A stretch of DNA of 64,000 nt from the NCBI RefSeq assembly GCF_030182585.1, contig NZ_JARXOW010000001.1, positions 1 to 64,000 on the forward strand, written 5' to 3'. A program made the position numbers and the translations under genes. The notes beneath the pieces are model-generated. The model searched no databases and was not told the DNA's origin. It saw only the letters and a program-made list of their open reading frames with translations. Every line of letters begins with the position of its first letter. The stretch's first letter is position 1. Positions 1 to 64,000 of the stretch are shown piece by piece. The DNA comes from Pedobacter faecalis. Lineage in GTDB: Bacteria; Bacteroidota; Bacteroidia; Sphingobacteriales; Sphingobacteriaceae.

Positions 1-2
1 AC

Positions 3-34
3 AAACCCTGTAGCTAACAATGCTGCAGGGTTTT
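3..34 (+). terminator. Rho-independent terminator of an upstream gene
   Basis: A 12-bp stem (3-14 with 22-33, one G-T wobble) around a 7-nt loop runs directly into a short T tract. It probably ends a gene lying to the left of the window; no coding sequence for that gene is visible here. Confidence 0.6.
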
Positions 35-157
35 GTTGTTTATACGGAGTTCTTGTCTTTATAAAACAAACCGGCTTCCGATATCCCCATTGCTACTTTA
101 TAAACCATATCGCCTTTCAATTGTTATTGGTTTAACATTCACCTAAACTTAAAAATT

Positions 158-316
158 ATGGCCAGAGGAACAAAAGTGGAAAGGAATTCGGTATCGAATC
201 AGGAACACGAGATTAAATATGAGGCTGGAAAGATGGGCGTTAAGCAGTCGGATATTAAGGACGCAAAGAAAGGCGGCTCTAACCAGCGTAAGGATATCGA
301 AAAGAAAGTAAAGTAG
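158..316 (+). CDS. Small DUF3606-like protein (52 aa)
   Basis: This 52-residue ORF is highly charged and lysine-rich (about 13 Lys). Its central part, with the pattern N-x-x-E-x-E-I-K-Y-x-A-x-K-x-G-V followed by D-I-x-x-A, resembles the DUF3606 family of small proteins of unknown function, often seen next to stress genes in Bacteroidota and Proteobacteria. There is no signal peptide or membrane segment, so it should be cytoplasmic. The ORF is followed 14 nt later by a good terminator, which supports a real monocistronic gene. The family assignment is from memory of its pattern and is moderate; the function is unknown. Confidence 0.6.
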   Translation: MARGTKVERNSVSNQEHEIKYEAGKMGVKQSDIKDAKKGGSNQRKDIEKKVK

Positions 317-330
317 AAGACAGAATTAAG

Positions 331-353
331 AGCCCCTTATAAGGGGCTTTTTT
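331..353. terminator. Terminator between convergent genes
   Basis: A perfect 18-nt palindrome (331-348, AGCCCCTTA and its complement) is followed by five T. It sits between the small DUF3606-like gene and the stop codon of the convergent PepSY gene. The T tract serves the plus strand best. Confidence 0.75.
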
Positions 354-354
354 G

Positions 355-1524
355 TTAGACATACCGTCCTGCTGGGCTTTTTGTTCTTTTGGCTGGTTTG
401 CCTTTATGGTTGTACCACATGATGAATCCGGTGATGGGTAATCCTGCGCAAATGAGCGACACGAAGAAATAGAAGAGCTTGGTGGGTATGCCGCTGTAAG
501 CGCCGGTATGCAGATCGTAATTCATGGTACGGAGTTTTTGTCCGCCCCTGATGTCCTGATCACCATACTTTAGCAATAGCTCACCCGTGTTGCGATCGAA
601 GTAATACCACATGAACTGGTGGGTCCGGTTTTTGGCCAGACGTACTTGTACATCAAGCGGATCAGTTTCCTTGTCGCGAAAGCGTACGGAAAATATGTCG
701 GCATCTTGATGATCGTGTAAGAGTTTTTTTAGTACTGAGTCGGCCGCTCCTCGGTTATAATCCGGGTTTGGGCTCGACAGAGGAATTTTAATCTTCTGGT
801 AAGGCGTGCCGCCGTTGGCTACATATTGCACCGATTTATCGGCCCATTCAAAAGCGAATACCATACCTGTTACCGAGATGATGATTCCGGGTATGATAAT
901 GTAGAACCCGAAAACATTATGGATATCGTAAATCAATCGCTTAATACCGACGCGCATTTTTAGTGCGAATCCGCGCTTAAAAGCTTTTCTCTTCCATTTT
1001 CGCGGGAACCAGAGGACGAGGCCGCTTAGCAGCAGTAGGAAAAAGCAGAGGGATGAGCCTCCGGTTATTATGCCCCCGACAGTATCGCCAAGGAGGAGAT
1101 TGCGGTGCAGGCTGAGCACGATCTGGAAAAACTCGTTCAGCGTATTTTCTATGTAGACTACTTTTCCGGTGTACGGATTTACGTACACGCGGTAGTAATA
1201 TTTGTTATAGTTCCAGTAGCCGATGCCGTCTTTGTCGGTAAGCGTAGCCCGGAAGATCCAGTTGCGCCGGCCGTCAGGGTAGATTTCAGCGCGCGTGACT
1301 TTGATATCAGCTCCCAGCGCTTGCTGTGCGGTTTGCCTCAGTTCACTGAAATCACGAAATGTGCCCCCACCGGTATCTGTAACATACAGCCTGTCGCGAT
1401 AGAAAAACGTTTTCAGCTCGTCTGCAAACACATTGATGCAGCCGGTGAGGCTGACGATCAGGACGACGATCCCGGTAATCAGCCCCAGCCATTTATGTAA
1501 CCAGAAGAAAACCTTCCTGAACAC
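355..1524 (-). CDS. PepSY-associated TM domain protein (iron-uptake operon partner)
   Basis: A 389-residue inner-membrane protein of the PepSY_TM family, which is commonly co-transcribed with TonB siderophore receptors and thought to act in reductive iron release or iron uptake. The N-terminus begins with the family hallmark F-W-L-H-K-W-L-G-L and a first membrane helix (residues about 10-35). Further helices lie near 145-175, 200-230 and 350-375, with two periplasmic PepSY-like segments between them. It starts with GTG only 3 nt after the TonB receptor stop, so both form one operon; no ATG lies close enough to replace it. The exact substrate cannot be told. Confidence 0.85.
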   Translation of the reverse strand: MFRKVFFWLHKWLGLITGIVVLIVSLTGCINVFADELKTFFYRDRLYVTDTGGGTFRDFSELRQTAQQALGADIKVTRAEIYPDGRRNWIFRATLTDKDGIGYWNYNKYYYRVYVNPYTGKVVYIENTLNEFFQIVLSLHRNLLLGDTVGGIITGGSSLCFFLLLLSGLVLWFPRKWKRKAFKRGFALKMRVGIKRLIYDIHNVFGFYIIIPGIIISVTGMVFAFEWADKSVQYVANGGTPYQKIKIPLSSPNPDYNRGAADSVLKKLLHDHQDADIFSVRFRDKETDPLDVQVRLAKNRTHQFMWYYFDRNTGELLLKYGDQDIRGGQKLRTMNYDLHTGAYSGIPTKLFYFFVSLICAGLPITGFIMWYNHKGKPAKRTKSPAGRYV

Positions 1525-1527
1525 CTG

Positions 1528-3912
1528 TTAGAAGTTGTACGATACGTTGAGACTCATGGTGGCGCCGTTGCCGCGCACGTACTCGGCATCTATGGCCCTA
1601 TACTGACTTACTACGGGATAGTAGGCGTTGTTGAGCAGGTTTTCTACACCTAGTCCGGCCGACCATTGCGCGTTGATCCGGTAGGCTGCAGTAAGGTTAA
1701 ACAGGCTTACCGGTTCTACAGGTCCTTCGCTGTTGGCGTAAAGGTTGTTGGCCCGAACGTTAAACCGGTCGCGCCCATCGGTATATACCCAGTACAATTT
1801 CATATCTAGTGCGCTTAGCGGACGGTAACCCAGGTAAGCTGTTGCTTTAGGAGGCGCAATACGCAGTCCGTTCATGTAAACCTTGGTACCGTCGGCTTGT
1901 TCAGCCTTGCCTTCTACATAGGAATAGCTGCCCCCTGCCGTCCATTGCTCGCTGACGTTTACATCAGCAGCGATTTCGTAGCCATGTATCCTTTCAGGTT
2001 CACGTTGCGCTACGAGAAAACCACCTACGTCGACCAGATTTGCCCCCAGCCTGGATGTGCTCACATAGTATGATGCGGTGAGGTTGACCATGCCCAGCCT
2101 TGAACTGAAGCCTGCCTCGTAATTGTTGGTGATGATCGGATCGGTGGCTATGGATTCCAGCGTGTTGCTTGTAGCCCTCCGCAGGATGCGTCCAAGCTCG
2201 TTGATGGCGAAGCCTTGCGAGAAGCTGATGAATGGATTGAATATTTCGTACCTGTTGTAACGCAAACCAGCATTAAAAGTGGTGGCGTTGTACGGAATCT
2301 TTCCGCCACTTACGGCGATGCTGCCTGCACCGTCCGGACCGGTTGCAATGGTGTTGAAGTCTTTAACCTTCACATCTGCATTTTCGTGACGCACGCCCGC
2401 TTTCAATACGAACTGGTTGAGCAGGTCGATGTTAAACTGCGCGTACGGTGCAAGGTTGAGCATGTTCATGTCTGGAATGTATACCCGTCCATCAGTAAGC
2501 ACCTGGTTGGTACGGTCATTTAGCAGGTCTAATCCGTAAGTTAACTCACCCTGGCCCAGACCGCCCATTGCCCAGGGCGTATTGAGCGTAAGCCTGACAC
2601 CCTTTTTGAATGATTGTATTTTCGTTTGTCCTGGCCCGTACCATGCGGTGCCTTGCTCTACATAGCGGTTCATGGATACGAAGCTGTTGTAATAGGCAGA
2701 CAGATCAAGCGAACTTGCTAAAGGCAGGGCAGTATTTTGGTAGGAGATGAGGGCGTTGTGGTTATAGGGCGTTCCGGCAGGTTCGCCCGGATCATCGCCT
2801 TTCTGGCCAACTGAAGGTGCCTGCCCATATTTTCCTGTCACATTGATATAGTCTGCATCCTGTACGCTACGAAACAGGTTGTAGGAGGCAGTAACTGCGC
2901 TGTTTGCGTTTGGTTTGTACGATAGTTTGGCAAATGCATTATATAGAGAGTTTTCTCCCAGTCCGTCGGGCTGTGCGTTTACATTGCCCTTCGCGTCACG
3001 CAGCACACCGGTGTAATTATAGGTGCCGTTTACCACATAGGAGAGCTTGTCGGCCGTTCCGGAAAAGCCCTGAGATAAGCGATAACCAAGCGTATTTGCG
3101 GGATGAGCAACATTGCTGTTTAATCCGACGCTCGTGGTGCCGCTGAACGCTTTGTCGGCCACCGCTTTCTTCGTGATAAAGTTGATGATTCCCCCTGCGG
3201 AGCCATTACCGTAAATGGAGGTAGCGCCTTTGATGACTTCCACACGTTCAATGACCGCAGGATCAAGCGTACGGATGTCGCGGCTTCCGTTCATGAGCGG
3301 TGTAGATTGTGGTATTCCGTCGATGAGCACAAGTACCTGGCGCCCCCTGAGGGTCTGTCCGGCGTTAGTCGCTTTATTATTCGATGTCCCTAATCCCGGT
3401 ATGGTATTCCCTAAAATGGCCGCTACCGAGGGGTTAACGTTCAACTGTTCCTTTACTTCGCGTTCGGTAAGGATGCTCACCGAAGATGGTACGTCTTTAA
3501 GGCTCTCGGGCTTTCTGCCGGCAGTTACAATTACTTCTGAGAGGTCGGTGCCGGGCTGAAGTACGAAAGTCAGCTCCTGTGCTTGTCCGGCTTCCAGGTT
3601 GATGTCTCTCGTCTCTGACTGCTGGCCTACACGGCTAACGGTGAGCTGATAAATGCCCGGACGTAAACCCGTAATACGGAATTTACCCTCAGCATTTGTC
3701 TGACTGCTCTTGCCTCCCTTAATGGCTGCAGTAGCATATTGGAGAGGCTGACCATTGGTGTCGGAAACTGTTCCGGTGATGGTAGCGCCTGAGGTTTCGC
3801 TGTTTTGCGCAGACGCGGTGGTGAACAGGAAAAGGAACATTATGCTTAGCAAAAAGCCGGACAGAAGTTTAGCCGCTGGCCCGGAGGGTATAAGTAAGTA
3901 TGAATTCGGCAT
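1528..3912 (-). CDS. TonB-dependent outer-membrane receptor (siderophore type)
   Basis: A 794-residue outer-membrane receptor. In order it has a signal peptide (about 1-36, ending in A-S-A-Q), a carboxypeptidase-regulatory-like beta-sandwich (about 42-118), a TonB-box-like S-E-V-I-V-T-A (about 124-130), a plug domain (about 135-245, with V-L-V-L-I-D-G-I-P and V-E-R-V-E-V-I-K-G) and a beta barrel ending in the aromatic C-terminal residue F794. It should import a chelate using energy from TonB-ExbBD. The downstream PepSY partner argues for iron, but the ligand is inferred, not read. The promoter lies immediately upstream. Confidence 0.9.
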   Translation of the reverse strand: MPNSYLLIPSGPAAKLLSGFLLSIMFLFLFTTASAQNSETSGATITGTVSDTNGQPLQYATAAIKGGKSSQTNAEGKFRITGLRPGIYQLTVSRVGQQSETRDINLEAGQAQELTFVLQPGTDLSEVIVTAGRKPESLKDVPSSVSILTEREVKEQLNVNPSVAAILGNTIPGLGTSNNKATNAGQTLRGRQVLVLIDGIPQSTPLMNGSRDIRTLDPAVIERVEVIKGATSIYGNGSAGGIINFITKKAVADKAFSGTTSVGLNSNVAHPANTLGYRLSQGFSGTADKLSYVVNGTYNYTGVLRDAKGNVNAQPDGLGENSLYNAFAKLSYKPNANSAVTASYNLFRSVQDADYINVTGKYGQAPSVGQKGDDPGEPAGTPYNHNALISYQNTALPLASSLDLSAYYNSFVSMNRYVEQGTAWYGPGQTKIQSFKKGVRLTLNTPWAMGGLGQGELTYGLDLLNDRTNQVLTDGRVYIPDMNMLNLAPYAQFNIDLLNQFVLKAGVRHENADVKVKDFNTIATGPDGAGSIAVSGGKIPYNATTFNAGLRYNRYEIFNPFISFSQGFAINELGRILRRATSNTLESIATDPIITNNYEAGFSSRLGMVNLTASYYVSTSRLGANLVDVGGFLVAQREPERIHGYEIAADVNVSEQWTAGGSYSYVEGKAEQADGTKVYMNGLRIAPPKATAYLGYRPLSALDMKLYWVYTDGRDRFNVRANNLYANSEGPVEPVSLFNLTAAYRINAQWSAGLGVENLLNNAYYPVVSQYRAIDAEYVRGNGATMSLNVSYNF

Positions 3913-3934
3913 ATTGGTTTGTTTTGAATTGGTG

Positions 3935-3965
3935 CAAATATATTTTTATTTGGATTCATTACAAA
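3935..3965 (-). promoter_or_regulatory. Bacteroidota-type promoter of the TonB receptor-PepSY operon
   Basis: On the minus strand a -33 TTTG (3965-3962) is followed after 19 nt by a -7 TATATTTG (3942-3935), matching the Bacteroidota consensus TTTG-N19-TAnnTTTG exactly. Start of transcription would be near 3928, about 16 nt before the ATG. Confidence 0.7.
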
Positions 3966-3997
3966 TTAAATGAACGGTTATCTGCCCACGGCTTGCG

Positions 3998-4026
3998 TTT
4001 GATAGCAGGATAAAATGTGTATCTTG
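3998..4026 (+). promoter_or_regulatory. Putative promoter of the xylanase gene
   Basis: TTTG at 3998-4001 and the -7-like TATCTTG at 4020-4026 (one T short of the consensus), 18 nt apart. The predicted leader is only about 13 nt. Confidence 0.4.
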
Positions 4027-4045
4027 AGCTATATAAATCCAGTGT

Positions 4046-5116
4046 ATGAGAAGTGTTCTATTACTATTGATTTTTGTCGCGGGCGCTAGTCGCCTGCCAG
4101 CCCAGAGCGGTACGGATGGTAAGGGACTTAAGGATTACTACAAGGCTTACTTTCCGATAGGAGTAGCCATAACGCCACGTCAGCTGCAGAATCCGGACGA
4201 AAGGAAGCTGATTTTGAAGGAGTTTAACAGCGTAACTGCCGAGAATGCGATGAAAATGGAACCGATTCATCCGGAGGAAAACCGTTACGACTGGCGTGGT
4301 GCAGATGCGATCGTTGATTTCGCTGCTGCAAATGGGTTGAAGGTGAGAGGGCATACCCTTTGCTGGCATTCCCAGGCACCAGATTGGATGTTCCGCGATG
4401 ATAAGGGTGAGCGGGTAGGTAAGGAAGTTCTGCTTGAACGCCTGAAGGCACATATTTATACTGTGGTGAAACGCTACAAAGGCAAGATATATGCCTGGGA
4501 TGTGGTGAATGAAGCAATTTCAGATAATCCCAATGAGTTCTTACGAAACTCGGTGTGGTACCAGATATGCGGTGAGGACTTTATTTTTAAAGCGTTTCAG
4601 TATGCGCATGAGGCCGATCCGGATGCGGTGTTGTTTTATAACGACTATAATGCTGAACACCCGGAAAAGCGTCAGCGTATTTATAAACTGTTAAAAAAGC
4701 TGACAGATGCCAAGGTTCCTATCCACGGTGTAGGTCTGCAGGGACACTGGTCTGTCACCGGTCCTTCCGAAGAAACCATAAAAGCGGCTGTGGATCAGTA
4801 TTCGGCATTAGGCCTTAAAGTGCAAATTACCGAACTGGACGTATCTGTTTATCCCGATGGCGACAGGAAAACCGAAGGGGCCGCTAGTTCCGGATTCACA
4901 CAAGGGCTGCAGAAGAAGCAGGAAGAGCAATACGGTATGTTTTTCCGGGTGTTCCGGCAATACCGTGGTGTACTTACGGGCGTCACCTTCTGGAATTTGT
5001 CGGACCGCCACAGCTGGCTCGACAACTTCCCGGTACGCGGCCGTAAGAACTACCCGCTTTTATTTGACAAGGACCTGCAGCCTAAGGGCGCTTACTGGAA
5101 CGTGGTCAGGTTTTAA
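4046..5116 (+). CDS. Secreted endo-1,4-beta-xylanase, GH10
   Basis: A 356-residue glycoside hydrolase family 10 enzyme that cleaves beta-1,4-xylan. A signal peptide covers about residues 1-20. The catalytic TIM barrel follows, with the family signatures visible: A-E-N-A-M-K near 65-70, H-T-L-C-W-H at 103-108, the acid/base Glu156 in W-D-V-V-N-E and the nucleophile Glu263 in I-T-E-L-D-V-S, and T-F-W-N-L-S-D near the C-terminus. There is no carbohydrate-binding module; it is a compact single-domain enzyme, probably periplasmic or secreted. It is a lone gene; no SusCD pair adjoins it. Confidence 0.93.
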   Translation: MRSVLLLLIFVAGASRLPAQSGTDGKGLKDYYKAYFPIGVAITPRQLQNPDERKLILKEFNSVTAENAMKMEPIHPEENRYDWRGADAIVDFAAANGLKVRGHTLCWHSQAPDWMFRDDKGERVGKEVLLERLKAHIYTVVKRYKGKIYAWDVVNEAISDNPNEFLRNSVWYQICGEDFIFKAFQYAHEADPDAVLFYNDYNAEHPEKRQRIYKLLKKLTDAKVPIHGVGLQGHWSVTGPSEETIKAAVDQYSALGLKVQITELDVSVYPDGDRKTEGAASSGFTQGLQKKQEEQYGMFFRVFRQYRGVLTGVTFWNLSDRHSWLDNFPVRGRKNYPLLFDKDLQPKGAYWNVVRF

Positions 5117-5125
5117 GGCATACGA

Positions 5126-5686
5126 CTAGGCCCGGAGCGTTTTCATCGCTTCTGCCCACTTCGCTAACTCTTTAAACATGGCTCCTGCGGCTTTACCATG
5201 ACTTTCGTCGGCCCCAAACTTTCCGTCTTCACCTATAAACTTACTGAACATCGGTAGGGTAACTCCCTGGTTGAGGGGCATCATATGCAGCGTGGTGAGT
5301 ACCTGCTTAAGCATTTGCGTGGAGCGTAAGCCACCGGAAACGCCGCCATAACTCACTATTCCTACTGGTTTATAGGCCCATTCATTGAAAAGGTAATCGA
5401 GGGCATTTTTAATTGGCGCCGGAAACCCGTAATTATATTCCGCCAGAACAATAATGAAGGCGTCGGCCTCACTGATCTTAGCACTCCAGTCTTTCGTATG
5501 CTGATGCTGATATTGTTGTAACCGCGGATGTTGCGGCTCGTCCATCAATGGAAGATTGATTGCAGCAAGATCAAGCAGTTCGGCATCTATGTTTTCCTGT
5601 GAGGCAGCAAGGTTGTATATCCACTCGGCAATGGCGATTCCTTTGCGCTCTGGCCGGGTTGTAGAGGTGATGATCTTTACATTCAT
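5126..5686 (-). CDS. NADPH-dependent FMN reductase family protein
   Basis: A 186-residue flavodoxin-like NAD(P)H:flavin oxidoreductase (FMN_red family). The N-terminus (about 3-15) has the phosphate-binding strand-loop I-I-T-S-T-T-R-P, and the family signature E-Y-N-Y-G-F-P-A-P-I-K-N-A-L-D and S-Y-G-G-V-S-G-G are present. It is cytoplasmic and presumably acts on quinones or azo compounds. It converges on the xylanase with 9 nt between the stops and is divergent from the alpha/beta hydrolase. Confidence 0.85.
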   Translation of the reverse strand: MNVKIITSTTRPERKGIAIAEWIYNLAASQENIDAELLDLAAINLPLMDEPQHPRLQQYQHQHTKDWSAKISEADAFIIVLAEYNYGFPAPIKNALDYLFNEWAYKPVGIVSYGGVSGGLRSTQMLKQVLTTLHMMPLNQGVTLPMFSKFIGEDGKFGADESHGKAAGAMFKELAKWAEAMKTLRA

Positions 5687-5845
5687 TTTCTGTCTTTTTT
5701 AAGATAAAGGTACATATCCGGGGATTGTTTTTGTTGAAGGGGAAAAATGTACAATGCTCATGGCAATATGTCCATTCCCCCGCTGTATGTGTTTGTGCAA
5801 CTTTGTACTGTTCAATTAATCATAAACACTAAAACAATAAATAAA

Positions 5846-6772
5846 ATGAAAAATTCAGTATCAAAAACAATCAGCAAGTTAATTTTAGCAGCGGTTATCG
5901 CTTTCGGTGTAAAAGATTCAGTGCACGCTCAAGGGAAAAGAGTACCTGCTTCGCTTGGCAGGGAGGAGTATGTTGAGGTGGAAAAAAATGTTAGGTTACA
6001 TGTTACCGACCTGGGTGAAGGTAAACCTGTTGTCCTGATTCATGGATGGCCGCTGAGCAACGCCATGTACGAGTATCAGTACCAATATCTGGTTCGAAAG
6101 GGTTTCAGGGTCATAGGAATCTCTCTTCGCGGGTTTGGTAAGTCGGACAAGCCATACGGACGCTATGATTTTGATGTATTCTCGGATGATATCAAAGTTG
6201 TCCTAGAAAAGTTGAAAATTGAAGATGCGGTGCTTGGCGGTTTCTCGATGGGCGGAGCCGTGGTGATTCACTATGTAACAAAGTATAACGCGGCTCATGT
6301 AGGAAAACTGGCCTTATTCGCAGCCGCGGCTCCGACATGGAAACAACGCGAGGGTGCTCCTTATGGTGTGCCCGAAGCTGATGCGATAAATCTTATTAAT
6401 GAAACGATGAAGAACAGGCAGGATTTAATTGCCGGATTTGGAAAAGATTTTCCGGCCAGGGAAGGTGCTATCTCTCAGAACATTGTGAAGTGGCTGGAGA
6501 ATATGAATCTGGAGGCCTCGCCATATGCGACAACTGAATCTATCAGGTCATTACTTAACCTGGACCTACGACGGGAGCTTTCAAAGATCAAAATACCGAC
6601 CGTCATTTTTAGTGCGGTGCACGACAAACTGGTTAGTTTATCGGCCGGTGAAGCGCTCAAAAAGGGAATTGCAAATGCTCACCTGGTAAGGTTTGAAAAT
6701 AGCGGACACGCCTTATTCTTTGAAGAAGCAGACAAGTTCAATGCAGAGTTGGAAAAGTTTGCAAGACAATAA
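5846..6772 (+). CDS. Secreted alpha/beta hydrolase
   Basis: A 308-residue alpha/beta-hydrolase of the non-haem chloroperoxidase/esterase type. I place the start at 5846, because from there the protein opens with a clean signal peptide (about 1-28, ending V-H-A); the longer reading from 5747 puts 33 unlikely residues in front of it. The oxyanion motif H-G-W-P is at 66-69, the nucleophile elbow G-F-S-M-G-G carries Ser134, Asp260 lies in S-A-V-H-D and His288 in N-S-G-H, completing the triad. Substrate unknown. The AraC gene follows 36 nt downstream and may regulate it. A -7-like CAACTTTG lies at 5798-5805 without a clear -33, consistent with an activator-dependent promoter. Confidence 0.85.
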   Translation: MKNSVSKTISKLILAAVIAFGVKDSVHAQGKRVPASLGREEYVEVEKNVRLHVTDLGEGKPVVLIHGWPLSNAMYEYQYQYLVRKGFRVIGISLRGFGKSDKPYGRYDFDVFSDDIKVVLEKLKIEDAVLGGFSMGGAVVIHYVTKYNAAHVGKLALFAAAAPTWKQREGAPYGVPEADAINLINETMKNRQDLIAGFGKDFPAREGAISQNIVKWLENMNLEASPYATTESIRSLLNLDLRRELSKIKIPTVIFSAVHDKLVSLSAGEALKKGIANAHLVRFENSGHALFFEEADKFNAELEKFARQ

Positions 6773-6808
6773 CACCCCCGTTTGCCTATTTTAGAGAAAT
6801 TTTGCTAA

Positions 6809-7660
6809 ATGAGGAAAGATAATTATCTGTTTGAAAGCAGCCTGAAGACATTCGGGCTGCTTCATTTTGATCAGGTTGAGGCAGCCGGCATTGATGCCTA
6901 TAAATCATATATCAAGGTTTTATATCTGCCGGAAGGCTATACCATAAAGGTAGATTTTGCGGTGTATAACACGGCTAAGCCTACGCTTCTGTTTGTGGCC
7001 CCCAACCAGCATATCGAGTTAGAACGTTTGGGAGACCGGCCTGGACATTTCGTATATTATAATCGTGATTTTTATTGTATTCAGATCAATGATGCGGAGG
7101 TTTCTTGTGATGGGCTGTTATTTAACAATATTCATAATATGCCTGTGGTTGTGCTGGAAAGCAGGGAGGCTGCATTTATCGATTACCTGTTTTCTGAACT
7201 GGAGGACGAGTTCTTGAACAACGACTCTTCGATGGAGGAAATGCTTCGTACCTACCTGAAGCAGTTGCTGATTAAGGCTACACGGCTATGGAAAATACAG
7301 CATCTGGACAGGGTGGTGACGGAGCAGCATGCCGACCTGGAATTTTTCAGGAAATTCACCCTGCTCGTTGACGCGAACTATAAACAGAAACATACGGTAG
7401 CCGATTATGCTGACCTGCTGTATATGTCGCCCAAGACAATTACCCATAAATTTAAACGGCTTAATCTTCCACAGCCCAACGAGGTCATCAAAAACAGGAT
7501 CGTGCTGGAGGCTAAGCGTTTATTGGTTCACACTGGGATGACTGCAAAAGAGATTGCTTACGATCTGGGCTACGACGATCCGGCGTATTTTAGCCGTCTG
7601 TTTTTGGTGAAGACCGGCGAGTCGCCTACAGGTTTCAGGGCTAAATATAATCATCGTTAA
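6809..7660 (+). CDS. AraC-family transcriptional regulator
   Basis: A 283-residue regulator. The N-terminal part (about 15-130) looks like a cupin-type effector domain; the C-terminal part (about 190-283) is the double helix-turn-helix of AraC/XylS, with A-D-L-L-Y-M-S-P-K-T-I-T-H-K-F-K as first recognition unit and A-Y-D-L-G-Y-D-D-P-A-Y-F-S-R-L-F as the diagnostic second one, ending near P-T-G-F-R. It follows the alpha/beta hydrolase in the same direction and is the likely local regulator. Its stop codon overlaps the stop of the convergent gene by 4 nt. Confidence 0.9.
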   Translation: MRKDNYLFESSLKTFGLLHFDQVEAAGIDAYKSYIKVLYLPEGYTIKVDFAVYNTAKPTLLFVAPNQHIELERLGDRPGHFVYYNRDFYCIQINDAEVSCDGLLFNNIHNMPVVVLESREAAFIDYLFSELEDEFLNNDSSMEEMLRTYLKQLLIKATRLWKIQHLDRVVTEQHADLEFFRKFTLLVDANYKQKHTVADYADLLYMSPKTITHKFKRLNLPQPNEVIKNRIVLEAKRLLVHTGMTAKEIAYDLGYDDPAYFSRLFLVKTGESPTGFRAKYNHR

Positions 7661-8613
7661 TATTCTATGGTGGCCGACAATGCGACGTCGTATTCGGTAT
7701 GCTCGACCCAGTTTCCCCTGGGGTCTTTAATATAGGCCCTTGGAATTTCTTTCCGTGGATACCCGATGAGGGCAGGCTCGTACTTTATGGAATATGCTGG
7801 CACGGTATCATGGACTTGTTCGCCTTTGCGGTTGATTCGCTCTACCTTCAAGGCACTGCCGAAAAAGACGACTTCGTTGAAAGGTATGGGAAGCCACTCG
7901 ATGGCTACAAAAAACTGGGTGCCGTTTATCGTAATCTTATCTTCGCTCATATCTATAACATACCAGATGCTGTTGTTCTTTAATTCGATGGTCTTAGTGA
8001 AGCGTATCTTTCCGGGGAGTCCGCCAGTCGTGACTTCCATTATGTGAACAAGGAAGCGTGTTTTAGCGTGTGCTGTACTTCGGCTGGGTGAGCGCGGACC
8101 GTTGAAATTGCGTCTTCCGATCTGAATTTTTTTGAGGGATGAATATTCCTCCGGTGAGGTAAACAGCTTTGCATAAAAATAACTGAACGGTGTGAACGCG
8201 TGAGTTACATAACGGGGCGGCTCGTCTCTTACATGAGTAAGGTCGAATTTATTCAGCACCTTTTGCTTCCGGCGGCGGTCGGTAATGGCTACTTCCTCCA
8301 GAATCGTCGTAGCCGGTGTGAGGACTACAATGCGCTGAGTTAGAAATTCGCTTGCCGCGATTCGTGCTGTAACATATCCTACTGCGCTGAAAATCAAGGT
8401 GTCATTATCCAGACTGTCTTTTTCAGACAATAACTTAAAAAAGCCATGAGCGTCAGTTATTACAGCGATATCCTCGTTAAGGAGCCTAACGTTGACGTTA
8501 CTGACAGGCTGCTCGGTGGTCTTATTGAAAACTTGCCCTTCGAATGTAAGTTGAGCGAAGCCTGCCAGCGGAAACAGCGCCACTATGAATAAAATGAGCG
8601 TGCGTATTTTCAT
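7657..8613 (-). CDS. Carboxypeptidase-regulatory-like domain protein, copy B
   Basis: A 318-residue exported protein of unknown function. A signal peptide (about 1-20, ending G-F-A-Q) precedes a CarboxypepD_reg-like beta-sandwich (about 22-100, beginning L-T-F-E-G-Q-V-F-N-K-T-T), a basic linker with R-R-R-K-Q-K, and an unrecognised C-terminal beta-rich region. That region shares the run I-E-L-K-N...I-T-I-N-G-T-Q-F-F-V-A-I-E with the upstream neighbour, so the two are paralogues. The ATG at 8613 lies 1 nt from the neighbour's stop at 8615, so they are co-transcribed. Role unknown, probably periplasmic. Confidence 0.75.
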   Translation of the reverse strand: MKIRTLILFIVALFPLAGFAQLTFEGQVFNKTTEQPVSNVNVRLLNEDIAVITDAHGFFKLLSEKDSLDNDTLIFSAVGYVTARIAASEFLTQRIVVLTPATTILEEVAITDRRRKQKVLNKFDLTHVRDEPPRYVTHAFTPFSYFYAKLFTSPEEYSSLKKIQIGRRNFNGPRSPSRSTAHAKTRFLVHIMEVTTGGLPGKIRFTKTIELKNNSIWYVIDMSEDKITINGTQFFVAIEWLPIPFNEVVFFGSALKVERINRKGEQVHDTVPAYSIKYEPALIGYPRKEIPRAYIKDPRGNWVEHTEYDVALSATIEY

Positions 8614-8614
8614 A

Positions 8615-9553
8615 TCATTTTCTGATGGTTGCTTTGATGGCCAGGTCGGTGAAGTCAGGATAGAAATAGGTGTAGGGCGACCATTGCTGACGCATGTTCA
8701 TGGCCCAGATCTTGGTCTTATCGCCGCGCTCAGGTGAAATGGCGATTGCAGGCCGGTAGTTCACCACACGTTTACGTATACCTGTTTTGGGATCAAATAC
8801 ATCCGCATAGCCGAAATTGTCATAGTTCCGGAGTATTTCGATAGCCACGAAAAAAGTGGTGTCGGGAATAACAATGTTATCGTCCTGGAGATTTACGCTA
8901 ATACGTTTTGATTCCCGGTTCTTTATCTCAATAATCCGGCCGCAAAGATCTTTTCCAGGACCTCCAGTGTTCTTGTCGAGTCCGTAAACGCGCAGGTGAA
9001 AGCGCGTAGATTCGATACCGCCGTTGTGATGAAATGTGAATGCAAGGCGATGGATGGTGACTTCCCGAAGCAGAGCACCAGCAAATGGAAGGTCGAACTG
9101 CTGTGCAAGCTGAAGATGGTCTGCATCTGCAGCCGTTTTCTGTATGCCGGCGTAATGGGTGATGTCGCGGCGACTGAAATCGTTTAAAACCGAGTCTTTC
9201 GTTAATGTCCGCTTTGCTTTATTTGGCTTATAAGGTACTGGTTTTAAACGTATGCTGTTTTGTGCGCTGAGCTTGCCCAGGGGTATAAGCAGTGTAGCAT
9301 AGTTTTGTGCAGAAACGCGGAGGGTGTCTTTTATCTTTGGAAGTTCGCCCGGAATGGAAAATATGCCATCGTCTTCAGTGTTGATGTATAAGTTTGCCCG
9401 TAGCAGGCTGATGGAAACGAAGGGGATGGGCTTCAGCGTTTGTTCGTCAATGACTACAAAGCGATTTAGCGGTGCTTCCTGGCTGAACGCGAATTGCACG
9501 GAAAGCAGTGTCGCAGCTAGCACTGCGACAAAAGGTGAGTGAGCGAAAATCAT
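8615..9553 (-). CDS. Carboxypeptidase-regulatory-like domain protein, copy A
   Basis: A 312-residue exported protein, first gene of a two-gene operon with its paralogue downstream. Signal peptide about 1-24 (ending F-S-Q-E), a degenerate regulatory-like beta-sandwich about 28-105, then a C-terminal region with I-E-I-K-N-R...I-V-I-P-D-T-T-F-F-V-A-I-E matching the same segment in copy B. No catalytic motif is visible and no other family is recognised. Likely a tandem duplication that has diverged strongly. Confidence 0.72.
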   Translation of the reverse strand: MIFAHSPFVAVLAATLLSVQFAFSQEAPLNRFVVIDEQTLKPIPFVSISLLRANLYINTEDDGIFSIPGELPKIKDTLRVSAQNYATLLIPLGKLSAQNSIRLKPVPYKPNKAKRTLTKDSVLNDFSRRDITHYAGIQKTAADADHLQLAQQFDLPFAGALLREVTIHRLAFTFHHNGGIESTRFHLRVYGLDKNTGGPGKDLCGRIIEIKNRESKRISVNLQDDNIVIPDTTFFVAIEILRNYDNFGYADVFDPKTGIRKRVVNYRPAIAISPERGDKTKIWAMNMRQQWSPYTYFYPDFTDLAIKATIRK

Positions 9554-9595
9554 AACACAATATACAAAAAGTAATCTGTGTTATGCTACGCTGCT

Positions 9596-10507
9596 TCAAA
9601 AGAGTTCCTCTGCCAGGTCTCTGTTGACCATCGCGCCCGTTAACGACCCCGCCGCTACGGCATTGGCCACCGACCGCATGGCTGAGGTGTTGTCGCCGCA
9701 GGCATACACCCCATGTACTGAAGTTTTCTGAAAGGCGTCTGTCTTGATATGTCCCTGCTCTGTGAACTCACAGCCTAGGAAAGCCGGGATCTCCGACTGC
9801 TGAACAAAGGGGATGCCCGCATAAATTGCGTCGAATGCATACTTACTGCCGTCTTCCGTGACCACATGGTGAAGGTAGCCAGCCTCATGTTCGATTTCTT
9901 TGACCGTTGCTGCGATAAACTGCACGTTATTCTCCTTGAACTTATCGAACTGTGGCCCATCGAATGCTGTACCCTGCAGCCCGATAATGCTCAGGTCTCT
10001 GGTCAGATTGCTGACCAGCGGCGCTAAATGCGTTGCCCGCGCTGCATCCGCCATAATCGCCGTCTTTTTGTCACGAAATTCATAACCATGGCAATAGGGG
10101 CAGTGGATGACGGAAATTCCCCAACATTCGGAGAAGCCCTTTATGTCTGGCATCAGATCTTTTATGCCTGTAGCAAGAATGAGTTTTCTGCCGTAAAAGG
10201 TGTCTCCTGAGCTTGCCTTTATTTCGAATCCGTTTTCTGTTTTAATGCCCGCTGTCGCAAGACCATCATAAAACTGAACTGTTCTATATTGCGCTACCTG
10301 GGCCCGGGATGTCTCGGAAATCTCCCTGGGCGTCTTGCCGTCCTGAGTCAGGAAATTATGGGAATGCGGCGTTTGCCGGTTGCAGGGCAGTCCGCTGTCT
10401 ATCACAAGAACGTTTCTGAGCGAACGGCCTAAACTCATTGCAGCAGCGAGCCCGGCATAACTGCCTCCAATAATTATGACGTCGAAAGTTGGAATATGTG
10501 TCATCAT
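9596..10507 (-). CDS. NAD(P)/FAD-dependent oxidoreductase, thioredoxin-reductase-like
   Basis: About 303 residues from this start. The N-terminal dinucleotide fold has F-D-V-I-I-I-G-G-S-Y-A-G-L-A-A-A, a redox C-P-Y-C-H-G-Y-E motif sits near the middle, and the C-terminal FAD motif V-Y-A-C-G-D-N follows, all as in thioredoxin reductase and AhpF-like proteins. The reading frame extends to an ATG at 10525, but a -7 promoter element (TACCTTTA, 10532-10525) overlaps that codon. I therefore prefer the tandem ATGs at 10507/10504, which also put the Rossmann strand closer to the N-terminus as usual. The electron acceptor is unknown. Confidence 0.85.
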   Translation of the reverse strand: MMTHIPTFDVIIIGGSYAGLAAAMSLGRSLRNVLVIDSGLPCNRQTPHSHNFLTQDGKTPREISETSRAQVAQYRTVQFYDGLATAGIKTENGFEIKASSGDTFYGRKLILATGIKDLMPDIKGFSECWGISVIHCPYCHGYEFRDKKTAIMADAARATHLAPLVSNLTRDLSIIGLQGTAFDGPQFDKFKENNVQFIAATVKEIEHEAGYLHHVVTEDGSKYAFDAIYAGIPFVQQSEIPAFLGCEFTEQGHIKTDAFQKTSVHGVYACGDNTSAMRSVANAVAAGSLTGAMVNRDLAEELF

Positions 10508-10544
10508 TTGCTTTTGAATTCTCATAAAGGTAGCTTATTTATTT

Positions 10545-10571
10545 ATTTGTTGCAATGTAGTTGCAACAAAT
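10545..10571. promoter_or_regulatory. Perfect 11-bp-arm palindrome between divergent promoters (candidate operator)
   Basis: ATTTGTTGCAA (10545-10555) and its exact complement TTGCAACAAAT (10561-10571) flank a 5-nt spacer. It covers the -33 regions of both divergent genes. Leftward: TTGC at 10555-10552, 19 nt, then TACCTTTA at 10532-10525. Rightward: TTTG at 10546-10549, 21 nt, then TGACTTTG at 10571-10578. The position and symmetry suggest a dimeric regulator controlling the flavoprotein and perhaps the ku operon. No regulator gene adjoins it. Confidence 0.65.
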
Positions 10572-10652
10572 GACTTTGGAAAGACTTCTTTCAATGTTCC
10601 GGAAAACTAGTGTACTTCAGTTTTGTTTATATACCATCAGCAGAATGCTATT

Positions 10653-10922
10653 ATGGAAAATTATCCCGTTACGGTTAGCGTAGACAAGGAGGTCCACCAC
10701 TTTGAAGTTGCAGAATACCCGCATCATGACGGCGACCGGTGCAAAGTCAAGGTTTACCAGGATGGTAAGCTTGTGGCTGGTTTTGAACCTGATGAGTACA
10801 ATTTCCTGCATATATGCCAAAACCCTGGTGGTTTAGATGAAGAACTGCTGCATGTATTGGCGGACCGGCTGGATGCTCTCCATCCGCATCGCATTAGTAA
10901 GGACATAAATGAAGAACTATGA
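10653..10922 (+). CDS. Conserved-looking small protein upstream of Ku (89 aa)
   Basis: An 89-residue acidic, histidine-containing cytoplasmic protein that I do not recognise. I start it at ATG 10653 (M-E-N-Y-P-V-T-V); a 10-residue longer reading from 10623 is less likely. It contains the pattern F-E-V-x-E-Y-P-H-H-D-G-D-R-C-K-V-K-V-Y and an alternating beta pattern. Its stop overlaps the Ku start as ATGA (10919-10922), so the two are translationally coupled, which supports its being real. Confidence 0.65.
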   Translation: MENYPVTVSVDKEVHHFEVAEYPHHDGDRCKVKVYQDGKLVAGFEPDEYNFLHICQNPGGLDEELLHVLADRLDALHPHRISKDINEEL

Positions 10923-11692
10923 GATCAATTTGGAAAGGGACAATCAGTTTTGGCCTGGTGAGTATTCCCATCAAGTTATATTCGGCAGTGCAGACTACTT
11001 CGCTCGACCTGGATATGCTCGACAGCAGGGATCATGCACATATTAAGTTTCAGAGGATCAACGAAGATACCCGGAAGGAAGTTCCCTACGATAAAATTGT
11101 GAAGGGCTATAAGTACAAAAACGGGAATTATATCATTGTAGAGGAGAGTGATTTTGAGGCTGCCGCACCGGAGAAGACCAAGCTGATTGAGATAGAAAGC
11201 TTTGTGGACATTGCCTCGGTAAACCCAATGTTCTACGAGACATCTTACTATGCTGAGCCTGAAACGAAAAGCAACAAGGCTTATGCTCTCCTGATGCAGG
11301 TACTGAAAAAGTCGGGCAAAGCTGGCCTGGCCCGCTTTGTGCTGAGAAGCAGCGAAAGTTTATGTATTGTACATCCGGTGGGCAAGGCGCTTGTCGTTAC
11401 CCGGATCAGGTTTCAGCAGCAAATCCGCGATCAGGATGAACTCAAGGTGGATGATAAGATCAATATCAGCAAAAAGGAGCTGGATATGGGACTGACGCTG
11501 GTGAACCAGTATGCTGAAGATTTTGATGTGTCGAAGTACAAGGATGAATATCATACTAAGCTGCTTAAGCTGATTGAAGCGAAGGCTAAGGGCAAGCGGC
11601 CAACGATCAAGAAACTTAAACCTAAAAAGGAAAAAGGCGACGATCTCTATGCTCAACTGATGAGCAGTCTCGGGAGCAAGAAAGGCGCATGA
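10919..11692 (+). CDS. ku: Ku protein (non-homologous end joining)
   Basis: A 257-residue bacterial Ku homologue that binds DNA double-strand ends as a homodimer and recruits LigD. The N-terminus M-R-S-I-W-K-G-T-I-S-F-G-L-V-S-I-P-I-K-L-Y is the family signature; the Ku core (about 1-190) includes Y-Y-A-E-P and G-L-A-R-F-V-L-R-S. A lysine-rich tail (about 220-257) is typical for DNA contact. It overlaps the small upstream ORF by 4 nt. The LigD-like partner is not adjacent but lies at 54499-56046. Confidence 0.95.
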   Translation: MRSIWKGTISFGLVSIPIKLYSAVQTTSLDLDMLDSRDHAHIKFQRINEDTRKEVPYDKIVKGYKYKNGNYIIVEESDFEAAAPEKTKLIEIESFVDIASVNPMFYETSYYAEPETKSNKAYALLMQVLKKSGKAGLARFVLRSSESLCIVHPVGKALVVTRIRFQQQIRDQDELKVDDKINISKKELDMGLTLVNQYAEDFDVSKYKDEYHTKLLKLIEAKAKGKRPTIKKLKPKKEKGDDLYAQLMSSLGSKKGA

Positions 11693-11700
11693 TTTAGCTT

Positions 11701-12459
11701 ATGTCGGATTTGTCATGCTTCTATTCGGGGACCAGCGGGCTTTTACTGCCAGTGCGCAACAAGCTTTTCTATCCGGATGAGTTTAAAAGTAAAAGCCGTC
11801 TCTGTTTCTATGCTTCATTGATGAACAGCATTGAGGTGAACAGCTCTTTTTATAAAATTCCGATGGCGTCTACCATTGCCCGTTGGGCAGAAGATGTGCC
11901 CGAGCGTTTCAGGTTTACTTTTAAGCTTTTTCGTGAGATTACTCATAACAAAGGTCTGCTTTTCGACGCAGAATTGGTACAGCGCTTCATGGATGTTATT
12001 TCTCATGCAGGCGAAAAGAAAGGGTGCGTGCTTGTGCAATTTCCGCCGAGCGTACGGATCGAACACCTGCGTCAGCTGGCGCGGCTGGTAACTGAGCTGA
12101 GGCATTGCGATGAGGAGATGAACTGGAACATTGCGCTGGAATTCAGACATGTGTCGCTCTACCGCGATGAGGTATATCGTCTTTTGGAGGACAATTTTAT
12201 GGCTCTCGTTATTCAGGATATGCCTGCTTCGGCAACGCCTATGCTAGATAGTGATCTGCCTTTTGTATATCTCCGGTTCCATGGTCCGGGCGGCAGCTAC
12301 CGCGGGAGTTATGACGAGCAGTTGCTATATGAATATGCGGGGTATATTTCTGACTGGCTTGCGGAGGGAAAGACGGTTTATGTTTATTTCAATAATACCA
12401 TGGGTGATGCATTAAAAAACCTGAACACACTAAAAGACGTTGTGCATGGCTCGCGCTAA
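11701..12459 (+). CDS. DUF72 domain-containing protein
   Basis: A 252-residue YecE-like (DUF72) protein with a predicted TIM-barrel fold and no established activity. Diagnostic segments are N-S-I-E-V-N-S-S-F-Y (about 41-50), F-R-F-T-F-K near 70, and the C-terminal Y-V-Y-F-N-N-T-M-G-D-A with N-L. It starts 8 nt after the ku stop and probably belongs to the same transcript, though a link to repair is only suggested by position. Confidence 0.85.
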   Translation: MSDLSCFYSGTSGLLLPVRNKLFYPDEFKSKSRLCFYASLMNSIEVNSSFYKIPMASTIARWAEDVPERFRFTFKLFREITHNKGLLFDAELVQRFMDVISHAGEKKGCVLVQFPPSVRIEHLRQLARLVTELRHCDEEMNWNIALEFRHVSLYRDEVYRLLEDNFMALVIQDMPASATPMLDSDLPFVYLRFHGPGGSYRGSYDEQLLYEYAGYISDWLAEGKTVYVYFNNTMGDALKNLNTLKDVVHGSR

Positions 12460-12472
12460 AATCTTATCTTTG
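12440..12472 (+). promoter_or_regulatory. Promoter of the MFS gene; possibly leaderless transcript
   Basis: TTG at 12440-12442 and an exact -7 TATCTTTG at 12465-12472, spacing 22 nt. The -7 ends 7 nt before the ATG at 12480, so transcription would start at or next to the start codon. Confidence 0.6.
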
Positions 12473-12479
12473 CAAGCGC

Positions 12480-13682
12480 ATGAGTACAAGCCATCCTTCA
12501 GACCATCTCGCTGAAAAAACCGTATTTCCGATTCTTTTTGCCATCAGCTTTTCGCATCTCCTGAATGACACGATTCAGTCGATCATTCCAGCTATATATC
12601 CGGTTGTAAAAAGCAGTTATAACCTGAGTTTTACGCAGATTGGTCTAATTACACTGACTTTTCAGATGGCGGCTTCGCTCTTTCAGCCTTTTGTGGGGCT
12701 TTATACCGACAGGAAGCCTCAGCCATATTCTTTAGCTGTGGGAATGAGTTTCACATTAATAGGGCTTATCTCATTAGCTTTGTCGGGCAATTTTTATATG
12801 ATGCTTGTATCGGTTGCTCTCGTGGGAACGGGTTCATCGATATTCCACCCGGAGGCTTCCAGGATGGCCCATGCGGCTTCAGGTGGAAAAAGGGGATTGG
12901 CACAATCGATCTTTCAGTTGGGCGGGAATTTCGGGAGTTCACTCGGGCCGCTGCTTGCTGCGTGGATCATTGTGCCTAACGGCCAGACCAGCGTGATATG
13001 GTTCTGCTTAGTGGCTTTGGTGGCCATAGTTGTATTGAGCCGCGTAGGGAACTGGTACCGCGGCTATGTTAGTGAGCGTACACGATCAAAGAAGGGAACA
13101 GGGGCAGCCCCGCACGGCTTTTCCCGACCCAGGGTCATTCTGGCCATAATTATCCTGCTTATCCTCATCTTTTCCAAGTATTTTTACATGGCCAGCTTAA
13201 CAAGCTATTTTACGTTCTATGTGATGAGTAAGTTTCATGTTTCTGTTCAAACTTCCCAGGTGTATTTGTTTATCTTCCTGGTTTCCGTTGCTGCGGGCAC
13301 ACTTATTGGCGGGCCGGTTGGCGACAGGATAGGTCGCAAGTATGTGATCTGGTTTTCTATATTGGGTACCGCTCCATTCGCGTTGCTGCTGCCTTACGCA
13401 AATTTGTTCTGGACTGGCGTGCTGGTGGTTCCCATTGGCGTAATTCTGGCCTCGGCATTCCCCGCTATTCTTGTTTATGCACAGGAACTTATTCCGGGTA
13501 AGGTAGGCCTTGTATCTGGTCTATTCTTCGGTTTTGCTTTCGGAATGGGTGGAATTGGGTCGGCACTCCTGGGCAACCTGGCCGACAGCACGAGTATAGA
13601 ACACGTTTTTCATTTGTGTTCATTTCTGCCGCTTATCGGTCTATTGACGGGCTTCTTACCTAATATCGGGCGTAGCAGATAG
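12480..13682 (+). CDS. MFS transporter, fosmidomycin-resistance (Fsr) type
   Basis: A 400-residue inner-membrane major facilitator with about 12 helices. The N-terminal segment S-H-L-L-N-D-T-I-Q-S-I-I-P-A-I-Y-P and the helix-4/5 motif G-S-S-I-F-H-P-E-A-S-R are characteristic of the Fsr subgroup, drug:proton antiporters named after fosmidomycin efflux. A D-R-x-G-R-K loop is seen in the second half (about 281-286). The actual substrate here is inferred only from family. Its 3' end overlaps the convergent threonine aldolase gene by 27 nt. Confidence 0.87.
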   Translation: MSTSHPSDHLAEKTVFPILFAISFSHLLNDTIQSIIPAIYPVVKSSYNLSFTQIGLITLTFQMAASLFQPFVGLYTDRKPQPYSLAVGMSFTLIGLISLALSGNFYMMLVSVALVGTGSSIFHPEASRMAHAASGGKRGLAQSIFQLGGNFGSSLGPLLAAWIIVPNGQTSVIWFCLVALVAIVVLSRVGNWYRGYVSERTRSKKGTGAAPHGFSRPRVILAIIILLILIFSKYFYMASLTSYFTFYVMSKFHVSVQTSQVYLFIFLVSVAAGTLIGGPVGDRIGRKYVIWFSILGTAPFALLLPYANLFWTGVLVVPIGVILASAFPAILVYAQELIPGKVGLVSGLFFGFAFGMGGIGSALLGNLADSTSIEHVFHLCSFLPLIGLLTGFLPNIGRSR

Positions 13683-14711
13683 TCTTGAAGCAGCAGCGAG
13701 GAACCGATCTATGTCGGCTTCTGCAAGATCAAAGGCACATACCAGGCGCATTTCCTGAAGTTCCTCATCCCAGGTATGGAAATACATGGTTTCCTTTAAC
13801 GAAGAAATCCATGAAGCTGGAAATATTGCGAACACGGCGTTTGCCTCTACCGGACGGCTAATCTGCACTTCCGGAATCTTTTTGAGTCCTTCAGCAAGCC
13901 GGGATGCAAGGTTATTGGTGTGGTTAGCGATCTCCCGCCATAGTTCGCCATTCAGCATGGCTTGAAACTGACTGCTGATGAAGCGCATCTTAGAGTTTAG
14001 CTGCGTTGCCCGTTTTAAATGGTAGATGGCCTTCTGGTATAGCTCGTCATTAAAAAACACCACTGCCTCACCGAACATCATGCCGTTTTTGGTTCCGCCC
14101 AGTGAGAGTACATCAATACCGATTTCTGAGGTAAGCGCTGCAAGACTGCAGTTTAAGCTGGCTGCGGCGTTATAGATACGGGCACCGTCCATATGCACGA
14201 GCAAACCGAATTCTTTGGCCACGGCAATAAGCCCCTTGAGTTCGCTGATGGTGTAAACTGTGCCAAACTCCGTGCATTGGGTAATAGATATGGCGGATAT
14301 CTGGGCTGCGTGCGGGTTGCCGATCCTGGTGATCTTTCTCCGAAGCGCTGCCGGATCAATCTTTCCGTTGGTGCTGGCCACCGGCAAAAGCCGGCATCCG
14401 GCCAGAGATTCCGGGGCGGTCGACTCGTCATTGTATATATGGGCGCTGTCTGCACAGAGTATTGCGTTAAACCGCTCAGCCATGCTACTTAAAGAGACGA
14501 TGTTGGCGCCTGTTCCGTTGAAGGTAAAATGGACGCCGGCAATATCGCCAAACACCTGCCCGAACAGCTCGGTTGCATTACGCGTATATTCGTCGGCACC
14601 GTAAGCAAAGCTATGTCCGTTATTACATTGGATGAGCGCTTCCAGAAAAGCGGGGTGAACACCTGCAAAATTTTCGCTGGCTAGTGATTGGATTGTATGA
14701 CTTGTGTCCAT
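13656..14711 (-). CDS. Low-specificity L-threonine aldolase (PLP enzyme)
   Basis: A 351-residue PLP-dependent beta-eliminating lyase that splits threonine or allo-threonine to glycine and acetaldehyde. The Schiff-base Lys208 lies in S-L-G-G-T-K-N-G, Asp175 in H-M-D-G-A-R, and the phosphate-binding G-T-G-A-N at 67-70. Length is normal for the family (about 340). It is divergent from msrA, with overlapping promoters. Some relatives act on beta-hydroxyaspartate or phenylserine, so the exact substrate remains open. Confidence 0.88.
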   Translation of the reverse strand: MDTSHTIQSLASENFAGVHPAFLEALIQCNNGHSFAYGADEYTRNATELFGQVFGDIAGVHFTFNGTGANIVSLSSMAERFNAILCADSAHIYNDESTAPESLAGCRLLPVASTNGKIDPAALRRKITRIGNPHAAQISAISITQCTEFGTVYTISELKGLIAVAKEFGLLVHMDGARIYNAAASLNCSLAALTSEIGIDVLSLGGTKNGMMFGEAVVFFNDELYQKAIYHLKRATQLNSKMRFISSQFQAMLNGELWREIANHTNNLASRLAEGLKKIPEVQISRPVEANAVFAIFPASWISSLKETMYFHTWDEELQEMRLVCAFDLAEADIDRFLAAASRLSATPDIR

Positions 14712-14719
14712 TTTTTACG

Positions 14720-14754
14720 TTTGCGACAAATTTAGGGACTTTTTAGTACCTTTA
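14720..14754 (+). promoter_or_regulatory. Promoter of msrA
   Basis: TTTG at 14720-14723 and TACCTTTA at 14747-14754 (one mismatch to TAnnTTTG), spacing 23 nt. The start codon follows 22 nt later. Confidence 0.5.
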
Positions 14755-14760
14755 TTCCAA
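14727..14760 (-). promoter_or_regulatory. Promoter of the threonine aldolase gene
   Basis: On the minus strand TTG (14760-14758) and an exact -7 TAAATTTG (14734-14727) are 23 nt apart, with a predicted leader of about 9 nt. It overlaps the divergent msrA promoter. Confidence 0.55.
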
Positions 14761-14776
14761 TCAAAACAGAAAGATT

Positions 14777-15268
14777 ATGAGTACGGAAAAAGCTATTCTT
14801 GCAGGGGGGTGTTTTTGGGGCGTTGAGGAGTTATTCAGGCATCAGCCAGGAGTGATATCTACTGTAGTGGGTTACACTGGCGGCGATGTTCCTAATGCAA
14901 CCTATCGAAACCATGGTACACATGCGGAAGGGATCGCCATAGAATTTGATGCTGAGCGTTTATCATACAGAGGATTACTTGAATACTTTTTTCAGATTCA
15001 CGACCCGACAACGCGTAACAGGCAAGGCAACGATATCGGTACCTCGTACCGCTCGGCGATTTTTTACCTCAATGATACGCAGCGCGAGGTAGCACTCCAA
15101 CTGATTGCAGAAATGGAGGCATCAGGCAAATGGCCTGGTAAGATCGTTACAGAGGTGGTACCTGCTACAGATTTCTGGAATGCCGAAGAGGAGCATCAGG
15201 ATTACCTGCAAAAGTATCCAAACGGATATACCTGTCACTATGAGCGCCCTGAATGGAAGCTAAGCTGA
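14777..15268 (+). CDS. msrA: Peptide-methionine (S)-S-oxide reductase
   Basis: A 163-residue MsrA that reduces methionine-S-sulfoxide in proteins. The catalytic Cys12 lies in G-G-C-F-W-G near the N-terminus, and the family segments V-G-Y-T-G-G and E-E-H-Q-D-Y-L are present. There is no signal peptide, so it is cytoplasmic, and no fused MsrB domain. No obvious C-terminal resolving cysteine pair is seen; only the cysteine in Y-T-C-H-Y near the end could serve. Confidence 0.95.
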
Positions 15269-15287
15269 TTGTTTAACGCAGTCGCCG

Positions 15288-16415
15288 ATGTACATGAACG
15301 AACGTTACAGCAGACAGATCCGTCTAACGGATTTCGGCATCGAAGCGCAAAGAAAACTCTTTAGTGCCAGTGTCCTGGTGATTGGTGCTGGAGGACTTGG
15401 TTGTCCGGCATTGCAATACTTAGCTGCCGCTGGAGTTGGACGAATCGGTATTGCTGATCCGGATGTTGTTGAGTTGAGTAATCTTCACCGGCAGATCTTG
15501 TACGGGACAGAGTCACTTGGTTTATACAAGGCGGACGCTGCTGCTGCAAGGTTGCACGACCTTAACCCGGATGTAGCTGTCGAGCCCTATATTTATCCTG
15601 TAGATCAGCATAATGCGCTATCCTTGTTTGAGCGCTACGATTATATTTTAGACGGTACGGACAACTTTGAGTCGAAATACATGATCAGTGACGCTGCTGC
15701 GATGCTCGGTAAGCCATTGGTTTTTGGGGCGGCCGATCAGTACGACGGTCAGCTTGCTGTTTTCAATGTAACAGGGCCTGATGCTACTGCTGCGAATTAT
15801 CGGGACCTGTTTCCAGAGCCGCCAGGGAAAGATCAGATAGGCAACTGCGCTGACAATGGCGTGCTCGGTGTGCTTCCCGGTATTATTGGTACGATGCAGG
15901 CGGCAGAGGTGATTAAATTGATTACCGGTGTCGGTACAGCCCTTGTCAACCAGCTGCTGATTTATGATATAAGAAATCAGCAGATGAGTAAGCTTGCCAT
16001 AGTGCCTTCGACTATTAGTTATCGTTTACCGGCGTCGGCGAACGAATTTATTGCAATGAATTACAGTCTGAACTGTGGTCTGTCTGATGATGATATCGAG
16101 GAAATCAATGCGCAGCGAATGGAACAACTCTACCTGGGCGGCGGTACCTTGCTCGTTGATGTGCGAGAGGAACGCGAGACTCCCCGCCTTGACGCCGCTA
16201 AATTTGTGCTGGCTCCATTGCGGGATTTTGATTCCTTCCTTAATAGTCATTATAAAGAAGAACGCATCGTGTTGGTTTGTCAGCATGGTATTCGAAGTCT
16301 CCATGCAGCCCAGCAACTCCAGGAGAAATGGGGCAACGACAAGAAAATTTATAGTTTAAAAGGGGGTATTGCGAAATATCCTCAGTATTTTGTGGCGAAA
16401 ACTAAACTAAGCTAG
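15288..16415 (+). CDS. MoeB/ThiF-type adenylyltransferase fused to rhodanese, without zinc cysteines
   Basis: A 375-residue E1-like protein. The adenylation domain (about 5-240) has the ATP loop G-A-G-G-L-G-C-P at 33-40 and D-x-D-V-V-E-L-S-N-L-H-R-Q at 57-69, plus N-C-A-D-N-G-V-L-G-V-L-P-G with Cys187. The C-terminal rhodanese domain (about 275-370) has Cys331 in V-C-Q-H-G-I-R-S. It should adenylate and sulfurate a ubiquitin-like sulfur carrier for molybdopterin or thiamine. The two CxxC zinc pairs usual in MoeB are absent: the first site reads N-Y-R-D (170-173). No moa or thi genes adjoin it. Start at 15288 or at the ATG 6 nt later. Confidence 0.85.
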   Translation: MYMNERYSRQIRLTDFGIEAQRKLFSASVLVIGAGGLGCPALQYLAAAGVGRIGIADPDVVELSNLHRQILYGTESLGLYKADAAAARLHDLNPDVAVEPYIYPVDQHNALSLFERYDYILDGTDNFESKYMISDAAAMLGKPLVFGAADQYDGQLAVFNVTGPDATAANYRDLFPEPPGKDQIGNCADNGVLGVLPGIIGTMQAAEVIKLITGVGTALVNQLLIYDIRNQQMSKLAIVPSTISYRLPASANEFIAMNYSLNCGLSDDDIEEINAQRMEQLYLGGGTLLVDVREERETPRLDAAKFVLAPLRDFDSFLNSHYKEERIVLVCQHGIRSLHAAQQLQEKWGNDKKIYSLKGGIAKYPQYFVAKTKLS

Positions 16416-16420
16416 CTTTC

Positions 16421-18967
16421 ATGGAGCACATCACCACGCCGATTTTTCAAGCGCTCTTTCAATCAGACGTGCCGCGGATCATTCTTCGGGCAAACTCGCC
16501 CGAGTTTACGATACTTGATTATAACAGTGCACATATGCAGGCTACGGGTATAGGTGCTGGCTCCGACCATCGAGGCAAAAGCCTGTGGCAAGTTTACGAT
16601 CCGGTGATCGCAGGTGAGAATGGCCCGGAACTGGTAAGCCTGGCCTTAAACCAGGCGATAGACCACAATACACAGGTGCATATGCCCGTTTTCCGATACG
16701 ACATGCGCAACGAAGCAGGCGAAGTAGTGCCGAGCTGGTGGCAGCTAGAGATATTGCCGGTGAAAAAGAATTCTGACGATGTGGAATATCTGCTGATCAC
16801 AACGCAGAATGTTACTCAGGCGATTCGCGCCGAACACCGGGAGCAGGAACTTACTGAGGAGCTTGCTGCTTCTAACGAAGAGCTTGCTGCAGCAAATGAA
16901 GAACTGACAGCTACAGTTGAGGATTTGAAGGAAGCGCATGATGAGCTTGAAAAGCTTAACGCGGAGCTTGAGGCTAAGATTGAGGCTCGTGTCCGGGATC
17001 TGGCTAGAAGTGAGACCAGTTTGCGTAGCCTGGTGATGACTGCGCATTATCCGCTGATGATACTCAGAGGCCGCGAGTGGGTTATAGAAATTGTTAATCA
17101 ACCTCTTGTAAACTTGTGGGACCGATCGATAGAGGAGGTTACAGGCCGGCAGCTGATGGAGATACTCCCGGAGCTTGAGGCGCAGCCGTTTCCAGGCTAT
17201 TTACGACAGGTCTATGAAACCGGTATAGGATACGGGCAGGAGGAGCAGATATTTTACTACAATTCACCCTCAGGTCCGGCCGAAAAGTATGTCAGTTTTT
17301 ATTATGATCCGCTAAGAGATGACCAAGGCAATGTATGCGGTATTATCGTGGCGGCCGATGACATTACAGCGAAGGTTCAGCAGCGCCAGCTGCTCGAGGC
17401 CAGTTTGGAAAATGAGCAGGTGCTGACAGAGCAACTCAACGCTATTAATGAGGAGCTTACTGCCGCGGTAGAAGATCTTTCTGCCTCCAACGAGGATCTC
17501 ATTCGTTCGCAACATGATTTACAGGACAAGCATCAGGCACTCACTGAAAGTGAAGCACGGTTCAGGAGTTTAATCCGTCAGGCCCCGATTGGAATATGTG
17601 TGCTCCGGGCGAGTGATTTGATGGTGCAGGAGGTTAATGATGGTTATCTTGAACTGGTAGGCAAGGACAGGGCTGAACTGGAAAACCGTACGATTTGGGA
17701 GGCCGTATCAGAAGCGGCCGAAAGCTATGCGCCGGTTATGGACCATGTTATTCGTACAGGGCAGCCGTTTGTTGCCAAGGAGCATGAGGTTGTCCTTATC
17801 AAGCATGGTATACCTCAAACGGTCTTTATCGATTTTGTATATGAACCTGTGGTAAACCAGGGTCAGATCAATACGATTATGGTTGTGGCCATTGATGTGA
17901 CGGAGCAGGTTAAAGGAAGACGGTCCATCGAAGACGTTGAAGAACGCATCAGGCTTGCGGTGGACGCTGCTGAGATTGGTACTTTTGAACATAATTATCT
18001 GACCAATGCCTTGCTCACATCAGAGCGCTTCGACGCTATATTTGGTTTTCCTAAGCCGTCTTCGCGCCTTGATCTTCTTCCGTTGTTTCATCCCGACGAC
18101 GTTCATTTGAGTAAGCAGGCTCACATTAGGGCGGCGCGCGATGGTCACATGTTTTACGAGGCACGGTTAATCGCCAAGGATCAGTCGATTCGCTGGATCA
18201 GGGTTCAGGCTAAGGTTTACTTTCAGTCGAACGGAATACCTGAAAAGCTGTTGGGTACGGTTTTGGATATCACCGACTTTAAGAAATTGCAACAGCAGAA
18301 AGACGACTTTATTTCCATTGCCAGCCACGAACTTAAGACGCCGATCACAGCGCTTAAAGCTTCTCTTCAGTTAATGCAGCGATTGAAGGATAATCCATCC
18401 GCAGCTATTTTGCCAAGGCTGATTGATCAGGCCGGCAGGAGCATGGATAAGATCAGTGCGCTGATTGACGACTTGCTCAACGTAAGCCGGATGAATGAAG
18501 GTTCTATGCGGTTGAATAAGACTACCTTCCTTTTGAAGAAGTTACTTGACGAATGCTGCGGGCATGTGCGTGTAAGTGGCACTCACGAGCTCATCTTTGA
18601 GGGCGACGAAGAACTGGAAGTGTATGCGGATGAGCACAGGATAGATCAGGTGGTTGTAAATTTTGTAAACAACGCGGTTAAGTATGCACCTGACTCGAGA
18701 TATATTTACCTGATTGCGGAAAGGGTTGGCAATACCGCTAGGGTGGCGGTACGGGATAACGGGCCAGGCATTTCGGCCGACAAGCTTCCGCATTTGTTTG
18801 AACGCTATTACCGCGCAGATGAGTCTGGTTATCAGGTGTCCGGACTCGGTTTAGGCTTGTACATCAGTGCGGATATTATCCAGCGTCATGGGGGCGAAAT
18901 TGGTGTGGACAGCAAGCTCGGGGCAGGATCAACTTTTTGGTTTACACTTCCCATTGGGCTGGACTAA
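16421..18967 (+). CDS. Multi-PAS sensor histidine kinase
   Basis: An 848-residue kinase without clear transmembrane segments, so probably cytoplasmic. PAS-like domains lie at about 10-135, 205-325, 385-505 and 515-625. Two long coiled coils rich in the E-E-L-A-A-S-N-E-E-L type repeat (about 138-200 and 330-380) separate the first three. The HisKA domain carries the phosphoacceptor His636 in S-H-E-L-K-T-P, followed by a HATPase with N-N-A-V-K-Y-A, D-N-G-P-G-I and G-L-G-L-G-L-Y. It ends in a kinase core with no receiver. It lies just before the stressosome operon, which has its own promoter. Confidence 0.92.
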   Translation: MEHITTPIFQALFQSDVPRIILRANSPEFTILDYNSAHMQATGIGAGSDHRGKSLWQVYDPVIAGENGPELVSLALNQAIDHNTQVHMPVFRYDMRNEAGEVVPSWWQLEILPVKKNSDDVEYLLITTQNVTQAIRAEHREQELTEELAASNEELAAANEELTATVEDLKEAHDELEKLNAELEAKIEARVRDLARSETSLRSLVMTAHYPLMILRGREWVIEIVNQPLVNLWDRSIEEVTGRQLMEILPELEAQPFPGYLRQVYETGIGYGQEEQIFYYNSPSGPAEKYVSFYYDPLRDDQGNVCGIIVAADDITAKVQQRQLLEASLENEQVLTEQLNAINEELTAAVEDLSASNEDLIRSQHDLQDKHQALTESEARFRSLIRQAPIGICVLRASDLMVQEVNDGYLELVGKDRAELENRTIWEAVSEAAESYAPVMDHVIRTGQPFVAKEHEVVLIKHGIPQTVFIDFVYEPVVNQGQINTIMVVAIDVTEQVKGRRSIEDVEERIRLAVDAAEIGTFEHNYLTNALLTSERFDAIFGFPKPSSRLDLLPLFHPDDVHLSKQAHIRAARDGHMFYEARLIAKDQSIRWIRVQAKVYFQSNGIPEKLLGTVLDITDFKKLQQQKDDFISIASHELKTPITALKASLQLMQRLKDNPSAAILPRLIDQAGRSMDKISALIDDLLNVSRMNEGSMRLNKTTFLLKKLLDECCGHVRVSGTHELIFEGDEELEVYADEHRIDQVVVNFVNNAVKYAPDSRYIYLIAERVGNTARVAVRDNGPGISADKLPHLFERYYRADESGYQVSGLGLGLYISADIIQRHGGEIGVDSKLGAGSTFWFTLPIGLD

Positions 18968-19019
18968 ACTCATTTTTTTGCATTTCTACAGAACATTCTA
19001 ATACTTCGTTTTGTCGACG

Positions 19020-19049
19020 TTGCAAATGTGCAAATGATTGTTACTTTTG
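19020..19049 (+). promoter_or_regulatory. Promoter of the stressosome operon
   Basis: TTG at 19020-19022 and an exact -7 TACTTTTG at 19042-19049, 19 nt apart. The spacer contains a perfect tandem repeat TGCAAATG (19021-19028 and 19029-19036), which could bind a regulator. Predicted start near 19056, leader about 15 nt. Confidence 0.7.
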
Positions 19050-19070
19050 TTTAAAAAATAAATAACTGGA

Positions 19071-19934
19071 ATGAAACAAAATACGTCGGCTCTTCTGAAA
19101 AAGAAAAGCGCTCAGATCATGGAAAAGTGGATGACAAATCAACTGGCTGATGCCGGGCTGCGCGATGATCTGATCAGTAACGAAGACCTGAGGGAACAGT
19201 CTGAAGAACTGCTTACTTCGTTGCTGAACAATATCAGTAGTGAAAATATTGTCAACCCGGAATCCGGCGATTTTGATCAGCTGATTGAGATCCTTTCCGG
19301 CGTATCGATCTCCCGGGCAAGACAAGGGTTTTCCCCAAGGGAAACCGGGATGTATGTACTTAGTCTGAAACAAGCTTTGGTTGAACTCCTGGAAAAGGAA
19401 ATAAAAGACGATCCTGCTTTGCTTTATGCTGAAGTGACAAAGATCGGTAAGTTGTTCGACTACTTCAGCATGCTTACCTTCGAAACTTTTATTAAGGGAA
19501 GGGAAGATGTAATTCTGCGTCAGACCGACGAAATCACGGAGATTTCCACTCCGGTTATACAGGTTTGGGACGGCATTCTTGCCTTACCTATTATAGGCAC
19601 CCTGGATAGCTCACGAACGCAAATCGTGATGGAAAGTCTGCTTGAAAATATTGTTCAGACGGAAAGTACCATCGCCATCCTGGATATATCAGGAGTTCCG
19701 GCTGTTGATTCGCTGGTAGCCCAGCATTTAATGAAAACTGTGGCAGCAACAAGGCTCATGGGCGCCGAATGCGTTATTAGCGGTATCAGACCGGAAATAG
19801 CGCAAACCATTGTGCATCTGGGGATAGACCTGTCAGGTATCATCACCAAGGCATCGTTGGCGAGTGCACTTAAGTATGCTTTTCAGGTATTAAAGCTTGA
19901 AGTCCGGAAACAAGTAGTGAAAGTAAATCAGTAA
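19071..19934 (+). CDS. rsbR: RsbR-type stressosome scaffold/sensor protein
   Basis: A 287-residue protein with an N-terminal RsbRD_N domain (about 8-145, beginning A-L-L-K-K-K-S-A-Q-I-M-E-K-W) and a C-terminal STAS domain (about 155-275). With RsbS it should form the stressosome core; the N-domain would be the sensory turret. Residues matching the two kinase target sites of B. subtilis RsbRA are Ser214 in V-D-S and Thr246 in I-A-Q-T, judged by position. First gene of a tightly packed operon, 6 nt before rsbS. Confidence 0.88.
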   Translation: MKQNTSALLKKKSAQIMEKWMTNQLADAGLRDDLISNEDLREQSEELLTSLLNNISSENIVNPESGDFDQLIEILSGVSISRARQGFSPRETGMYVLSLKQALVELLEKEIKDDPALLYAEVTKIGKLFDYFSMLTFETFIKGREDVILRQTDEITEISTPVIQVWDGILALPIIGTLDSSRTQIVMESLLENIVQTESTIAILDISGVPAVDSLVAQHLMKTVAATRLMGAECVISGIRPEIAQTIVHLGIDLSGIITKASLASALKYAFQVLKLEVRKQVVKVNQ

Positions 19935-19940
19935 GTTTTT

Positions 19941-20351
19941 ATGGAGAAAATTCCTATTTTAAAAATGGGACCCTTTCTGCTTGTGACTATACAAGTAGAT
20001 CTTTATGATCGTTTAGCGCTGAACCTGGAATCGGATCTTATTCAGACCATTAACAAGACCGGCGCTCAGGGGGTCTTAATCGACATATCTGCCGTGTCGA
20101 TCGTAGATTCCTTTATGGGCAGGATTATTGGTAATATCGCCAGCATGTCTAAGATACTCGACGCGCATACCGTTGTAGTAGGGATGCAGCCCGCCGTTGC
20201 CATTACACTTATTGAGTTGGGATTGCCGCTAACAGGTGTGCATACGGCACTAAATGTGGAGCGGGGCATGGAGTTTTTGAGGTCAAAAATAGTGGTAGAT
20301 CAGGAAGATATTGATGAAGAACTAAACAACGATGATAATCTCGCTCTCTAA
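19941..20351 (+). CDS. rsbS: RsbS-type stressosome scaffold (STAS)
   Basis: A 136-residue single STAS-domain protein. Typical RsbS segments are I-P-I-L-K-M-G near the N-terminus, I-D-I-S-A-V-S-I-V-D-S with Ser57 at the position phosphorylated by RsbT in B. subtilis, and G-M-Q-P-A-V-A-I-T-L-I-E-L-G (81-94). It would hold RsbT in the complex until phosphorylated. The last 15 residues are an acidic extension rich in D and E. The gene overlaps rsbT by 20 nt. Confidence 0.9.
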   Translation: MEKIPILKMGPFLLVTIQVDLYDRLALNLESDLIQTINKTGAQGVLIDISAVSIVDSFMGRIIGNIASMSKILDAHTVVVGMQPAVAITLIELGLPLTGVHTALNVERGMEFLRSKIVVDQEDIDEELNNDDNLAL

Positions 20352-20745
20352 GCAGCAGATGCGGATTGAAAGAGATCACGATGTGGTGCCTTTTAGAAAC
20401 AGAGTTAAGGAGTGTGCTGTAAAGATCAGGATGGGCCTGGTTAATCAGACCAAGCTGATCACTGCTGCAAGTGAACTTGTCAGGAACATGTTGAAATATG
20501 GCGGAGGAGGCGAGACATTAATTGAAGTGGTAAGCCGGGGCAGGGATACTGGCGTTCGGCTGACATTTTTAGATCATGGTCCGGGAATTCAGGATATAGC
20601 CCAGGCCATGAAAGATGGCTTCTCGACTGGGAAAAGTCTCGGTTTAGGTTTGCCTGGCGCCAGGCGGCTGGTAAATGAGTTTGACATTAAAAGTGAGTGG
20701 GGTAAGGGAACGACAGTTGTTATAACAAAGTGGGCGAATGGTTAG
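20332..20745 (+). CDS. rsbT: RsbT-type switch kinase
   Basis: A 137-residue GHKL ATPase/kinase. The N-box A-S-E-L-V-R-N-M-L-K-Y-G-G-G-G (about 45-59), D-H-G-P-G-I near 82-87 and G-L-G-L-P-G-A-R-R-L are all present, so it should be active. In B. subtilis RsbT phosphorylates RsbR and RsbS and then leaves to activate the phosphatase RsbU; no RsbU is encoded here, so the partner must differ. It overlaps rsbS by 20 nt and the next gene by 8 nt, indicating coupled translation. Confidence 0.92.
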   Translation: MIISLSKQQMRIERDHDVVPFRNRVKECAVKIRMGLVNQTKLITAASELVRNMLKYGGGGETLIEVVSRGRDTGVRLTFLDHGPGIQDIAQAMKDGFSTGKSLGLGLPGARRLVNEFDIKSEWGKGTTVVITKWANG

Positions 20746-21751
20746 TGGCGTTTATAAGAGCTTTGATGCTAACGACAGAAGTTATTTTGCGATCATCAAA
20801 AAGGAAATACATAAATTGGTTGCTGAGGCCGGCTTCCCTGAACAAAAAGTAGCGCATACGGATATCATTGTTGGAGAAACCACCTCTAACCTGATGAAGC
20901 ACGCTTTAGGGGGCGAAATTCTTGTCGCTTTAAAGGGGGAGGGTAGTGAGTCCTATCTGGAAATCGTCAGCATAGATAGTGGTCCTGGAATAAAAGACGT
21001 GGATCGCATGATGGAAGACGGCGTATCCACCTCCAGCACCATGGGGCACGGATTAGGAAGTATACGGCGATTGTCTGATTTTTTTGATGCTTATTCGTTA
21101 CAGGGATGGGGCACGATTCTTCTAATCAGGATCTTCAAAGACAAGCCGCTTAAAAACAGCATGAGTAGTGCTTTAGGGGCACTTATTGTACCAAAGAAAG
21201 GTGAGGAAGTAAGTGGAGACGGGCTGATCGTGGCCAGGAACAAAAATCATGTGAAATTAATGCTTATGGACGGGCTGGGCCATGGCGCCGATGCAAACGC
21301 GGTGATTAAAGAGGCGGCTAAAGCCTTTAATAATTGCCTTACCGACGACCCTGTTGCAACGGTCAGATATATCCACAGCTATATCAGGAAGACCCGCGGG
21401 GGGGTGGGTACCGTATTGTTATATAATCTAAAAGATGCCTCCTGGGAGGCTGCAGGTGCAGGAAACATCATGGGCAAGCTGTTCGGACACGCCTCAAGTA
21501 AAAACCTCGTACCGTATAACGGAATTATCGGGCATAATATACCTGCTACAATGAATGTTCAACGATATAGCGGTAGTGATTTTCCTCTGGTCATTTTATG
21601 TTCAGATGGAATTAAGTCCAGATGGGATATCTCCAGGTATGTCGGTGTTCAGCGTCATGATCCGGTGATACTTGCTACGGCCATCTATAAAGATTATGGG
21701 CGGCAAACGGATGATATGTCGGTAATAGTTGCTAAATTGAATACTTTATGA
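20738..21751 (+). CDS. RsbX-like PP2C phosphatase fused to an RsbT-like ATPase domain
   Basis: A 337-residue two-domain protein. The N-terminal half (about 1-135) is an RsbT/SpoIIAB-like GHKL module with G-E-T-T-S-N-L-M-K-H-A, D-S-G-P-G-I and G-H-G-L-G-S-I-R-R-L. The C-terminal half (about 145-337) is a SpoIIE/RsbX-type PP2C phosphatase with M-D-G-L-G-H-G-A-D-A, C-S-D-G-I and T-D-D-M-S-V-I-V. By family, RsbX removes phosphates from RsbR and RsbS and resets the stressosome; that role here is inferred. It overlaps the next gene by 4 nt (ATGA). Confidence 0.88.
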   Translation: MVSGVYKSFDANDRSYFAIIKKEIHKLVAEAGFPEQKVAHTDIIVGETTSNLMKHALGGEILVALKGEGSESYLEIVSIDSGPGIKDVDRMMEDGVSTSSTMGHGLGSIRRLSDFFDAYSLQGWGTILLIRIFKDKPLKNSMSSALGALIVPKKGEEVSGDGLIVARNKNHVKLMLMDGLGHGADANAVIKEAAKAFNNCLTDDPVATVRYIHSYIRKTRGGVGTVLLYNLKDASWEAAGAGNIMGKLFGHASSKNLVPYNGIIGHNIPATMNVQRYSGSDFPLVILCSDGIKSRWDISRYVGVQRHDPVILATAIYKDYGRQTDDMSVIVAKLNTL

Positions 21752-22938
21752 ACTCAATTCTGGAGATAACACTGGAAAACGAAATGGATGTCATGCTTGC
21801 ACATCAGAAAATGATGCGCGCTGCGGAGATAATTGGATTGAGTATTACTACTAAGACCACTTTTGTTACTGCACTCTCTGAGCTAAGCCGTGTATTAATT
21901 GAGCACACGGATAAAGGCCTGCTTTCTGTTGCTGTGGCAAGCGATAATGCAAGGCATAAGTTGAATGCATTGCTCACTTATCCTGTTGCCGACGGACTGA
22001 TCGACGAGCGTCTCTTCTATTATGCCAAGAAGCTGGTGCCTGTGTTAGATTTCACTAGCACCGCAGAGAGCTACGCCATAAATTTCAGTATCGGATTGCC
22101 AAGATCTGCCGCTTTCGGGGCTGAAGTCCTGAGGCGCGTACGGTCTGAAGTGCGCGACAAGATTATCTCACCGTATGAGGGGATTAAAAGTAAAAATGCT
22201 GAGCTTTCGCGTCTTACCGAAATGCAGGAAGAGCAGTTGCGATACTCAAAACGTCTTAACGAATTAAAAAGCGAATTCCTGTCGGTTGCCAGCCACGAAA
22301 TCAAAACTCCGCTGACGGTGTTACATGGCTATGTTCAGATGGCCGCAAAAAAAGAAACACTTGAGGAGACACGAAAGATTATTACGAAAATAGAACAGCA
22401 GCTTAAAAAACTCAATCACCTCTCCGTAAAGCTCCTTGATTCTGCCAAGACAGACAGCGGTAAGCTGGAATATGATAAGCAGCCTATGATGGTTAATGCT
22501 GTTTTGGAACGCCTCTTTGCAGACCTTGTATTGATTACTTCAAGCCATGAACTCGAAATGTCCGTGTGCGATGATGTTCAACTTTTCATAGATCCTGTTC
22601 GCATAGAGCAGGTTATAAGCAATATGGTATCTAACGCGGCAAAGTATTCGGCTCCCGGAAGCAGGATTAATATCAGTAGCAGCCTGAACGACAATGCTGA
22701 ATTGGTTATTTCTGTTAAGGACGAAGGTTTTGGAATGAACAGTGAAAGTGTGTCAAGAGTATTTGAAAAATTTTATAGGGATAAAGGTGTAGCCAGTTCC
22801 TATTCGGGCTTAGGGATGGGAATGTACATTGCTAACGAGATCGTATCCGAACATGGTGGCAGGATCTGGGTGGAAAGTGAAGCTGGCAAAGGTTCAACAT
22901 TTCATTTCTCTATACCCCGCGCGGAAGGTGCAGCTTAA
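21748..22938 (+). CDS. Histidine kinase with RsbT-like N-terminal module, last gene of the stressosome operon
   Basis: A 396-residue cytoplasmic histidine kinase. Residues about 1-120 resemble an RsbT-type fold with a degenerate N-box (T-A-L-S-E-L-S-R-V-L-I-E-H), but lack the ATP-lid glycines. A helical linker (about 130-175) leads to HisKA with His183 in S-H-E-I-K-T-P-L, then HATPase with N-A-A-K-Y-S, D-E-G-F-G-M and G-L-G-M-G-M-Y. Coupled by ATGA overlap to the phosphatase gene, it is the likely output of the stressosome. Its response regulator is not adjacent; 24822-25184 is a candidate. Confidence 0.88.
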   Translation: MNSILEITLENEMDVMLAHQKMMRAAEIIGLSITTKTTFVTALSELSRVLIEHTDKGLLSVAVASDNARHKLNALLTYPVADGLIDERLFYYAKKLVPVLDFTSTAESYAINFSIGLPRSAAFGAEVLRRVRSEVRDKIISPYEGIKSKNAELSRLTEMQEEQLRYSKRLNELKSEFLSVASHEIKTPLTVLHGYVQMAAKKETLEETRKIITKIEQQLKKLNHLSVKLLDSAKTDSGKLEYDKQPMMVNAVLERLFADLVLITSSHELEMSVCDDVQLFIDPVRIEQVISNMVSNAAKYSAPGSRINISSSLNDNAELVISVKDEGFGMNSESVSRVFEKFYRDKGVASSYSGLGMGMYIANEIVSEHGGRIWVESEAGKGSTFHFSIPRAEGAA

Positions 22939-22959
22939 GCTTCAAATGCCTGGAGAATG

Positions 22960-23919
22960 TTAAGAATGCTTTTTCAGCAGGAGCAGTGCGGCAGCTAATC
23001 CAAGTATAATTCCGCCACCGATATATTTCCGGTGGGCTTTAGGTTTCCCTGGTAGCCCCCAGCCCCCGTACACAGCGTTTCCATACCGCACGGGGTTAAA
23101 CAGGTTACCGTCTGATTTTTCTATTTTTTCAGCTCTGTTCAAGTAACATTTGATTACTGCTCCGGCGATCCCCTTGGTAAGCCCAGGCATTAAAGCGTAA
23201 GACAAACGCAGCAGGCGCGACGCGCTACCGATCATCGTTTCATTTGTGGGATTGTCGGCAAGCGCTGTCACGGTCGATGCAATACGTCTTGGGTCATAAA
23301 CAGGAGGTGCCGGTCTGACTTGCTTTCCGGTATAGTTAGCCGCATGCTGTATGCCTGGCGTATCCAGAAATGCAGGGAAAATATCACACACATGGATGTT
23401 TTCAAATTCGGCCAATTCTGTTTTTAATGCGGCGGAGAAGCCCCTCAGTCCAAACTTACTGGCCGAATATGCCACACCAAACGGAACAGGCAAGAAGCCG
23501 CCAATGGAGATATTATTGATCAGTATACCATACTGTTGTTTCTTAAAATATGGAAGTGCCGCATGTGCGCCATGCATGTAACCAAGCAGGTTTGTCTTTA
23601 TCACCTGTTCCTGCACAACCATTGGGGTTTCATCAAATGGGCCGACAGCCAGAACCCCTGCATTGTTTACCCATACATCTATTCCCGCGCCTTGCTCATC
23701 GGCTATTGCAGCAAGGTTGACCATGTCGGCCGACTCCGTAACGTCGGTTTTAACAACGGTGGCAATAGCTCCAAATGATCTACACTCCGCAACCAGTTCT
23801 TCAAGTTCTCTCTCATTCCTGGAAGCCAGGAAAAGTCTGTCCTGTCTTTCCGCAAATGCAAGTGCGATTGCTTTTCCTACGCCGCTGGATGCCCCGGTTA
23901 TCACTATGGTTTTTGACAT
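22960..23919 (-). CDS. Short-chain dehydrogenase/reductase with C-terminal membrane segment
   Basis: A 319-residue classical-type SDR. The cofactor motif T-G-A-S-S-G-V-G-K-A is at about 7-16, N-N-A-G near 87-90, the catalytic Tyr-Lys in Y-S-A-S-K near 155-159. The final 25 residues form a hydrophobic helix (I-I-L-G-L-A-A-A-L-L-L-L) ending in K-K-H, which should anchor the enzyme in the membrane. It converges on the stressosome operon. Substrate unknown. Confidence 0.87.
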   Translation of the reverse strand: MSKTIVITGASSGVGKAIALAFAERQDRLFLASRNERELEELVAECRSFGAIATVVKTDVTESADMVNLAAIADEQGAGIDVWVNNAGVLAVGPFDETPMVVQEQVIKTNLLGYMHGAHAALPYFKKQQYGILINNISIGGFLPVPFGVAYSASKFGLRGFSAALKTELAEFENIHVCDIFPAFLDTPGIQHAANYTGKQVRPAPPVYDPRRIASTVTALADNPTNETMIGSASRLLRLSYALMPGLTKGIAGAVIKCYLNRAEKIEKSDGNLFNPVRYGNAVYGGWGLPGKPKAHRKYIGGGIILGLAAALLLLKKHS

Positions 23920-24051
23920 AATCCGATTTAATTATTCACTTAATTGAAACTCAAAAGCACGTAAAATGTTTCGATTAATCTCATTCCGGAAGTTTCTATA
24001 AAACATAGCAGATGCAACGCTTGTTACACGAGGAACACAATAACAATAATT

Positions 24052-24243
24052 ATGAAAAATACGAAAGGTAATTTGCAGAACCAGGACGACGTAAATCCTA
24101 CGACTCAGCTCGACAAGATTTTAGTAGAGGGAAGTGATGAAGCCGTGGATACCAACGGTACCGGGTCTAACCGGCCGGTGCCAACTTCAGACTCAGTGGT
24201 CATTAAACATGAATCATCAGATGACGACCATGATAAGGACTGA
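24052..24243 (+). CDS. Small acidic hydrophilic protein (63 aa)
   Basis: A 63-residue, probably disordered protein rich in D, N, T and S, ending in an acidic tail (S-S-D-D-D-H-D-K-D). No family is recognised. It starts with a good ATG after an AT-rich leader. It ends inside the upstream extension of the DUF4268 frame, and I take both as possible neighbours in one transcript. Function unknown; small proteins of this sort commonly sit in stress regions of Sphingobacteriaceae, which is only a contextual remark. Confidence 0.5.
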   Translation: MKNTKGNLQNQDDVNPTTQLDKILVEGSDEAVDTNGTGSNRPVPTSDSVVIKHESSDDDHDKD

Positions 24244-24745
24244 CAAAAAAAAAGCTAACTTTACAGACAAAAAAGATAACAGGTTGTATTCAAAGAGCGA
24301 GGCATCACAGCTTAGACACGAATTCTGGACTACTTTCGGTCAATACATCTCGCCCCATCCTTCGGCAGATGGAATGCGGATAAACTGGGTAAATTATAAG
24401 ACCGGCATTAAGCATCTTCAGTTCAAGATGCAGGCCGACAACCGATCGGCCTCCATCGCTATAGAGATTTCCAATCCGGACCCAGGCATTCAGGAACTTG
24501 TTTTTGAACAATTTAGCGAATTAAAAAAAGTCCTGCATGAACAACTTGGAGAAGAATGGGAATGGAATAAGTTTGTAGCCGATGAATATGGTAAAACTAT
24601 TTGCCGTATTGAGCGTTCCTTAAGTGGTGTACGGATATTCAGGAAAGAAGACTGGCCTACACTCATATCATTTTTCAAACCAAGGATTATCGCGCTCGAC
24701 GAATTCTGGAGTGTGGCGCAATTCAGCTTTGAGATGTTTAAGTAA
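24221..24745 (+). CDS. DUF4268 domain-containing protein
   Basis: A roughly 174-residue protein whose body, from L-Y-S-K-S-E-A-S-Q-L-R-H-E-F-W-T-T-F-G-Q-Y to the end, matches the DUF4268 pattern, a nuclease-fold-like domain of unknown role. The start is uncertain: ATGs at 24221 and 24230 overlap the preceding ORF, while family members usually begin at the Y-S-K-E-E-A-S segment, where this gene has a TTG at 24284. A run of nine A (24245-24253) lies between these choices. No signal peptide. Confidence 0.75.
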   Translation: MTTMIRTDKKKANFTDKKDNRLYSKSEASQLRHEFWTTFGQYISPHPSADGMRINWVNYKTGIKHLQFKMQADNRSASIAIEISNPDPGIQELVFEQFSELKKVLHEQLGEEWEWNKFVADEYGKTICRIERSLSGVRIFRKEDWPTLISFFKPRIIALDEFWSVAQFSFEMFK

Positions 24746-24821
24746 CATTTATATGCATTTCCGCAGATGTGGCAAAGTTGTTGCTTATAAAAACGCAACG
24801 ACCATATAAAACTACTCTAAC

Positions 24822-25184
24822 ATGATAAAAAGAATACATGTGCTTGAAGATGATGAGGATATCAGATACATAATCGGCGTCTTGCTAAAAGACGAAGGTT
24901 ATGAATTGCAATTGTCGTCTTCTTTTACAGAGCTAAAGAGCAAATTAAGAGATTCAGTACCTGATCTGTTCATTCTGGATGTAATGATACCTGACGGTGA
25001 CGGTACCGATATTTGTACTGATCTGAAGAGCGATCCCTTCACCAGACATATCCCGATTATCGTCATGTCGGCGAACGACCAGAATAAGCAGAAAAGTCTT
25101 GAAGCAGGCGCCAATGATTATATCAGCAAGCCTTTCGACATAGATTACATCGTGAAGCGTATCAACGCTCAGCTCAACCGTTAA
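24822..25184 (+). CDS. Single-domain response regulator (CheY-like)
   Basis: A 120-residue receiver domain without output domain. The acidic pocket is E9-D10-D11, the phosphoacceptor Asp53 in F-I-L-D-V-M-I-P-D-G, the switch Ser83 in V-M-S-A-N and Lys103 in S-K-P-F-D. All residues for phosphorylation are intact. It may receive phosphate from the stressosome-linked or the PAS kinase nearby; this is inference from position. A strong terminator follows 23 nt after the stop. Confidence 0.93.
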   Translation: MIKRIHVLEDDEDIRYIIGVLLKDEGYELQLSSSFTELKSKLRDSVPDLFILDVMIPDGDGTDICTDLKSDPFTRHIPIIVMSANDQNKQKSLEAGANDYISKPFDIDYIVKRINAQLNR

Positions 25185-25207
25185 ACTTACATTCCTATCT
25201 TATAAGG

Positions 25208-25235
25208 GCCCGGGCTTTGTTCCGGGCTTTTTTTT
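25208..25235 (+). terminator. Rho-independent terminator after the response regulator
   Basis: Stem GCCCGG (25208-25213) with CCGGGC (25222-25227), 8-nt loop, followed by eight T (25228-25235). Confidence 0.85.
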
Positions 25236-25277
25236 GCCTGTCACCCAGCACGTTTATCGCGTTGTAATTTTTTTTCC

Positions 25278-25285
25278 TACTTTTG
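25278..25285 (+). promoter_or_regulatory. -7 element of the cupin gene
   Basis: TACTTTTG matches TAnnTTTG exactly, 23 nt before the ATG. A -33 is not clear; a T-rich run and GTTG (25261-25264) lie upstream. Confidence 0.45.
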
Positions 25286-25308
25286 GTGTTTAAAAATTAA
25301 TATTCCCA

Positions 25309-25806
25309 ATGTCAGATCAGAAAAAAGAGATATTTGAAAGTGTCGCACAACGGTTGAAGATTGAAGGTTTCAATGTCATCAATCGTGATGAAACTCGTCC
25401 ATGGGGCGGTTTTTTTGTTATCGACGAAGCACAAGCCCAACAATTTGCCAATATTTATTTCGAAGGCCTTAACGTAGAGGACCTGCGAATTTCAGGAAAG
25501 CTAAGTCCGAAGATATTGATCGTTGCACCAGAGACTCGTTTGTCCTGGCAGTATCACCACCGCCGTGCAGAGATTTGGCAGGTCGTTAACGGTACTGTAG
25601 GTGTTGTTACAAGCGATACAGATGAAGAGGGAGAACTGCAGGAACTTGCACCCGGACAGCGCATTAAACTGAAGCAAGGCGAAAGACATCGCCTGATCGG
25701 CTTGAAAGACTGGGGTATTGTTTCAGAAATATGGCAGCATACTGACCTGGATAACCCTTCAGACGAAAGCGATATCGTTAGGGTTCAGGATGATTTTGGA
25801 CGATAG
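25309..25806 (+). CDS. Cupin protein, type II mannose-6-phosphate isomerase-like
   Basis: A 165-residue single cupin. The segment R-P-W-G-G-F near residues 26-31 and the metal-site pattern Y-H-H-R-R-A-E-I-W-Q-V-V-N-G-T-V-G-V (about 82-99) with G-E-R-H-R-L-I-G (about 125-132) resemble the isomerase half of ManC/AlgA. Relatives in Bacteroidota are often labelled phosphoheptose or mannose-6-phosphate isomerase; the activity here is unproven. Monocistronic, with its own -7 element and a strong bidirectional terminator. Confidence 0.75.
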   Translation: MSDQKKEIFESVAQRLKIEGFNVINRDETRPWGGFFVIDEAQAQQFANIYFEGLNVEDLRISGKLSPKILIVAPETRLSWQYHHRRAEIWQVVNGTVGVVTSDTDEEGELQELAPGQRIKLKQGERHRLIGLKDWGIVSEIWQHTDLDNPSDESDIVRVQDDFGR

Positions 25807-25824
25807 ATCCATTGACCACAGCAT

Positions 25825-25860
25825 AAAAAAAGCAGGAATATAGTAGTTCCTGCTTTTTTA
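25825..25860. terminator. Bidirectional terminator between cupin and helicase genes
   Basis: A 14-bp perfect stem (25825-25838 with 25847-25860) combining an A7 run, AGCAGGAA type core and a T7 run, around an 8-nt loop. It has U tracts on both strands and lies between the two convergent stops. Confidence 0.85.
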
Positions 25861-25861
25861 T

Positions 25862-27169
25862 TTAAGACTTAGCGGTCCGTTTGCCAAACCAGCGTTTTCC
25901 TCCGCTTGGTTTCTTTCTGGCCCCGCTCAAATTAGGCTCTTTTTCTTTGCTGCCATTTCTCGGCGCGCTTTGAGAATTTCTGCCCCGGCTTTTGGCTTTT
26001 GTATCCGGCGCTGAAGTCAGCAGGCTTTGCCAGCTTTTGGCGTAAGGGTGATCTTCCGTAACCGGCAATTTCAGGCCGATCAGTTTTTCGATATCATTTA
26101 AATATGCTTTTTCCTCGCCATCGCAGAACGAAAATGCCGTGCCGCTTAAACCAGCCCTGCCGGTACGTCCGATCCGGTGTACATAAGTCTCCGGGATATT
26201 TGGAAGTTCATAATTGATCACATGCGCAAGTTCATCTACGTCTATACCCCTTGCCGCAATATCAGTAGCGACCAGGATACGCGTTGTCTTGGCTTTGAAG
26301 TTCGTCAAAGCTCTTTGTCTCGCGTTTTGCGACTTATTACCATGAATGGCTTCGGCCCTAATGCCAGCCTTTATCAGGTCTTTAACAATGCGGTCAGATC
26401 CATGTTTCGTCCGTGCAAAAACCAGGGCTGTTTCGATAGACGGATCCTTCAAAATGTGAAGGAGCAGGTTTTTTTTGTCGCTTTTTTCGACATAGAACAC
26501 CTGCTGACTAATCTTCTCGGCAGTAGAGGACACAGGTGTTACTTCCACCTTAACAGGGTTTGTAAGGATGGTATCTGCAAGTCCCTGAATCTCTTTTGGC
26601 ATGGTAGCAGAAAAAAATAATGTTTGCCGCATAGCCGGAAGCTTTGCGATCACCTTTTTAACGTCATGGATAAAGCCCATGTCGAGCATCCGGTCTGCCT
26701 CATCAAGTACAAAAAGCTCAATGTCTTTTAAGTTAATGAAACCCTGGTTCATCAGGTCGAGCAAACGACCCGGAGTAGCCACCAAAATATCTACGCCCCT
26801 TTGCAGTGCATCGGTCTGAGACTTTTGCCCCACACCGCCGAAAATAACCAGATGTCTTATTGGAAGGTTCTTCCCATAGGCTTTGAAACTCTCTTCGATC
26901 TGAATAGCAAGTTCCCTGGTAGGGGTAAGCACCAGAGCTTTAATGGCCTTATGTACTTTAGTATTCGTATGCGGTTTGTTTAAAAGCTGCAGCATCGGGA
27001 TCGCAAAAGCGGCTGTTTTACCTGTGCCGGTCTGCGCGCATCCTAGAAGGTCGCGGCCTTGTAATATAGAAGGGATAGATTGGGCTTGTATTGGAGTTGG
27101 TTGTGTATAACCTTCTGATTGCAGCGCCTTTAGGATCGGCTCAATCAGATTTAATTCTTGAAATGACAA
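25862..27169 (-). CDS. DEAD-box RNA helicase, RhlE-like
   Basis: A 435-residue helicase with all core motifs: Q motif (F-x-x-L-N-L ... P-T-P-I-Q), [27 protein letters not shown], and in the second domain [15 protein letters not shown] and H-R-I-G-R-T-G-R. A basic S/G/K-rich tail (about 375-435) is typical of RhlE-like proteins acting in ribosome assembly or RNA decay. The start codon is TTG: M-S-F-Q-E-L-N-L is the usual family N-terminus and no in-frame ATG lies just upstream. Confidence 0.93.
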
Positions 27170-27223
27170 TGTATAATATATTAAGTAATAAGTGAAAGAG
27201 TATCACTTTCCTGCAAAGGTAGT

Positions 27224-27231
27224 TATAAAAT
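27224..27231 (-). promoter_or_regulatory. -7 element of the DEAD-box helicase gene
   Basis: TACCTTTG (27231-27224 on the minus strand) matches TAnnTTTG exactly. It leaves a leader of about 45 nt. No clear -33 TTTG is seen. Confidence 0.45.
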
Positions 27232-27233
27232 GT

Positions 27234-27241
27234 TATATTTG
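27234..27241 (+). promoter_or_regulatory. -7 element of parE
   Basis: TATATTTG matches TAnnTTTG exactly, 19 nt before the ATG at 27261. It lies back to back with the helicase -7 element; a -33 is not evident. Confidence 0.45.
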
Positions 27242-27260
27242 TGTTATACTCCAAATCATC

Positions 27261-29180
27261 ATGGCTGAACCAAACTACAACGAAGATAGTATACGATCGC
27301 TCGACTGGAAGGAACACATCAGACTGCGCCCGGGTATGTATATCGGTAAGCTGGGCGACGGCTCAGCGCAGGACGACGGGATATATGTTTTGCTTAAGGA
27401 GATCGTCGACAACTCGATCGATGAGTTTGTGATGGGGTCGGGCAAGACGATCGAGATAACTGTTTCAGAACATAAGGTCAACGTACGGGATTACGGCAGG
27501 GGGATTCCTTTAGGGAAAGTGATCGACTGCGTATCTAAGATTAATACCGGCGGCAAGTACGACAGTAAGGCTTTCCAAAAATCGGTCGGTCTTAACGGGG
27601 TGGGTACTAAGGCGGTGAACGCACTGTCCAGCACATTTACGGTTCAATCGTATCGCGACGGTAAAACGAAGAAGGTCGAGTTCTCGAAAGGGGAGATCGT
27701 TACAGATCATGATATTATAGATACCACCCAGCGCAATGGTACAGCAATTACCTTTTATCCCGACGATACGATATTCCGCAATTATCACTATATAAGCGAT
27801 TTCGTGGAAAGCATGATCTGGAATTATGTTTTTCTGAACACCGGGCTTACAATCAATTATAACGGACAGAAATATTTCTCTGAGCGCGGACTTTACGATC
27901 TGTTGCACAAGGTGGCTGATGTAGAACATATCCGCTACCCGGTGATCCATATGAAGGGCAACGACATTGAGATTGCTATGACGCATGGGCAGCAGTACGG
28001 AGAGGACTATCATTCTTTCGTTAACGGCCAGCATACCACCCAGGGTGGTACTCACCAGGCCGCTTTCCGAGAAGCGGTAGTAAAGACTATACGTGAGTTC
28101 TATAAGAAAGAATTCGATGCCTCAGATATCAGGGCCTCAATCATTGCGGCCATATCCGTCCGCGTACAGGAACCGGTGTTCGAATCACAGACAAAAACAA
28201 AGCTTGGTTCGCAGAACATTGGTCCGGATGGTCCCACCGTAAGAACCTTTGTAAATGACTTTGTAAAAAAGGAACTTGACGATTATTTGCACAAACACCA
28301 GGATGTTGCAGACGCGCTTCTGAAACGCATCATGCAGTCGGAAAGGGAGCGTAAGGATATCGCAGGTATTAAGAAACTGGCCAACGACCGTGCTAAAAAA
28401 GCTTCCCTGCACAATAAGAAACTCAGGGATTGCAAGGTTCATTTCAACAGCAATCACGACAGACGGTATGAGACAACGCTTTTCATTACCGAGGGTGATT
28501 CCGCTTCGGGCTCTATTACCAAATCCAGGGACGTAGAGTGCCAGGCAGTATTCAGTCTTAAGGGCAAACCTTTAAACTGTTATGAACTCACCAAAAAAGT
28601 AGTGTATGAGAATGAGGAATTTAACCTCCTTCAGCATGCGCTGAACATTGAGGACGGTCTGGAAGGTTTACATTACAATAACATCGTAATTGCCACGGAT
28701 GCTGACGTAGACGGTATGCACATCCGTTTGTTAATGATGACTTTCTTTCTGCAGTTTTTCCCCGATTTGGTCCGTGCGGGCCATGTCTACATTTTGCAAA
28801 CCCCGCTTTTCAGGGTTCGCAATAAAAAGGAAACAATATATTGTTATAGCGATGATGAGCGAAAAAAGGCGATTGAGAAGCTAGGGAACAGACCAGAGAT
28901 CACGCGGTTTAAAGGGCTAGGTGAAATATCGCCCGACGAGTTCGGTCTTTTTATAGGAAAAGATATACGGCTCGATCCGGTGATCCTAAAAGATCAGACC
29001 ATAAAGGGCCTTCTTGAATATTATATGGGCAAGAACACTCCGGACCGTCAGCAGCACATTATCCGTAACCTTCGGGTGGAAAAAGACACCGTAGAGGAAT
29101 TGGTTTCAGCGGTGGAGGATGCAGCAACAACAGCTGTTGTACACGATGTGGTAGAAGACGACTTCGCGGAGTCTGCCTGA
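27261..29180 (+). CDS. parE: Type IIA DNA topoisomerase subunit B (topoisomerase IV type)
   Basis: A 639-residue ATPase subunit. The GHKL ATPase (about 1-220) shows [16 protein letters not shown] and [13 protein letters not shown]; a transducer domain follows; the TOPRIM domain (about 400-510) has T-E-G-D-S-A-S-G-S and D-A-D-V-D-G. I start it at ATG 27261; the frame is open upstream from a GTG at 27192 but that stretch contains the promoter. With the ParC at 37844 it forms a heterotetramer that decatenates or relaxes DNA. Bacteroidota keep a separate GyrB, so ParE is the better label. Confidence 0.92.
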
Positions 29181-29186
29181 GCAGCT

Positions 29187-29208
29187 CCTGCTAATCTTCT
29201 TTAGCAGG
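29187..29208. terminator. Hairpin between convergent parE and yihY-like genes
   Basis: CCTGCTAA (29187-29194) pairs with TTAGCAGG (29201-29208) around a 6-nt loop. It has no T tract and overlaps the last codons of the minus-strand gene, so termination is only probable. Confidence 0.4.
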
Positions 29209-30192
29209 GTCGATTTTAGTGTCCTCAGGATGCTGTGGCGGAAGCACGTCCACTTTCTTTTCTACCACGATGACTTTAGTATGAACGGCATACTTAGTCG
29301 GGCTTATCCCATGATCATACCTTTCCGCATAGGCTTGTGTAAACTCTGCCCCAAAGTATAATATAACAGCTGTATAATAAATCCACACCAAAATAACGAT
29401 CACAGAGCTGGCCGCGCCAAACGCTGAGCCAGGATCACCTTTCTCTATATAGATACCAATGGCATATTTGCCAATACTGAACAATATAGCGGTAAAAAGA
29501 GCGCCTACCAGGGCAGGCTTCCATTTCAGGTCCACATCTGGCAATACCTTGAAGATAACAGCAAAAACACAGGTCACCACAGCAAGCGTGAGCGCGTTCG
29601 TAAGGATAAGCATAAACAGTTCAGAAACCTGCTCTACGCCAATCTTAGTAGCATAAAGCTCAAGCTTACTGCCAATTGCCACAACAACGCTATTAACGAC
29701 CAGCGATACAAGCAGGAGGAATCCCAGCGAAGCAATCAGTGAAAACGACAGTAAACGGTTAACGATGAGCTTCTTCCAGCCTTTCTTTGGTACGGCTTTC
29801 ACCTTCCAGATCAGGTTTATACTATCTTGAATTTCAATGAAGATCGCCGTTGCACCAATGATCAGCGTTCCTATACCAATGATTAAGCCGAGCGTGCTTT
29901 TACCGGAATAGTTGGCGTTATTTACAAAACTCCTGAGTTGATTAGCAGCATCGGGACCAACAAGTTCGCTGATTTCACCAAAAAGCTTAGTGTTAGGATC
30001 CATATTATCGCCCAGAAACAATGATGCTGCGGAGATAATGATAATGATCAGGGGAGTTAGCGCAAATATGGTATAATATGCCAATGCCGCGCTTAATTTC
30101 ATCACCCGGTCTTCCGAGAAGCCTTTACCGGCGGCAACAAATAAATGGTATACCGCTATAAAGAAGTGTTTCACTTTTCTTAGAACTGCCAT
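29191..30192 (-). CDS. YihY/BrkB family membrane protein
   Basis: About 333 residues with six predicted membrane helices. The family signature A-L-A-Y-Y-T-I-F-A-L-T-P-L lies near residues 35-48, and Y-F-G-A-E-F-T-Q-A-Y near 285-295. The family was once called ribonuclease BN, which is no longer accepted; the function is unknown. I use ATG at 30192, because the longer reading from 30198 starts with TTG. It follows tamL by 12 nt and is probably the third gene of the tam operon. Confidence 0.88.
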   Translation of the reverse strand: MAVLRKVKHFFIAVYHLFVAAGKGFSEDRVMKLSAALAYYTIFALTPLIIIIISAASLFLGDNMDPNTKLFGEISELVGPDAANQLRSFVNNANYSGKSTLGLIIGIGTLIIGATAIFIEIQDSINLIWKVKAVPKKGWKKLIVNRLLSFSLIASLGFLLLVSLVVNSVVVAIGSKLELYATKIGVEQVSELFMLILTNALTLAVVTCVFAVIFKVLPDVDLKWKPALVGALFTAILFSIGKYAIGIYIEKGDPGSAFGAASSVIVILVWIYYTAVILYFGAEFTQAYAERYDHGISPTKYAVHTKVIVVEKKVDVLPPQHPEDTKIDPAKED

Positions 30193-30204
30193 GCTCAATT
30201 GCGA

Positions 30205-32490
30205 TTAGAATGGATATCCGATTCCTATGTTATAGATCAGATTTTCCCTGCGCCAGTCCTTACTGCCAAAATCAATCTGATCAATTACCCAGCGATCACC
30301 CGGCGGCAGGTATGGTTTTCTGATCGGAAAGGCTACATCCAGACGAATTACAAATATGGTTGCATCAACCCTTAAACCAGCCCCTGTTCCTACAGCCATT
30401 TCACTCAAAGCATATCCGGGCCTGAACTTTGAACCAGGACGTTCCGGATCCTCTTTCCGTAGCCACACGTTACCTGCGTCGGCAAATAGTGCACCGTGCA
30501 GTACGCTTACCAGCTTAAAGCGGAGCTCAGTATTCAGCATAATTTTTACGTCACCGCCCTGATCAGCAAAGATAGTGTCAGGCAGCTCATACGTGCCCGG
30601 TCCCAAACCTCTGGCCCTAAATGCCCTGATGTCATTACTTCCACCGGCAAAAAATTGTCTTACATAGGGTAACGCCCTGCTGTTGCCGTAAGCGAAGCCA
30701 TAGCCAACATTGAAGCGGTTGGCCCAGGTGATGCCCTTGGTTAGTTTAAAATAGTCTCTTACATCAGCCTCCAGCCTTACAAATTGCGTTAGCGGGGTTT
30801 TCAGGAAAGTTTTCTGACCCTCGTCGTTTTCCGGAACAAACAAACCCCATACGTTGCCGGCAGTCTCTATATCACCACTAAAATAAAGGTTGTTTCGTCT
30901 TTCGTCCTCCATTTGATTGGTATAGGTGAAGTTGTAGTTGCTCCCAATGATGAACTGTTTTTCCAGAACCCCTCTCAAGCCGATCCGGTACAGGCTGTCC
31001 AGCTTTTTCTCATTTTCATTCGAAGGCTGAACATAATTGATCGAGATAGGGTTAAAGGTATGTTCCTTGTATTTACTCTCCTTGAAATTGTAGCCGAACT
31101 CACCCCTGATGGAGTTAAGATTATATAGGGAACCTCTGCTCAGCAGTTGATACGACGCCGTTACGATCGTCTTTGGTACAAAGGCATTTGTGCTACTAAA
31201 CTTAAAGAAGGGTATGATCAGGCGCGGGAAGGTCAATTTTCCTTCAGTGGTAAAAGAATAAGAGTTCAAACCTCTGGCCTGGCCGCTCACCTGGGTTTCG
31301 AATCCGCCGCTTACACTTACATCAAGCTGTTCAGCTGCCCTGAACAGGTTCCGTGTTGTCTGCGTGAGCCTCACTTCCGATCCCACAAAATTGTTCGACT
31401 TGCTGGTTCCCAGAACAGAGAAGGTAAGCGAGTTCTTTTTCAGAGGAGTAAGGTATAGATTTAGATCAAGCTGATTATTCTTAAAACTATCTATCGGCAC
31501 AAAATCGGCCCTCACACCCTGAAAAGTGCCGATGTTCACGAGTCTGTTCAGCGACTGGCTATGATCTCTCCGGTTGTAGCGTTCACCTTTTTCGAAAAAT
31601 ACCAGGCGGTTAAACACCCATGGTTTAAACGTGTTCCGGTTATCGTAAATATTGAAGTTCCCGAACTCCAGTGGCTTAAGGCGTTTCAGAACACTGTCGC
31701 GGCGTACGTTATAATTTGGGAAGATATTGATGTCTCGAATGGTGTACGGCTTCAGTCCCGCATCCGGAGCGCTGTCCTTAAGCCGTATCCTAACATCCAC
31801 CATGTTTCGTCCAATTGTGCTGTCTACCTGCATAATCAGGTAATCCGGGCTGAAGTAAAAATAGCCACTCTCTTTCAGGTCGTTGTCAATCCGTATCCGC
31901 TCATTTTTATAGGTTTCCAAATCGTAGTAGTCGCCCGCTTTCAATAAGGATTTATCCTTATTTGCATTAATGATATTGGCCAGGTTACCACTGTCTTTCG
32001 GAAAGGAAATGCTATTGATCTTATAACGCTGGCCGGTAACAGCCGTATACACAGCCTTGCCTTTTTTCTTCTTCACCACCGTGTCGCCGGTAACCACCGA
32101 TTGAAGATATCCCTGACTTATCAGGTAGCTCGTTAGCACATCATTGTTATACCGTAGTTTAACCTCACTCAGCAGTACCGGGGGTTCACCAAGTTTAGTC
32201 CGCAACCAGTGTTTAAAGCCCTTATTCTTCTTAGGCTCGCCAGCCAGGTTGTAAAAGAACAGTTTATACTTAAATCCGAGGATAGACTTGTTCGGGCGGG
32301 GCCTGGTGCGGCTTTCAAGTGCGTCTTTTACCGACTTCTGATCATCTATCCGCCCCGAAGAATCCGGATTTATCTTTACGTCCGCGCCGGTGTACAAAAT
32401 CTGCCCCGGCTTTAAGCCGCGGGTGCTGCTGCAGCCAGCAAGGATAAATAACGAAAATAATGCTAATAAAATTAAGTGAGATCTGTTCAT
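30205..32490 (-). CDS. tamL: Omp85-family outer-membrane lipoprotein, TamL-like
   Basis: A 761-residue BamA/TamA-superfamily protein. The N-terminus is a lipoprotein signal with lipobox L-A-G-C (Cys at about 19). POTRA-like repeats span about 30-330, followed by a 16-strand barrel with the Omp85 signature R-Q-F-F-A-G-G-S-N-D-I-R-A-F-R-A-R-G and a C-terminal strand ending G-I-G-Y-P-F. Lipidated TamA homologues are a Bacteroidota trait. Directly after tamB (1 nt between genes), it should form with TamB the outer half of the TAM envelope-spanning complex. Confidence 0.87.
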   Translation of the reverse strand: MNRSHLILLALFSLFILAGCSSTRGLKPGQILYTGADVKINPDSSGRIDDQKSVKDALESRTRPRPNKSILGFKYKLFFYNLAGEPKKNKGFKHWLRTKLGEPPVLLSEVKLRYNNDVLTSYLISQGYLQSVVTGDTVVKKKKGKAVYTAVTGQRYKINSISFPKDSGNLANIINANKDKSLLKAGDYYDLETYKNERIRIDNDLKESGYFYFSPDYLIMQVDSTIGRNMVDVRIRLKDSAPDAGLKPYTIRDINIFPNYNVRRDSVLKRLKPLEFGNFNIYDNRNTFKPWVFNRLVFFEKGERYNRRDHSQSLNRLVNIGTFQGVRADFVPIDSFKNNQLDLNLYLTPLKKNSLTFSVLGTSKSNNFVGSEVRLTQTTRNLFRAAEQLDVSVSGGFETQVSGQARGLNSYSFTTEGKLTFPRLIIPFFKFSSTNAFVPKTIVTASYQLLSRGSLYNLNSIRGEFGYNFKESKYKEHTFNPISINYVQPSNENEKKLDSLYRIGLRGVLEKQFIIGSNYNFTYTNQMEDERRNNLYFSGDIETAGNVWGLFVPENDEGQKTFLKTPLTQFVRLEADVRDYFKLTKGITWANRFNVGYGFAYGNSRALPYVRQFFAGGSNDIRAFRARGLGPGTYELPDTIFADQGGDVKIMLNTELRFKLVSVLHGALFADAGNVWLRKEDPERPGSKFRPGYALSEMAVGTGAGLRVDATIFVIRLDVAFPIRKPYLPPGDRWVIDQIDFGSKDWRRENLIYNIGIGYPF

Positions 32491-32491
32491 T

Positions 32492-35400
32492 TTATCTGGT
32501 GGTGTTTGTGCTGTCTGGGCTCATGCCCTCAGCTTTAAGCTGTTGTTCACGTGCTTCACGATTTCTGTTTTCCTGTTCCCTTTGTTTGTTTTTTTCCCGT
32601 CTTGCCCTTCGCTCTTCCCTGGTTTCTTTCTTTTGGAAAATCTCCCTGAATTTGTTGTAATCTACTACAAGCGCAAAGCCAAGACCGGTCTCGATGATCT
32701 GTCCCTCGATAACACTTTCATTCTGGTTACGGCGATAGGCCCTCAGTCTGTACCTGCCGTCGGCAGAAAGCGCATATTCTACATTCACGTTGCCTGCGAT
32801 ATTGCTAGAGTTTTGGTTTTGCGTTTCCGGCCCTTCAATGCCAAATGAGCTGCCCACTGTTACGGTCAGCCTGTCGTTTAACAACTTCTTGGACAAGCCA
32901 ACTTCCAGATCTGTCTTCTGCTCGAGTGAACCGGTAGAATAGTCTTCAGAAGAATTCAGGTTGAAATTAAGATCAACCCCCTGGATGAGATCAGACGCCA
33001 GGTTGTTGAGCTGCTCGGTCAGAAGTTTACTTACACTAGAACGGGCAAGGGTAGATACGCCACCGCCTCCGCCAGCCAGACTTTGAAACGGATTATCTGC
33101 AATGAAGCGGTTCAAAGCAAGCAGCGCAAATACCTGTTTGTTCAGTTCATTAACATCCTGGTTTACCTGAAGAAGTTTGGCATATACTTGTCCCCCGAGC
33201 GCACCGCGCTCATTTTCTGGTAGATCCAGCCTGAATGAGATGGTAGGCTTCATCAGTTCATCCTCCATCATCAGGTAAACCTGGAATGGCAGTTTCGTTT
33301 TTGCCTGAATGTTGTTCTCTTCGTTCAATAGATCAATAGGTGCAGCGTTCACCTCATACAAGGCGGTAAGGTCAACGTTGGCCGACATCGGATCGCCGGT
33401 CCAGACAATGGAACTACCCTTAACCAGGCTGAAAGACTTTTTACCCAGCGGTCCTACCGACAAGTTATAGGAGCCGTCATTAATCTCATAACGGCCTGTC
33501 AGACTAGTCTTGCCGCTGGCATCCATCGTAGCAATCAGGTTAGCCTCTCCGCGTACCTTTAGAGCATCGCCATTGGCGGGGTCTACCACCACATTTAATT
33601 CCGCTTCAGGGTCGAGGTTCAGAGTCGCGTTAAGCGTCATGCCTTTAATCGGCGCTTTGTTCATGCTATCCGTTTTTAGCGCCATTTGTCCGTTAAAGGG
33701 AGGAGCATCAGCATCGATAAACTGCACAATGCCTTCCTGATCGATCACCGAAGGATCGCTCGTTGGCACTGCGAAAAAGAATTTTGTGCCCTTTTCAACG
33801 GTCACTGTCATATCAACATTCGGTTGGTTCATGTCGCCACGAACCTTAATGTTACTCGTCAGGTACACGGTGCCATAGATCATTTCATTGTCTTCAGAAG
33901 TCGAATTCAACGCCCGGAAATTATCTGTGGTGATGTCCATATTGAAAGCAAAGTCCTGATAATTTGTCGTGCGTATCCCTCCATTGATCACGGCCTGTTT
34001 GCCTAGCGAATCAAGGATCGTGAAACTGTCGAAATTTACACCGGTATCTGTAAAGCGTATCGATTCGTTAGGAATTCGCAGATACGAGTTTACGTACCCC
34101 GCAGTAAAAGCAACCTGGTTAAAGTCTATATTACCACGCACCTGCGGGGAAGATGTGGATCCTTTCATCGTCATCTGTCCGGTGATGGTTCCCGACCCAT
34201 TCTTGATCTGGCCCATCGACACACTTTCCAGTGATTTTAAGTCTACCTTATCAAGGTTTAGTGTCAGATCAAGCGCGTTTTCCGTATTGGTATAATAAAA
34301 GCCGTTCACGCGCAATTCATGGACGCCGGTTAGCGCCACATTCACCTCGTATGCATTTGCTGTATTGTTATTTATCGCTATACGCAACGTACCAAGCTGG
34401 TCTTTCTGGTAACGCAACTCGTCTACCGTGAGGTTAGCCACAAACTTAGGACTTCCGGTCAGTTCGCTTATATTAGCTGTTCCATTAATCACACCGCCGA
34501 CAAGCGCGCTGTCCTGCTGTGCAAACTTAGTCAGTGTCTCAATTCTGAAGTCCTTAAACTGAACCTCCACCGGCGAGTTAGGCGTCTCGTCCGAACTGTT
34601 AATGCTTAATAGCTGGTTGCCCTTACTTAGATTAAACCGGTGCGCCAGGATGCCCGATTGTCCGAACTGCAAATAATTGTCAGGCGCAATAGCCCAGCGC
34701 TCATAATCGAGCAAAAGTTTCTGCGGATCAAGCGAAAACTGGTAATCCTTATTAACCGATTTAAATGTACCACCAAGTACATACTTATCCTTACGCTCGC
34801 TGTCACGCAAATAAACATTAAGTCCCAGTTGATTATTTGCAGCCTGCCCACCTATCTCGGAGTTATACAGCGCAATTGAAGGGCTCTGCAGGCTTCCCAC
34901 CGTGAGTTTATACGATAGCCGTTCGGCAGTATTGCCAATGTCCAGTCTGGTACTGTCAACCTTAAAATCGCCATATACGACCTGCGGAAACCAGGCTTTC
35001 ATTTTCAGGCTGTCCTGCTGCGTATCAATCACCCCGCTAATGCTGGAAGGAGAGAAGCTGGTCAGATCAGGAACAAAGTTTTTCAGGACTTTAGCATTGT
35101 AAATGTCTAATTTAAACCGCATGCGCTGATCCGGAACTTCCTTCACTTCGCTAAATGCGTAATATTTATTGATCTCATTGATCACAGCCGCCCCCATATT
35201 GGTCAGCTGGTATTTACCATCAACGCGGGCACTCAGAATTTCCGATTTCAGCGTCAGCAGATTGTGGTCGGCCGTTGCTTCCGAGTGAATATCAATCGTA
35301 TCCATGTTAAACCGCTGACCATCTTTCGCAAACTGCAAACCCCTCAGGCTGATGTCGCCATTCAGATAGTCAGGATCAGCTGTTTCGATATCAGCATCGA

Positions 35401-37693
35401 GCAGCCCCGCTACACGGAATTCTGAGGTGCTGAAGTTTAGCTTTTGAAGGTCGACCTGAACCAGGTCCAGATCAGCCTTTACAGCAGGATATTTACCAGC
35501 CATGTTTACCGCTGCGGTCAACTTAAAGTTGGCGTTACTATCGGCCATACTGCTCCGCAAATTCACCTTCTGGCGGTTATAATCGCCGGTCAGATATAAA
35601 TTGCGATAGGTGTATTTGTTATAGAAAGCACTAACAAGATGGGCATCTAGCTTTGCTGAGGCGGTTTTCATATCCAGACCCGCACCGCTTGCAGTTGCTT
35701 TTACCGTAATCCGGCCAAGCGTTGGTTCCTGCTTCAGCAGCCGGCCTAAGTTGAAATTATTCAGACTTACGTTCGCCGCGTATCTTTCGCGACCCTTCGC
35801 ACCGCGCATTTTTGCAGCCAGTTTAGCAGATCCCATATCGGTGGCGATATTAAAGCCGGTCGTAAAATTCGTCATGGAACCTTTAAACAATCCGTTAGCC
35901 AGGATTGCATTCGGTAGTTGTATACTGGCTGGCAGCGAGTTCCTCGGAATAATGACCAGGAGGTCCTGCTTCGTAAGCGAGAACCTTTTAATTTTCAGAT
36001 CAAGTACCGTTTTTTCCATATCAGGCAAACCTTTCGCCGTGCCGCTGATGTCAATCTGTGTATTTTTCAGCCCTCGCACCTGCAATTTAGGAACCGCCAG
36101 GTTGTTCATGTAGCCGTTTGCGCTCGCTTCCAGCCTTATTTTCTCATTCCGGTAATTGGCCGGGATAGCATCGCTAAAGTAAGCAGCATCGCGCAGCCCA
36201 ATCGTTGTGTTATTCACTGTCATCGCCAGCTTTACGCGCTCGGGATGCTTGGTGAGGTCATCCATGCTGGTATAGTTCAACTGGGTATTATTTTCAATAC
36301 TGGTATTGGGAGTTTTAAGCTTGAAGTTGTCAATACGGATTTGCTTTTGATTATACACCACATCGCCTTGCAAAGTGTTCAGTTGAAAGCCACTTTTTTC
36401 CCGGAAGCTTCCTTCACGAAGGTTTGCGGTTATGGCAGTGTCGCTGTAGGCAATTTGCTCCGCCATCAAGGTCAGATCGCTGAACTTCAAATGATTAAAA
36501 TCCATAACATTCCTCACTGGCCGGGCTGCTATATTATCGAACTGTACGTTGTTGTTCGCGAGTCTGATTTTGCCTAGCTGTAAACTTAAAGGGGCAGAGG
36601 CTGCCGTAGAATCGGCCGGGACAGAAGCAACAGTCGCGGTTTTAGGTGCTGGCTTGAGCGCAAACAGCACGTTTGAATTGTTCAGCGCCGCGTCATCAAT
36701 TTTATATTGTCCGCTCTTAACGTCTGCCAGTAATTTGCTTAAAGAAAGTTCGCCCAAAGCTACGTTCGCCTTACTTCCCGCATTTGAAAATCCGATTTTA
36801 GTGTCGTTTATCTTGCCTTCCCCGAGCGTATACTTACTGTTGGTCAGGTCAACCAGCAAATCAGTCAATTCAAGTTTTTGCAGATCAAGGTCTGCATCCA
36901 TGCCCGACAAACGATCAGCAAAGCCTACACGCACGTTATTAAATGCAAAATCCTCAATTTCAACCGTCGGCAGCTTGCCCGATTCCGTCTGAGCGGTATC
37001 CACGCTTTTCTCCAGCTGTGCCGCCAGCACCGTCAGCGGCTTTTGCTGAAGGTAATCGACACTCGTATTGTTAAGCTCCAGTTCCCTGATCACATAGCGC
37101 TGATTGGCAAGGTCAAAGTCCTTCACCTTCGCTGTAAATTCCCCAAGGTTCAGCTTCAGGTCGTTCCCCGCCACATCATCATGGTAAACAATCCCGATAT
37201 CTTCAAAACGCACCTTGTCGATAGCGAACTTCATGGTTGAAGTCGTATCCTTCTCAACCTCTTCTTCCGGCTTTGTTTGTTCCGACATAAAGGCGTCGAC
37301 CAGGAAAGAGAAGTTAAACGTGGTGTCCGGATCAATCCTGGTAACGTTAGCCCTGATCTTCTCCAGAGAAATATTGTTAATCTCCACCTTGTTGCTGATC
37401 AGCTTAAACAGGCTGATGTCTACCGACAGTTTCTGTGCATAAAGGAGTGTATCGCCTTTCAGATCCTCGATATAAAACTTGTTAAGCACAACATCTTTCG
37501 GAAGTGCAATTTTAATGCTCTCCAGACTTACCTCTGTTTTTGTTTTTTTCTTCAGATAGCCTATAGCTTTGTCCTTAACAAAGTTCTGTACGGCAGGAAT
37601 GTTTAAAGAAGCGGCAATCAGCACAAACAGCAGAATCATGCAGCCAATTACCCAAAGAAGTACCTTAAGACTTTTTCGTATATATTTGTTCAA
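32492..37693 (-). CDS. tamB: Translocation and assembly module protein TamB
   Basis: A 1733-residue AsmA-like protein with one N-terminal membrane anchor (about 10-32), a very long beta-taco body made of repeated beta segments, and the C-terminal TamB (DUF490) domain from about 1250 onward. The tail (about 1690-1733) is highly charged (E-E-R-R-A-R-R-E-K). Such proteins bridge the inner and outer membranes and carry lipids or assist OMP assembly. The start is TTG at 37693: an in-frame stop lies about 30 nt upstream and the next ATG would remove most of the anchor. First gene of tamB-tamL-yihY. Confidence 0.9.
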   Translation of the reverse strand: MNKYIRKSLKVLLWVIGCMILLFVLIAASLNIPAVQNFVKDKAIGYLKKKTKTEVSLESIKIALPKDVVLNKFYIEDLKGDTLLYAQKLSVDISLFKLISNKVEINNISLEKIRANVTRIDPDTTFNFSFLVDAFMSEQTKPEEEVEKDTTSTMKFAIDKVRFEDIGIVYHDDVAGNDLKLNLGEFTAKVKDFDLANQRYVIRELELNNTSVDYLQQKPLTVLAAQLEKSVDTAQTESGKLPTVEIEDFAFNNVRVGFADRLSGMDADLDLQKLELTDLLVDLTNSKYTLGEGKINDTKIGFSNAGSKANVALGELSLSKLLADVKSGQYKIDDAALNNSNVLFALKPAPKTATVASVPADSTAASAPLSLQLGKIRLANNNVQFDNIAARPVRNVMDFNHLKFSDLTLMAEQIAYSDTAITANLREGSFREKSGFQLNTLQGDVVYNQKQIRIDNFKLKTPNTSIENNTQLNYTSMDDLTKHPERVKLAMTVNNTTIGLRDAAYFSDAIPANYRNEKIRLEASANGYMNNLAVPKLQVRGLKNTQIDISGTAKGLPDMEKTVLDLKIKRFSLTKQDLLVIIPRNSLPASIQLPNAILANGLFKGSMTNFTTGFNIATDMGSAKLAAKMRGAKGRERYAANVSLNNFNLGRLLKQEPTLGRITVKATASGAGLDMKTASAKLDAHLVSAFYNKYTYRNLYLTGDYNRQKVNLRSSMADSNANFKLTAAVNMAGKYPAVKADLDLVQVDLQKLNFSTSEFRVAGLLDADIETADPDYLNGDISLRGLQFAKDGQRFNMDTIDIHSEATADHNLLTLKSEILSARVDGKYQLTNMGAAVINEINKYYAFSEVKEVPDQRMRFKLDIYNAKVLKNFVPDLTSFSPSSISGVIDTQQDSLKMKAWFPQVVYGDFKVDSTRLDIGNTAERLSYKLTVGSLQSPSIALYNSEIGGQAANNQLGLNVYLRDSERKDKYVLGGTFKSVNKDYQFSLDPQKLLLDYERWAIAPDNYLQFGQSGILAHRFNLSKGNQLLSINSSDETPNSPVEVQFKDFRIETLTKFAQQDSALVGGVINGTANISELTGSPKFVANLTVDELRYQKDQLGTLRIAINNNTANAYEVNVALTGVHELRVNGFYYTNTENALDLTLNLDKVDLKSLESVSMGQIKNGSGTITGQMTMKGSTSSPQVRGNIDFNQVAFTAGYVNSYLRIPNESIRFTDTGVNFDSFTILDSLGKQAVINGGIRTTNYQDFAFNMDITTDNFRALNSTSEDNEMIYGTVYLTSNIKVRGDMNQPNVDMTVTVEKGTKFFFAVPTSDPSVIDQEGIVQFIDADAPPFNGQMALKTDSMNKAPIKGMTLNATLNLDPEAELNVVVDPANGDALKVRGEANLIATMDASGKTSLTGRYEINDGSYNLSVGPLGKKSFSLVKGSSIVWTGDPMSANVDLTALYEVNAAPIDLLNEENNIQAKTKLPFQVYLMMEDELMKPTISFRLDLPENERGALGGQVYAKLLQVNQDVNELNKQVFALLALNRFIADNPFQSLAGGGGGVSTLARSSVSKLLTEQLNNLASDLIQGVDLNFNLNSSEDYSTGSLEQKTDLEVGLSKKLLNDRLTVTVGSSFGIEGPETQNQNSSNIAGNVNVEYALSADGRYRLRAYRRNQNESVIEGQIIETGLGFALVVDYNKFREIFQKKETREERRARREKNKQREQENRNREAREQQLKAEGMSPDSTNTTR

Positions 37694-37816
37694 TGGTATG
37701 TGTTTGAGAGTTTGTAAACGTGTTTATCTCCACTATATCTACAATCATGCCAGTTAAATTGTTTAGGGCTTACATATAAAATACGGCCCTTTATTCATAA
37801 ATTTCTTCGCATCGCT

Positions 37817-37824
37817 TATATTTA
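37817..37824 (+). promoter_or_regulatory. Putative -7 element of parC
   Basis: TATATTTA (one mismatch to TAnnTTTG) 19 nt before the ATG, the same spacing as at parE. No convincing -33. Confidence 0.35.
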
Positions 37825-37843
37825 CACATCCAATCCTTTTTTG

Positions 37844-40579
37844 ATGACAGAAGAACCAGAAAACCACATAAACGAAGAAAACGCACATAATGTAACCCCC
37901 ATCAACGGGCTTTATGAAAACTGGTTTCTCGATTATGCGTCGTATGTAATTCTAGACCGGGCAGTGCCCCACATCAACGATGGCTTAAAGCCCGTTCAGC
38001 GCCGCATTATGCACTCGCTGAAAGAAATGGACGACGGCCGTTTCAATAAGGCGGCAAATGTCATCGGGAATACGATGAAATACCACCCGCATGGCGATGC
38101 ATCCATAGGCGATGCTATGGTGCAAATAGGCCAAAAGGAACTGCTTATCGACTGTCAGGGCAACTGGGGTGATCCTATCACCGGCGATAGTGCAGCAGCG
38201 CCTCGCTACATTGAGGCAAGGCTTTCCAAATTTGCAAATGATGTGGTGTTTAATCCGGATACGACCGAGTGGCAGCTCAGCTACGACGGCCGAAACAACG
38301 AACCGGTAACGCTCCCTGTAAAGTTCCCGTTGCTGCTTGCACAGGGTGCAGAGGGAATTGCTGTAGGCTTGGCTACTAAAGTAATGCCCCATAATTTCGT
38401 GGAGTTGCTGGATGCCTCCATGGAAATACTTCGGGGCAACAGGTCTAATATACTGCCCGACTTCTTCACCGGTGGGATGGCCGATTTCTCGGCCTACAAT
38501 GAAGGGATGCGGGGCGGGAGGATTCGTGTAAGGGCTAAGATCACGGAGAAAGACAAGAAGACACTGGTTATCACGGAAATTCCGTACAGCACAACTACCG
38601 GATCAGTTATAGACAGCATACTCTCGGCCAACGACAAGGGCAAGATCAAGATTAAAAAGATCGAAGACAATACCGCCCAACACGTCGAGATTGTGATCCA
38701 TCTGGCACCGGGGATATCACCCGATGTTACCATCGACGCGCTTTACGCCTTTACATCTTGCGAAGTGTCTATATCGCCGAACACCTGCGTGATCAAAGGC
38801 GACAAGCCACACTTCATGAGTGTGAACGATATACTGGCAGAGAACACCGCTCATACCAAAGGGCTGCTAAAGCGCGAACTGGAGATTAAGCTGCATGAGC
38901 TGATGGAGAAAATCTTCTTCAGCTCGCTGCTCAAGATCTTCATCCAGGAGGGAATGTATAAGCATGCCGATTATGAGAATTCGGGCAATTTTGATACGGT
39001 AGTAGAGGTGTTACATCGCCTTTTTGAGCCCTTTAAGCCAGATCTGTATCGCGAAATCCAGCCTGAGGACTTCAAAAAGCTGATTGATAAGCCCATGAGC
39101 AGTATTACGCGGTTCGACGTTAAAAAGGCGGACGAGCAGATGAAAGCGCTCAATGCGGATATCAAGGAAGTTAAACATCACCTGCGTCACCTTACCGACT
39201 ATGCCATCGCATGGTTCCAGAAATTGAAAGACAAGTATGGAAAGGGCAGGGAGCGTAAAACGGAAATACGCTTGTTTGACCGCGTAGAGGCAGCCAAGGT
39301 AGCCCTCGCCAATGTTAAGCTCTATATGAATCGGGAAGACGGTTTTATTGGTACCGGTTTGCGCAAGGACGAATTCGTAGCCGATTGCTCTGATATTGAT
39401 GAGATCATTGTCTTCCGCGAGGATGGAAAGTGCATGGTTACCAAGGTGGCCGACAAAACCTTTGTGGGTAAAGGTATCCTTCATGCCCAGGTATTCAAAA
39501 AGGGTGATGAACGGACTATTTACAATATGATTTATAAAGATGGCGCCAGTGGCGTTTCTTATATCAAGCGTTTTGCGGTAGTAGGCGTTACGCGCGATAA
39601 GGAATACGATCTTACTAAGGGAACAAAGGGTTCCAAGGTGTTGTATTTCACCGCAAATCCGAACGGCGAAGCTGAGGTGGTCAACGTGCAGCTTAAACCG
39701 CACAGCAAACTTAAGAAGCTTCAGTTCGATCTGGACTTTGCTGAACTGGCCATTAAAGGGCGTGGTTCTCAGGGTAACATCGTTTCCAAATACCCTGTGA
39801 AGAAGATTTTATTGAAATCAAAAGGCGTATCTACGTTATCCGGACTTAAAATTTGGTACGACGACCTGCTTCGCCGTCTGAACGTGGATGGCCGCGGAAA
39901 GTACCTTGGTGAATTTGACGGCGACGACAAGATACTGCAGGTGCATAAAGATGGCTGGTACGAACTAAGTACATTCGAATTGAGCAACCATTTTGATGCC
40001 GACCTGATCCTTATTCAGAAGTTTGATCCGGAAAAGCCGTTTGCGGTTGTGCATTTCGAAGGTAAAGCTAAAAACTATTACGTTAAACGCTTCCTGTTTG
40101 AGTCCATCGCGGTTGGTAAAAAGGTTAGCCTGATCAGTGAAGAGACAGGCTCAAGATTCCTTTATCTTTCCGCAAATCCTGAGGCGATGCTTACTGTCGA
40201 TGTGTTGAAAGGCAAAACGCAGATACCAGAAACGCTGGAAATAAAGCTGGCCGATTTTATTGATGTGAAAGGGATAAAGGCGAATGGAAACCGGCTTACA
40301 CAACATGAGGTGAAAAGCTTGAATATCAGTAATCAGGAAGAAGAGGAACCTTCAGCAGAGAAACCTGGAGAACCGGAAGGACCGACGGAAGGGGATGGGG
40401 AACAGCCAGAAGAACAAGAGCCAACTCAGGAAGCCGGACAGGAAGAGAAGCCCGTTAAAAAACCATGGTCGGGCAGCGGCGGAACGCCAGCTAACACAAC
40501 TGCCAAAAACGTTAGTCTCGAAATTACCAATCCTGAGGATATAGATATCGATGATCTGGGGCAGACTAAGTTGTTTTAG
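37844..40579 (+). CDS. parC: Type IIA DNA topoisomerase subunit A (topoisomerase IV type)
   Basis: A 911-residue breakage-reunion subunit. The winged-helix/tower region occupies about 20-480 with the catalytic Tyr122 in A-P-R-Y-I-E-A-R-L, and a C-terminal beta-pinwheel domain spans about 500-800. The last 90 residues are an acidic E/P-rich linker ending in D-D-L-G-Q-T-K-L-F. The motif H-P-H-G-D-A-S-I-G-D shows Ala where gyrase and ParC of E. coli carry the quinolone-contact Ser. The frame opens with a TTG at 37841, but ATG 37844 is the natural start. Partner of parE at 27261. Confidence 0.92.
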   Translation: MTEEPENHINEENAHNVTPINGLYENWFLDYASYVILDRAVPHINDGLKPVQRRIMHSLKEMDDGRFNKAANVIGNTMKYHPHGDASIGDAMVQIGQKELLIDCQGNWGDPITGDSAAAPRYIEARLSKFANDVVFNPDTTEWQLSYDGRNNEPVTLPVKFPLLLAQGAEGIAVGLATKVMPHNFVELLDASMEILRGNRSNILPDFFTGGMADFSAYNEGMRGGRIRVRAKITEKDKKTLVITEIPYSTTTGSVIDSILSANDKGKIKIKKIEDNTAQHVEIVIHLAPGISPDVTIDALYAFTSCEVSISPNTCVIKGDKPHFMSVNDILAENTAHTKGLLKRELEIKLHELMEKIFFSSLLKIFIQEGMYKHADYENSGNFDTVVEVLHRLFEPFKPDLYREIQPEDFKKLIDKPMSSITRFDVKKADEQMKALNADIKEVKHHLRHLTDYAIAWFQKLKDKYGKGRERKTEIRLFDRVEAAKVALANVKLYMNREDGFIGTGLRKDEFVADCSDIDEIIVFREDGKCMVTKVADKTFVGKGILHAQVFKKGDERTIYNMIYKDGASGVSYIKRFAVVGVTRDKEYDLTKGTKGSKVLYFTANPNGEAEVVNVQLKPHSKLKKLQFDLDFAELAIKGRGSQGNIVSKYPVKKILLKSKGVSTLSGLKIWYDDLLRRLNVDGRGKYLGEFDGDDKILQVHKDGWYELSTFELSNHFDADLILIQKFDPEKPFAVVHFEGKAKNYYVKRFLFESIAVGKKVSLISEETGSRFLYLSANPEAMLTVDVLKGKTQIPETLEIKLADFIDVKGIKANGNRLTQHEVKSLNISNQEEEEPSAEKPGEPEGPTEGDGEQPEEQEPTQEAGQEEKPVKKPWSGSGGTPANTTAKNVSLEITNPEDIDIDDLGQTKLF

Positions 40580-40594
40580 TCTGCCGCCAATATC

Positions 40595-42922
40595 TTACTG
40601 CCTGCGCGATTCCTGCATGCGGTTGTTTCCCGTAGAGGATCCGCGTACAGCTTCTTTCTGCTTAAACAGCTCAAATCGTGATGGCTTGGCCTGTCTGGGC
40701 CAGGCATTATTGCTTTCATCGATGTCTGCGGTCTCCCGGTAAGGATCTACCTGCACAGACACCACCTCCTTGTCTTTCGCAAACACCTTCGTCACCTTAT
40801 TCTCGTTTTTACGCCATATGTACGCCGGTATCCGGTCCATTTGCTTACTGCCGTCCTTAAAGGTCCACTCAACAATGATCGGCATCACCAGTCCGCCCGG
40901 GTTACTAAACTCCAGCTCATAAAAGTTCTTGTTGCTTTCGTACAATTTCTTCTCCTCAGCAGTTAAGCTGTTGTAGTACGACTGAAAGTCCTGATCGGCT
41001 GTTCTGCTAACCTCAAAGCGGTTAAACTTGTTATAGAAGTCGAGCAGACTTGTATCCTGTTCAACGGCAAACTTTATCCCTGCCGCGCGGTTGCGTTCCC
41101 GTCCTATGTACCTTTCGTCGCGCTCATACGCTTTCTTAGCCTCAGCTTTCTCCACCGCGTCTTTCATGCTGTTCATCCGGTAGGCGCTTACATTATCGAG
41201 GGAAATATCAACCGGATCGGTCGTAAAGAACCATCCCCGCCAGAACCAGTCGAGGTCCACAGCCGAGGCATCCTCCATCGTACGGAAGAAATCGGCCGGA
41301 GTAGGATGTTTAAAAGCCCAGCGTCTCGAATATTCTTTAAAGGCATAATCGAAAAGCTCGCGTCCCATTACGGTTTCCCTCAAAATATTCAGTGCAGTAG
41401 CCGGTTTAGCGTAGGCGTTGGGTCCAAACTGAATGATGTTTTCCGAGTTTGTCATAATCGGCTCCAGTTGATCCTTAGGAAGTTTCATGTAATCAACAAT
41501 CTTATGCGCCGGACCCCTGCCCGATGGATAATTGTTATCCCATTCCTGCTCAGCCAGAAACTGGCAAAAAGTATTCAAGCCCTCGTCCATCCAGCTCCAT
41601 TGCCGCTCGTCAGAGTTTACGATCATCGGGAAAAAGTTATGGCCCACCTCATGAATGATCACACCGATCATGCCAAGTTTAGTAGCCTCAGAGTAGGTGC
41701 CGTCTTTGTCGGCCCTGCCATAATTGAAGCAGATCATCGGGTACTCCATACCGTTGGCCGCTTCTACAGAAATCGCTACCGGATAAGGGTAGGGAATGGT
41801 ATGCTTTGAATAGACCTTAAGCGTGTGGTCAACCACCTTTGTTGAATAACGGTTGTAAAGCGGATAAGCTTCCGGACCGTAATAAGACATAGACATGATC
41901 TTCTTACCCTCGATATACGTCGCCATAGCATCCCATACCAGGCGCCTCGACGACACCCAGGCAAAATCACGCACATTTTCAGCAGTATAGGTCCAGGTCT
42001 TTTTGGCCGACGATTTTCTGTTTAGCCCAGCTTTAACTTCACCCAGGTTCACAATTTCAACAGGAGCCTTAGCCGTTTGCGCAGCGTTCCATCTTTTCAT
42101 ATAAGCCGCACTAAGCACCTGACTGTAGTTCTGGCACTCGCCGGTAGCACCCACAATATGGTCGGCCGGCACCGTCATGTTCACCTTATAATTACCAAAC
42201 ACAAGTGCAAACTCCCCACGTCCCTCAAACTGCTTGTTCTGCCAGCCCTGGTAGTCGGAATATACCGCCATGCGCGGAAACCATTGCGCCATGGTAAACA
42301 GGTAGTTGTCGTCTTCTGCGAAATATTCATAACCTCCCCGTCCACCGGCAGTCATCCGGTTCGAGATCTTGTAATTCCATGAAATATTAAGCACATACTT
42401 CTCGCCCGCTTTAAGCACAACCGGCAAGTCTATACGCATCATTGTGTTATTTATCACATAAGGCAAAGCAGCACCAGACCCGTTTGTAACTCTCAGAATG
42501 TTTACCCCGAGGTCGTTAGGCTCGTTAACGATGCCCGACAAGGTCTTATAAGTCATCTGGTCGGTCATTTTGCTCTGCTCGGTCAGCTTATTGTCGCTGG
42601 TCGACTTATGCTGGTTTTCATCAAGCTGTACCCAAAGGTACCTCAGCGGGTCGGGCGAATTGTTGTAATAAGTAATCGTTTCCGATCCCGTAAGCCTCAG
42701 GTTTTTTTCATCCAGTTCGGCGTTAATCACATAGTCAGCCCGCTGCTGCCAATATGCCGGGCCAGGTGCTCCGGATGCCGAGCGGTAAGAGTTCGGGTCA
42801 CTGAGCACTGTTCCCAGTTGTTCAAACTTATTGCCATGGTTTGATCCTGGATTATTATGCAATTGCGCATGCAGGGAACCACTCAGTGCGCATGTGATCA
42901 ATAAGAGTAATGGTCTTTTCAT
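40595..42922 (-). CDS. Secreted M1-family metallopeptidase
   Basis: A 775-residue gluzincin. I start it at ATG 42922, which gives a clear signal peptide (about 1-20, ending L-H-A-Q); a longer frame from 42979 is unlikely. An N-terminal beta domain is followed by the catalytic domain with H424-E-V-G-H428 and the third zinc ligand in W-M-D-E-G-L-N about 20 residues later. It is larger than a minimal aminopeptidase and lacks a G-A-M-E-N motif but has N-G-M-E-Y-P. Probably a periplasmic peptidase. It follows the HupE gene by 7 nt. Confidence 0.9.
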   Translation of the reverse strand: MKRPLLLLITCALSGSLHAQLHNNPGSNHGNKFEQLGTVLSDPNSYRSASGAPGPAYWQQRADYVINAELDEKNLRLTGSETITYYNNSPDPLRYLWVQLDENQHKSTSDNKLTEQSKMTDQMTYKTLSGIVNEPNDLGVNILRVTNGSGAALPYVINNTMMRIDLPVVLKAGEKYVLNISWNYKISNRMTAGGRGGYEYFAEDDNYLFTMAQWFPRMAVYSDYQGWQNKQFEGRGEFALVFGNYKVNMTVPADHIVGATGECQNYSQVLSAAYMKRWNAAQTAKAPVEIVNLGEVKAGLNRKSSAKKTWTYTAENVRDFAWVSSRRLVWDAMATYIEGKKIMSMSYYGPEAYPLYNRYSTKVVDHTLKVYSKHTIPYPYPVAISVEAANGMEYPMICFNYGRADKDGTYSEATKLGMIGVIIHEVGHNFFPMIVNSDERQWSWMDEGLNTFCQFLAEQEWDNNYPSGRGPAHKIVDYMKLPKDQLEPIMTNSENIIQFGPNAYAKPATALNILRETVMGRELFDYAFKEYSRRWAFKHPTPADFFRTMEDASAVDLDWFWRGWFFTTDPVDISLDNVSAYRMNSMKDAVEKAEAKKAYERDERYIGRERNRAAGIKFAVEQDTSLLDFYNKFNRFEVSRTADQDFQSYYNSLTAEEKKLYESNKNFYELEFSNPGGLVMPIIVEWTFKDGSKQMDRIPAYIWRKNENKVTKVFAKDKEVVSVQVDPYRETADIDESNNAWPRQAKPSRFELFKQKEAVRGSSTGNNRMQESRRQ

Positions 42923-42929
42923 GTATGTG

Positions 42930-43514
42930 TTATAAAAGTTCGGGCAGCCGTTCGGCGGCCATAATGAACGATATACCAAAGATAGCAGACGATAAGAAGA
43001 AATTCCAGTCCCATCGCTTGATTTTTACAAGGGAAATCAGAATAAAAGACAAGAGTAATGCTGCGATCACAATCAGGATCTGCCCAAATTCAAGACCAAT
43101 ATTAAACGCAAACAGCTCAAGTACGATGTTTGTGCTCTTGCCCAGGAGGCTTTTCAGGTAGTTGGAAAAGCCTAATCCGTGAATTAATCCGAACAACAGA
43201 GCCAGGGTATATTTCAATCCAAGTCCTTTCGGTTTCGTTTTCTTTGATGCGATATTAGACAAAGCCGTAATGGCGATCGTTACCGGAATTAGAAATTCCA
43301 CGAGGGCGGTACTCACACTTAGCAACCGGAGTGCACTCAAAGCAAGCGTTATGCTGTGACCCAGGGTAAAAGCAGTTACCAGGATGAGCACCTGCCTCCA
43401 GTCTTTAGCCGTGTAAATACCACATAGCACCAAAACAAAAAGAATATGATCATAACCCTGCCAGTCCAGAATATGCTGCCAGCCAAGTTCAAAATAAAGA
43501 TTAAAGTCGCCCAT
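42930..43514 (-). CDS. HupE/UreJ family membrane protein
   Basis: A 194-residue protein with about six membrane helices. The N-terminal G-W-x-H-I-L-D-W-Q-G-Y-D-H-I-L-F-V-L and later F-T-L-G-H-S-I-T-L and L-I-H-G-L-G-F-S are the histidine-containing signatures of HupE/UreJ-2 proteins, implicated in nickel or other metal uptake. No hydrogenase or urease genes are present, so the metal role is uncertain. It lies upstream of the M1 peptidase in one operon and is divergent from the DUF6702 gene. Confidence 0.87.
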   Translation of the reverse strand: MGDFNLYFELGWQHILDWQGYDHILFVLVLCGIYTAKDWRQVLILVTAFTLGHSITLALSALRLLSVSTALVEFLIPVTIAITALSNIASKKTKPKGLGLKYTLALLFGLIHGLGFSNYLKSLLGKSTNIVLELFAFNIGLEFGQILIVIAALLLSFILISLVKIKRWDWNFFLSSAIFGISFIMAAERLPELL

Positions 43515-43561
43515 TACCCGCTGAAAGTCGCAATTTCTGTAAATAATTGCAACTAATACGC

Positions 43562-43569
43562 TAAGTTTG
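43562..43569 (+). promoter_or_regulatory. -7 element of the DUF6702 gene
   Basis: TAAGTTTG matches TAnnTTTG exactly, 13 nt before the ATG. Candidate -33 elements upstream are weak. Confidence 0.4.
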
Positions 43570-43582
43570 TTGCCAAGAGACC

Positions 43583-44059
43583 ATGATACTATCCATTCTG
43601 CTTATCTTTTTTAAGATTTTTCACCCTTTTTATGTCAGTGTAACCGAAATAACGCAGGATGAAAAGACAATGGCTGTGCAAGTGAGTGCACGGATATTTT
43701 TTGACGATCTTGAAGCTGCGGTAAACAAAAAATACAAGACCAAAGTGAGCATTTTAAAACCTGCTGATAAGAAACAGGTAAATGCGCTAATCTCAGCCTA
43801 TATTAAAGACCACCTTAAAATTAAAGTTAACAACACTGATGTTGCACTCAGTTTTGTAGGCTATGAAATTGAAGAAGAAGCAGCCTGGTGTTATTTCGAG
43901 TCTGCGAAAGTACCGCCGATCAGGCAGCTTCATATCCAGAACGATATTCTATTCGAGCAACACAGCGCTCAGATCAATATGATCCATGCTATTATCAAAG
44001 GCAAGCGACAAAGTACCAAACTGGATAATCCTAAGAGCACAGTAAACTTCCTGTTTTAA
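43583..44059 (+). CDS. DUF6702 family protein
   Basis: A 158-residue protein with a short N-terminal hydrophobic segment (about 1-18) and the family pattern F-H-P-F-Y-V-S-V-T-E-I-T ... A-R-I-F-F-D-D-L-E. It is probably exported or membrane-anchored. Function unknown. Its neighbourhood with HupE and an M1 peptidase recurs in Bacteroidota to my knowledge, which suggests a shared envelope role. Confidence 0.8.
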   Translation: MILSILLIFFKIFHPFYVSVTEITQDEKTMAVQVSARIFFDDLEAAVNKKYKTKVSILKPADKKQVNALISAYIKDHLKIKVNNTDVALSFVGYEIEEEAAWCYFESAKVPPIRQLHIQNDILFEQHSAQINMIHAIIKGKRQSTKLDNPKSTVNFLF

Positions 44060-44079
44060 TACGCGCTCCAGGATGCTGG

Positions 44080-44188
44080 GGTCTTCGTAGCTTATTCGGG
44101 CTAAACAGGTACTTTCTTCGGGAAAAGTACCCCTTTTCCCGAAGAAAGTACGAGGAAAGGCCCAACATGCCCCGAATATCCGAAGACC
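44080..44188. repeat. Nested inverted repeat with a perfect 19-bp core
   Basis: The core arms 44109-44127 and 44133-44151 are perfect 19-bp complements (GTACTTTCTTCGGGAAAAG) around a 5-nt loop. Two further pairs nest outside: TATTCGGG (44093-44100) with CCCGAATA (44171-44178), and GGTCTTCG (44080-44087) with CGAAGACC (44181-44188). The whole folds into one long hairpin with small internal loops. It lies in a 218-nt gap after the DUF6702 gene. No ORF or transposase is inside. It could be a MITE-like or REP-like element, a structured RNA, or a terminator, although no T tract follows. Confidence 0.75.
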
Positions 44189-44251
44189 AAGCGCCCTGAA
44201 TAAACCCGCCTAACTGTGACAAATGGCGTAGTTAGCCATGAGTCTGCACGC

Positions 44252-44259
44252 TACCTTTG
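44252..44259 (+). promoter_or_regulatory. -7 element of the DUF6266 gene
   Basis: TACCTTTG matches TAnnTTTG exactly, 18 nt before ATG 44278. The -33 region has only GTTAG. Confidence 0.45.
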
Positions 44260-44277
44260 TGCCATAACAAATTAAAT

Positions 44278-44916
44278 ATGGCAAGATATAGTAATGGAAT
44301 TAATGGTCCCGTGAGCGGGAAAGTCGGGAGTGTAGTAGGCGCCAGCTGGCGAGGAGTAGACTATATGCGGAGCCTCCCAGTCAAGACCAAGGAGTCTAGT
44401 GAGGCTCAACTGGCACAACAGGAAAAATTCGCAGTGGCTGTCGCCTGGCTAAAACCTCTATTAGAAATTATTAATGTTGGCTATCACCACATCAAGATAG
44501 GTATGACGCCGCACAACGCGGCGATGTCCTACTATTTAACAGAGGCAGTAACCGGAACTGCGCCCGACTTTGTGATCAATTTTAGCAAGGCGATTTTCAG
44601 TGAAGGACCACTGATCACTTCCTTTGTTACCGAAGTAACACCGGCAGGAAGTTGTCTGCTGAATTTTAAATGGGAAAATGCACCAGATTCGATCTATTCA
44701 TCTGTAGACGATCGGGCTACCTTTGTTCTTTACAATCCACAAAAAGAAAAATTTGTGCTGTACCAAAGCGTTGCAGCACGGGGCGAGCGATCTGTCACAC
44801 TGTCGATACCCAATAAATCTTCCGGTGATACGGTTCATGGGTACCTGTTTTTTGTCCGTGCCGACGGGGAGGCCGTTAGCACTACGCTCTATCTCGGGCC
44901 GCTAATAGTTCCCTAA
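44278..44916 (+). CDS. DUF6266 family protein
   Basis: A 212-residue protein. The N-terminus M-A-R-Y-S-N-G-I-N-G-P-V-S-G-K-V-G-S-V-V-G is the diagnostic start of DUF6266, a Bacteroidota family of unknown function. The frame is open from a TTG at 44257 but the promoter lies there, so ATG 44278 is used. The C-terminal half (about 110-212) reads as a beta-sandwich. No signal peptide is seen. Confidence 0.87.
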   Translation: MARYSNGINGPVSGKVGSVVGASWRGVDYMRSLPVKTKESSEAQLAQQEKFAVAVAWLKPLLEIINVGYHHIKIGMTPHNAAMSYYLTEAVTGTAPDFVINFSKAIFSEGPLITSFVTEVTPAGSCLLNFKWENAPDSIYSSVDDRATFVLYNPQKEKFVLYQSVAARGERSVTLSIPNKSSGDTVHGYLFFVRADGEAVSTTLYLGPLIVP

Positions 44917-44928
44917 GATGTACGCCTT

Positions 44929-44968
44929 AGCGTTTGTAAGGTGGGCTTAGGCCCACTTTACAAACGCT
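44929..44968. terminator. Long hairpin between convergent genes
   Basis: An 18-bp stem (44929-44946 with 44951-44968, one G-T wobble) around a 4-nt loop fills the gap between the stops of the DUF6266 gene and the convergent lipoprotein gene. There is no T tract, so it is a likely bidirectional transcription barrier rather than a classic terminator. Confidence 0.6.
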
Positions 44969-46023
44969 TACTGGTATTGAATGTAGATAGGCGCCGGTTT
45001 CAGTTTTAGAAGCTCCTCGGGGGTCATTAACCTGTTAGGAGCTTTCTTTAAATCATTCTTATAGAATAGTTTAAATCCAGTAAATTGAACGGGCTCAGAG
45101 TATATAAAGTGACGGTAAGTTCCTCTTTTTAGTTCCGGTTCGCCCCAGCCATCCATATGCATCACCACCTGTACTTCCGGACGAAGCTTGATGTTCTGGG
45201 AATTGGTGACCATTTTTCGGGTAAACCGGTGAATAACGAAAACCTTTGGCGGAAGGTTATGCTTCTTTACCAGTCCGGCCAGGTAGTCTGAGCAATAGTT
45301 AATGTCTGCTGCATCGTAGGTGCCTATTTTCCTGCCGGGAAGTGATCCGTCTTTCATGGAAAACTCAGGGTCGATTCCAAGGTGTACATTAGGTAGCTTC
45401 AAATATTCTTCCAGTTGCGGCAGTTCATCGCGGATGCTGCCCAAACCAACCTGAATATCAAGGAACACGATCATGTTTTTACGCATTCTGGAGATGGCCA
45501 TTACAGAATCTATCTGTTTAAAAGGCATACGTGTGCGATACTTTCCAGACTTTCCGGGCTCACCTGCGGCAACCACGGCAATGTAGTGCAGACCTGGTTG
45601 AACAGGGGTAGATGGGTCAGCTTTCTCCCAACGCTTCACCTCTGCGTCAAGTCTCGAGAGCATTTCTTTAGGTGCATACTCTCCTAATGCGCCCATTTTT
45701 TTCGAGAAAAGGTTGCCGTAATAAACCACGATACGTTTAAATGGCAATATAGCCCCGTCAAGCGGATAGGGATGCTGTTTCACCGGCCACTTGCCGGTAG
45801 TGTCGCCATTGGCAAGTTTTTTCATCAGCTGATTGTATTTAGCTGTATCAACCGGTGTTCTTACATTGGCGTCTTCCTCTGCTTCAGGGTTTTCTGTTGA
45901 ATCCTTGGTGGCGGTTGTTTTGGCTTTAACACCGCTTTGTTTTCCTTCCGAGGTGCAGCTGGTTGTGGTAGCCACCGTAACAACGCCGATTAAAAAGGCT
46001 CCTGCAAGCTGAGATAATTTCAT
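44968..46023 (-). CDS. Uncharacterised lipoprotein with probable TIM-barrel domain
   Basis: A 351-residue predicted lipoprotein: signal about 1-22 with lipobox T-T-S-C (Cys23), then a low-complexity linker rich in K, E, T and A (about 25-60). The remainder (about 75-345) alternates helices and strands as in a TIM barrel, with segments such as V-Y-Y-G-N, H-Y-I-A-V-V-A-A-G, I-V-F-L-D-I-Q-V-G, V-H-L-G-I-D-P-E-F and V-V-M-H-M-D-G-W-G. The acidic residues at strand ends recall glycoside hydrolases, but I cannot name a family. Confidence 0.7.
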   Translation of the reverse strand: MKLSQLAGAFLIGVVTVATTTSCTSEGKQSGVKAKTTATKDSTENPEAEEDANVRTPVDTAKYNQLMKKLANGDTTGKWPVKQHPYPLDGAILPFKRIVVYYGNLFSKKMGALGEYAPKEMLSRLDAEVKRWEKADPSTPVQPGLHYIAVVAAGEPGKSGKYRTRMPFKQIDSVMAISRMRKNMIVFLDIQVGLGSIRDELPQLEEYLKLPNVHLGIDPEFSMKDGSLPGRKIGTYDAADINYCSDYLAGLVKKHNLPPKVFVIHRFTRKMVTNSQNIKLRPEVQVVMHMDGWGEPELKRGTYRHFIYSEPVQFTGFKLFYKNDLKKAPNRLMTPEELLKLKPAPIYIQYQ

Positions 46024-46098
46024 TTGTAATATTATTTAAGGTAAGATGTATAGGGGTTAAACTCGTTTAACTATGCAAGTATAATACACTTTATGATG

Positions 46099-46983
46099 CT
46101 AAACAAACTTGTTGAATTTACCGAAAACGCCGAGGGGCAGCTTTGTGCCGGCGGTCGCCTGCAAATACAGTTCACCGGTTTCCAGGTTCTGTACCTGCGG
46201 AAAGGATGTTTTGATCAGATTTTCAACGATGACCGACGAAAAGCCCAGCGAATAGGTGTTCAGAATAAGGAAGTGTTCCTTGTCGTCCAGAAGCTGTACT
46301 ACATCCTGCATCATCTCTTGAATATGATCTTCCAGCTTCCATTTTTCGCCATTCGGTCCGTGACCGAAAGCAGGCGGATCAAGAATTATTCCGTTGTATT
46401 TCTTTCCGCGTTTCAACTCGCGTTTTACGAATTTAAGTGCGTCCTCAACTACCCAGCGCACATCCTTTAGTTTCGATAGTTCCTGGTTTTCGTTTGCCCA
46501 GTTCACCACCTGCTTAATGGAGTCGACATGCGTGGTATCTGCACCAGCGGCTTTGGCCACAAGCGATGCCGCTCCGGTATACGCAAAAAGGTTAAGCACC
46601 TTCGGGCTCTGCGCTTTAAACTTCTTCACACAGGAAGAAATATAATCCCAGTTTACCGCCTGCTCAGGAAATACACCTACGTGTTTAAACGAGGTAAGTC
46701 CGAGCCTCAGATTGATAGTTATATCGTTGTTTTTATATTCAACATTCCAGCGGTCGGGCAGTTTAGGGTTATTTCTGATCCACTCGCCCGTAGTCGCGGT
46801 GCGACCTTTGAAACGGATATGCGTACGCTTTTTCCATTCTTGTTCTGAAAGCGTCTTTTTCCAGACCGCCTGAGGTTCGGGTCTGGTAAGTACCATCGTT
46901 CCGAAACGTTCCAGTTTTTCAAAATCGCCACAATCAATCAGTTCGTAATCTTTCCAGTGCGTGGGGGTTAGCAGGCTAATCAT
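46099..46983 (-). CDS. Class I SAM-dependent methyltransferase, RlmI/RlmK type
   Basis: A 294-residue methyltransferase. After an N-terminal beta region (about 1-90) the Rossmann domain has V-L-N-L-F-A-Y-T-G-A-A-S-L (SAM motif I), V-D-S-I-K acidic loop, and L-D-P-P-A-F-G-H-G motif IV. This fits rRNA m5C methyltransferases of the RlmI/YccW group, but the N-terminal PUA domain of RlmI is missing. The RNA target is not determinable. Confidence 0.83.
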   Translation of the reverse strand: MISLLTPTHWKDYELIDCGDFEKLERFGTMVLTRPEPQAVWKKTLSEQEWKKRTHIRFKGRTATTGEWIRNNPKLPDRWNVEYKNNDITINLRLGLTSFKHVGVFPEQAVNWDYISSCVKKFKAQSPKVLNLFAYTGAASLVAKAAGADTTHVDSIKQVVNWANENQELSKLKDVRWVVEDALKFVKRELKRGKKYNGIILDPPAFGHGPNGEKWKLEDHIQEMMQDVVQLLDDKEHFLILNTYSLGFSSVIVENLIKTSFPQVQNLETGELYLQATAGTKLPLGVFGKFNKFV

Positions 46984-47007
46984 GGTATTGGTTGGTTTGG
47001 TATTTTA

Positions 47008-47760
47008 TTAAAACTTTCCCTTGGCAGCTTTCATGAAGCGGCTTGCAAAGACAAAGTCATTTAGCTCCTGAACATCTGTATGGGCAATCTCCTTATTCGA
47101 GCCTTCCCAGAACTTCTTGCCTTCATGCAGGAACAGGATATAGTCGCCAATACCCATTACAGAGTTCATATCGTGTGTTACCACGATCGTGGTAGTATTA
47201 TATTCTTCGGTCAGCTCCTTGATCAGCTCATCGATCACAATGGAAGTTTTCGGATCCAGTCCGGAGTTAGGTTCATCTACGAACAAGTACTTAGGGTTCA
47301 TGGCTATTGCCCTTGCAATGCCTACCCGTTTTTTCATGCCGCCCGACAGCTCCGCGGGGAAAAGTTTGTTCTTGCCTTCCAGGTTTACGCGCTCCAGGCA
47401 GAAATTAACCCGCTCCAGTTTTTCTTTGCGCGACTGGTCGGTAAACATATTCAGCGGGAACATGATGTTTTCCTCCACGGTCATAGAGTCGAATAGGGCA
47501 GAGCCTTGAAAAAGCATGCCTATCTCTTTTCGAATCTCGATCTTTTCCTCAAAGTTCATTTTGGTAAAGTCGCGTCCGTCATATTCCACAATGCCCTGTT
47601 CCGGAATGTGCAGTCCAATCATGCATTTGAGCAGGGTGGTCTTGCCCGATCCCGATCCGCCGATAATGAGATTGGTAACCCCAGCCTCGAACTTGCCCGA
47701 GATGCCTTTAAGCACCTCGTTCTCGCCAAACGATTTGTTGATGTCTTTAATCTCGATCAT
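47008..47760 (-). CDS. ABC transporter ATP-binding protein, MlaF-like
   Basis: A 250-residue ATPase with Walker A G-G-S-G-S-G-K-T-T (about 34-42), signature L-S-G-G-M-K-K-R-V, Walker B Y-L-F-V-D-E-P, and the H-loop V-T-H-D. The close similarity to MlaF and the overlapping MlaE gene upstream indicate an outer-membrane phospholipid transporter. No MlaD/MCE gene follows in the window; the substrate-binding part must be elsewhere. Confidence 0.88.
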   Translation of the reverse strand: MIEIKDINKSFGENEVLKGISGKFEAGVTNLIIGGSGSGKTTLLKCMIGLHIPEQGIVEYDGRDFTKMNFEEKIEIRKEIGMLFQGSALFDSMTVEENIMFPLNMFTDQSRKEKLERVNFCLERVNLEGKNKLFPAELSGGMKKRVGIARAIAMNPKYLFVDEPNSGLDPKTSIVIDELIKELTEEYNTTTIVVTHDMNSVMGIGDYILFLHEGKKFWEGSNKEIAHTDVQELNDFVFASRFMKAAKGKF

Positions 47761-48491
47761 AATAACAGCTGGGTTACAATGTAGTCACACGCCAGAATGG
47801 TGATACAACTGACCACCACAGCCCTTGTACTGGCCTGAGCAACTTCAAGTGCCCCGCCTTTTACATAGAACCCTTCATAGGCTGGCACGGACGTGATAAT
47901 AAAACCAAAGACAAACGCCTTTACGAGTGCAACGGTGATGGTATAAGGGTTGAAATCCGTAGTGATTCCCTGGATATACTCTGCCGGAGTAACGGCGCCC
48001 GACAATGTGCCGCCGAGATAGCCACCGCTGATGCTCAAAAACATAGAGATGATAACCAACAGCGGAACCATAGTAATTCCCGCAATGATCTTTGGAAGGA
48101 TCAGGTAGCCCGGCGAATTTATGCCCATGATTTCCAGCGCGTCGATCTGCTCACTCACACGCATGGTGCCGATCTCAGAAGAAATAGCAGAACCGATTTT
48201 ACCCGCAAGAACAATAGCGCTGATGGTAGGGCTCAGCTCCAGGATCGTAGAGTCGCGGTTTACCGAACCGATGATGGTCTTAGGAATAAAATCGCTCACG
48301 AGCTGGAAGGCGATCTGGAGGGTCATAACTGCCCCAATAAACGTTGAAATAATGGCAATAAGACCAAGTGAACCCACACCAATAAAGTCCATTTGCTTAA
48401 AAATGGCTTCCAGGTAGATCTTAAATTTTTCGGGTCGTCTGAATACCGCTTTTAACAGAAGCAGGTACTTGCCAAAATTGGTAAAATTCAT
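47757..48491 (-). CDS. MlaE family ABC transporter permease
   Basis: A 244-residue inner-membrane permease with about five helices. The family signature E-I-G-T-M-R-V-S-E-Q-I-D-A-L-E-I-M-G lies near 105-122. Its 3' end overlaps the MlaF-like start by 4 nt, so both are translationally coupled. Likely partner in phospholipid trafficking between the membranes. Confidence 0.9.
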   Translation of the reverse strand: MNFTNFGKYLLLLKAVFRRPEKFKIYLEAIFKQMDFIGVGSLGLIAIISTFIGAVMTLQIAFQLVSDFIPKTIIGSVNRDSTILELSPTISAIVLAGKIGSAISSEIGTMRVSEQIDALEIMGINSPGYLILPKIIAGITMVPLLVIISMFLSISGGYLGGTLSGAVTPAEYIQGITTDFNPYTITVALVKAFVFGFIITSVPAYEGFYVKGGALEVAQASTRAVVVSCITILACDYIVTQLLL

Positions 48492-48496
48492 TCAGT

Positions 48497-48528
48497 GAAA
48501 TTTAGCTTTATATGCAACGATGTACAAA
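48497..48528 (-). promoter_or_regulatory. Promoter of the mlaE-mlaF operon
   Basis: Minus-strand TTTG (48528-48525), 20-nt spacer, TAAATTTC (48504-48497; one mismatch). The -7 lies 5 nt from the ATG at 48491, so the transcript would be leaderless or nearly so. Confidence 0.5.
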
Positions 48529-48610
48529 GAAACAATAAAATTTGAAACAAGTATGCGTTCCCACGCATAAAACATGATGCAAAACTGAAACAATTCTTCA
48601 TGGCCAAAGT

Positions 48611-48640
48611 TTTGCTATGGATGGGTTTTTTGTATTATTG
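48611..48640 (+). promoter_or_regulatory. Promoter of the SDR-pspC region
   Basis: TTTG at 48611-48614, 18-nt spacer, TATTATTG at 48633-48640 (one mismatch). The ATG of the SDR gene follows at 48662. Confidence 0.5.
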
Positions 48641-48661
48641 CGCCACATAACTGTTTAAACA

Positions 48662-49351
48662 ATGAATGCTATTATTACCGGTGCCACCAAAGGGATGGGC
48701 AAAGCCATTGCTATAAAACTGGCGGAGAATGGGTACAATCTTGCGGTGTGCGCGCGAAACAGGGAGGAGCTTGCCGAATTTGCCGAAGCAATGGCGTATA
48801 CCGGCCGGGATATTTTTACTTTTCAGGCCGATTGCAGCATTAAAGAAGAGTTGTATGCTTTTTGCCAGGCTGCCTCTGCGCATATGCCCACGGTCGATGT
48901 GCTGGTCAACAATGCAGGGATGTTCCTTGTCGGCGCCATGCTCGACGAAGCGGATGAGCAGCTTGAAAAACAGGTCAGCCTGAACGTAATGGCCGCTTAC
49001 TATACAAGTAAATATTTTGGCAAAAGGATGCGCGAGCAGGCTTCAGGCCATATTTTCAACATCTGTTCGGTAGCCAGCAAGCAAATCGTTGAAAATGCTG
49101 GCAGTTACAGTGTAACTAAAGGCGCATTGCTTAGTCTTAATCATGTATTCAGGGATGAGTTATCAAAATACAACGTTAAGGTTACAGCGGTTTTACCGGG
49201 CTCAACACTTACCGCTTCATGGGAGGGAACAGATATCCCATCTGAACGGTTTGTACAGGCGGAGGATATTGCAGAAACGATCCTTTATGCGCTTAAAATG
49301 AGCAGTGGCGCAAATGTTGATGAGATAACGATACGACCGGTACAATTTTAG
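48662..49351 (+). CDS. Short-chain dehydrogenase/reductase
   Basis: A 229-residue classical SDR. T-G-A-T-K-G-M-G-K-A at about 6-15 binds NAD(P), N-N-A-G near 80-83 and the catalytic Y-S-V-T-K near 147-151 are present; the Ser precedes at I-C-S-V-A-S. Length is normal and there is no membrane segment. The pspC-like gene starts 17 nt downstream, so they may share a transcript. Confidence 0.9.
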   Translation: MNAIITGATKGMGKAIAIKLAENGYNLAVCARNREELAEFAEAMAYTGRDIFTFQADCSIKEELYAFCQAASAHMPTVDVLVNNAGMFLVGAMLDEADEQLEKQVSLNVMAAYYTSKYFGKRMREQASGHIFNICSVASKQIVENAGSYSVTKGALLSLNHVFRDELSKYNVKVTAVLPGSTLTASWEGTDIPSERFVQAEDIAETILYALKMSSGANVDEITIRPVQF

Positions 49352-49368
49352 CATTGGAGGAAAAAAAT

Positions 49369-50064
49369 ATGGACAGGAGATTATTTAGGAATGAGCATGA
49401 AAAGGTGATCGCCGGCGTATCGTCTGGCATAGCTGAGTACATGGAGGTGGATGTAACGATAATCAGGCTATTGTTTGTACTGTCCACCATTTTTCTGGTT
49501 GGAACCGGGATATTGGTATACCTGGTTATGTGGATTGTGGTACCGGTAAATAACGACCCGCTGAGGAGATTTACCAGATTTAATGAATTCTATCAGGGAA
49601 AAGATACTTTTAACTCACCAAACGCATTTACCCAGCCGCATCAGTCAAGTCAGCAGCCATTTACGTCACCGGGTACTAATGAGACCTTTCAGGCTGACCC
49701 GAAGGGTGGCGATTTTAAACCGCTGCAAAAAAATAATGAAACAGGGCGCATGGTTGGCGGATTATTTCTGCTTGTTATAGGGGTGTATTTTCTGCTGAAC
49801 GAGTTTAATATAATACCGTTTTGGTTTAGCATCAGTAAGTTGTGGCCTTTGGTTTTCGTAGCTATTGGCGTTAGTTTTATTCTTAAGGCCAACAAGAAAA
49901 ACGCCTGGGAGCAATGGAAGCGCGAGCAGGAGCGGGATATTTACACTGATATCCGCAACAGTAAAACAAATGAAACTTCAGCCGGCGGTGCACAAGATGG
50001 CTCTGCAACTGATGGTTCTGCACAAACTGAGGGAGGCGACAGATTCACTCAAAAAGATATATAA
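49369..50064 (+). CDS. PspC domain protein
   Basis: A 231-residue membrane protein. The PspC domain (about 1-60) begins R-R-L-F-R-N-E-H-E-K-V-I-A-G-V-S-S-G-I-A-E-Y and contains one helix. A linker rich in Q, S and P follows, then a second region (about 125-175) with two helices like the LiaI/LiaF-type N-domain, and a charged tail. It is a likely envelope-stress component. A GGAGG at 49356-49360, 8 nt before ATG 49369, is an unusually good Shine-Dalgarno for Bacteroidota. A longer frame from TTG 49354 would include that SD. Confidence 0.85.
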   Translation: MDRRLFRNEHEKVIAGVSSGIAEYMEVDVTIIRLLFVLSTIFLVGTGILVYLVMWIVVPVNNDPLRRFTRFNEFYQGKDTFNSPNAFTQPHQSSQQPFTSPGTNETFQADPKGGDFKPLQKNNETGRMVGGLFLLVIGVYFLLNEFNIIPFWFSISKLWPLVFVAIGVSFILKANKKNAWEQWKREQERDIYTDIRNSKTNETSAGGAQDGSATDGSAQTEGGDRFTQKDI

Positions 50065-50065
50065 C

Positions 50066-50998
50066 ATGAAACTGGATAGAGTAATGTGGGGTATCGTGCT
50101 GCTGTTTATCGGCGGTGTACTCCTGTTGGAGAATTTCGGTATTATAGATTTTCATTGGGGAAATGTCTGGCGCTTCTGGCCGATCTTTCTGATCATTGCC
50201 GGAGTTAACATTTTATTTGGCCGGGGAAAGTCGCAAACCGGCGGCATTATCTCTATAGCTATTCTGTTTGCGATGCTTGCGCTACTGTTTTACAAAGGTC
50301 AGCAGTCACCGGATAATGAGCGCTGGATAGGGGACCGTATTAAAGAAGATATAGGGGCAGAAACGGAGGTGTTAGAGGAAATGAATTTTTCGCACCCTTA
50401 TGAATCGGAATCTGCCCGTAACACGGTGTTGAATATTCGCGGAGGCGGTGCCTCCTTTGAATTGAAAGGGGCTACAGACAGTCTGATCGCGGTGCATGTT
50501 TCCAAGAGATCAGGGCGGTTTAGTATGGAAACATTACAAACCGACAGCACCACCACGATTAGCTTCGAGAAAAACGGTAAGTCGAAATGGAATATAGGTA
50601 GTGGAGGTGAAGACGTCGATTTCCGCCTTAATACAGGCCCGGTTTGGGAACTTAATGTGAACATGGGCGCCGGCGAGGTTAAATTTGATTTATCTGACTA
50701 TAAAGTCCGGACATTTAATATCGACGGAGGTGCTGCAGCCTTAGATATTAAGCTTGGAAGTCAGCTACCAATAGCCGATCTTAATGTAAAAACCGGAGTG
50801 GCCGATGTCAAGATTCAAATACCGCAAGCCTCCGGCTGTCGCATCAAAGCGAAAACGGGTTTGTCGGCCAAAGACTTTACCGGTTTTGTGAAGATTGCAG
50901 ACGGAACATATCAAACGTCGAACTTTGATGCGGCTGCGACAAAAATCTTTATCAATTTGGATGGCGGGCTCAGCAGTTTCGAGGTTCGCAGATATTAA
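50066..50998 (+). CDS. LiaF-like membrane protein with beta-rack domain
   Basis: A 310-residue protein. Residues about 1-90 have three or four helices (M-W-G-I-V-L-L-F-I-G-G-V-L-L-L-E-N-F), as in LiaI/LiaF N-domains. The rest (about 110-310) is a repeated beta-strand toast-rack domain (G-G-G-A-S-F-E-L, M-G-A-G-E-V-K-F-D, G-V-A-D-V-K-I), as in LiaF C-terminal and DUF4097 proteins. The start is ATG 50066, 1 nt after the pspC stop. The pair probably senses or damps envelope stress. Confidence 0.83.
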   Translation: MKLDRVMWGIVLLFIGGVLLLENFGIIDFHWGNVWRFWPIFLIIAGVNILFGRGKSQTGGIISIAILFAMLALLFYKGQQSPDNERWIGDRIKEDIGAETEVLEEMNFSHPYESESARNTVLNIRGGGASFELKGATDSLIAVHVSKRSGRFSMETLQTDSTTTISFEKNGKSKWNIGSGGEDVDFRLNTGPVWELNVNMGAGEVKFDLSDYKVRTFNIDGGAAALDIKLGSQLPIADLNVKTGVADVKIQIPQASGCRIKAKTGLSAKDFTGFVKIADGTYQTSNFDAAATKIFINLDGGLSSFEVRRY

Positions 50999-51009
50999 TC
51001 TATGGGAGT

Positions 51010-51624
51010 ATGTCTAGCGGGGAACAATATACCATTGTTGTAAACGGCAGGCCCGAAGGCCCTTATACGCTGGATCAGCTTAGAAATATGCCGCTTAGGG
51101 CAGAAACTTTTGTGCGAACCCCTCAAATGCCGGATTACAAAGAAGCTCACGAAGTACATGAATTGCGTGAGCTTTTCGGTTTTACATACCAACAGACCGC
51201 CCCTCAGTATTTTGCTTCTTTCGATCAGCGGTTGCTGGCTATGGTGGTCGACTATTTTTTCGTATCGCTTTGTTATGTTGTTCTGGCCTTGACCGGGTTT
51301 ATTTTTATAGACGGACAGTTTCAGCGGATATCTCTGTTGCTTAGCGGGGTGCCACTGATTCCCCTTGCAAAATTCCTCTACAGCAGCATCGCTGAAGCCT
51401 CTGAAAAGCAGGCTACAATCGGCAAACGCTTGTTGCGCATCACGGTGACCGATGAGGCTGGTCACCGCATCAGCATGGCCAATTCCTTTGGTAGGAATCT
51501 AGCCAAAGTTTGCTCTGTTGCTCCGTTTTACATCGGTTACCTTTATAGTTTCCTCAATAAGAAGCAACAGTGTTTTCATGATCTTATTGCCCATACGCTA
51601 GTTACAAAGGAACGCCTCATTTAA
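51010..51624 (+). CDS. GYF_2-RDD membrane protein
   Basis: A 204-residue protein. An N-terminal GYF_2-type domain (about 5-55; Y-T-I-V-V-N-G-R-P-E-G-P-Y-T-L-D-Q-L) precedes an RDD transmembrane domain (about 65-200) with F-D-Q-R-L-L-A-M-V-V-D-Y and three helices. RDD proteins have no settled function, some act in transport. It follows the LiaF-like gene by 11 nt, suggesting operon membership. Confidence 0.85.
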   Translation: MSSGEQYTIVVNGRPEGPYTLDQLRNMPLRAETFVRTPQMPDYKEAHEVHELRELFGFTYQQTAPQYFASFDQRLLAMVVDYFFVSLCYVVLALTGFIFIDGQFQRISLLLSGVPLIPLAKFLYSSIAEASEKQATIGKRLLRITVTDEAGHRISMANSFGRNLAKVCSVAPFYIGYLYSFLNKKQQCFHDLIAHTLVTKERLI

Positions 51625-51634
51625 ACATTATACT

Positions 51635-51642
51635 TATCTTTG
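51635..51642 (+). promoter_or_regulatory. -7 element of ispG
   Basis: TATCTTTG matches TAnnTTTG exactly, 18 nt before ATG 51661. A -33 is not obvious. Confidence 0.5.
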
Positions 51643-51660
51643 CTGTTCATTTTGCATTCC

Positions 51661-53574
51661 ATGGAAAAAGTACCAGCTCCGTTTTCTAGATTTCTAACCC
51701 GTGAGGTGCACATCGGTGACGTTCCGATGGGTGCCCATCATCCAATACGGATACAGTCTATGACCACTACAGACAGCATGGATACGATGGCGACCGTGGA
51801 GCAAACGATGCGTATGGTGAATTCGGGCTGCGAATATGTGCGTATTACAGCGCCGAGCGTAAAGGAAGCGGAAAACCTGGCAAACATTAAAAAGGAGCTG
51901 CGTATGCGTGGCTATACGGTACCTTTGGTAGCAGATATTCATTTTACGCCAAATGCTGCGGAAGCTGCTGCACGTATCGTCGAAAAGGTACGGGTGAACC
52001 CGGGGAACTACGCAGATAAGAAGCGCTTTGAAAACATTGTTTACACGCAGGATGCCTACCGTGCCGAACTGGAGCGGATCTATACCAAGTTTAAACCGCT
52101 GGTGAAGATCTGTAAGGAATATGGAACGGCGATGCGGATCGGCACCAATCATGGTTCGCTTTCCGACCGGATCATGAGTCAGTATGGTGACACGCCGCGT
52201 GGAATGGTTGAGTCAGCCATGGAGTTTATCCGTATGTGCGAAGATCTGAACTATTACAACCTGGTTATTTCCATGAAGGCCAGCAATACGCAGGTAATGA
52301 TTCAGGCGTACCGCTTGCTTGTGGAGACGATGATCAAGGAAGGCATGAACTACCCGCTTCACCTTGGGGTTACAGAAGCAGGCGATGGGGAGGACGGGCG
52401 AATCAAGTCGGCCGTAGGCATTGGTACCTTATTGGAGGACGGGCTCGGGGATACCATCCGGGTTTCACTGACAGAGGATCCTGAATTCGAGGCGCCGGTT
52501 GCCAGGGCCCTGGCCATGCGTTATGAACGTCGCGCCGCGGGACAGCTGCCGCAATCGAGAGAGCGGCTTTACATGGGCGATCTTGCTTACAATCCCTTTG
52601 AATACAGTCGCCGGGCAACGCTGCCTATCCAACATATTGGCGGCAGTCATCATCCTCTGGTGTTGTTAGACGTGTCGGCCCAGAATCTGAAAGATCCATT
52701 CTTTCTTAATGCGGCGGGATATAAGTACAGTGTCGGGCTCGACAAATACAATATGACCGATCAGGCCTGTGATATGGTTTACCTCGGTGATGCGCTTCCC
52801 TCATTCTCATTCCCGGGCAACTTGGTGCAGATTTACAATTATGCGACCTGGGCATCACTTAAAAACAAATATAATTGCCATCCGCTGTTCAGCTATCAGG
52901 ATTACTTGTCGGCCACACATAAAGATCCTGTACTGAATCTGGTAAGTATAGAAGCAGGTGAAGAGATTGATTTCAATAACCTTGAAAGTAATGTTTTGCT
53001 TGTTTTAACGACAAGTGCTGAAAACGGTGTGCAGGCGCAGCGGAGCTTCTTCGCTGACCTGTTAAGGTCGGGCGTGCGACTGCCGGTTATCATTAAACGC
53101 ACTTATGGCGATATTTCTTCCGATGATCTGATGCTCTATGCGGCCACCGACATGGGTGCTTTGCTGAACGATGGTTTTGGCGATGGGGTGTGGATAGATG
53201 CCGCAGCCGATCTAAGCTTACTTAATGCGGTAAGCTTTGGTATTCTGCAGGCTACCCGGACGCGTATTTCAAAGACCGAATATATATCGTGTCCGAGTTG
53301 CGGCCGTACCTTGTTTGATTTGCAGGAAACTACGCAACTGATCCGGTCGCGAACTGACCATTTAAAAGGTATTAAGATCGGGATTATGGGTTGTATTGTG
53401 AACGGTCCGGGCGAAATGGCAGATGCTGATTATGGCTATGTGGGTACAGGTCCCGACAAGATTACACTGTATCGCGGTAAAGAAGTGGTTAAAAAGAACG
53501 TTAATACCGCAAATGCGCTCGACGATCTCATCGGCTTGATTAAAGAGGACGGAAACTGGATTGACGCAGTTTAA
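51661..53574 (+). CDS. ispG: 4-hydroxy-3-methylbut-2-enyl diphosphate synthase, long form
   Basis: A 637-residue IspG (GcpE) of the MEP isoprenoid pathway, converting MEcPP to HMBPP. The TIM-barrel domain (about 8-280) begins R-E-V-H-I-G-D-V-P-M-G and contains I-Q-S-M-T-T-T-D. An inserted domain (about 290-500) gives the long form found in Bacteroidota, chlamydiae and plants. The C-terminal [4Fe-4S] domain has C-P-S-C-G-R-T-L-F-D-L and G-C-I-V-N-G-P-G-E. I use ATG 51661; the frame opens from TTG 51640 inside the promoter. Confidence 0.95.
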   Translation: MEKVPAPFSRFLTREVHIGDVPMGAHHPIRIQSMTTTDSMDTMATVEQTMRMVNSGCEYVRITAPSVKEAENLANIKKELRMRGYTVPLVADIHFTPNAAEAAARIVEKVRVNPGNYADKKRFENIVYTQDAYRAELERIYTKFKPLVKICKEYGTAMRIGTNHGSLSDRIMSQYGDTPRGMVESAMEFIRMCEDLNYYNLVISMKASNTQVMIQAYRLLVETMIKEGMNYPLHLGVTEAGDGEDGRIKSAVGIGTLLEDGLGDTIRVSLTEDPEFEAPVARALAMRYERRAAGQLPQSRERLYMGDLAYNPFEYSRRATLPIQHIGGSHHPLVLLDVSAQNLKDPFFLNAAGYKYSVGLDKYNMTDQACDMVYLGDALPSFSFPGNLVQIYNYATWASLKNKYNCHPLFSYQDYLSATHKDPVLNLVSIEAGEEIDFNNLESNVLLVLTTSAENGVQAQRSFFADLLRSGVRLPVIIKRTYGDISSDDLMLYAATDMGALLNDGFGDGVWIDAAADLSLLNAVSFGILQATRTRISKTEYISCPSCGRTLFDLQETTQLIRSRTDHLKGIKIGIMGCIVNGPGEMADADYGYVGTGPDKITLYRGKEVVKKNVNTANALDDLIGLIKEDGNWIDAV

Positions 53575-53609
53575 CCTGTAACTCGTATATTGAGCCAAAA
53601 TATAACCAC

Positions 53610-54452
53610 ATGAAACCAAATTCTTTTATCGCAGCCCTGCTGCTGGTATGCGCCAGTGTCAGCGTTTTTGCCCAGCAGTATACCGTGGGCTCTTTTAATA
53701 TTCGAAACGACAATGCTGGTGATGTAGGCAACCGCTGGTCACAGCGCTCAGCCGTTGCCGCGAATCTGATTGAATTTCATCAGTTTGACGTAGTCGGACT
53801 GCAAGAGGCGCTGAAAAACCAGGTAGACGACTTGAGCAATGCCCTTCCCGAATATGCACATTACGGAGCAGGCCGGGATGATGGCAAAGATGGCGGCGAG
53901 CATTCGAGCATTTTTTACCGTAAGGATAAGTTCAAGTTGCTGAACAAAGGCGATTTCTGGTTGTCGGAAACGCCAGATAAACCGGGTAAGGGCTGGGATG
54001 CCACCTGCTGTAACAGGATTTGCAGCTGGGTTCAGTTGCAGGACATCAAAACAGGCAAACGCTTCTTCTTTTTTAACGTGCACTATGACCATGAAGGTAA
54101 GGTAGCTCGTATGGAGAGCAGCAAGCTGATTTTGAAAAAGATCTCAGACATTGCCAAAGGTCAGCCAGCCATATTCACGGGCGATCTGAACGGCAGCCAC
54201 AAGAGTGAGTGGTACCTTAGGTTAGCAAATTCGGGTATGCTTACCGATACCTATGCTCAAGTTAAGAAGCCGTACTTGAATAATGCGTCGTTTAACGGCT
54301 GGGGTAGAAGTATGAGCGGCTACGATGTCATCGACCATATCTTCGTCACCAGGCACTTTCAGGCTCAGCGTTGGGGTGTTCTCACAGATACCTACTACGG
54401 CAAATTTGTATCAGACCACTTTCCGGTATTAGCCGATGTGAGACTAAAATAG
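53610..54452 (+). CDS. Secreted endonuclease/exonuclease/phosphatase family protein
   Basis: A 280-residue EEP-fold protein. Signal peptide about 1-21 (ending V-F-A-Q). Catalytic elements: N-I-R-N-D-N near 29-34, Q-E-A-L near 69-72, H-Y-D-H-E, T-G-D-L-N-G-S and the terminal S-D-H-F-P-V. It should cleave phosphoester bonds of nucleic acid, sugar phosphates or lipids in the periplasm or outside the cell; substrate unknown. Confidence 0.88.
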   Translation: MKPNSFIAALLLVCASVSVFAQQYTVGSFNIRNDNAGDVGNRWSQRSAVAANLIEFHQFDVVGLQEALKNQVDDLSNALPEYAHYGAGRDDGKDGGEHSSIFYRKDKFKLLNKGDFWLSETPDKPGKGWDATCCNRICSWVQLQDIKTGKRFFFFNVHYDHEGKVARMESSKLILKKISDIAKGQPAIFTGDLNGSHKSEWYLRLANSGMLTDTYAQVKKPYLNNASFNGWGRSMSGYDVIDHIFVTRHFQAQRWGVLTDTYYGKFVSDHFPVLADVRLK

Positions 54453-54498
54453 GGCAAACCTTCGCTTTACGGTAAGTGTTGTATGGAAAAGCATTGGT

Positions 54499-56046
54499 AT
54501 GACTCTTCAAAAATATATCAAAAAGCGCGATTTCAGCAAGACCCGGGAGCCGGGAGCCCATCACACAAAAGCTTCGGCAAAAAATAGTAAACTGAAGTTT
54601 GTGGTGCAGCGTCACCACGCTTCACGTTTGCATTACGACTTCAGGCTGGAGATGGAAGGTGTGCTGAAAAGCTGGGCCGTCCCTAAAGGTCCTTCACTCA
54701 ATCCGTCCGACAAGCGACTTGCCATGATGGTGGAGGACCATCCGTACGACTACCGTACATTTGAGGGCACCATACCAAAAGGCAACTATGGGGCTGGTGT
54801 GGTGCATATTTTTGATGATGGTACCTACGAAGCCCTGGATGGAGGGAATGAAAAAGACCTGCTTAAGGGTTTGCACTCCGGTAACCTGAAATTTAGGCTG
54901 AATGGAAAAATCTTAAAGGGGGAGTTTGCGCTGGTCCACATCAAGAGTTCCGAAGACAATGCCTGGTTGTTGCTGAAGCATAACGATGAGTTTGCCGTGA
55001 AAAAGCCTTTCAATACCGAGGATCTTGTTTCCGCTTCGATTAAAAAGAAGGGGGTCGATTTTAAAAATGAGGACGGCAAAAATAGCAAGTCAAAACAGCG
55101 CGTAATCCCTGATCCGGAACCTCATGAACTGGAACAGGAAAATGAAATTACCGCAAAGTTTGGCCGTAAGACCGTTAAGCTGACCAACCTGAACAAGGTT
55201 TACTGGCCAGATGAGGGGATCACAAAAGGTGAGCTGCTTGGGTATTACGAGCAGATCAAAGATTACATCCTGCCCCATTTAAAAGACCGTCCGCTTTCGT
55301 TGAACCGCCACCCCAATGGTATTAAGGAACCTGGTTTTTTTCAAAAAGACCTCGATCTGGATAAGGTGCCGAAATGGATAAAATCTGCTCCCTTATATTC
55401 TGAGAGTAATGATAAAGATATTGATTACCTGATCTGCAACGACGAGGCTACATTGCTCTGGATGGCCAACCTGGGCTGCATCGAGATAAACCCCTGGCTG
55501 AGTCGGTACAAAAAGCCCGATAATCCTTTATTTGCGGTGCTCGATCTTGATCCGCACGACATTGATTTTGAAGAAGCGATCAGCGTGGCGCTTTCCGCAA
55601 AGGAATTGATGGATCGCATGAAATTGAGGTCTTTCATCAAAACGTCGGGGTCTAAGGGACTGCATATTTTTATTCCGGTTGGCGCTAAGTACGATTATCA
55701 GATCACTAAAGATTTTGTTCGTTATCTCGGAGAACAACTTCTCGATATGCATCCCGACACCACAAGCCTGGAACGCAGTCCGGCGAAAAGAAAAAATAAG
55801 ATCTACCTCGACTTCCTGCAGAACCGACGCGGACAAACCATTGCGGCACCTTACTCTGCTCGGCCAAAAGCCGGTGCCACAGTGTCTGCGCCGCTCGACT
55901 GGAAGGAGGTTGCGCCCGGTCTCAATTTGAAGGATTATACCATTTTTAATATGGCCGATCGGCTCAGGAAAAAAGGAGATTTGTGGGAGGATGTCTTTTC
56001 GGTAAAGAATGATCTGCTGAAAGCACTTAGGAACTTTAAGGGTTGA
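54499..56046 (+). CDS. LigD-like phosphoesterase-polymerase lacking the ligase domain
   Basis: A 515-residue protein with two LigD modules. The 3'-phosphoesterase domain (about 30-165) has His39, Asp47 (L-H-Y-D-F-R-L-E) and His81, matching the key residues of Pseudomonas LigD by spacing. The primase/polymerase domain (about 220-510) has the metal Asp349 and Asp351 (L-D-L-D-P), K-T-S-G-S-K-G-L-H and the R-R-G-Q-T-I-A-A-P-Y-S motif. A K/E/S/D-rich linker (about 183-218) stands where the ATP-dependent ligase domain would be in full LigD (about 800-900 aa). No ligase motif K-x-D-G is present. Likely partner of Ku. Confidence 0.9.
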   Translation: MTLQKYIKKRDFSKTREPGAHHTKASAKNSKLKFVVQRHHASRLHYDFRLEMEGVLKSWAVPKGPSLNPSDKRLAMMVEDHPYDYRTFEGTIPKGNYGAGVVHIFDDGTYEALDGGNEKDLLKGLHSGNLKFRLNGKILKGEFALVHIKSSEDNAWLLLKHNDEFAVKKPFNTEDLVSASIKKKGVDFKNEDGKNSKSKQRVIPDPEPHELEQENEITAKFGRKTVKLTNLNKVYWPDEGITKGELLGYYEQIKDYILPHLKDRPLSLNRHPNGIKEPGFFQKDLDLDKVPKWIKSAPLYSESNDKDIDYLICNDEATLLWMANLGCIEINPWLSRYKKPDNPLFAVLDLDPHDIDFEEAISVALSAKELMDRMKLRSFIKTSGSKGLHIFIPVGAKYDYQITKDFVRYLGEQLLDMHPDTTSLERSPAKRKNKIYLDFLQNRRGQTIAAPYSARPKAGATVSAPLDWKEVAPGLNLKDYTIFNMADRLRKKGDLWEDVFSVKNDLLKALRNFKG

Positions 56047-56112
56047 TTGTAGGGTTTACGTTTTATCAGGCCCCCCGATTTGTTTGAGTTTGGTCAGAAA
56101 ACATGGTGAAAT

Positions 56113-56147
56113 TTTGATGTTGACGGAAAGCAGTTAAATTTGTTAAC
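56113..56147 (+). promoter_or_regulatory. Promoter and candidate operator of the TetR gene
   Basis: TTTG at 56113-56116, 18-nt spacer and exact -7 TAAATTTG at 56135-56142. A small palindrome GTTAA (56133-56137) / TTAAC (56143-56147) straddles the -7, as expected for autorepression by the TetR protein. Confidence 0.55.
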
Positions 56148-56162
56148 ACTGTTATTATTCCC

Positions 56163-56768
56163 ATGGGCATAGCTGAACGCAAGGCAAGACAAAAAGAAGA
56201 GTTCAAAGCAAGTATACTGGAAGCTGCATGGCAGCAAGTGATTACTGAAGGCTGGCAATCGCTGTCCATCAGGAAAATTGCGGACGCTATTGAGTACAGC
56301 GTTCCGGTAATTTACAGCCATTTTGAAAACAAGGAGGCTATTTTACTTGAATTTGCTAAAGAGGGGTTTCAGAAGCTGGCCGACACGTTGCAGGCGATCA
56401 AAGAGCAACATACTGATCCTGCCCGCCAGTTGGAAGCAATGGCTTATGCCTACTGGGACTTTGCTTTTGACAACAAAGAGTATTATCAGCTCATGTTTGG
56501 TCTGGGGATTCCGGCGTGTGAGCAGGTGAATCAGATTACCGAACTGAAGAATATGACGCAGGTGATGATCGAGCCCATTCAAAGCGCGATATCCCAGAGC
56601 AAAACTAAAAGCGCCGAGTGTTTCTTAAAATACCATACCTATTTTTCTATACTGCATGGGCTGGTTTCCATTCAAATGATCGAGAAGACCGGGAAGCCAG
56701 GTCCTGAAAAGCGCATGATCCTGAAGGATGCGATTTCCGGATTTATAGCGTCCCTGCTTGCGGGGTAA
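56163..56768 (+). CDS. TetR/AcrR family transcriptional regulator
   Basis: A 201-residue regulator. The N-terminal helix-turn-helix (about 10-60) reads L-S-I-R-K-I-A-D-A-I-E-Y-S-V-P-V-I-Y-S-H-F, and the ligand domain (about 75-200) is helical, of the TetR_C_33-like type. It is followed 55 nt downstream by a DoxX gene in the same direction, a common pairing. The ligand is unknown. Confidence 0.9.
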   Translation: MGIAERKARQKEEFKASILEAAWQQVITEGWQSLSIRKIADAIEYSVPVIYSHFENKEAILLEFAKEGFQKLADTLQAIKEQHTDPARQLEAMAYAYWDFAFDNKEYYQLMFGLGIPACEQVNQITELKNMTQVMIEPIQSAISQSKTKSAECFLKYHTYFSILHGLVSIQMIEKTGKPGPEKRMILKDAISGFIASLLAG

Positions 56769-56823
56769 TCCTGAATTTATCTATATTTACTTCCGCCTGA
56801 ATAAGCAACTAACAAAACAAGAT

Positions 56824-57255
56824 ATGAGACGATTGTTTAATACAAACTTTAACAACGAGAGCATGCATTTCATGCTGCTGGTATTGCGGGTCACCTTCTC
56901 CGTGTTTATGATTACACACGGCTATATGAAACTTCAGATGCTTACCGCCGGTGGTGAAATCCAGTTCGGTGATCCGATCGGCGTTGGTCAGGCTGCATCT
57001 TTATATCTCGCTGTTTTTGCCGAATTCTTTTGTTCCGTGTTATTATTGCTGGGTTTGGCAGGCAGACTGGCCACCATACCGCTCATCATTACCATGATCG
57101 TAGCCGCATTTATTGTTCATGCACCTGATCCGTTTGCGAAGAAAGAGATGGCCTATCATTTTCTGGTAGTTTATCTGTTCCTGCTTGTGTCTGGTCCTGG
57201 AAAATACAGTATCGATCATTTCATCAGCCGCAGTTTAAATCCTCGCAGACGATAG
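56824..57255 (+). CDS. DoxX family membrane protein
   Basis: A 143-residue protein with four helices. The pattern L-R-V-T-F-S-V-F-M-I-T-H-G-Y-M-K-L (about 19-35), F-A-E-F-F-C-S-V-L-L-L-L-G and the final H-F-I-S-R fit DoxX/SURF4. ATG 56824 is chosen; the longer frame from TTG 56758 overlaps the tetR end. Possible role in redox or small-molecule homeostasis; not proven. Confidence 0.88.
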   Translation: MRRLFNTNFNNESMHFMLLVLRVTFSVFMITHGYMKLQMLTAGGEIQFGDPIGVGQAASLYLAVFAEFFCSVLLLLGLAGRLATIPLIITMIVAAFIVHAPDPFAKKEMAYHFLVVYLFLLVSGPGKYSIDHFISRSLNPRRR

Positions 57256-57292
57256 TTTATATGATTTATCATAAATAACCGTTATAGCTGTT

Positions 57293-57892
57293 ATGAAAAA
57301 ACTCCTGATCATTTTTCTGGCAGCTATAGCTGTTTCAGGCTGCGGCATAAACAAACAAACCGAGCAGATCAAAGCACTGGAGAAGTGTAAATATCGTATT
57401 ACGGCCGTGGAGCAATTGCTTGTTGGCGGTACAGATGTGAGAAAGCTGATCGGCGGTGAGGATATTAATCTTGCCAGCCTGCCGGCACTTGCTTTCGGCT
57501 TTCTGAGGCAGGATATTCCGCTGAAAGCAAGGCTCAATCTGGAAGTAACCAACCCGTCCTCCAATCATGCAGCTATCAACGAATTTGAGTATAAGATACT
57601 GGTCAATAGTCAGGAACTTGCTAATGGTTTTGTAAACCAGGAGGTAAGTGTAGGTCCGGGACAAAGCACCGTTGTACCGGTAGATATGACCGTAAACGCG
57701 TATCCTTTTATATCCAACGACAAGGTGATGGGGGAAATCAGTGAATTTCTGAAGACCCGCACAAATGGTACGGAGAAGAAAGGTATGCTGACGCTCAAAA
57801 TTAAACCCAGCATCAAGGTAGGCAGCACCCTGGTGAAATATCCTGGCTATATCACCATTGACAAAGAGATAAGCAGCAAAATTCTGCTATAA
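57293..57892 (+). CDS. LEA type 2-like lipoprotein
   Basis: A 199-residue lipoprotein: signal about 1-16, lipobox V-S-G-C (Cys17). The rest is one beta-sandwich of the WHy/LEA14 type, with N-L-E-V-T-N-P-S at about 82-89 followed by F-E-Y-K-I-L-V-N-S and V-D-M-T-V. Such domains occur in desiccation-associated proteins, but in Bacteroidota they are general periplasmic proteins. Function unknown. Confidence 0.75.
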   Translation: MKKLLIIFLAAIAVSGCGINKQTEQIKALEKCKYRITAVEQLLVGGTDVRKLIGGEDINLASLPALAFGFLRQDIPLKARLNLEVTNPSSNHAAINEFEYKILVNSQELANGFVNQEVSVGPGQSTVVPVDMTVNAYPFISNDKVMGEISEFLKTRTNGTEKKGMLTLKIKPSIKVGSTLVKYPGYITIDKEISSKILL

Positions 57893-58007
57893 TCATGGCT
57901 TTGCTGTTGAGGTGTCTCATTATTGCAGCATTGTTACCTGTATTTTTCGTCGATAAATTTTCGATTACAGATTTTTGGTTATTTTCGAATCAACTATGAA
58001 TGTAACC

Positions 58008-60443
58008 ATGAAGTTTCGACTGCTTTTTGTGGCCCTGTTTTTTCTTTGCCTACGTACTCAAGCACAACGTATGCAGCAGCTCAATGCTGCAGAAATCAGG
58101 CAAGGGCTGGAGGCATTGCAGGTTACCGGAAGCGTGCTTTATATAGCTGCGCATCCGGATGACGAAAATACCCGGCTATTGACGTACCTGGCAAGGGAAA
58201 AGAAGCTGAGAACAGGCTATCTCTCCCTTACGCGTGGCGACGGCGGTCAGAACCTGATAGGCAATGAGCAGGCGGAATTGCTGGGCTTGATCCGTACGCA
58301 GGAGCTGCTTGCGGCGCGACGTATCGATGGAGCCGAACAATTTTTTACACGTGCCAACGATTTTGGGTTTTCTAAAAACCCGGAGGAAAGTTTCCGTATA
58401 TGGGAAAAAGGGAAGATACTGGGCGATGTGGTCTGGGTGATCCGGAACTTTCGGCCCGATGTGATCATCACCCGCTTTCCGGAAGATTCCCGGGCCGGAC
58501 ACGGACATCACTCAGGATCAGCAATACTGGCCCGTGAGGCCTTTACTGCAGCGGGAGATCCTAAACAGTTTCCGGAGCAACTTGCTTTTGTGAAGCCCTG
58601 GCAGGCGAAAAGAATCGTGTGGAACACTTTTAATTTCGGTGGCAATAATACCACGTCGGAAGATCAGCTGAAGATTGATGTAGGATTGTACAACCCGCTG
58701 TTTGGCAAGAGTTATGGCGAATTGGCTGCAGAGAGCCGGTCGAGCCACCGGAGCCAGGGATTCGGTTCGGCCATGCAGCGAGGCAGCGGTTACGAATATT
58801 TTTCCCATATAGCTGGCGCGGAAGCCAAGGGAGATCTTTTTAGCGATATAGACCTTACATTAGGCAGGTTGTCGAAGGGCGCAGCTGTCCAGAAACTGTT
58901 AGCTGAGATAGCCAGGAATTACGATGTGGCCGACCCTTCAAAGTCGGTCCCTAAACTTCTTGAGCTAAAAGTGATGGTGAACGATCTGCCGTTCAAGCAT
59001 CAGGCTTTAGATGATCTAATCCTTTCCTGTGCAGGCATCTGGCTGGAGAGCGCCGCGTTGAATCAGACCTATGCCCTGGGCGAAGAAATCGATGTGCGCG
59101 TACAGGCGATTGTTCGCCCCGGATCGGGGTTTTCACTGCCGGTAGAGGTCACAGAGGTCTTGTCGGGAGCATCGTTTAACCTGAAACCGAACGTCCTGGC
59201 CTCGCAGGATCGAAGCATAGCGCCGAAGGATATTGCCATTACGCAGCCGTACTGGCTCGAGCAGAAGCATGGCATCGGGACATTCAACGTAGATGATCTC
59301 CATAAGATAGGTATGGCGGAGAACAAGCCGGCAGTTGCAGCTTTATTTACGATAAAGGTGGGCAACCAGGTTATAGAGAAATCTTTGCCAGTGGTGTATA
59401 AATATACGGATCAGGTGAAAGGCGAAATCTATCAGCCGCTGGTCATTGCACCTCCAGTTACAGCCACGCTTTCTGAAAAGGCTTTTATTTTTAACGGTAA
59501 CGCAGAGAAGAAGGTGGTCGCCACACTGCGCGGCTTTAAAGAAAACGTGTCAGGCATGATCCGGCCGGTGGTACCAACGGGCTGGAAAGTAAGTCCGGAA
59601 CAGTTGCAGTTTACTTTAGGTCGGAAAGGAGAGGAGCGTAATGTGGAATTTACAGTTACACCGGCTGGCAGCGTCTCCTCGGGTACACTTTCGTTAAAAG
59701 TTGTTGTCGATGGAAAAACATACGACAAGGGACTGCATGAGATCAACTACGACCATATACCAGCCCAAACGCTGTTTCCTCTGGCGGCAGCAAATGTTAA
59801 CCGTGTTAGCCTGGTTGTCGGCGGTAAACGCATCGGCTATATCGCCGGAGCTGGTGATCTGATTCCCGAATCACTTCGTCAGATTGGCTACCAGGTAGAA
59901 CTACTTAACGCAAACCAGGTGATCACACAGGATCTATCAAAGTTTGACGCTATTGTAACCGGGGTGCGTTTATATAATGTAAGCGATCAGGCCAGGGTGA
60001 TGCAGCCTAAACTCATGAATTACGTAGAGAACGGTGGCACACTGTTGGTACAATACAACGTGAATGCACCGCTGCGTATAGACAATATGGGACCTTACCC
60101 TTTCCGGTTGTCGAGAGACCGGGTAACCGAGGAAGATGCAGCGGTTACTTTCCTGGCGCCTCAGCATCCGGTGCTTAACGTTCCCAATAAAATTACAAAA
60201 GACGATTTCAACGGCTGGGTGCAGGAGCGGGGACTATATTTCGTGACCGACACTGACCAGAGATATACGCCGCTGTTTAGCATGCACGATGCAGGAGAGC
60301 CCGCCCGGACCGGTTCGCTTATCGTAGCCGATTATGGGAAAGGGCGTTACATCTACACCGGTATTTCCTTTTTCCGTCAGCTACCCGCGGGCGTTCCCGG
60401 AGCCTATCGGCTGTTTGTTAATCTTATATCCAGGAGAAACTAG
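58008..60443 (+). CDS. Secreted PIG-L family deacetylase
   Basis: An 811-residue exported enzyme. From ATG 58008 a signal peptide (about 1-20, ending T-Q-A-Q) follows directly; ATG 57996 is an alternative giving four more residues. The PIG-L (LmbE) domain (about 40-270) has the zinc motif A-A-H-P-D-D-E-N and later G-H-G-H-H-S-G. The C-terminal part (about 350-811) contains beta-sandwich and glutamine-amidotransferase-like segments (near 605-700, G-Y-I-A-G-A-G-D). The substrate is probably an N-acetylated sugar. It precedes a solute symporter and a small membrane peptide. Confidence 0.87.
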   Translation: MKFRLLFVALFFLCLRTQAQRMQQLNAAEIRQGLEALQVTGSVLYIAAHPDDENTRLLTYLAREKKLRTGYLSLTRGDGGQNLIGNEQAELLGLIRTQELLAARRIDGAEQFFTRANDFGFSKNPEESFRIWEKGKILGDVVWVIRNFRPDVIITRFPEDSRAGHGHHSGSAILAREAFTAAGDPKQFPEQLAFVKPWQAKRIVWNTFNFGGNNTTSEDQLKIDVGLYNPLFGKSYGELAAESRSSHRSQGFGSAMQRGSGYEYFSHIAGAEAKGDLFSDIDLTLGRLSKGAAVQKLLAEIARNYDVADPSKSVPKLLELKVMVNDLPFKHQALDDLILSCAGIWLESAALNQTYALGEEIDVRVQAIVRPGSGFSLPVEVTEVLSGASFNLKPNVLASQDRSIAPKDIAITQPYWLEQKHGIGTFNVDDLHKIGMAENKPAVAALFTIKVGNQVIEKSLPVVYKYTDQVKGEIYQPLVIAPPVTATLSEKAFIFNGNAEKKVVATLRGFKENVSGMIRPVVPTGWKVSPEQLQFTLGRKGEERNVEFTVTPAGSVSSGTLSLKVVVDGKTYDKGLHEINYDHIPAQTLFPLAAANVNRVSLVVGGKRIGYIAGAGDLIPESLRQIGYQVELLNANQVITQDLSKFDAIVTGVRLYNVSDQARVMQPKLMNYVENGGTLLVQYNVNAPLRIDNMGPYPFRLSRDRVTEEDAAVTFLAPQHPVLNVPNKITKDDFNGWVQERGLYFVTDTDQRYTPLFSMHDAGEPARTGSLIVADYGKGRYIYTGISFFRQLPAGVPGAYRLFVNLISRRN

Positions 60444-60448
60444 AGGAC

Positions 60449-60541
60449 ATGCAGAACGAAAAGCGGTTTTATATCCTGTTGGTTGGCTGGCTTGTTCTGC
60501 TCATAGTGTTGTTTTATGCATTTACGCGGTATTTTGAATGA
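60449..60541 (+). CDS. 30-residue single-helix membrane peptide (candidate symporter accessory protein)
   Basis: A short ORF (ATG 60449 to TGA 60541) encodes M-Q-N-E-K-R-F-Y, then one hydrophobic helix of about 18 residues, then F-T-R-Y-F-E. Positive and polar flanks give a clear one-pass topology. It sits 5 nt after the PIG-L stop and 21 nt before the symporter start. Small accessory subunits of similar form precede other sodium:solute symporters (MetS of the MetPS system). Role inferred from size, topology and position. Confidence 0.55.
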   Translation: MQNEKRFYILLVGWLVLLIVLFYAFTRYFE

Positions 60542-60562
60542 TCTTGCTAAGATTAGATCGCT

Positions 60563-62284
60563 ATGAGTAGTATCGACTGGGCGGTATTAGTATTAACGCT
60601 GGTTTTCATAGTCGTCTATGGGGTCTATAAGAGTCGCGATACCCAAAATATACAAGGTTATCTTCTCGGTAACCAGTCGCTGCCCTGGTACCATGTTTGC
60701 CTTTCGGTTATGGCTACGCAGGCGAGTGCTATTACCTTTCTCTCAGCGCCTGGCCTGGCGTACTCCTCGGGTATGGGTTTTGTACAGTTCTATTTTGGTT
60801 TGCCGCTGGCGATGATTGTGCTTTGCGTAACCTTTGTACCTATTTTTCATCGCCTGAAAGTCTATACCGCCTACGAGTACCTGGAGCAGCGGTTCGACCT
60901 GAACACCCGTGCGCTTACCGCTTTTCTTTTTCTCGTACAAAGGGGCTTGTCTACCGGCATCACCATATACGCGCCGTCTATTATTTTATCGACCATACTC
61001 AACATCAATACCACATACACTACCCTGTTTATGGGTAGCCTGGTTGTATTTTACACCGTATACGGAGGCACCCGGGCTGTGTCTTACACGCAAATGCTCC
61101 AGATGAGCATTATCTTTTGCGGACTCTTTGCTGCTGGGGCCATGGTGGTTCACTTACTGCCGGCCGAGGTAGGCTTTGTAAAAGCGCTGGATATTGCGGG
61201 CAAAATGGGCCGTACTGAAGCGATCGATTTTACCTTCGACCTCAATAACCGGTACACGGTATGGACCGGTATTATCGGTGGATTCTTTTTACAACTTTCT
61301 TATTTTGGCACCGATCAGAGCCAGGTTGGTCGATATTTGTCGGGCGCCTCCGTAAGCCAAAGCCGCATGGGTTTACTTATGAATGGTTTGGTAAAAATAC
61401 CTATGCAGTTCCTGATCCTGCTCATCGGTGTGCTGGTCTTCACCTTCTATCAGTATAACCGCCCGCCTATATTCTTCAACAGTTTTGAGTTGAATCGCTT
61501 AGAGAAGAGCGCTTACGCTCCGCAGCTTAGAAAGCTCAGTGCCGAATATGATGAGGCCTTTCAGCAAAAGCAGGTGGTGGTTCAGCAAATGAACAATGCT
61601 TTGGATCAGAACAACGAAGCTGCGGTGAATGAGCAGCGCCTGCTGCTTCAGCAAGCCGATCAAAAGCAAAAAGATTTACGTGAGAAGGTCACTCTATTAA
61701 TGAAGGCGAACAATAAGGACGCCAATACAGATGATGTGAACTATGTATTCCTCAGTTTCGTGACTCAGTATCTTCCGCGTGGACTTGTGGGACTGCTTAT
61801 AGCCATTATCTTTCTGGCATCGATGGGTTCAACCGCCAGCGCACTCAATTCCCTGGCGTCGACCAGCGTCATCGACATCTATAAACGCCTTGTAAGGAAG
61901 GATGCATCAGACGATGAATATTTGCAAGCCTCGCGACTGGCTACGTTGTTTTGGGGTGTTGTTTGTATCGTTATGGCGCTTTATGCCGGGAAAATCGGTA
62001 ACCTCCTGGAGGCGGTTAATATTCTGGGCTCCTACATATATGGCACAATACTGGGGATTTTTCTCGTTGCCTTTTACGTAAAACATGTACAGGGACGTGC
62101 TGTTTTTGCCGCGGCACTGCTCTCCGAAGTCATTACCATAGTCCTGGGCTGGCAGGAGGCCGTCGCTTATCTTTGGCTCAATGTGATCAGTTGCGCCATG
62201 GTGGTCGGCTTTTCGATCTTCATCCAATACTTCACCGGCGGAAAAGAAAAGACCGCCCATTCCAGTGGAGGGGCGGTCTCATAG
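60563..62284 (+). CDS. Sodium:solute symporter (SSS family)
   Basis: A 573-residue inner-membrane transporter with about 13 helices. Early helices show Q-G-Y-L-L-G-N-Q-S-L-P-W and S-A-I-T-F-L-S-A-P-G, and a later one has the SSS signature L-A-S-M-G-S-T-A-S-A-L-N-S-L-A-S-T-S. A long hydrophilic coiled-coil insertion (about 305-390, Q-Q-K-Q-V-V-V-Q-Q) interrupts the helices, as in other Bacteroidota SSS proteins. Solute likely a sugar or a product of the upstream deacetylase; inference only. Confidence 0.9.
   Translation: MSSIDWAVLVLTLVFIVVYGVYKSRDTQNIQGYLLGNQSLPWYHVCLSVMATQASAITFLSAPGLAYSSGMGFVQFYFGLPLAMIVLCVTFVPIFHRLKVYTAYEYLEQRFDLNTRALTAFLFLVQRGLSTGITIYAPSIILSTILNINTTYTTLFMGSLVVFYTVYGGTRAVSYTQMLQMSIIFCGLFAAGAMVVHLLPAEVGFVKALDIAGKMGRTEAIDFTFDLNNRYTVWTGIIGGFFLQLSYFGTDQSQVGRYLSGASVSQSRMGLLMNGLVKIPMQFLILLIGVLVFTFYQYNRPPIFFNSFELNRLEKSAYAPQLRKLSAEYDEAFQQKQVVVQQMNNALDQNNEAAVNEQRLLLQQADQKQKDLREKVTLLMKANNKDANTDDVNYVFLSFVTQYLPRGLVGLLIAIIFLASMGSTASALNSLASTSVIDIYKRLVRKDASDDEYLQASRLATLFWGVVCIVMALYAGKIGNLLEAVNILGSYIYGTILGIFLVAFYVKHVQGRAVFAAALLSEVITIVLGWQEAVAYLWLNVISCAMVVGFSIFIQYFTGGKEKTAHSSGGAVS
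62241..62278 (-). terminator. Terminator of the DUF2911 gene inside the symporter 3' end
   Basis: GACCGCCC (62251-62258) pairs with GGGCGGTC (62271-62278). On the minus strand the stem is followed by a T-rich run (62250-62241). It lies within the last codons of the convergent symporter gene. Confidence 0.65.
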
Positions 62285-62298
62285 CATAGCAAAATAAT

Positions 62299-63147
62299 TT
62301 ATTTCCTGGCTTCAGCTAACAGGGCTCCGTTCAATCGGATATATTCCTGGTTCTTGATTTCGGTAGCAATCTTTAATCCTTCTTCCGCTGTTTTGGCGGC
62401 TCCGGCTTTGTCGCCCATCTTGAGCTGAACGCGGCCTTTCCATAATTTAACCCAAGGCTGGGTGGTGTTGTTAGCGTCTGCCGCATTCATCCACTCCAAG
62501 GCTTTATTGATGTCTTTTCCGTTCTCAAAGTAGTACTGCGCAGCCTGAAAGTACGGTTTCTTTTCGCCCTTCATGGCTTCGTCGATACTGGCCATTACTT
62601 TGCTGTCTACGTCGGTGCTCAGGTTTACCGTTACACCGGTGTTCTCCCACATCAATTGCAATTTAGCTGTTGTCGGATAGACGTCAGAGAATTGAATAGT
62701 GAAAGTTTCCACTTTGTCTTTAAGCTTAACTGGTTTTACTTTTACGCGCAGTACGTCGTTGGCTTCTTTGTAAGTGTACGAACCCCATTGTTTGGCTTCT
62801 TTGTTAAACACGATTGTCCAGTCGTTCTGCTCAGGTATGGTGAACAACGCATACTCGCCTGCAGGAAGGTTCTGGCCTTCAATTTTAACATCCTCGCTAA
62901 ACTTGATGGTCGTCGCCGAGTTGGCACCAGTACGCCATACGGTTCCATAAGGTTCGAGTCCGCCAAATATCTTACGTCCTTTAACGTTAGGGCGGGCATA
63001 GTTAAGGGTAATAGTGCCAAGTCCGAATGCCTGGGTAACCGTTTGAGAGGTACTCGCCTGAGGCATTTTAAGTCCCTGAGCATTACCTTCAAATTGCAAT
63101 CCAGCGGCAAGAGCAATGACCAGCATGGTTTTCAACGTCGTTTTCAT
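62299..63147 (-). CDS. DUF2911 domain-containing secreted protein
   Basis: A 282-residue exported protein. Signal peptide about 1-23 (ending G-N-A-Q). The DUF2911 domain (about 30-175) has the hallmark Y-A-R-P-x-V-K-G-R-K-I-F-G and P-Y-G-x-V-W-R-T-G-A-N and A-G-x-Y-A-L-F-T-I-P. The C-terminal 90 residues are helical, TPR-like. The function of the family is unknown; the periplasm is the likely location. Confidence 0.88.
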   Translation of the reverse strand: MKTTLKTMLVIALAAGLQFEGNAQGLKMPQASTSQTVTQAFGLGTITLNYARPNVKGRKIFGGLEPYGTVWRTGANSATTIKFSEDVKIEGQNLPAGEYALFTIPEQNDWTIVFNKEAKQWGSYTYKEANDVLRVKVKPVKLKDKVETFTIQFSDVYPTTAKLQLMWENTGVTVNLSTDVDSKVMASIDEAMKGEKKPYFQAAQYYFENGKDINKALEWMNAADANNTTQPWVKLWKGRVQLKMGDKAGAAKTAEEGLKIATEIKNQEYIRLNGALLAEARK

Positions 63148-63231
63148 ATTTTATTACTGTTAAATTTTGTTGTGCTAAATTAATGCTAAAGCGGATTATA
63201 TGGTCATTATATTTTGATTAATTTAGCCCGC

Positions 63232-64000
63232 ATGGTTAATTATCGCATTTGGCTTGCCTCTGTCTGTCTCTTCTGTTTGTCTTGTTCTGCATTCAAGTAT
63301 ACTGCCGCACCAAATTTGGAGCCGGGCGTATCAAGAAGGCTGGCCGAGTACAGAAAAGCAATCATAAAAGGCACCAATTACAATCTCGAACTGGATATTC
63401 CTGGAGATAGGCAGGCTGGTATAGCAGCCAGGGAAGTCATCACCTTTCAAATGTCTGATGTCACACATCCTTTGCAGATCGATTTCAAGGAGGACCCGGC
63501 CAAGCTTAAGTCGCTTGCCGTAAATGGCAAGACAACAGCTATAGATCATCGTGATGAACACATCATTATTGCCCCTGAGCATTTAACCAAGGGTTCGAAC
63601 AGGATAGAGATAAGTTTTGAGGCTGGTAATGGTGCGCTGAACAGGAACGCCGACTATTTATATACTTTATTTGTGCCGGACCGGGCCAGAACCGTTTTTC
63701 CTTGTTTCGACCAGCCGGATCTGAAAGCTACCTATACACTCACGCTGATGTTGCCGTACGACTGGACCGCAATTGCCAATGCTGCCCTTCAGGATTCTGT
63801 GCAGACCGGCGATCGCAAGACTTACCGCTATGCGACCTCTGATACATTGAGCACATACCTTTTTGCTTTTGCGGCAGGTAAGTTTTTTCGCGCCTCGGAG
63901 CGACTGGCAGAGGGTAACAACCCCAAGTATGTTTCCGACTTCCTGTACCGGGAAACTGACACGGCTAAACTGAAAACCAGCATCAGGTCTGTATTTGATC
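63232..64000 (+). CDS. M1-family aminopeptidase, 5' part (runs off the window)
   Basis: The frame from ATG 63232 is open to the window end (256 codons). It begins with a probable lipoprotein or signal peptide (Cys18 in L-S-C is the best lipobox candidate), followed by the N-terminal beta domain of M1 peptidases with the conserved T-V-F-P-C-F-D-Q-P-D-L-K-A-T-Y and later F-A-F-A-A-G-K-F. The zinc site H-E-x-x-H would lie beyond the edge. Divergent from the DUF2911 gene. Confidence 0.8.
   Translation, partial: MVNYRIWLASVCLFCLSCSAFKYTAAPNLEPGVSRRLAEYRKAIIKGTNYNLELDIPGDRQAGIAAREVITFQMSDVTHPLQIDFKEDPAKLKSLAVNGKTTAIDHRDEHIIIAPEHLTKGSNRIEISFEAGNGALNRNADYLYTLFVPDRARTVFPCFDQPDLKATYTLTLMLPYDWTAIANAALQDSVQTGDRKTYRYATSDTLSTYLFAFAAGKFFRASERLAEGNNPKYVSDFLYRETDTAKLKTSIRSVFD

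Follow-up and report, generated by a model that had tools for sequence, protein, structure and literature searches.

The histidine kinase that ends the stressosome operon of Pedobacter faecalis carries at its N-terminus a degenerate relative of the switch kinase RsbT, here called T*, in which the motifs of the ATP site have been lost. RsbRST stressosomes are megadalton assemblies with an RsbR:RsbS core that binds RsbT, and the P. faecalis genes may encode such an assembly. The operon, rsbR-rsbS-rsbT-phosphatase (TX)-histidine kinase, consists of five ORFs at positions 19071-22938 of the window (the whole stretch of 64,000 nucleotides that was analysed), all on the plus strand like the domains given below; their products match, in gene order, the Pfam domains RsbRD_N and STAS; STAS; HATPase_c; HATPase_c_2 and SpoIIE; and HisKA and HATPase_c. 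A gap of 6 nt lies between the rsbR stop (19934) and the rsbS start (19941), rsbS and rsbT overlap at 20332-20351, rsbT and the phosphatase gene at 20738-20745, and the phosphatase and kinase genes are joined by an ATGA overlap (21748-21751). An earlier note on this DNA had reported an rsbRSTX-kinase operon with such junctions, and all five ORFs were found where it had placed them, in an order that recurs. Its account of the gene roles needs amending: the RST(X) module is complete and the kinase gene does overlap it, but the RsbX-like phosphatase also contains an RsbT portion, and the kinase has an RsbT-like domain of its own that had been overlooked.

The RsbRST module comprises adjacent genes for an RsbR with N-terminal sensor and STAS domain, an RsbS with a STAS domain only and an RsbT of the HATPase type. 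RsbR (19071-19934) pairs an RsbRD_N sensor (residues 7-108, 19089-19394; PF14361, 4.8e-26) with a STAS domain (residues 161-254, 19551-19832; PF01740, 6e-14), and RsbS (19941-20351) is a single STAS domain (PF01740, 6.2e-7), 78-80% identical to the RsbS of four same-genus loci. A pattern search found the motifs for the phosphorylatable serine of RsbS and for the Ser/Thr sites of the RsbR STAS domain in the window; S57 is the candidate phosphosite of RsbS, and S180 and S214 are inferred to be those of RsbR by analogy with the B. subtilis and Listeria proteins. Among relatives from the best 80 of 191 loci the same patterns matched the RsbS serine in 72 of 76 (four had no match) and the RsbR sites in 74/75 and 75/75. 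The switch kinase RsbT (20332-20745) matches Pfam HATPase_c and has N-box (E48, R51, N52), G1 (D81, G83, G85) and G2 (G104, G106) motifs; an RsbT profile also matches SpoIIAB chains (3.5e-14 with the RsbT alignment).

TX is not a single-domain RsbX: an N-terminal RsbT-like domain (20738-21142) is fused to a C-terminal PP2C domain of the RsbX/SpoIIE type (21143-21751). The former matches HATPase_c_2 at residues 19-130 (Pfam 2e-7), aligns with RsbT in BLASTP (38% over 84 aa) and retains the ATP-site motifs, the N-box Asn being present in 77/77 TX. The SpoIIE match of the latter (21245-21739; 5.9e-5) scores 23.5 bits, under the Pfam cut-off of 25, and 25.5 bits, above it, when neighbours are included in the frame; the PP2C pattern D-G/A-x-G-H/N-G occurs in all 77 TX relatives (loci from the best 80 of 191).

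T* itself occupies residues 1 to about 120 of the kinase (21748-22107) and is followed by a linker (residues about 121-173, 22108-22266) that by eye is probably helical, by the HisKA (DHp) domain (22267-22461; Pfam 6.2e-14) and by the catalytic HATPase_c domain (22591-22923; Pfam 1.4e-28). Pfam gives no match for T* in the window kinase and neither an RsbT-type nor an RsbU_N (PF08673) match in any of 12 T* domains, and the best hit of a T* profile among solved structures (PDB), with E 0.2, is at chance level. The relation to RsbT emerges from pairwise BLASTP (kinase residues 6-65, 8e-6), from profile-profile comparison (probability 92, E 6.6e-7, 101 columns) and from an RsbT profile made of 18 RsbT rows and no kinase rows. 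At E<1e-3 this profile matched the kinase N-domains of all of the best 80 of 191 loci (78 of them at <1e-5; median E 1.6e-10) and none of 1,680 shuffled or reversed controls, the best of which reached 0.03. Common descent of T* and RsbT is established by these comparisons. The kinase, bearing a degenerate RsbT domain of its own, is thus more than a mere neighbour of the stressosome genes, and this changes the likely mechanism.

The loss of the ATP-site motifs is established in the same manner. In the window T* the position of the Mg-binding Asn is taken by Val49 (21892-21894), E45 and R48 are retained, and the aligned DxGxG and the glycine-box string are absent. The Mg-Asn is present in 87/87 RsbT and 25/25 intact kinase fusions against 7/80 degenerate T*; the G1 D/G/G positions are gaps in all 80 degenerate rows, with an aligned DxGxG in 0/80, and a search for the string GxGx[GA] in the first 170 aa of the 80 kinases found none (best 80 of 191 loci in each case). 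Three kinases (L094, L105, L133) have a DxGxG-like string within their first 170 aa, but these strings are out of alignment with G1 and were rejected. Some T* forms have retained the Asn and lost the glycine boxes. Conservation is strongest in the N-terminal half, the N-box Glu being kept in 79/80, the Arg in 80/80 and Asp14 in 80/80 (best 80 of 191). T* is classed as a degenerate RsbT relative and not as an RsbT kinase: it shares sequence descent with the RsbT/SpoIIAB switch kinases and lacks their ATP site (N-box Asn, DxGxG, G2). At the position aligned with residue 20 of SpoIIAB, which we take to be a partner contact, 77/80 T* (best 80 of 191) have H/Y and 85/87 RsbT have R/K, so that T* and RsbT do not have identical surfaces.

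Intact counterparts of T* occur elsewhere. In a plasmid survey, in which six regions were examined from 107 and 103 records with a match, the order R-S-T-TX-kinase with an intact kinase-borne RsbT domain was found in Deinococcus (L158, L159), Sphingomonas (L160) and Paraburkholderia (L163, whose motifs were judged by eye and whose rsbR is annotated in two pieces); in two Bacteroidota loci (L059, L177) the domain is likewise intact, and the order is the same but for an additional kinase inserted in it. Such kinases (PF13581 + HisKA + HATPase_c, e.g. Deinococcus radiodurans MP1 DR_RS15590) share gene order and domain position with the window kinase but retain the ATP-site motifs that its family has lost. 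In a tree of 112 rows (drawn from 23 of the 80 loci and from others; quick method, midpoint root) 25 degenerate domains form one group (100), which shares a branch with 11 intact ones (99); the branch leading to the group is long (1.88), and 49 of the 109 inner branches are left open. The 25 intact kinase domains do not form one group, 12 of them lying nearer to RsbT/TX across a weak split (68).

A different kinase is found in seven Bacteroidota loci of the phylum survey (L056-L058, L060-L063), which are without TX and where the gene adjacent to rsbT encodes a kinase with N-terminal RsbU_N (7/7; 6/7 over the Pfam cut-off). The presence of TX follows kinase type in that survey (9/0 against 0/7, Fisher 8.7e-5), also when L062 and L063, where profiles found no RsbR, RsbS or any phosphatase, are set aside (9/0 against 0/5, p about 5e-4, calculated by hand). 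An exception from the class survey, L176, has a plain X and a kinase N-terminus that is weakly RsbT-like (E 2e-4). Passages of two papers describe RsbU_N kinases after RSTX in Proteobacteria (Heinz et al. 2022, PMC9237108; PMC12143880), which are likewise RST-adjacent and whose N-terminal domain could couple to the stressosome; they carry the receptor of RsbT, whereas the window kinase carries a relative of RsbT instead.

Gene-order conservation in relatives had been set in the earlier note as a test, and the outcome favours that note: the five genes stand in order in all four same-genus loci found, while the complete order is retained in 75/80 loci from named genomes (the best 80 of 191 confirmed by genome scan); this establishes a conserved unit and no chance arrangement. 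The loci were retrieved with kinase N-domain patterns, so the presence of T* is by construction and that of the other genes independent. A database search for T* gave 3 proteins among 902 candidates, against the 191 loci of the genome scan, a shortfall that we ascribe to the word filter of the search method. Where the full order is missing, L085, L090 and L127 run into a contig end, and profiles found no RST genes in the 6 kb upstream of the kinase in L120 and neither RST genes nor TX in the 1.3 kb upstream in L134. T* occurs in Sphingobacteriaceae, Chitinophagaceae, Flavobacteriaceae and Spirosoma/Larkinella. Among 59 relatives the kinase N-domain is present in five and RsbT in those same five; among 395 genomes of the class the nine with the N-domain (E<=1e-6) all fall within the ten with RsbT (E<=1e-20; Fisher 1.7e-17), two class surveys with differing E limits being taken as one draw since their listed genomes agree.

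The earlier note had argued from the absence of RsbU, RsbV, RsbW and sigma-B genes, which holds within the operon, that stress sensing probably ends in a phosphorelay. Genome-wide (the genome is 96% complete), RsbU_N gave no match, with a positive B. subtilis control, and SigB/F/G profiles gave 0/18 matches past the cut-off. The phosphorelay has become somewhat likelier, as a small receiver immediately follows the kinase gene in 17 of the best 80 of 191 loci, yet most loci are without one: in 60 of the 80 no receiver gene on the kinase strand was caught within 2.5 kb downstream. The C-terminal half of the protein is that of a HisKA-type sensor histidine kinase, with a DHp H-box (ASHEIKTP), in which H183 is the inferred phosphoacceptor, and a catalytic HATPase_c domain; by pattern, the H-box is present in 69/79 relatives and G2 in 75/79 (from the best 80 of 191, L142 left out). 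A single-domain receiver in the window (24822-25184, plus strand; Response_reg 8e-24, 92.5 bits) is a candidate phosphoacceptor, but it scores like any receiver, has generic similarity to kinase-adjacent receivers elsewhere and is not clearly cognate. The upstream PAS kinase (16421-18967) was rejected as a member of the system, having no flanking ortholog in four same-genus relatives; only around the L019 unit were there weak matches to kinase, receiver and dehydrogenase families. Bacteroidota promoters follow the consensus TTG-N17-23-TAnnTTTG. This was found before rsbR in 2/75 loci, a frequency equal to that in shuffled sequence (2.2%), and a promoter is therefore not claimed; in L067, a near-identical relative of the window, a match starts 51 nt upstream of rsbR.

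We lean, if only slightly, towards a sigma-B-independent stressosome in which the RsbR/RsbS core would hold the kinase by its pseudo-RsbT domain, or gate it by way of that domain, and the kinase would pass the signal to a receiver. Three client enzymes would then carry an RsbT-type domain each: free RsbT as kinase, RsbT-RsbX as resetting phosphatase and the pseudo-RsbT-histidine kinase as output. The STAS core of RsbR and RsbS would bind the pseudo-RsbT domain at the docking sites of RsbT; under stress RsbT would phosphorylate RsbS (S57) and RsbR (S180/S214), and the core would then release or reorient the pseudo-RsbT domain. Through the linker this domain may affect the HisKA dimer and alter autophosphorylation, the phosphate passing to the receiver protein, and TX would dock by its own RsbT domain and reset the core. 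Deletions of RSTX and of the downstream kinase in Vibrio have similar phenotypes according to passages of PMC10014275, which we count in favour of the kinase as output; against the docked-kinase reading we count the residue that differs from RsbT at the position of SpoIIAB residue 20, the chance-level PDB hit of the T* profile, the long branch and the divided intact domains in the tree, the two kinases (L120, L134) for which profiles found no RST genes upstream, the scarcity of receiver genes downstream and the not clearly cognate window receiver. A result from V. vulnificus also speaks against it: in the pertinent passages of PMC9237108 the RsbT of that species showed no positive interaction with VvD1, the kinase encoded downstream, whose N-terminus falls outside this comparison.

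In a possible, though rather doubtful, alternative the partner of T* is RsbT, or else the RsbT-like part of TX; once released, RsbT would activate the kinase, T* taking the place of RsbU_N. Binding of RsbT to an N-terminal domain and linker is the known mode of RsbU activation and is suggested for RsbU_N kinases in passages of PMC12143880. The TX-less Bacteroidota loci with their RsbU_N kinases (7/7) also favour pairing, and the best-kept N-terminal half of T* would fit a pairing face as well; T*, however, is related to RsbT and not to RsbU_N (0/12). RsbT acts as a monomer, so that no pre-existing pairing surface would be expected. It is improbable that RsbT phosphorylates the kinase and that T* is merely a recognition module or remnant: passages of PMC9237108 on modules without RsbU_N speak for a substrate, while the near-invariant Glu, Arg, Met and Asp of T* from Sphingobacteriaceae and Chitinophagaceae to Flavobacteriaceae and Spirosoma/Larkinella argue against a mere remnant.

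Slightly more improbable still is a main output through a partner-switching set activated by free RsbT. None of the RsbU, RsbV, RsbW and SigB genes of the sigma-B pathway is in the operon, and a STAS and HATPase pair is present elsewhere in the genome, in a receiver-PP2C/STAS/HATPase set at about 253 kb, some 230 kb from the operon; its phosphatase, however, begins receiver-like (by eye), RsbU_N was not found genome-wide, and the set is unlinked, whereas the kinase gene overlaps that of TX in a conserved order. That T* is an unrelated sensor resembling RsbT by chance is very unlikely, for although the missing Pfam (12/12) and PDB relatives would fit, the idea is largely refuted by the profile matches (80/80, best 80 of 191) against the controls, by the intact domains that hold the corresponding position in loci of like gene order and by the tree grouping.

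By its domains the operon differs from the closest known systems. The RsbRST(X) modules of Bacillus/Listeria and Vibrio share with it RsbR, RsbS, RsbT and an RsbX-type phosphatase in one operon, a STAS core and candidate serine sites, and the Vibrio type is likewise without sigma-B (passages of PMC9237108). The window operon differs from these modules in that its phosphatase and its output kinase each bear an RsbT-like domain, degenerate in the latter, and in lacking RsbU, RsbV and RsbW. From the SpoIIAB/RsbW/RsbT family of GHKL serine kinases, to which RsbT belongs, T* departs in having no nucleotide-site motifs and in being fused to a histidine kinase. RSTX-linked histidine kinases were already known; the pseudo-RsbT version appeared to be a new variant, a literature search of limited depth having found no apparent description of it. 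The RsbT fold may be a docking tag used over and over, giving the kinase, the phosphatase and the output kinase access to the STAS core, the last copy being in a large group of Bacteroidota a pseudokinase kept only for docking and gating, a proposition that we would as readily see fail as hold. If true, it would add a third stressosome readout to the two in which RsbT binds RsbU_N or phosphorylates a client, with a GHKL serine kinase apparently becoming a pseudokinase adaptor. For stressosome signalling without sigma-B, where one survey detected no RsbU_N in the majority of downstream proteins and no direct contact of RsbT with the kinase was found in Vibrio (passages of PMC9237108), the T* kinase, with its intact version in Deinococcus radiodurans, gives a concrete candidate for the physical link.

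The stressosome locus occupies the plus strand at 19071-22938 and comprises five overlapping or closely spaced genes encoding RsbR (287 aa; Pfam RsbRD_N and STAS), RsbS (136 aa; STAS), RsbT (137 aa; HATPase_c), a phosphatase termed TX (337 aa; HATPase_c_2 and SpoIIE, the latter slightly below cut-off) and a histidine kinase (396 aa; HisKA and HATPase_c). The gene junctions described in an earlier note are borne out by the ORF coordinates. Immediately upstream on the same strand, and outside the conserved five-gene unit, lies an 848-aa multi-PAS histidine kinase (16421-18967).

Both the phosphatase and the kinase carry an RsbT-like domain. The N-terminus of TX shares 38% identity with RsbT across 84 residues and retains the ATP-site motifs. 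The first ~120 residues of the window kinase have no Pfam match, and none of 12 family members yielded a credible one; pairwise BLASTP relates this N-domain to RsbT at 8e-6, and profile-profile comparison does so with probability 92 (E 6.6e-7, 101 columns). A profile built on 18 RsbT rows, with kinase rows left out, matched the isolated N-domain in all 80 relatives compared at E<1e-3 (median 1.6e-10; E values for 3,000 sequences), a threshold that no shuffled or reversed control reached (1,680 controls, best 0.03). Fusions of a kinase to an intact RsbT domain are detectable by Pfam, while the degenerate domain is invisible to it.

Judged from a single joint alignment of RsbT, TX, intact kinase fusions and degenerate kinase domains, the kinase N-domain is degenerate yet conserved. 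Whereas 87/87 RsbT, 77/77 TX and 25/25 intact kinase fusions have the Mg-binding Asn of the N-box, 7/80 kinase domains of the window's family do, the window itself having Val49, and the three G1 residues are gaps in all 80 degenerate domains. Of these 80, 79 retain the Glu regarded as catalytic base, and all retain the Arg preceding the N-box Asn position, together with Met13 and Asp14 close to the N-terminus. The position aligned with SpoIIAB residue 20, a partner contact, is R/K in 85 of 87 RsbT rows, whereas 77 of the 80 kinase domains have H or Y there, and the domain surface has therefore partly changed. The seven Asn-keeping domains (L120, L122, L127, L130, L132, L136 and L142) look like intermediates of decay. 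At one of these loci, a Chitinophaga record (L142:5998-7615), the RsbT-domain kinase reads as two open frames, perhaps through a frameshift or assembly error.

Within the genus the system occurs sporadically: the kinase N-domain is found in five of 59 relatives, all congeneric and including the window's own genome, and RsbT occurs in the very same five. The other four have an identical gene order, with flanks that differ from those of the window. Among named genomes, 191 relatives of the N-domain were confirmed by scanning, the closest named record being Pedobacter deserti (98% across the domain). The best 80 of these 191 include Pedobacter, Mucilaginibacter, Chitinophaga, Flavisolibacter, Spirosoma, Larkinella, Flavobacterium and others, and in 75 of the 80 all five genes lie in order on one strand; the overlap between rsbT and the TX gene is 8 nt in 67 of these 75. 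Three of the remaining five end at contig ends, and L120 and L134 are without the other genes in the locus sequence examined. Within a class sample of 395 genomes, all nine with the N-domain (E<=1e-6; one of them, G684, of the intact type) fall among the ten with RsbT (E<=1e-20; Fisher 1.7e-17). The tenth, L176, is arranged as R-S-T-X-kinase-receiver, with a kinase N-terminus that is only weakly RsbT-like (E 2e-4).

Intact relatives bear on the origin of the domain. L059, from a more distant member of the Bacteroidota, reads R-S-T-TX-kinase-kinase, the second kinase having an intact RsbT domain. Used as query against proteins, that domain gave 20, each listed as HATPase_c_2 + HisKA + HATPase_c; two carry the name Blastocatellia or Desulfobacterales. 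Among six plasmid regions inspected, R-S-T-TX-kinase with an intact RsbT domain was found in Deinococcus radiodurans MP1, Deinococcus sp. KNUC1210, Sphingomonas aliaeris and Paraburkholderia sp. D15 (motifs judged by eye in the last, where rsbR is annotated as two pieces). The D. psychrotolerans plasmid record starts at the kinase, and the fifth gene of Phaeobacter inhibens DSM 17395 has an RsbT-like N-terminus and a remainder with no match to the kinase-core profile. The MP1 plasmid (NC_000958.1 25219-31023) carries the full cluster plus a second receiver-kinase, annotated merely as STAS, anti-sigma and ATP-binding proteins. At L059:5187-6779 and, in the G684 genome, at L177:4220-5851, TX and the intact RsbT-domain kinase are separated by a double-receiver histidine kinase, which suggests a two-kinase output in some Bacteroidota. 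In a 112-row tree the TX domains cluster as a single group (99), as do the degenerate kinase domains (100). Of the 25 intact kinase domains, 11 sit on one branch (99) with the degenerate group, joined weakly (68) by L059 and one near-copy; the remaining 12 lie nearer RsbT/TX, and four RsbT rows, taken from loci of the RsbU_N type, cluster with TX. The long degenerate stem (1.88) and the many open forks leave the exact parent uncertain.

A phylum survey of 395 genomes, 19 of which have an RsbT-profile match, points to two coupling modes. Eight, the window included, combine TX with a degenerate kinase domain and one combines TX with an intact one. Seven encode a kinase with an N-terminal RsbU_N (matched in 7/7, above the Pfam cut-off in 6/7) and no TX, and three have no RST locus by profile search. 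Plain RsbX occurs at five of the seven RsbU_N-kinase loci; at the other two, L062 and L063, the profiles found RsbT alone beside the kinase. TX presence thus tracks kinase type (9/0 vs 0/7, Fisher 8.7e-5), and the kinase in these loci carries either the RsbT receptor or an RsbT relative. L176, with its plain X, is a partial exception. RsbU_N is a receptor for RsbT, and RsbU_N kinases are known from Proteobacteria (PMC9237108); whereas those kinases carry the receptor, the window's family has an RsbT relative on the kinase instead.

Docking work in Listeria proposes that every STAS domain of the core's functional face can bind RsbT (PMC9237128). RsbT activates RsbU by binding the linker and N-terminal domain of that protein, and this layout has been suggested to allow exchange with histidine kinases (PMC12143880). 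In the mechanism proposed here, the RsbR/RsbS core would hold the kinase through its pseudo-RsbT domain at the site that holds RsbT; phosphorylation of the core by RsbT would free or turn this domain, which would then gate the kinase through the linker. The evolutionary steps of this proposal draw on sequence comparison, and we infer the docking, the gating and its direction. The strongest rival is that the pseudo-RsbT domain pairs with RsbT instead.

Another, less likely rival places the main stressosome output not in the operon kinase but in a distant receiver-PP2C/STAS/HATPase set, and such a set is present in the window's genome at ~253 kb. There, at about 252.7-255.2 kb of contig G000:C1 (L156:3673-6206, minus strand), a receiver-PP2C phosphatase, a STAS protein, a HATPase-like protein and a small protein that by eye has a membrane-like stretch stand in a row. 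The same contig encodes a lone 131-aa STAS protein (155549-155944; L157:3050-3445) between apparent SAICAR synthetase-like and ribonuclease Z-like genes (names by eye). A sigma-B route was held absent by the earlier note, and the genome has indeed no RsbU_N match and no SigB/F/G match above cut-off. As for the operon kinase, a small receiver directly follows it at 17 of 80 loci (gap <200 nt, several overlapping), the orphan L120 among them. Same-strand receivers within 2.5 kb number 20/80 downstream of the kinase vs 5 upstream of rsbR (75 loci with rsbR); long open frames at L133, L086 and L089 that score as the same receivers were left out of these counts. Most of the 80 loci have no small receiver gene directly after the kinase or within 2.5 kb downstream on the same strand. 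The likeness of the window's single-domain receiver (24822-25184) to the kinase-following receivers is not clear; a DUF4268 protein (24134-24745) is encoded between it and the operon.

Judged by title and abstract opening, none of the papers listed in searches of open-access literature appeared to describe a histidine kinase with an RsbT-like domain; the RST-module reviews by Pane-Farre et al. (2005, 2017) may mention related architectures. The operon is real, as first claimed, and conserved, but the RsbT-like domains on phosphatase and kinase had been overlooked, and the unit is more specific than was held. The kinase with its pseudo-RsbT domain offers an answer that can be tested to the question of how a stressosome signals in bacteria without sigma-B.
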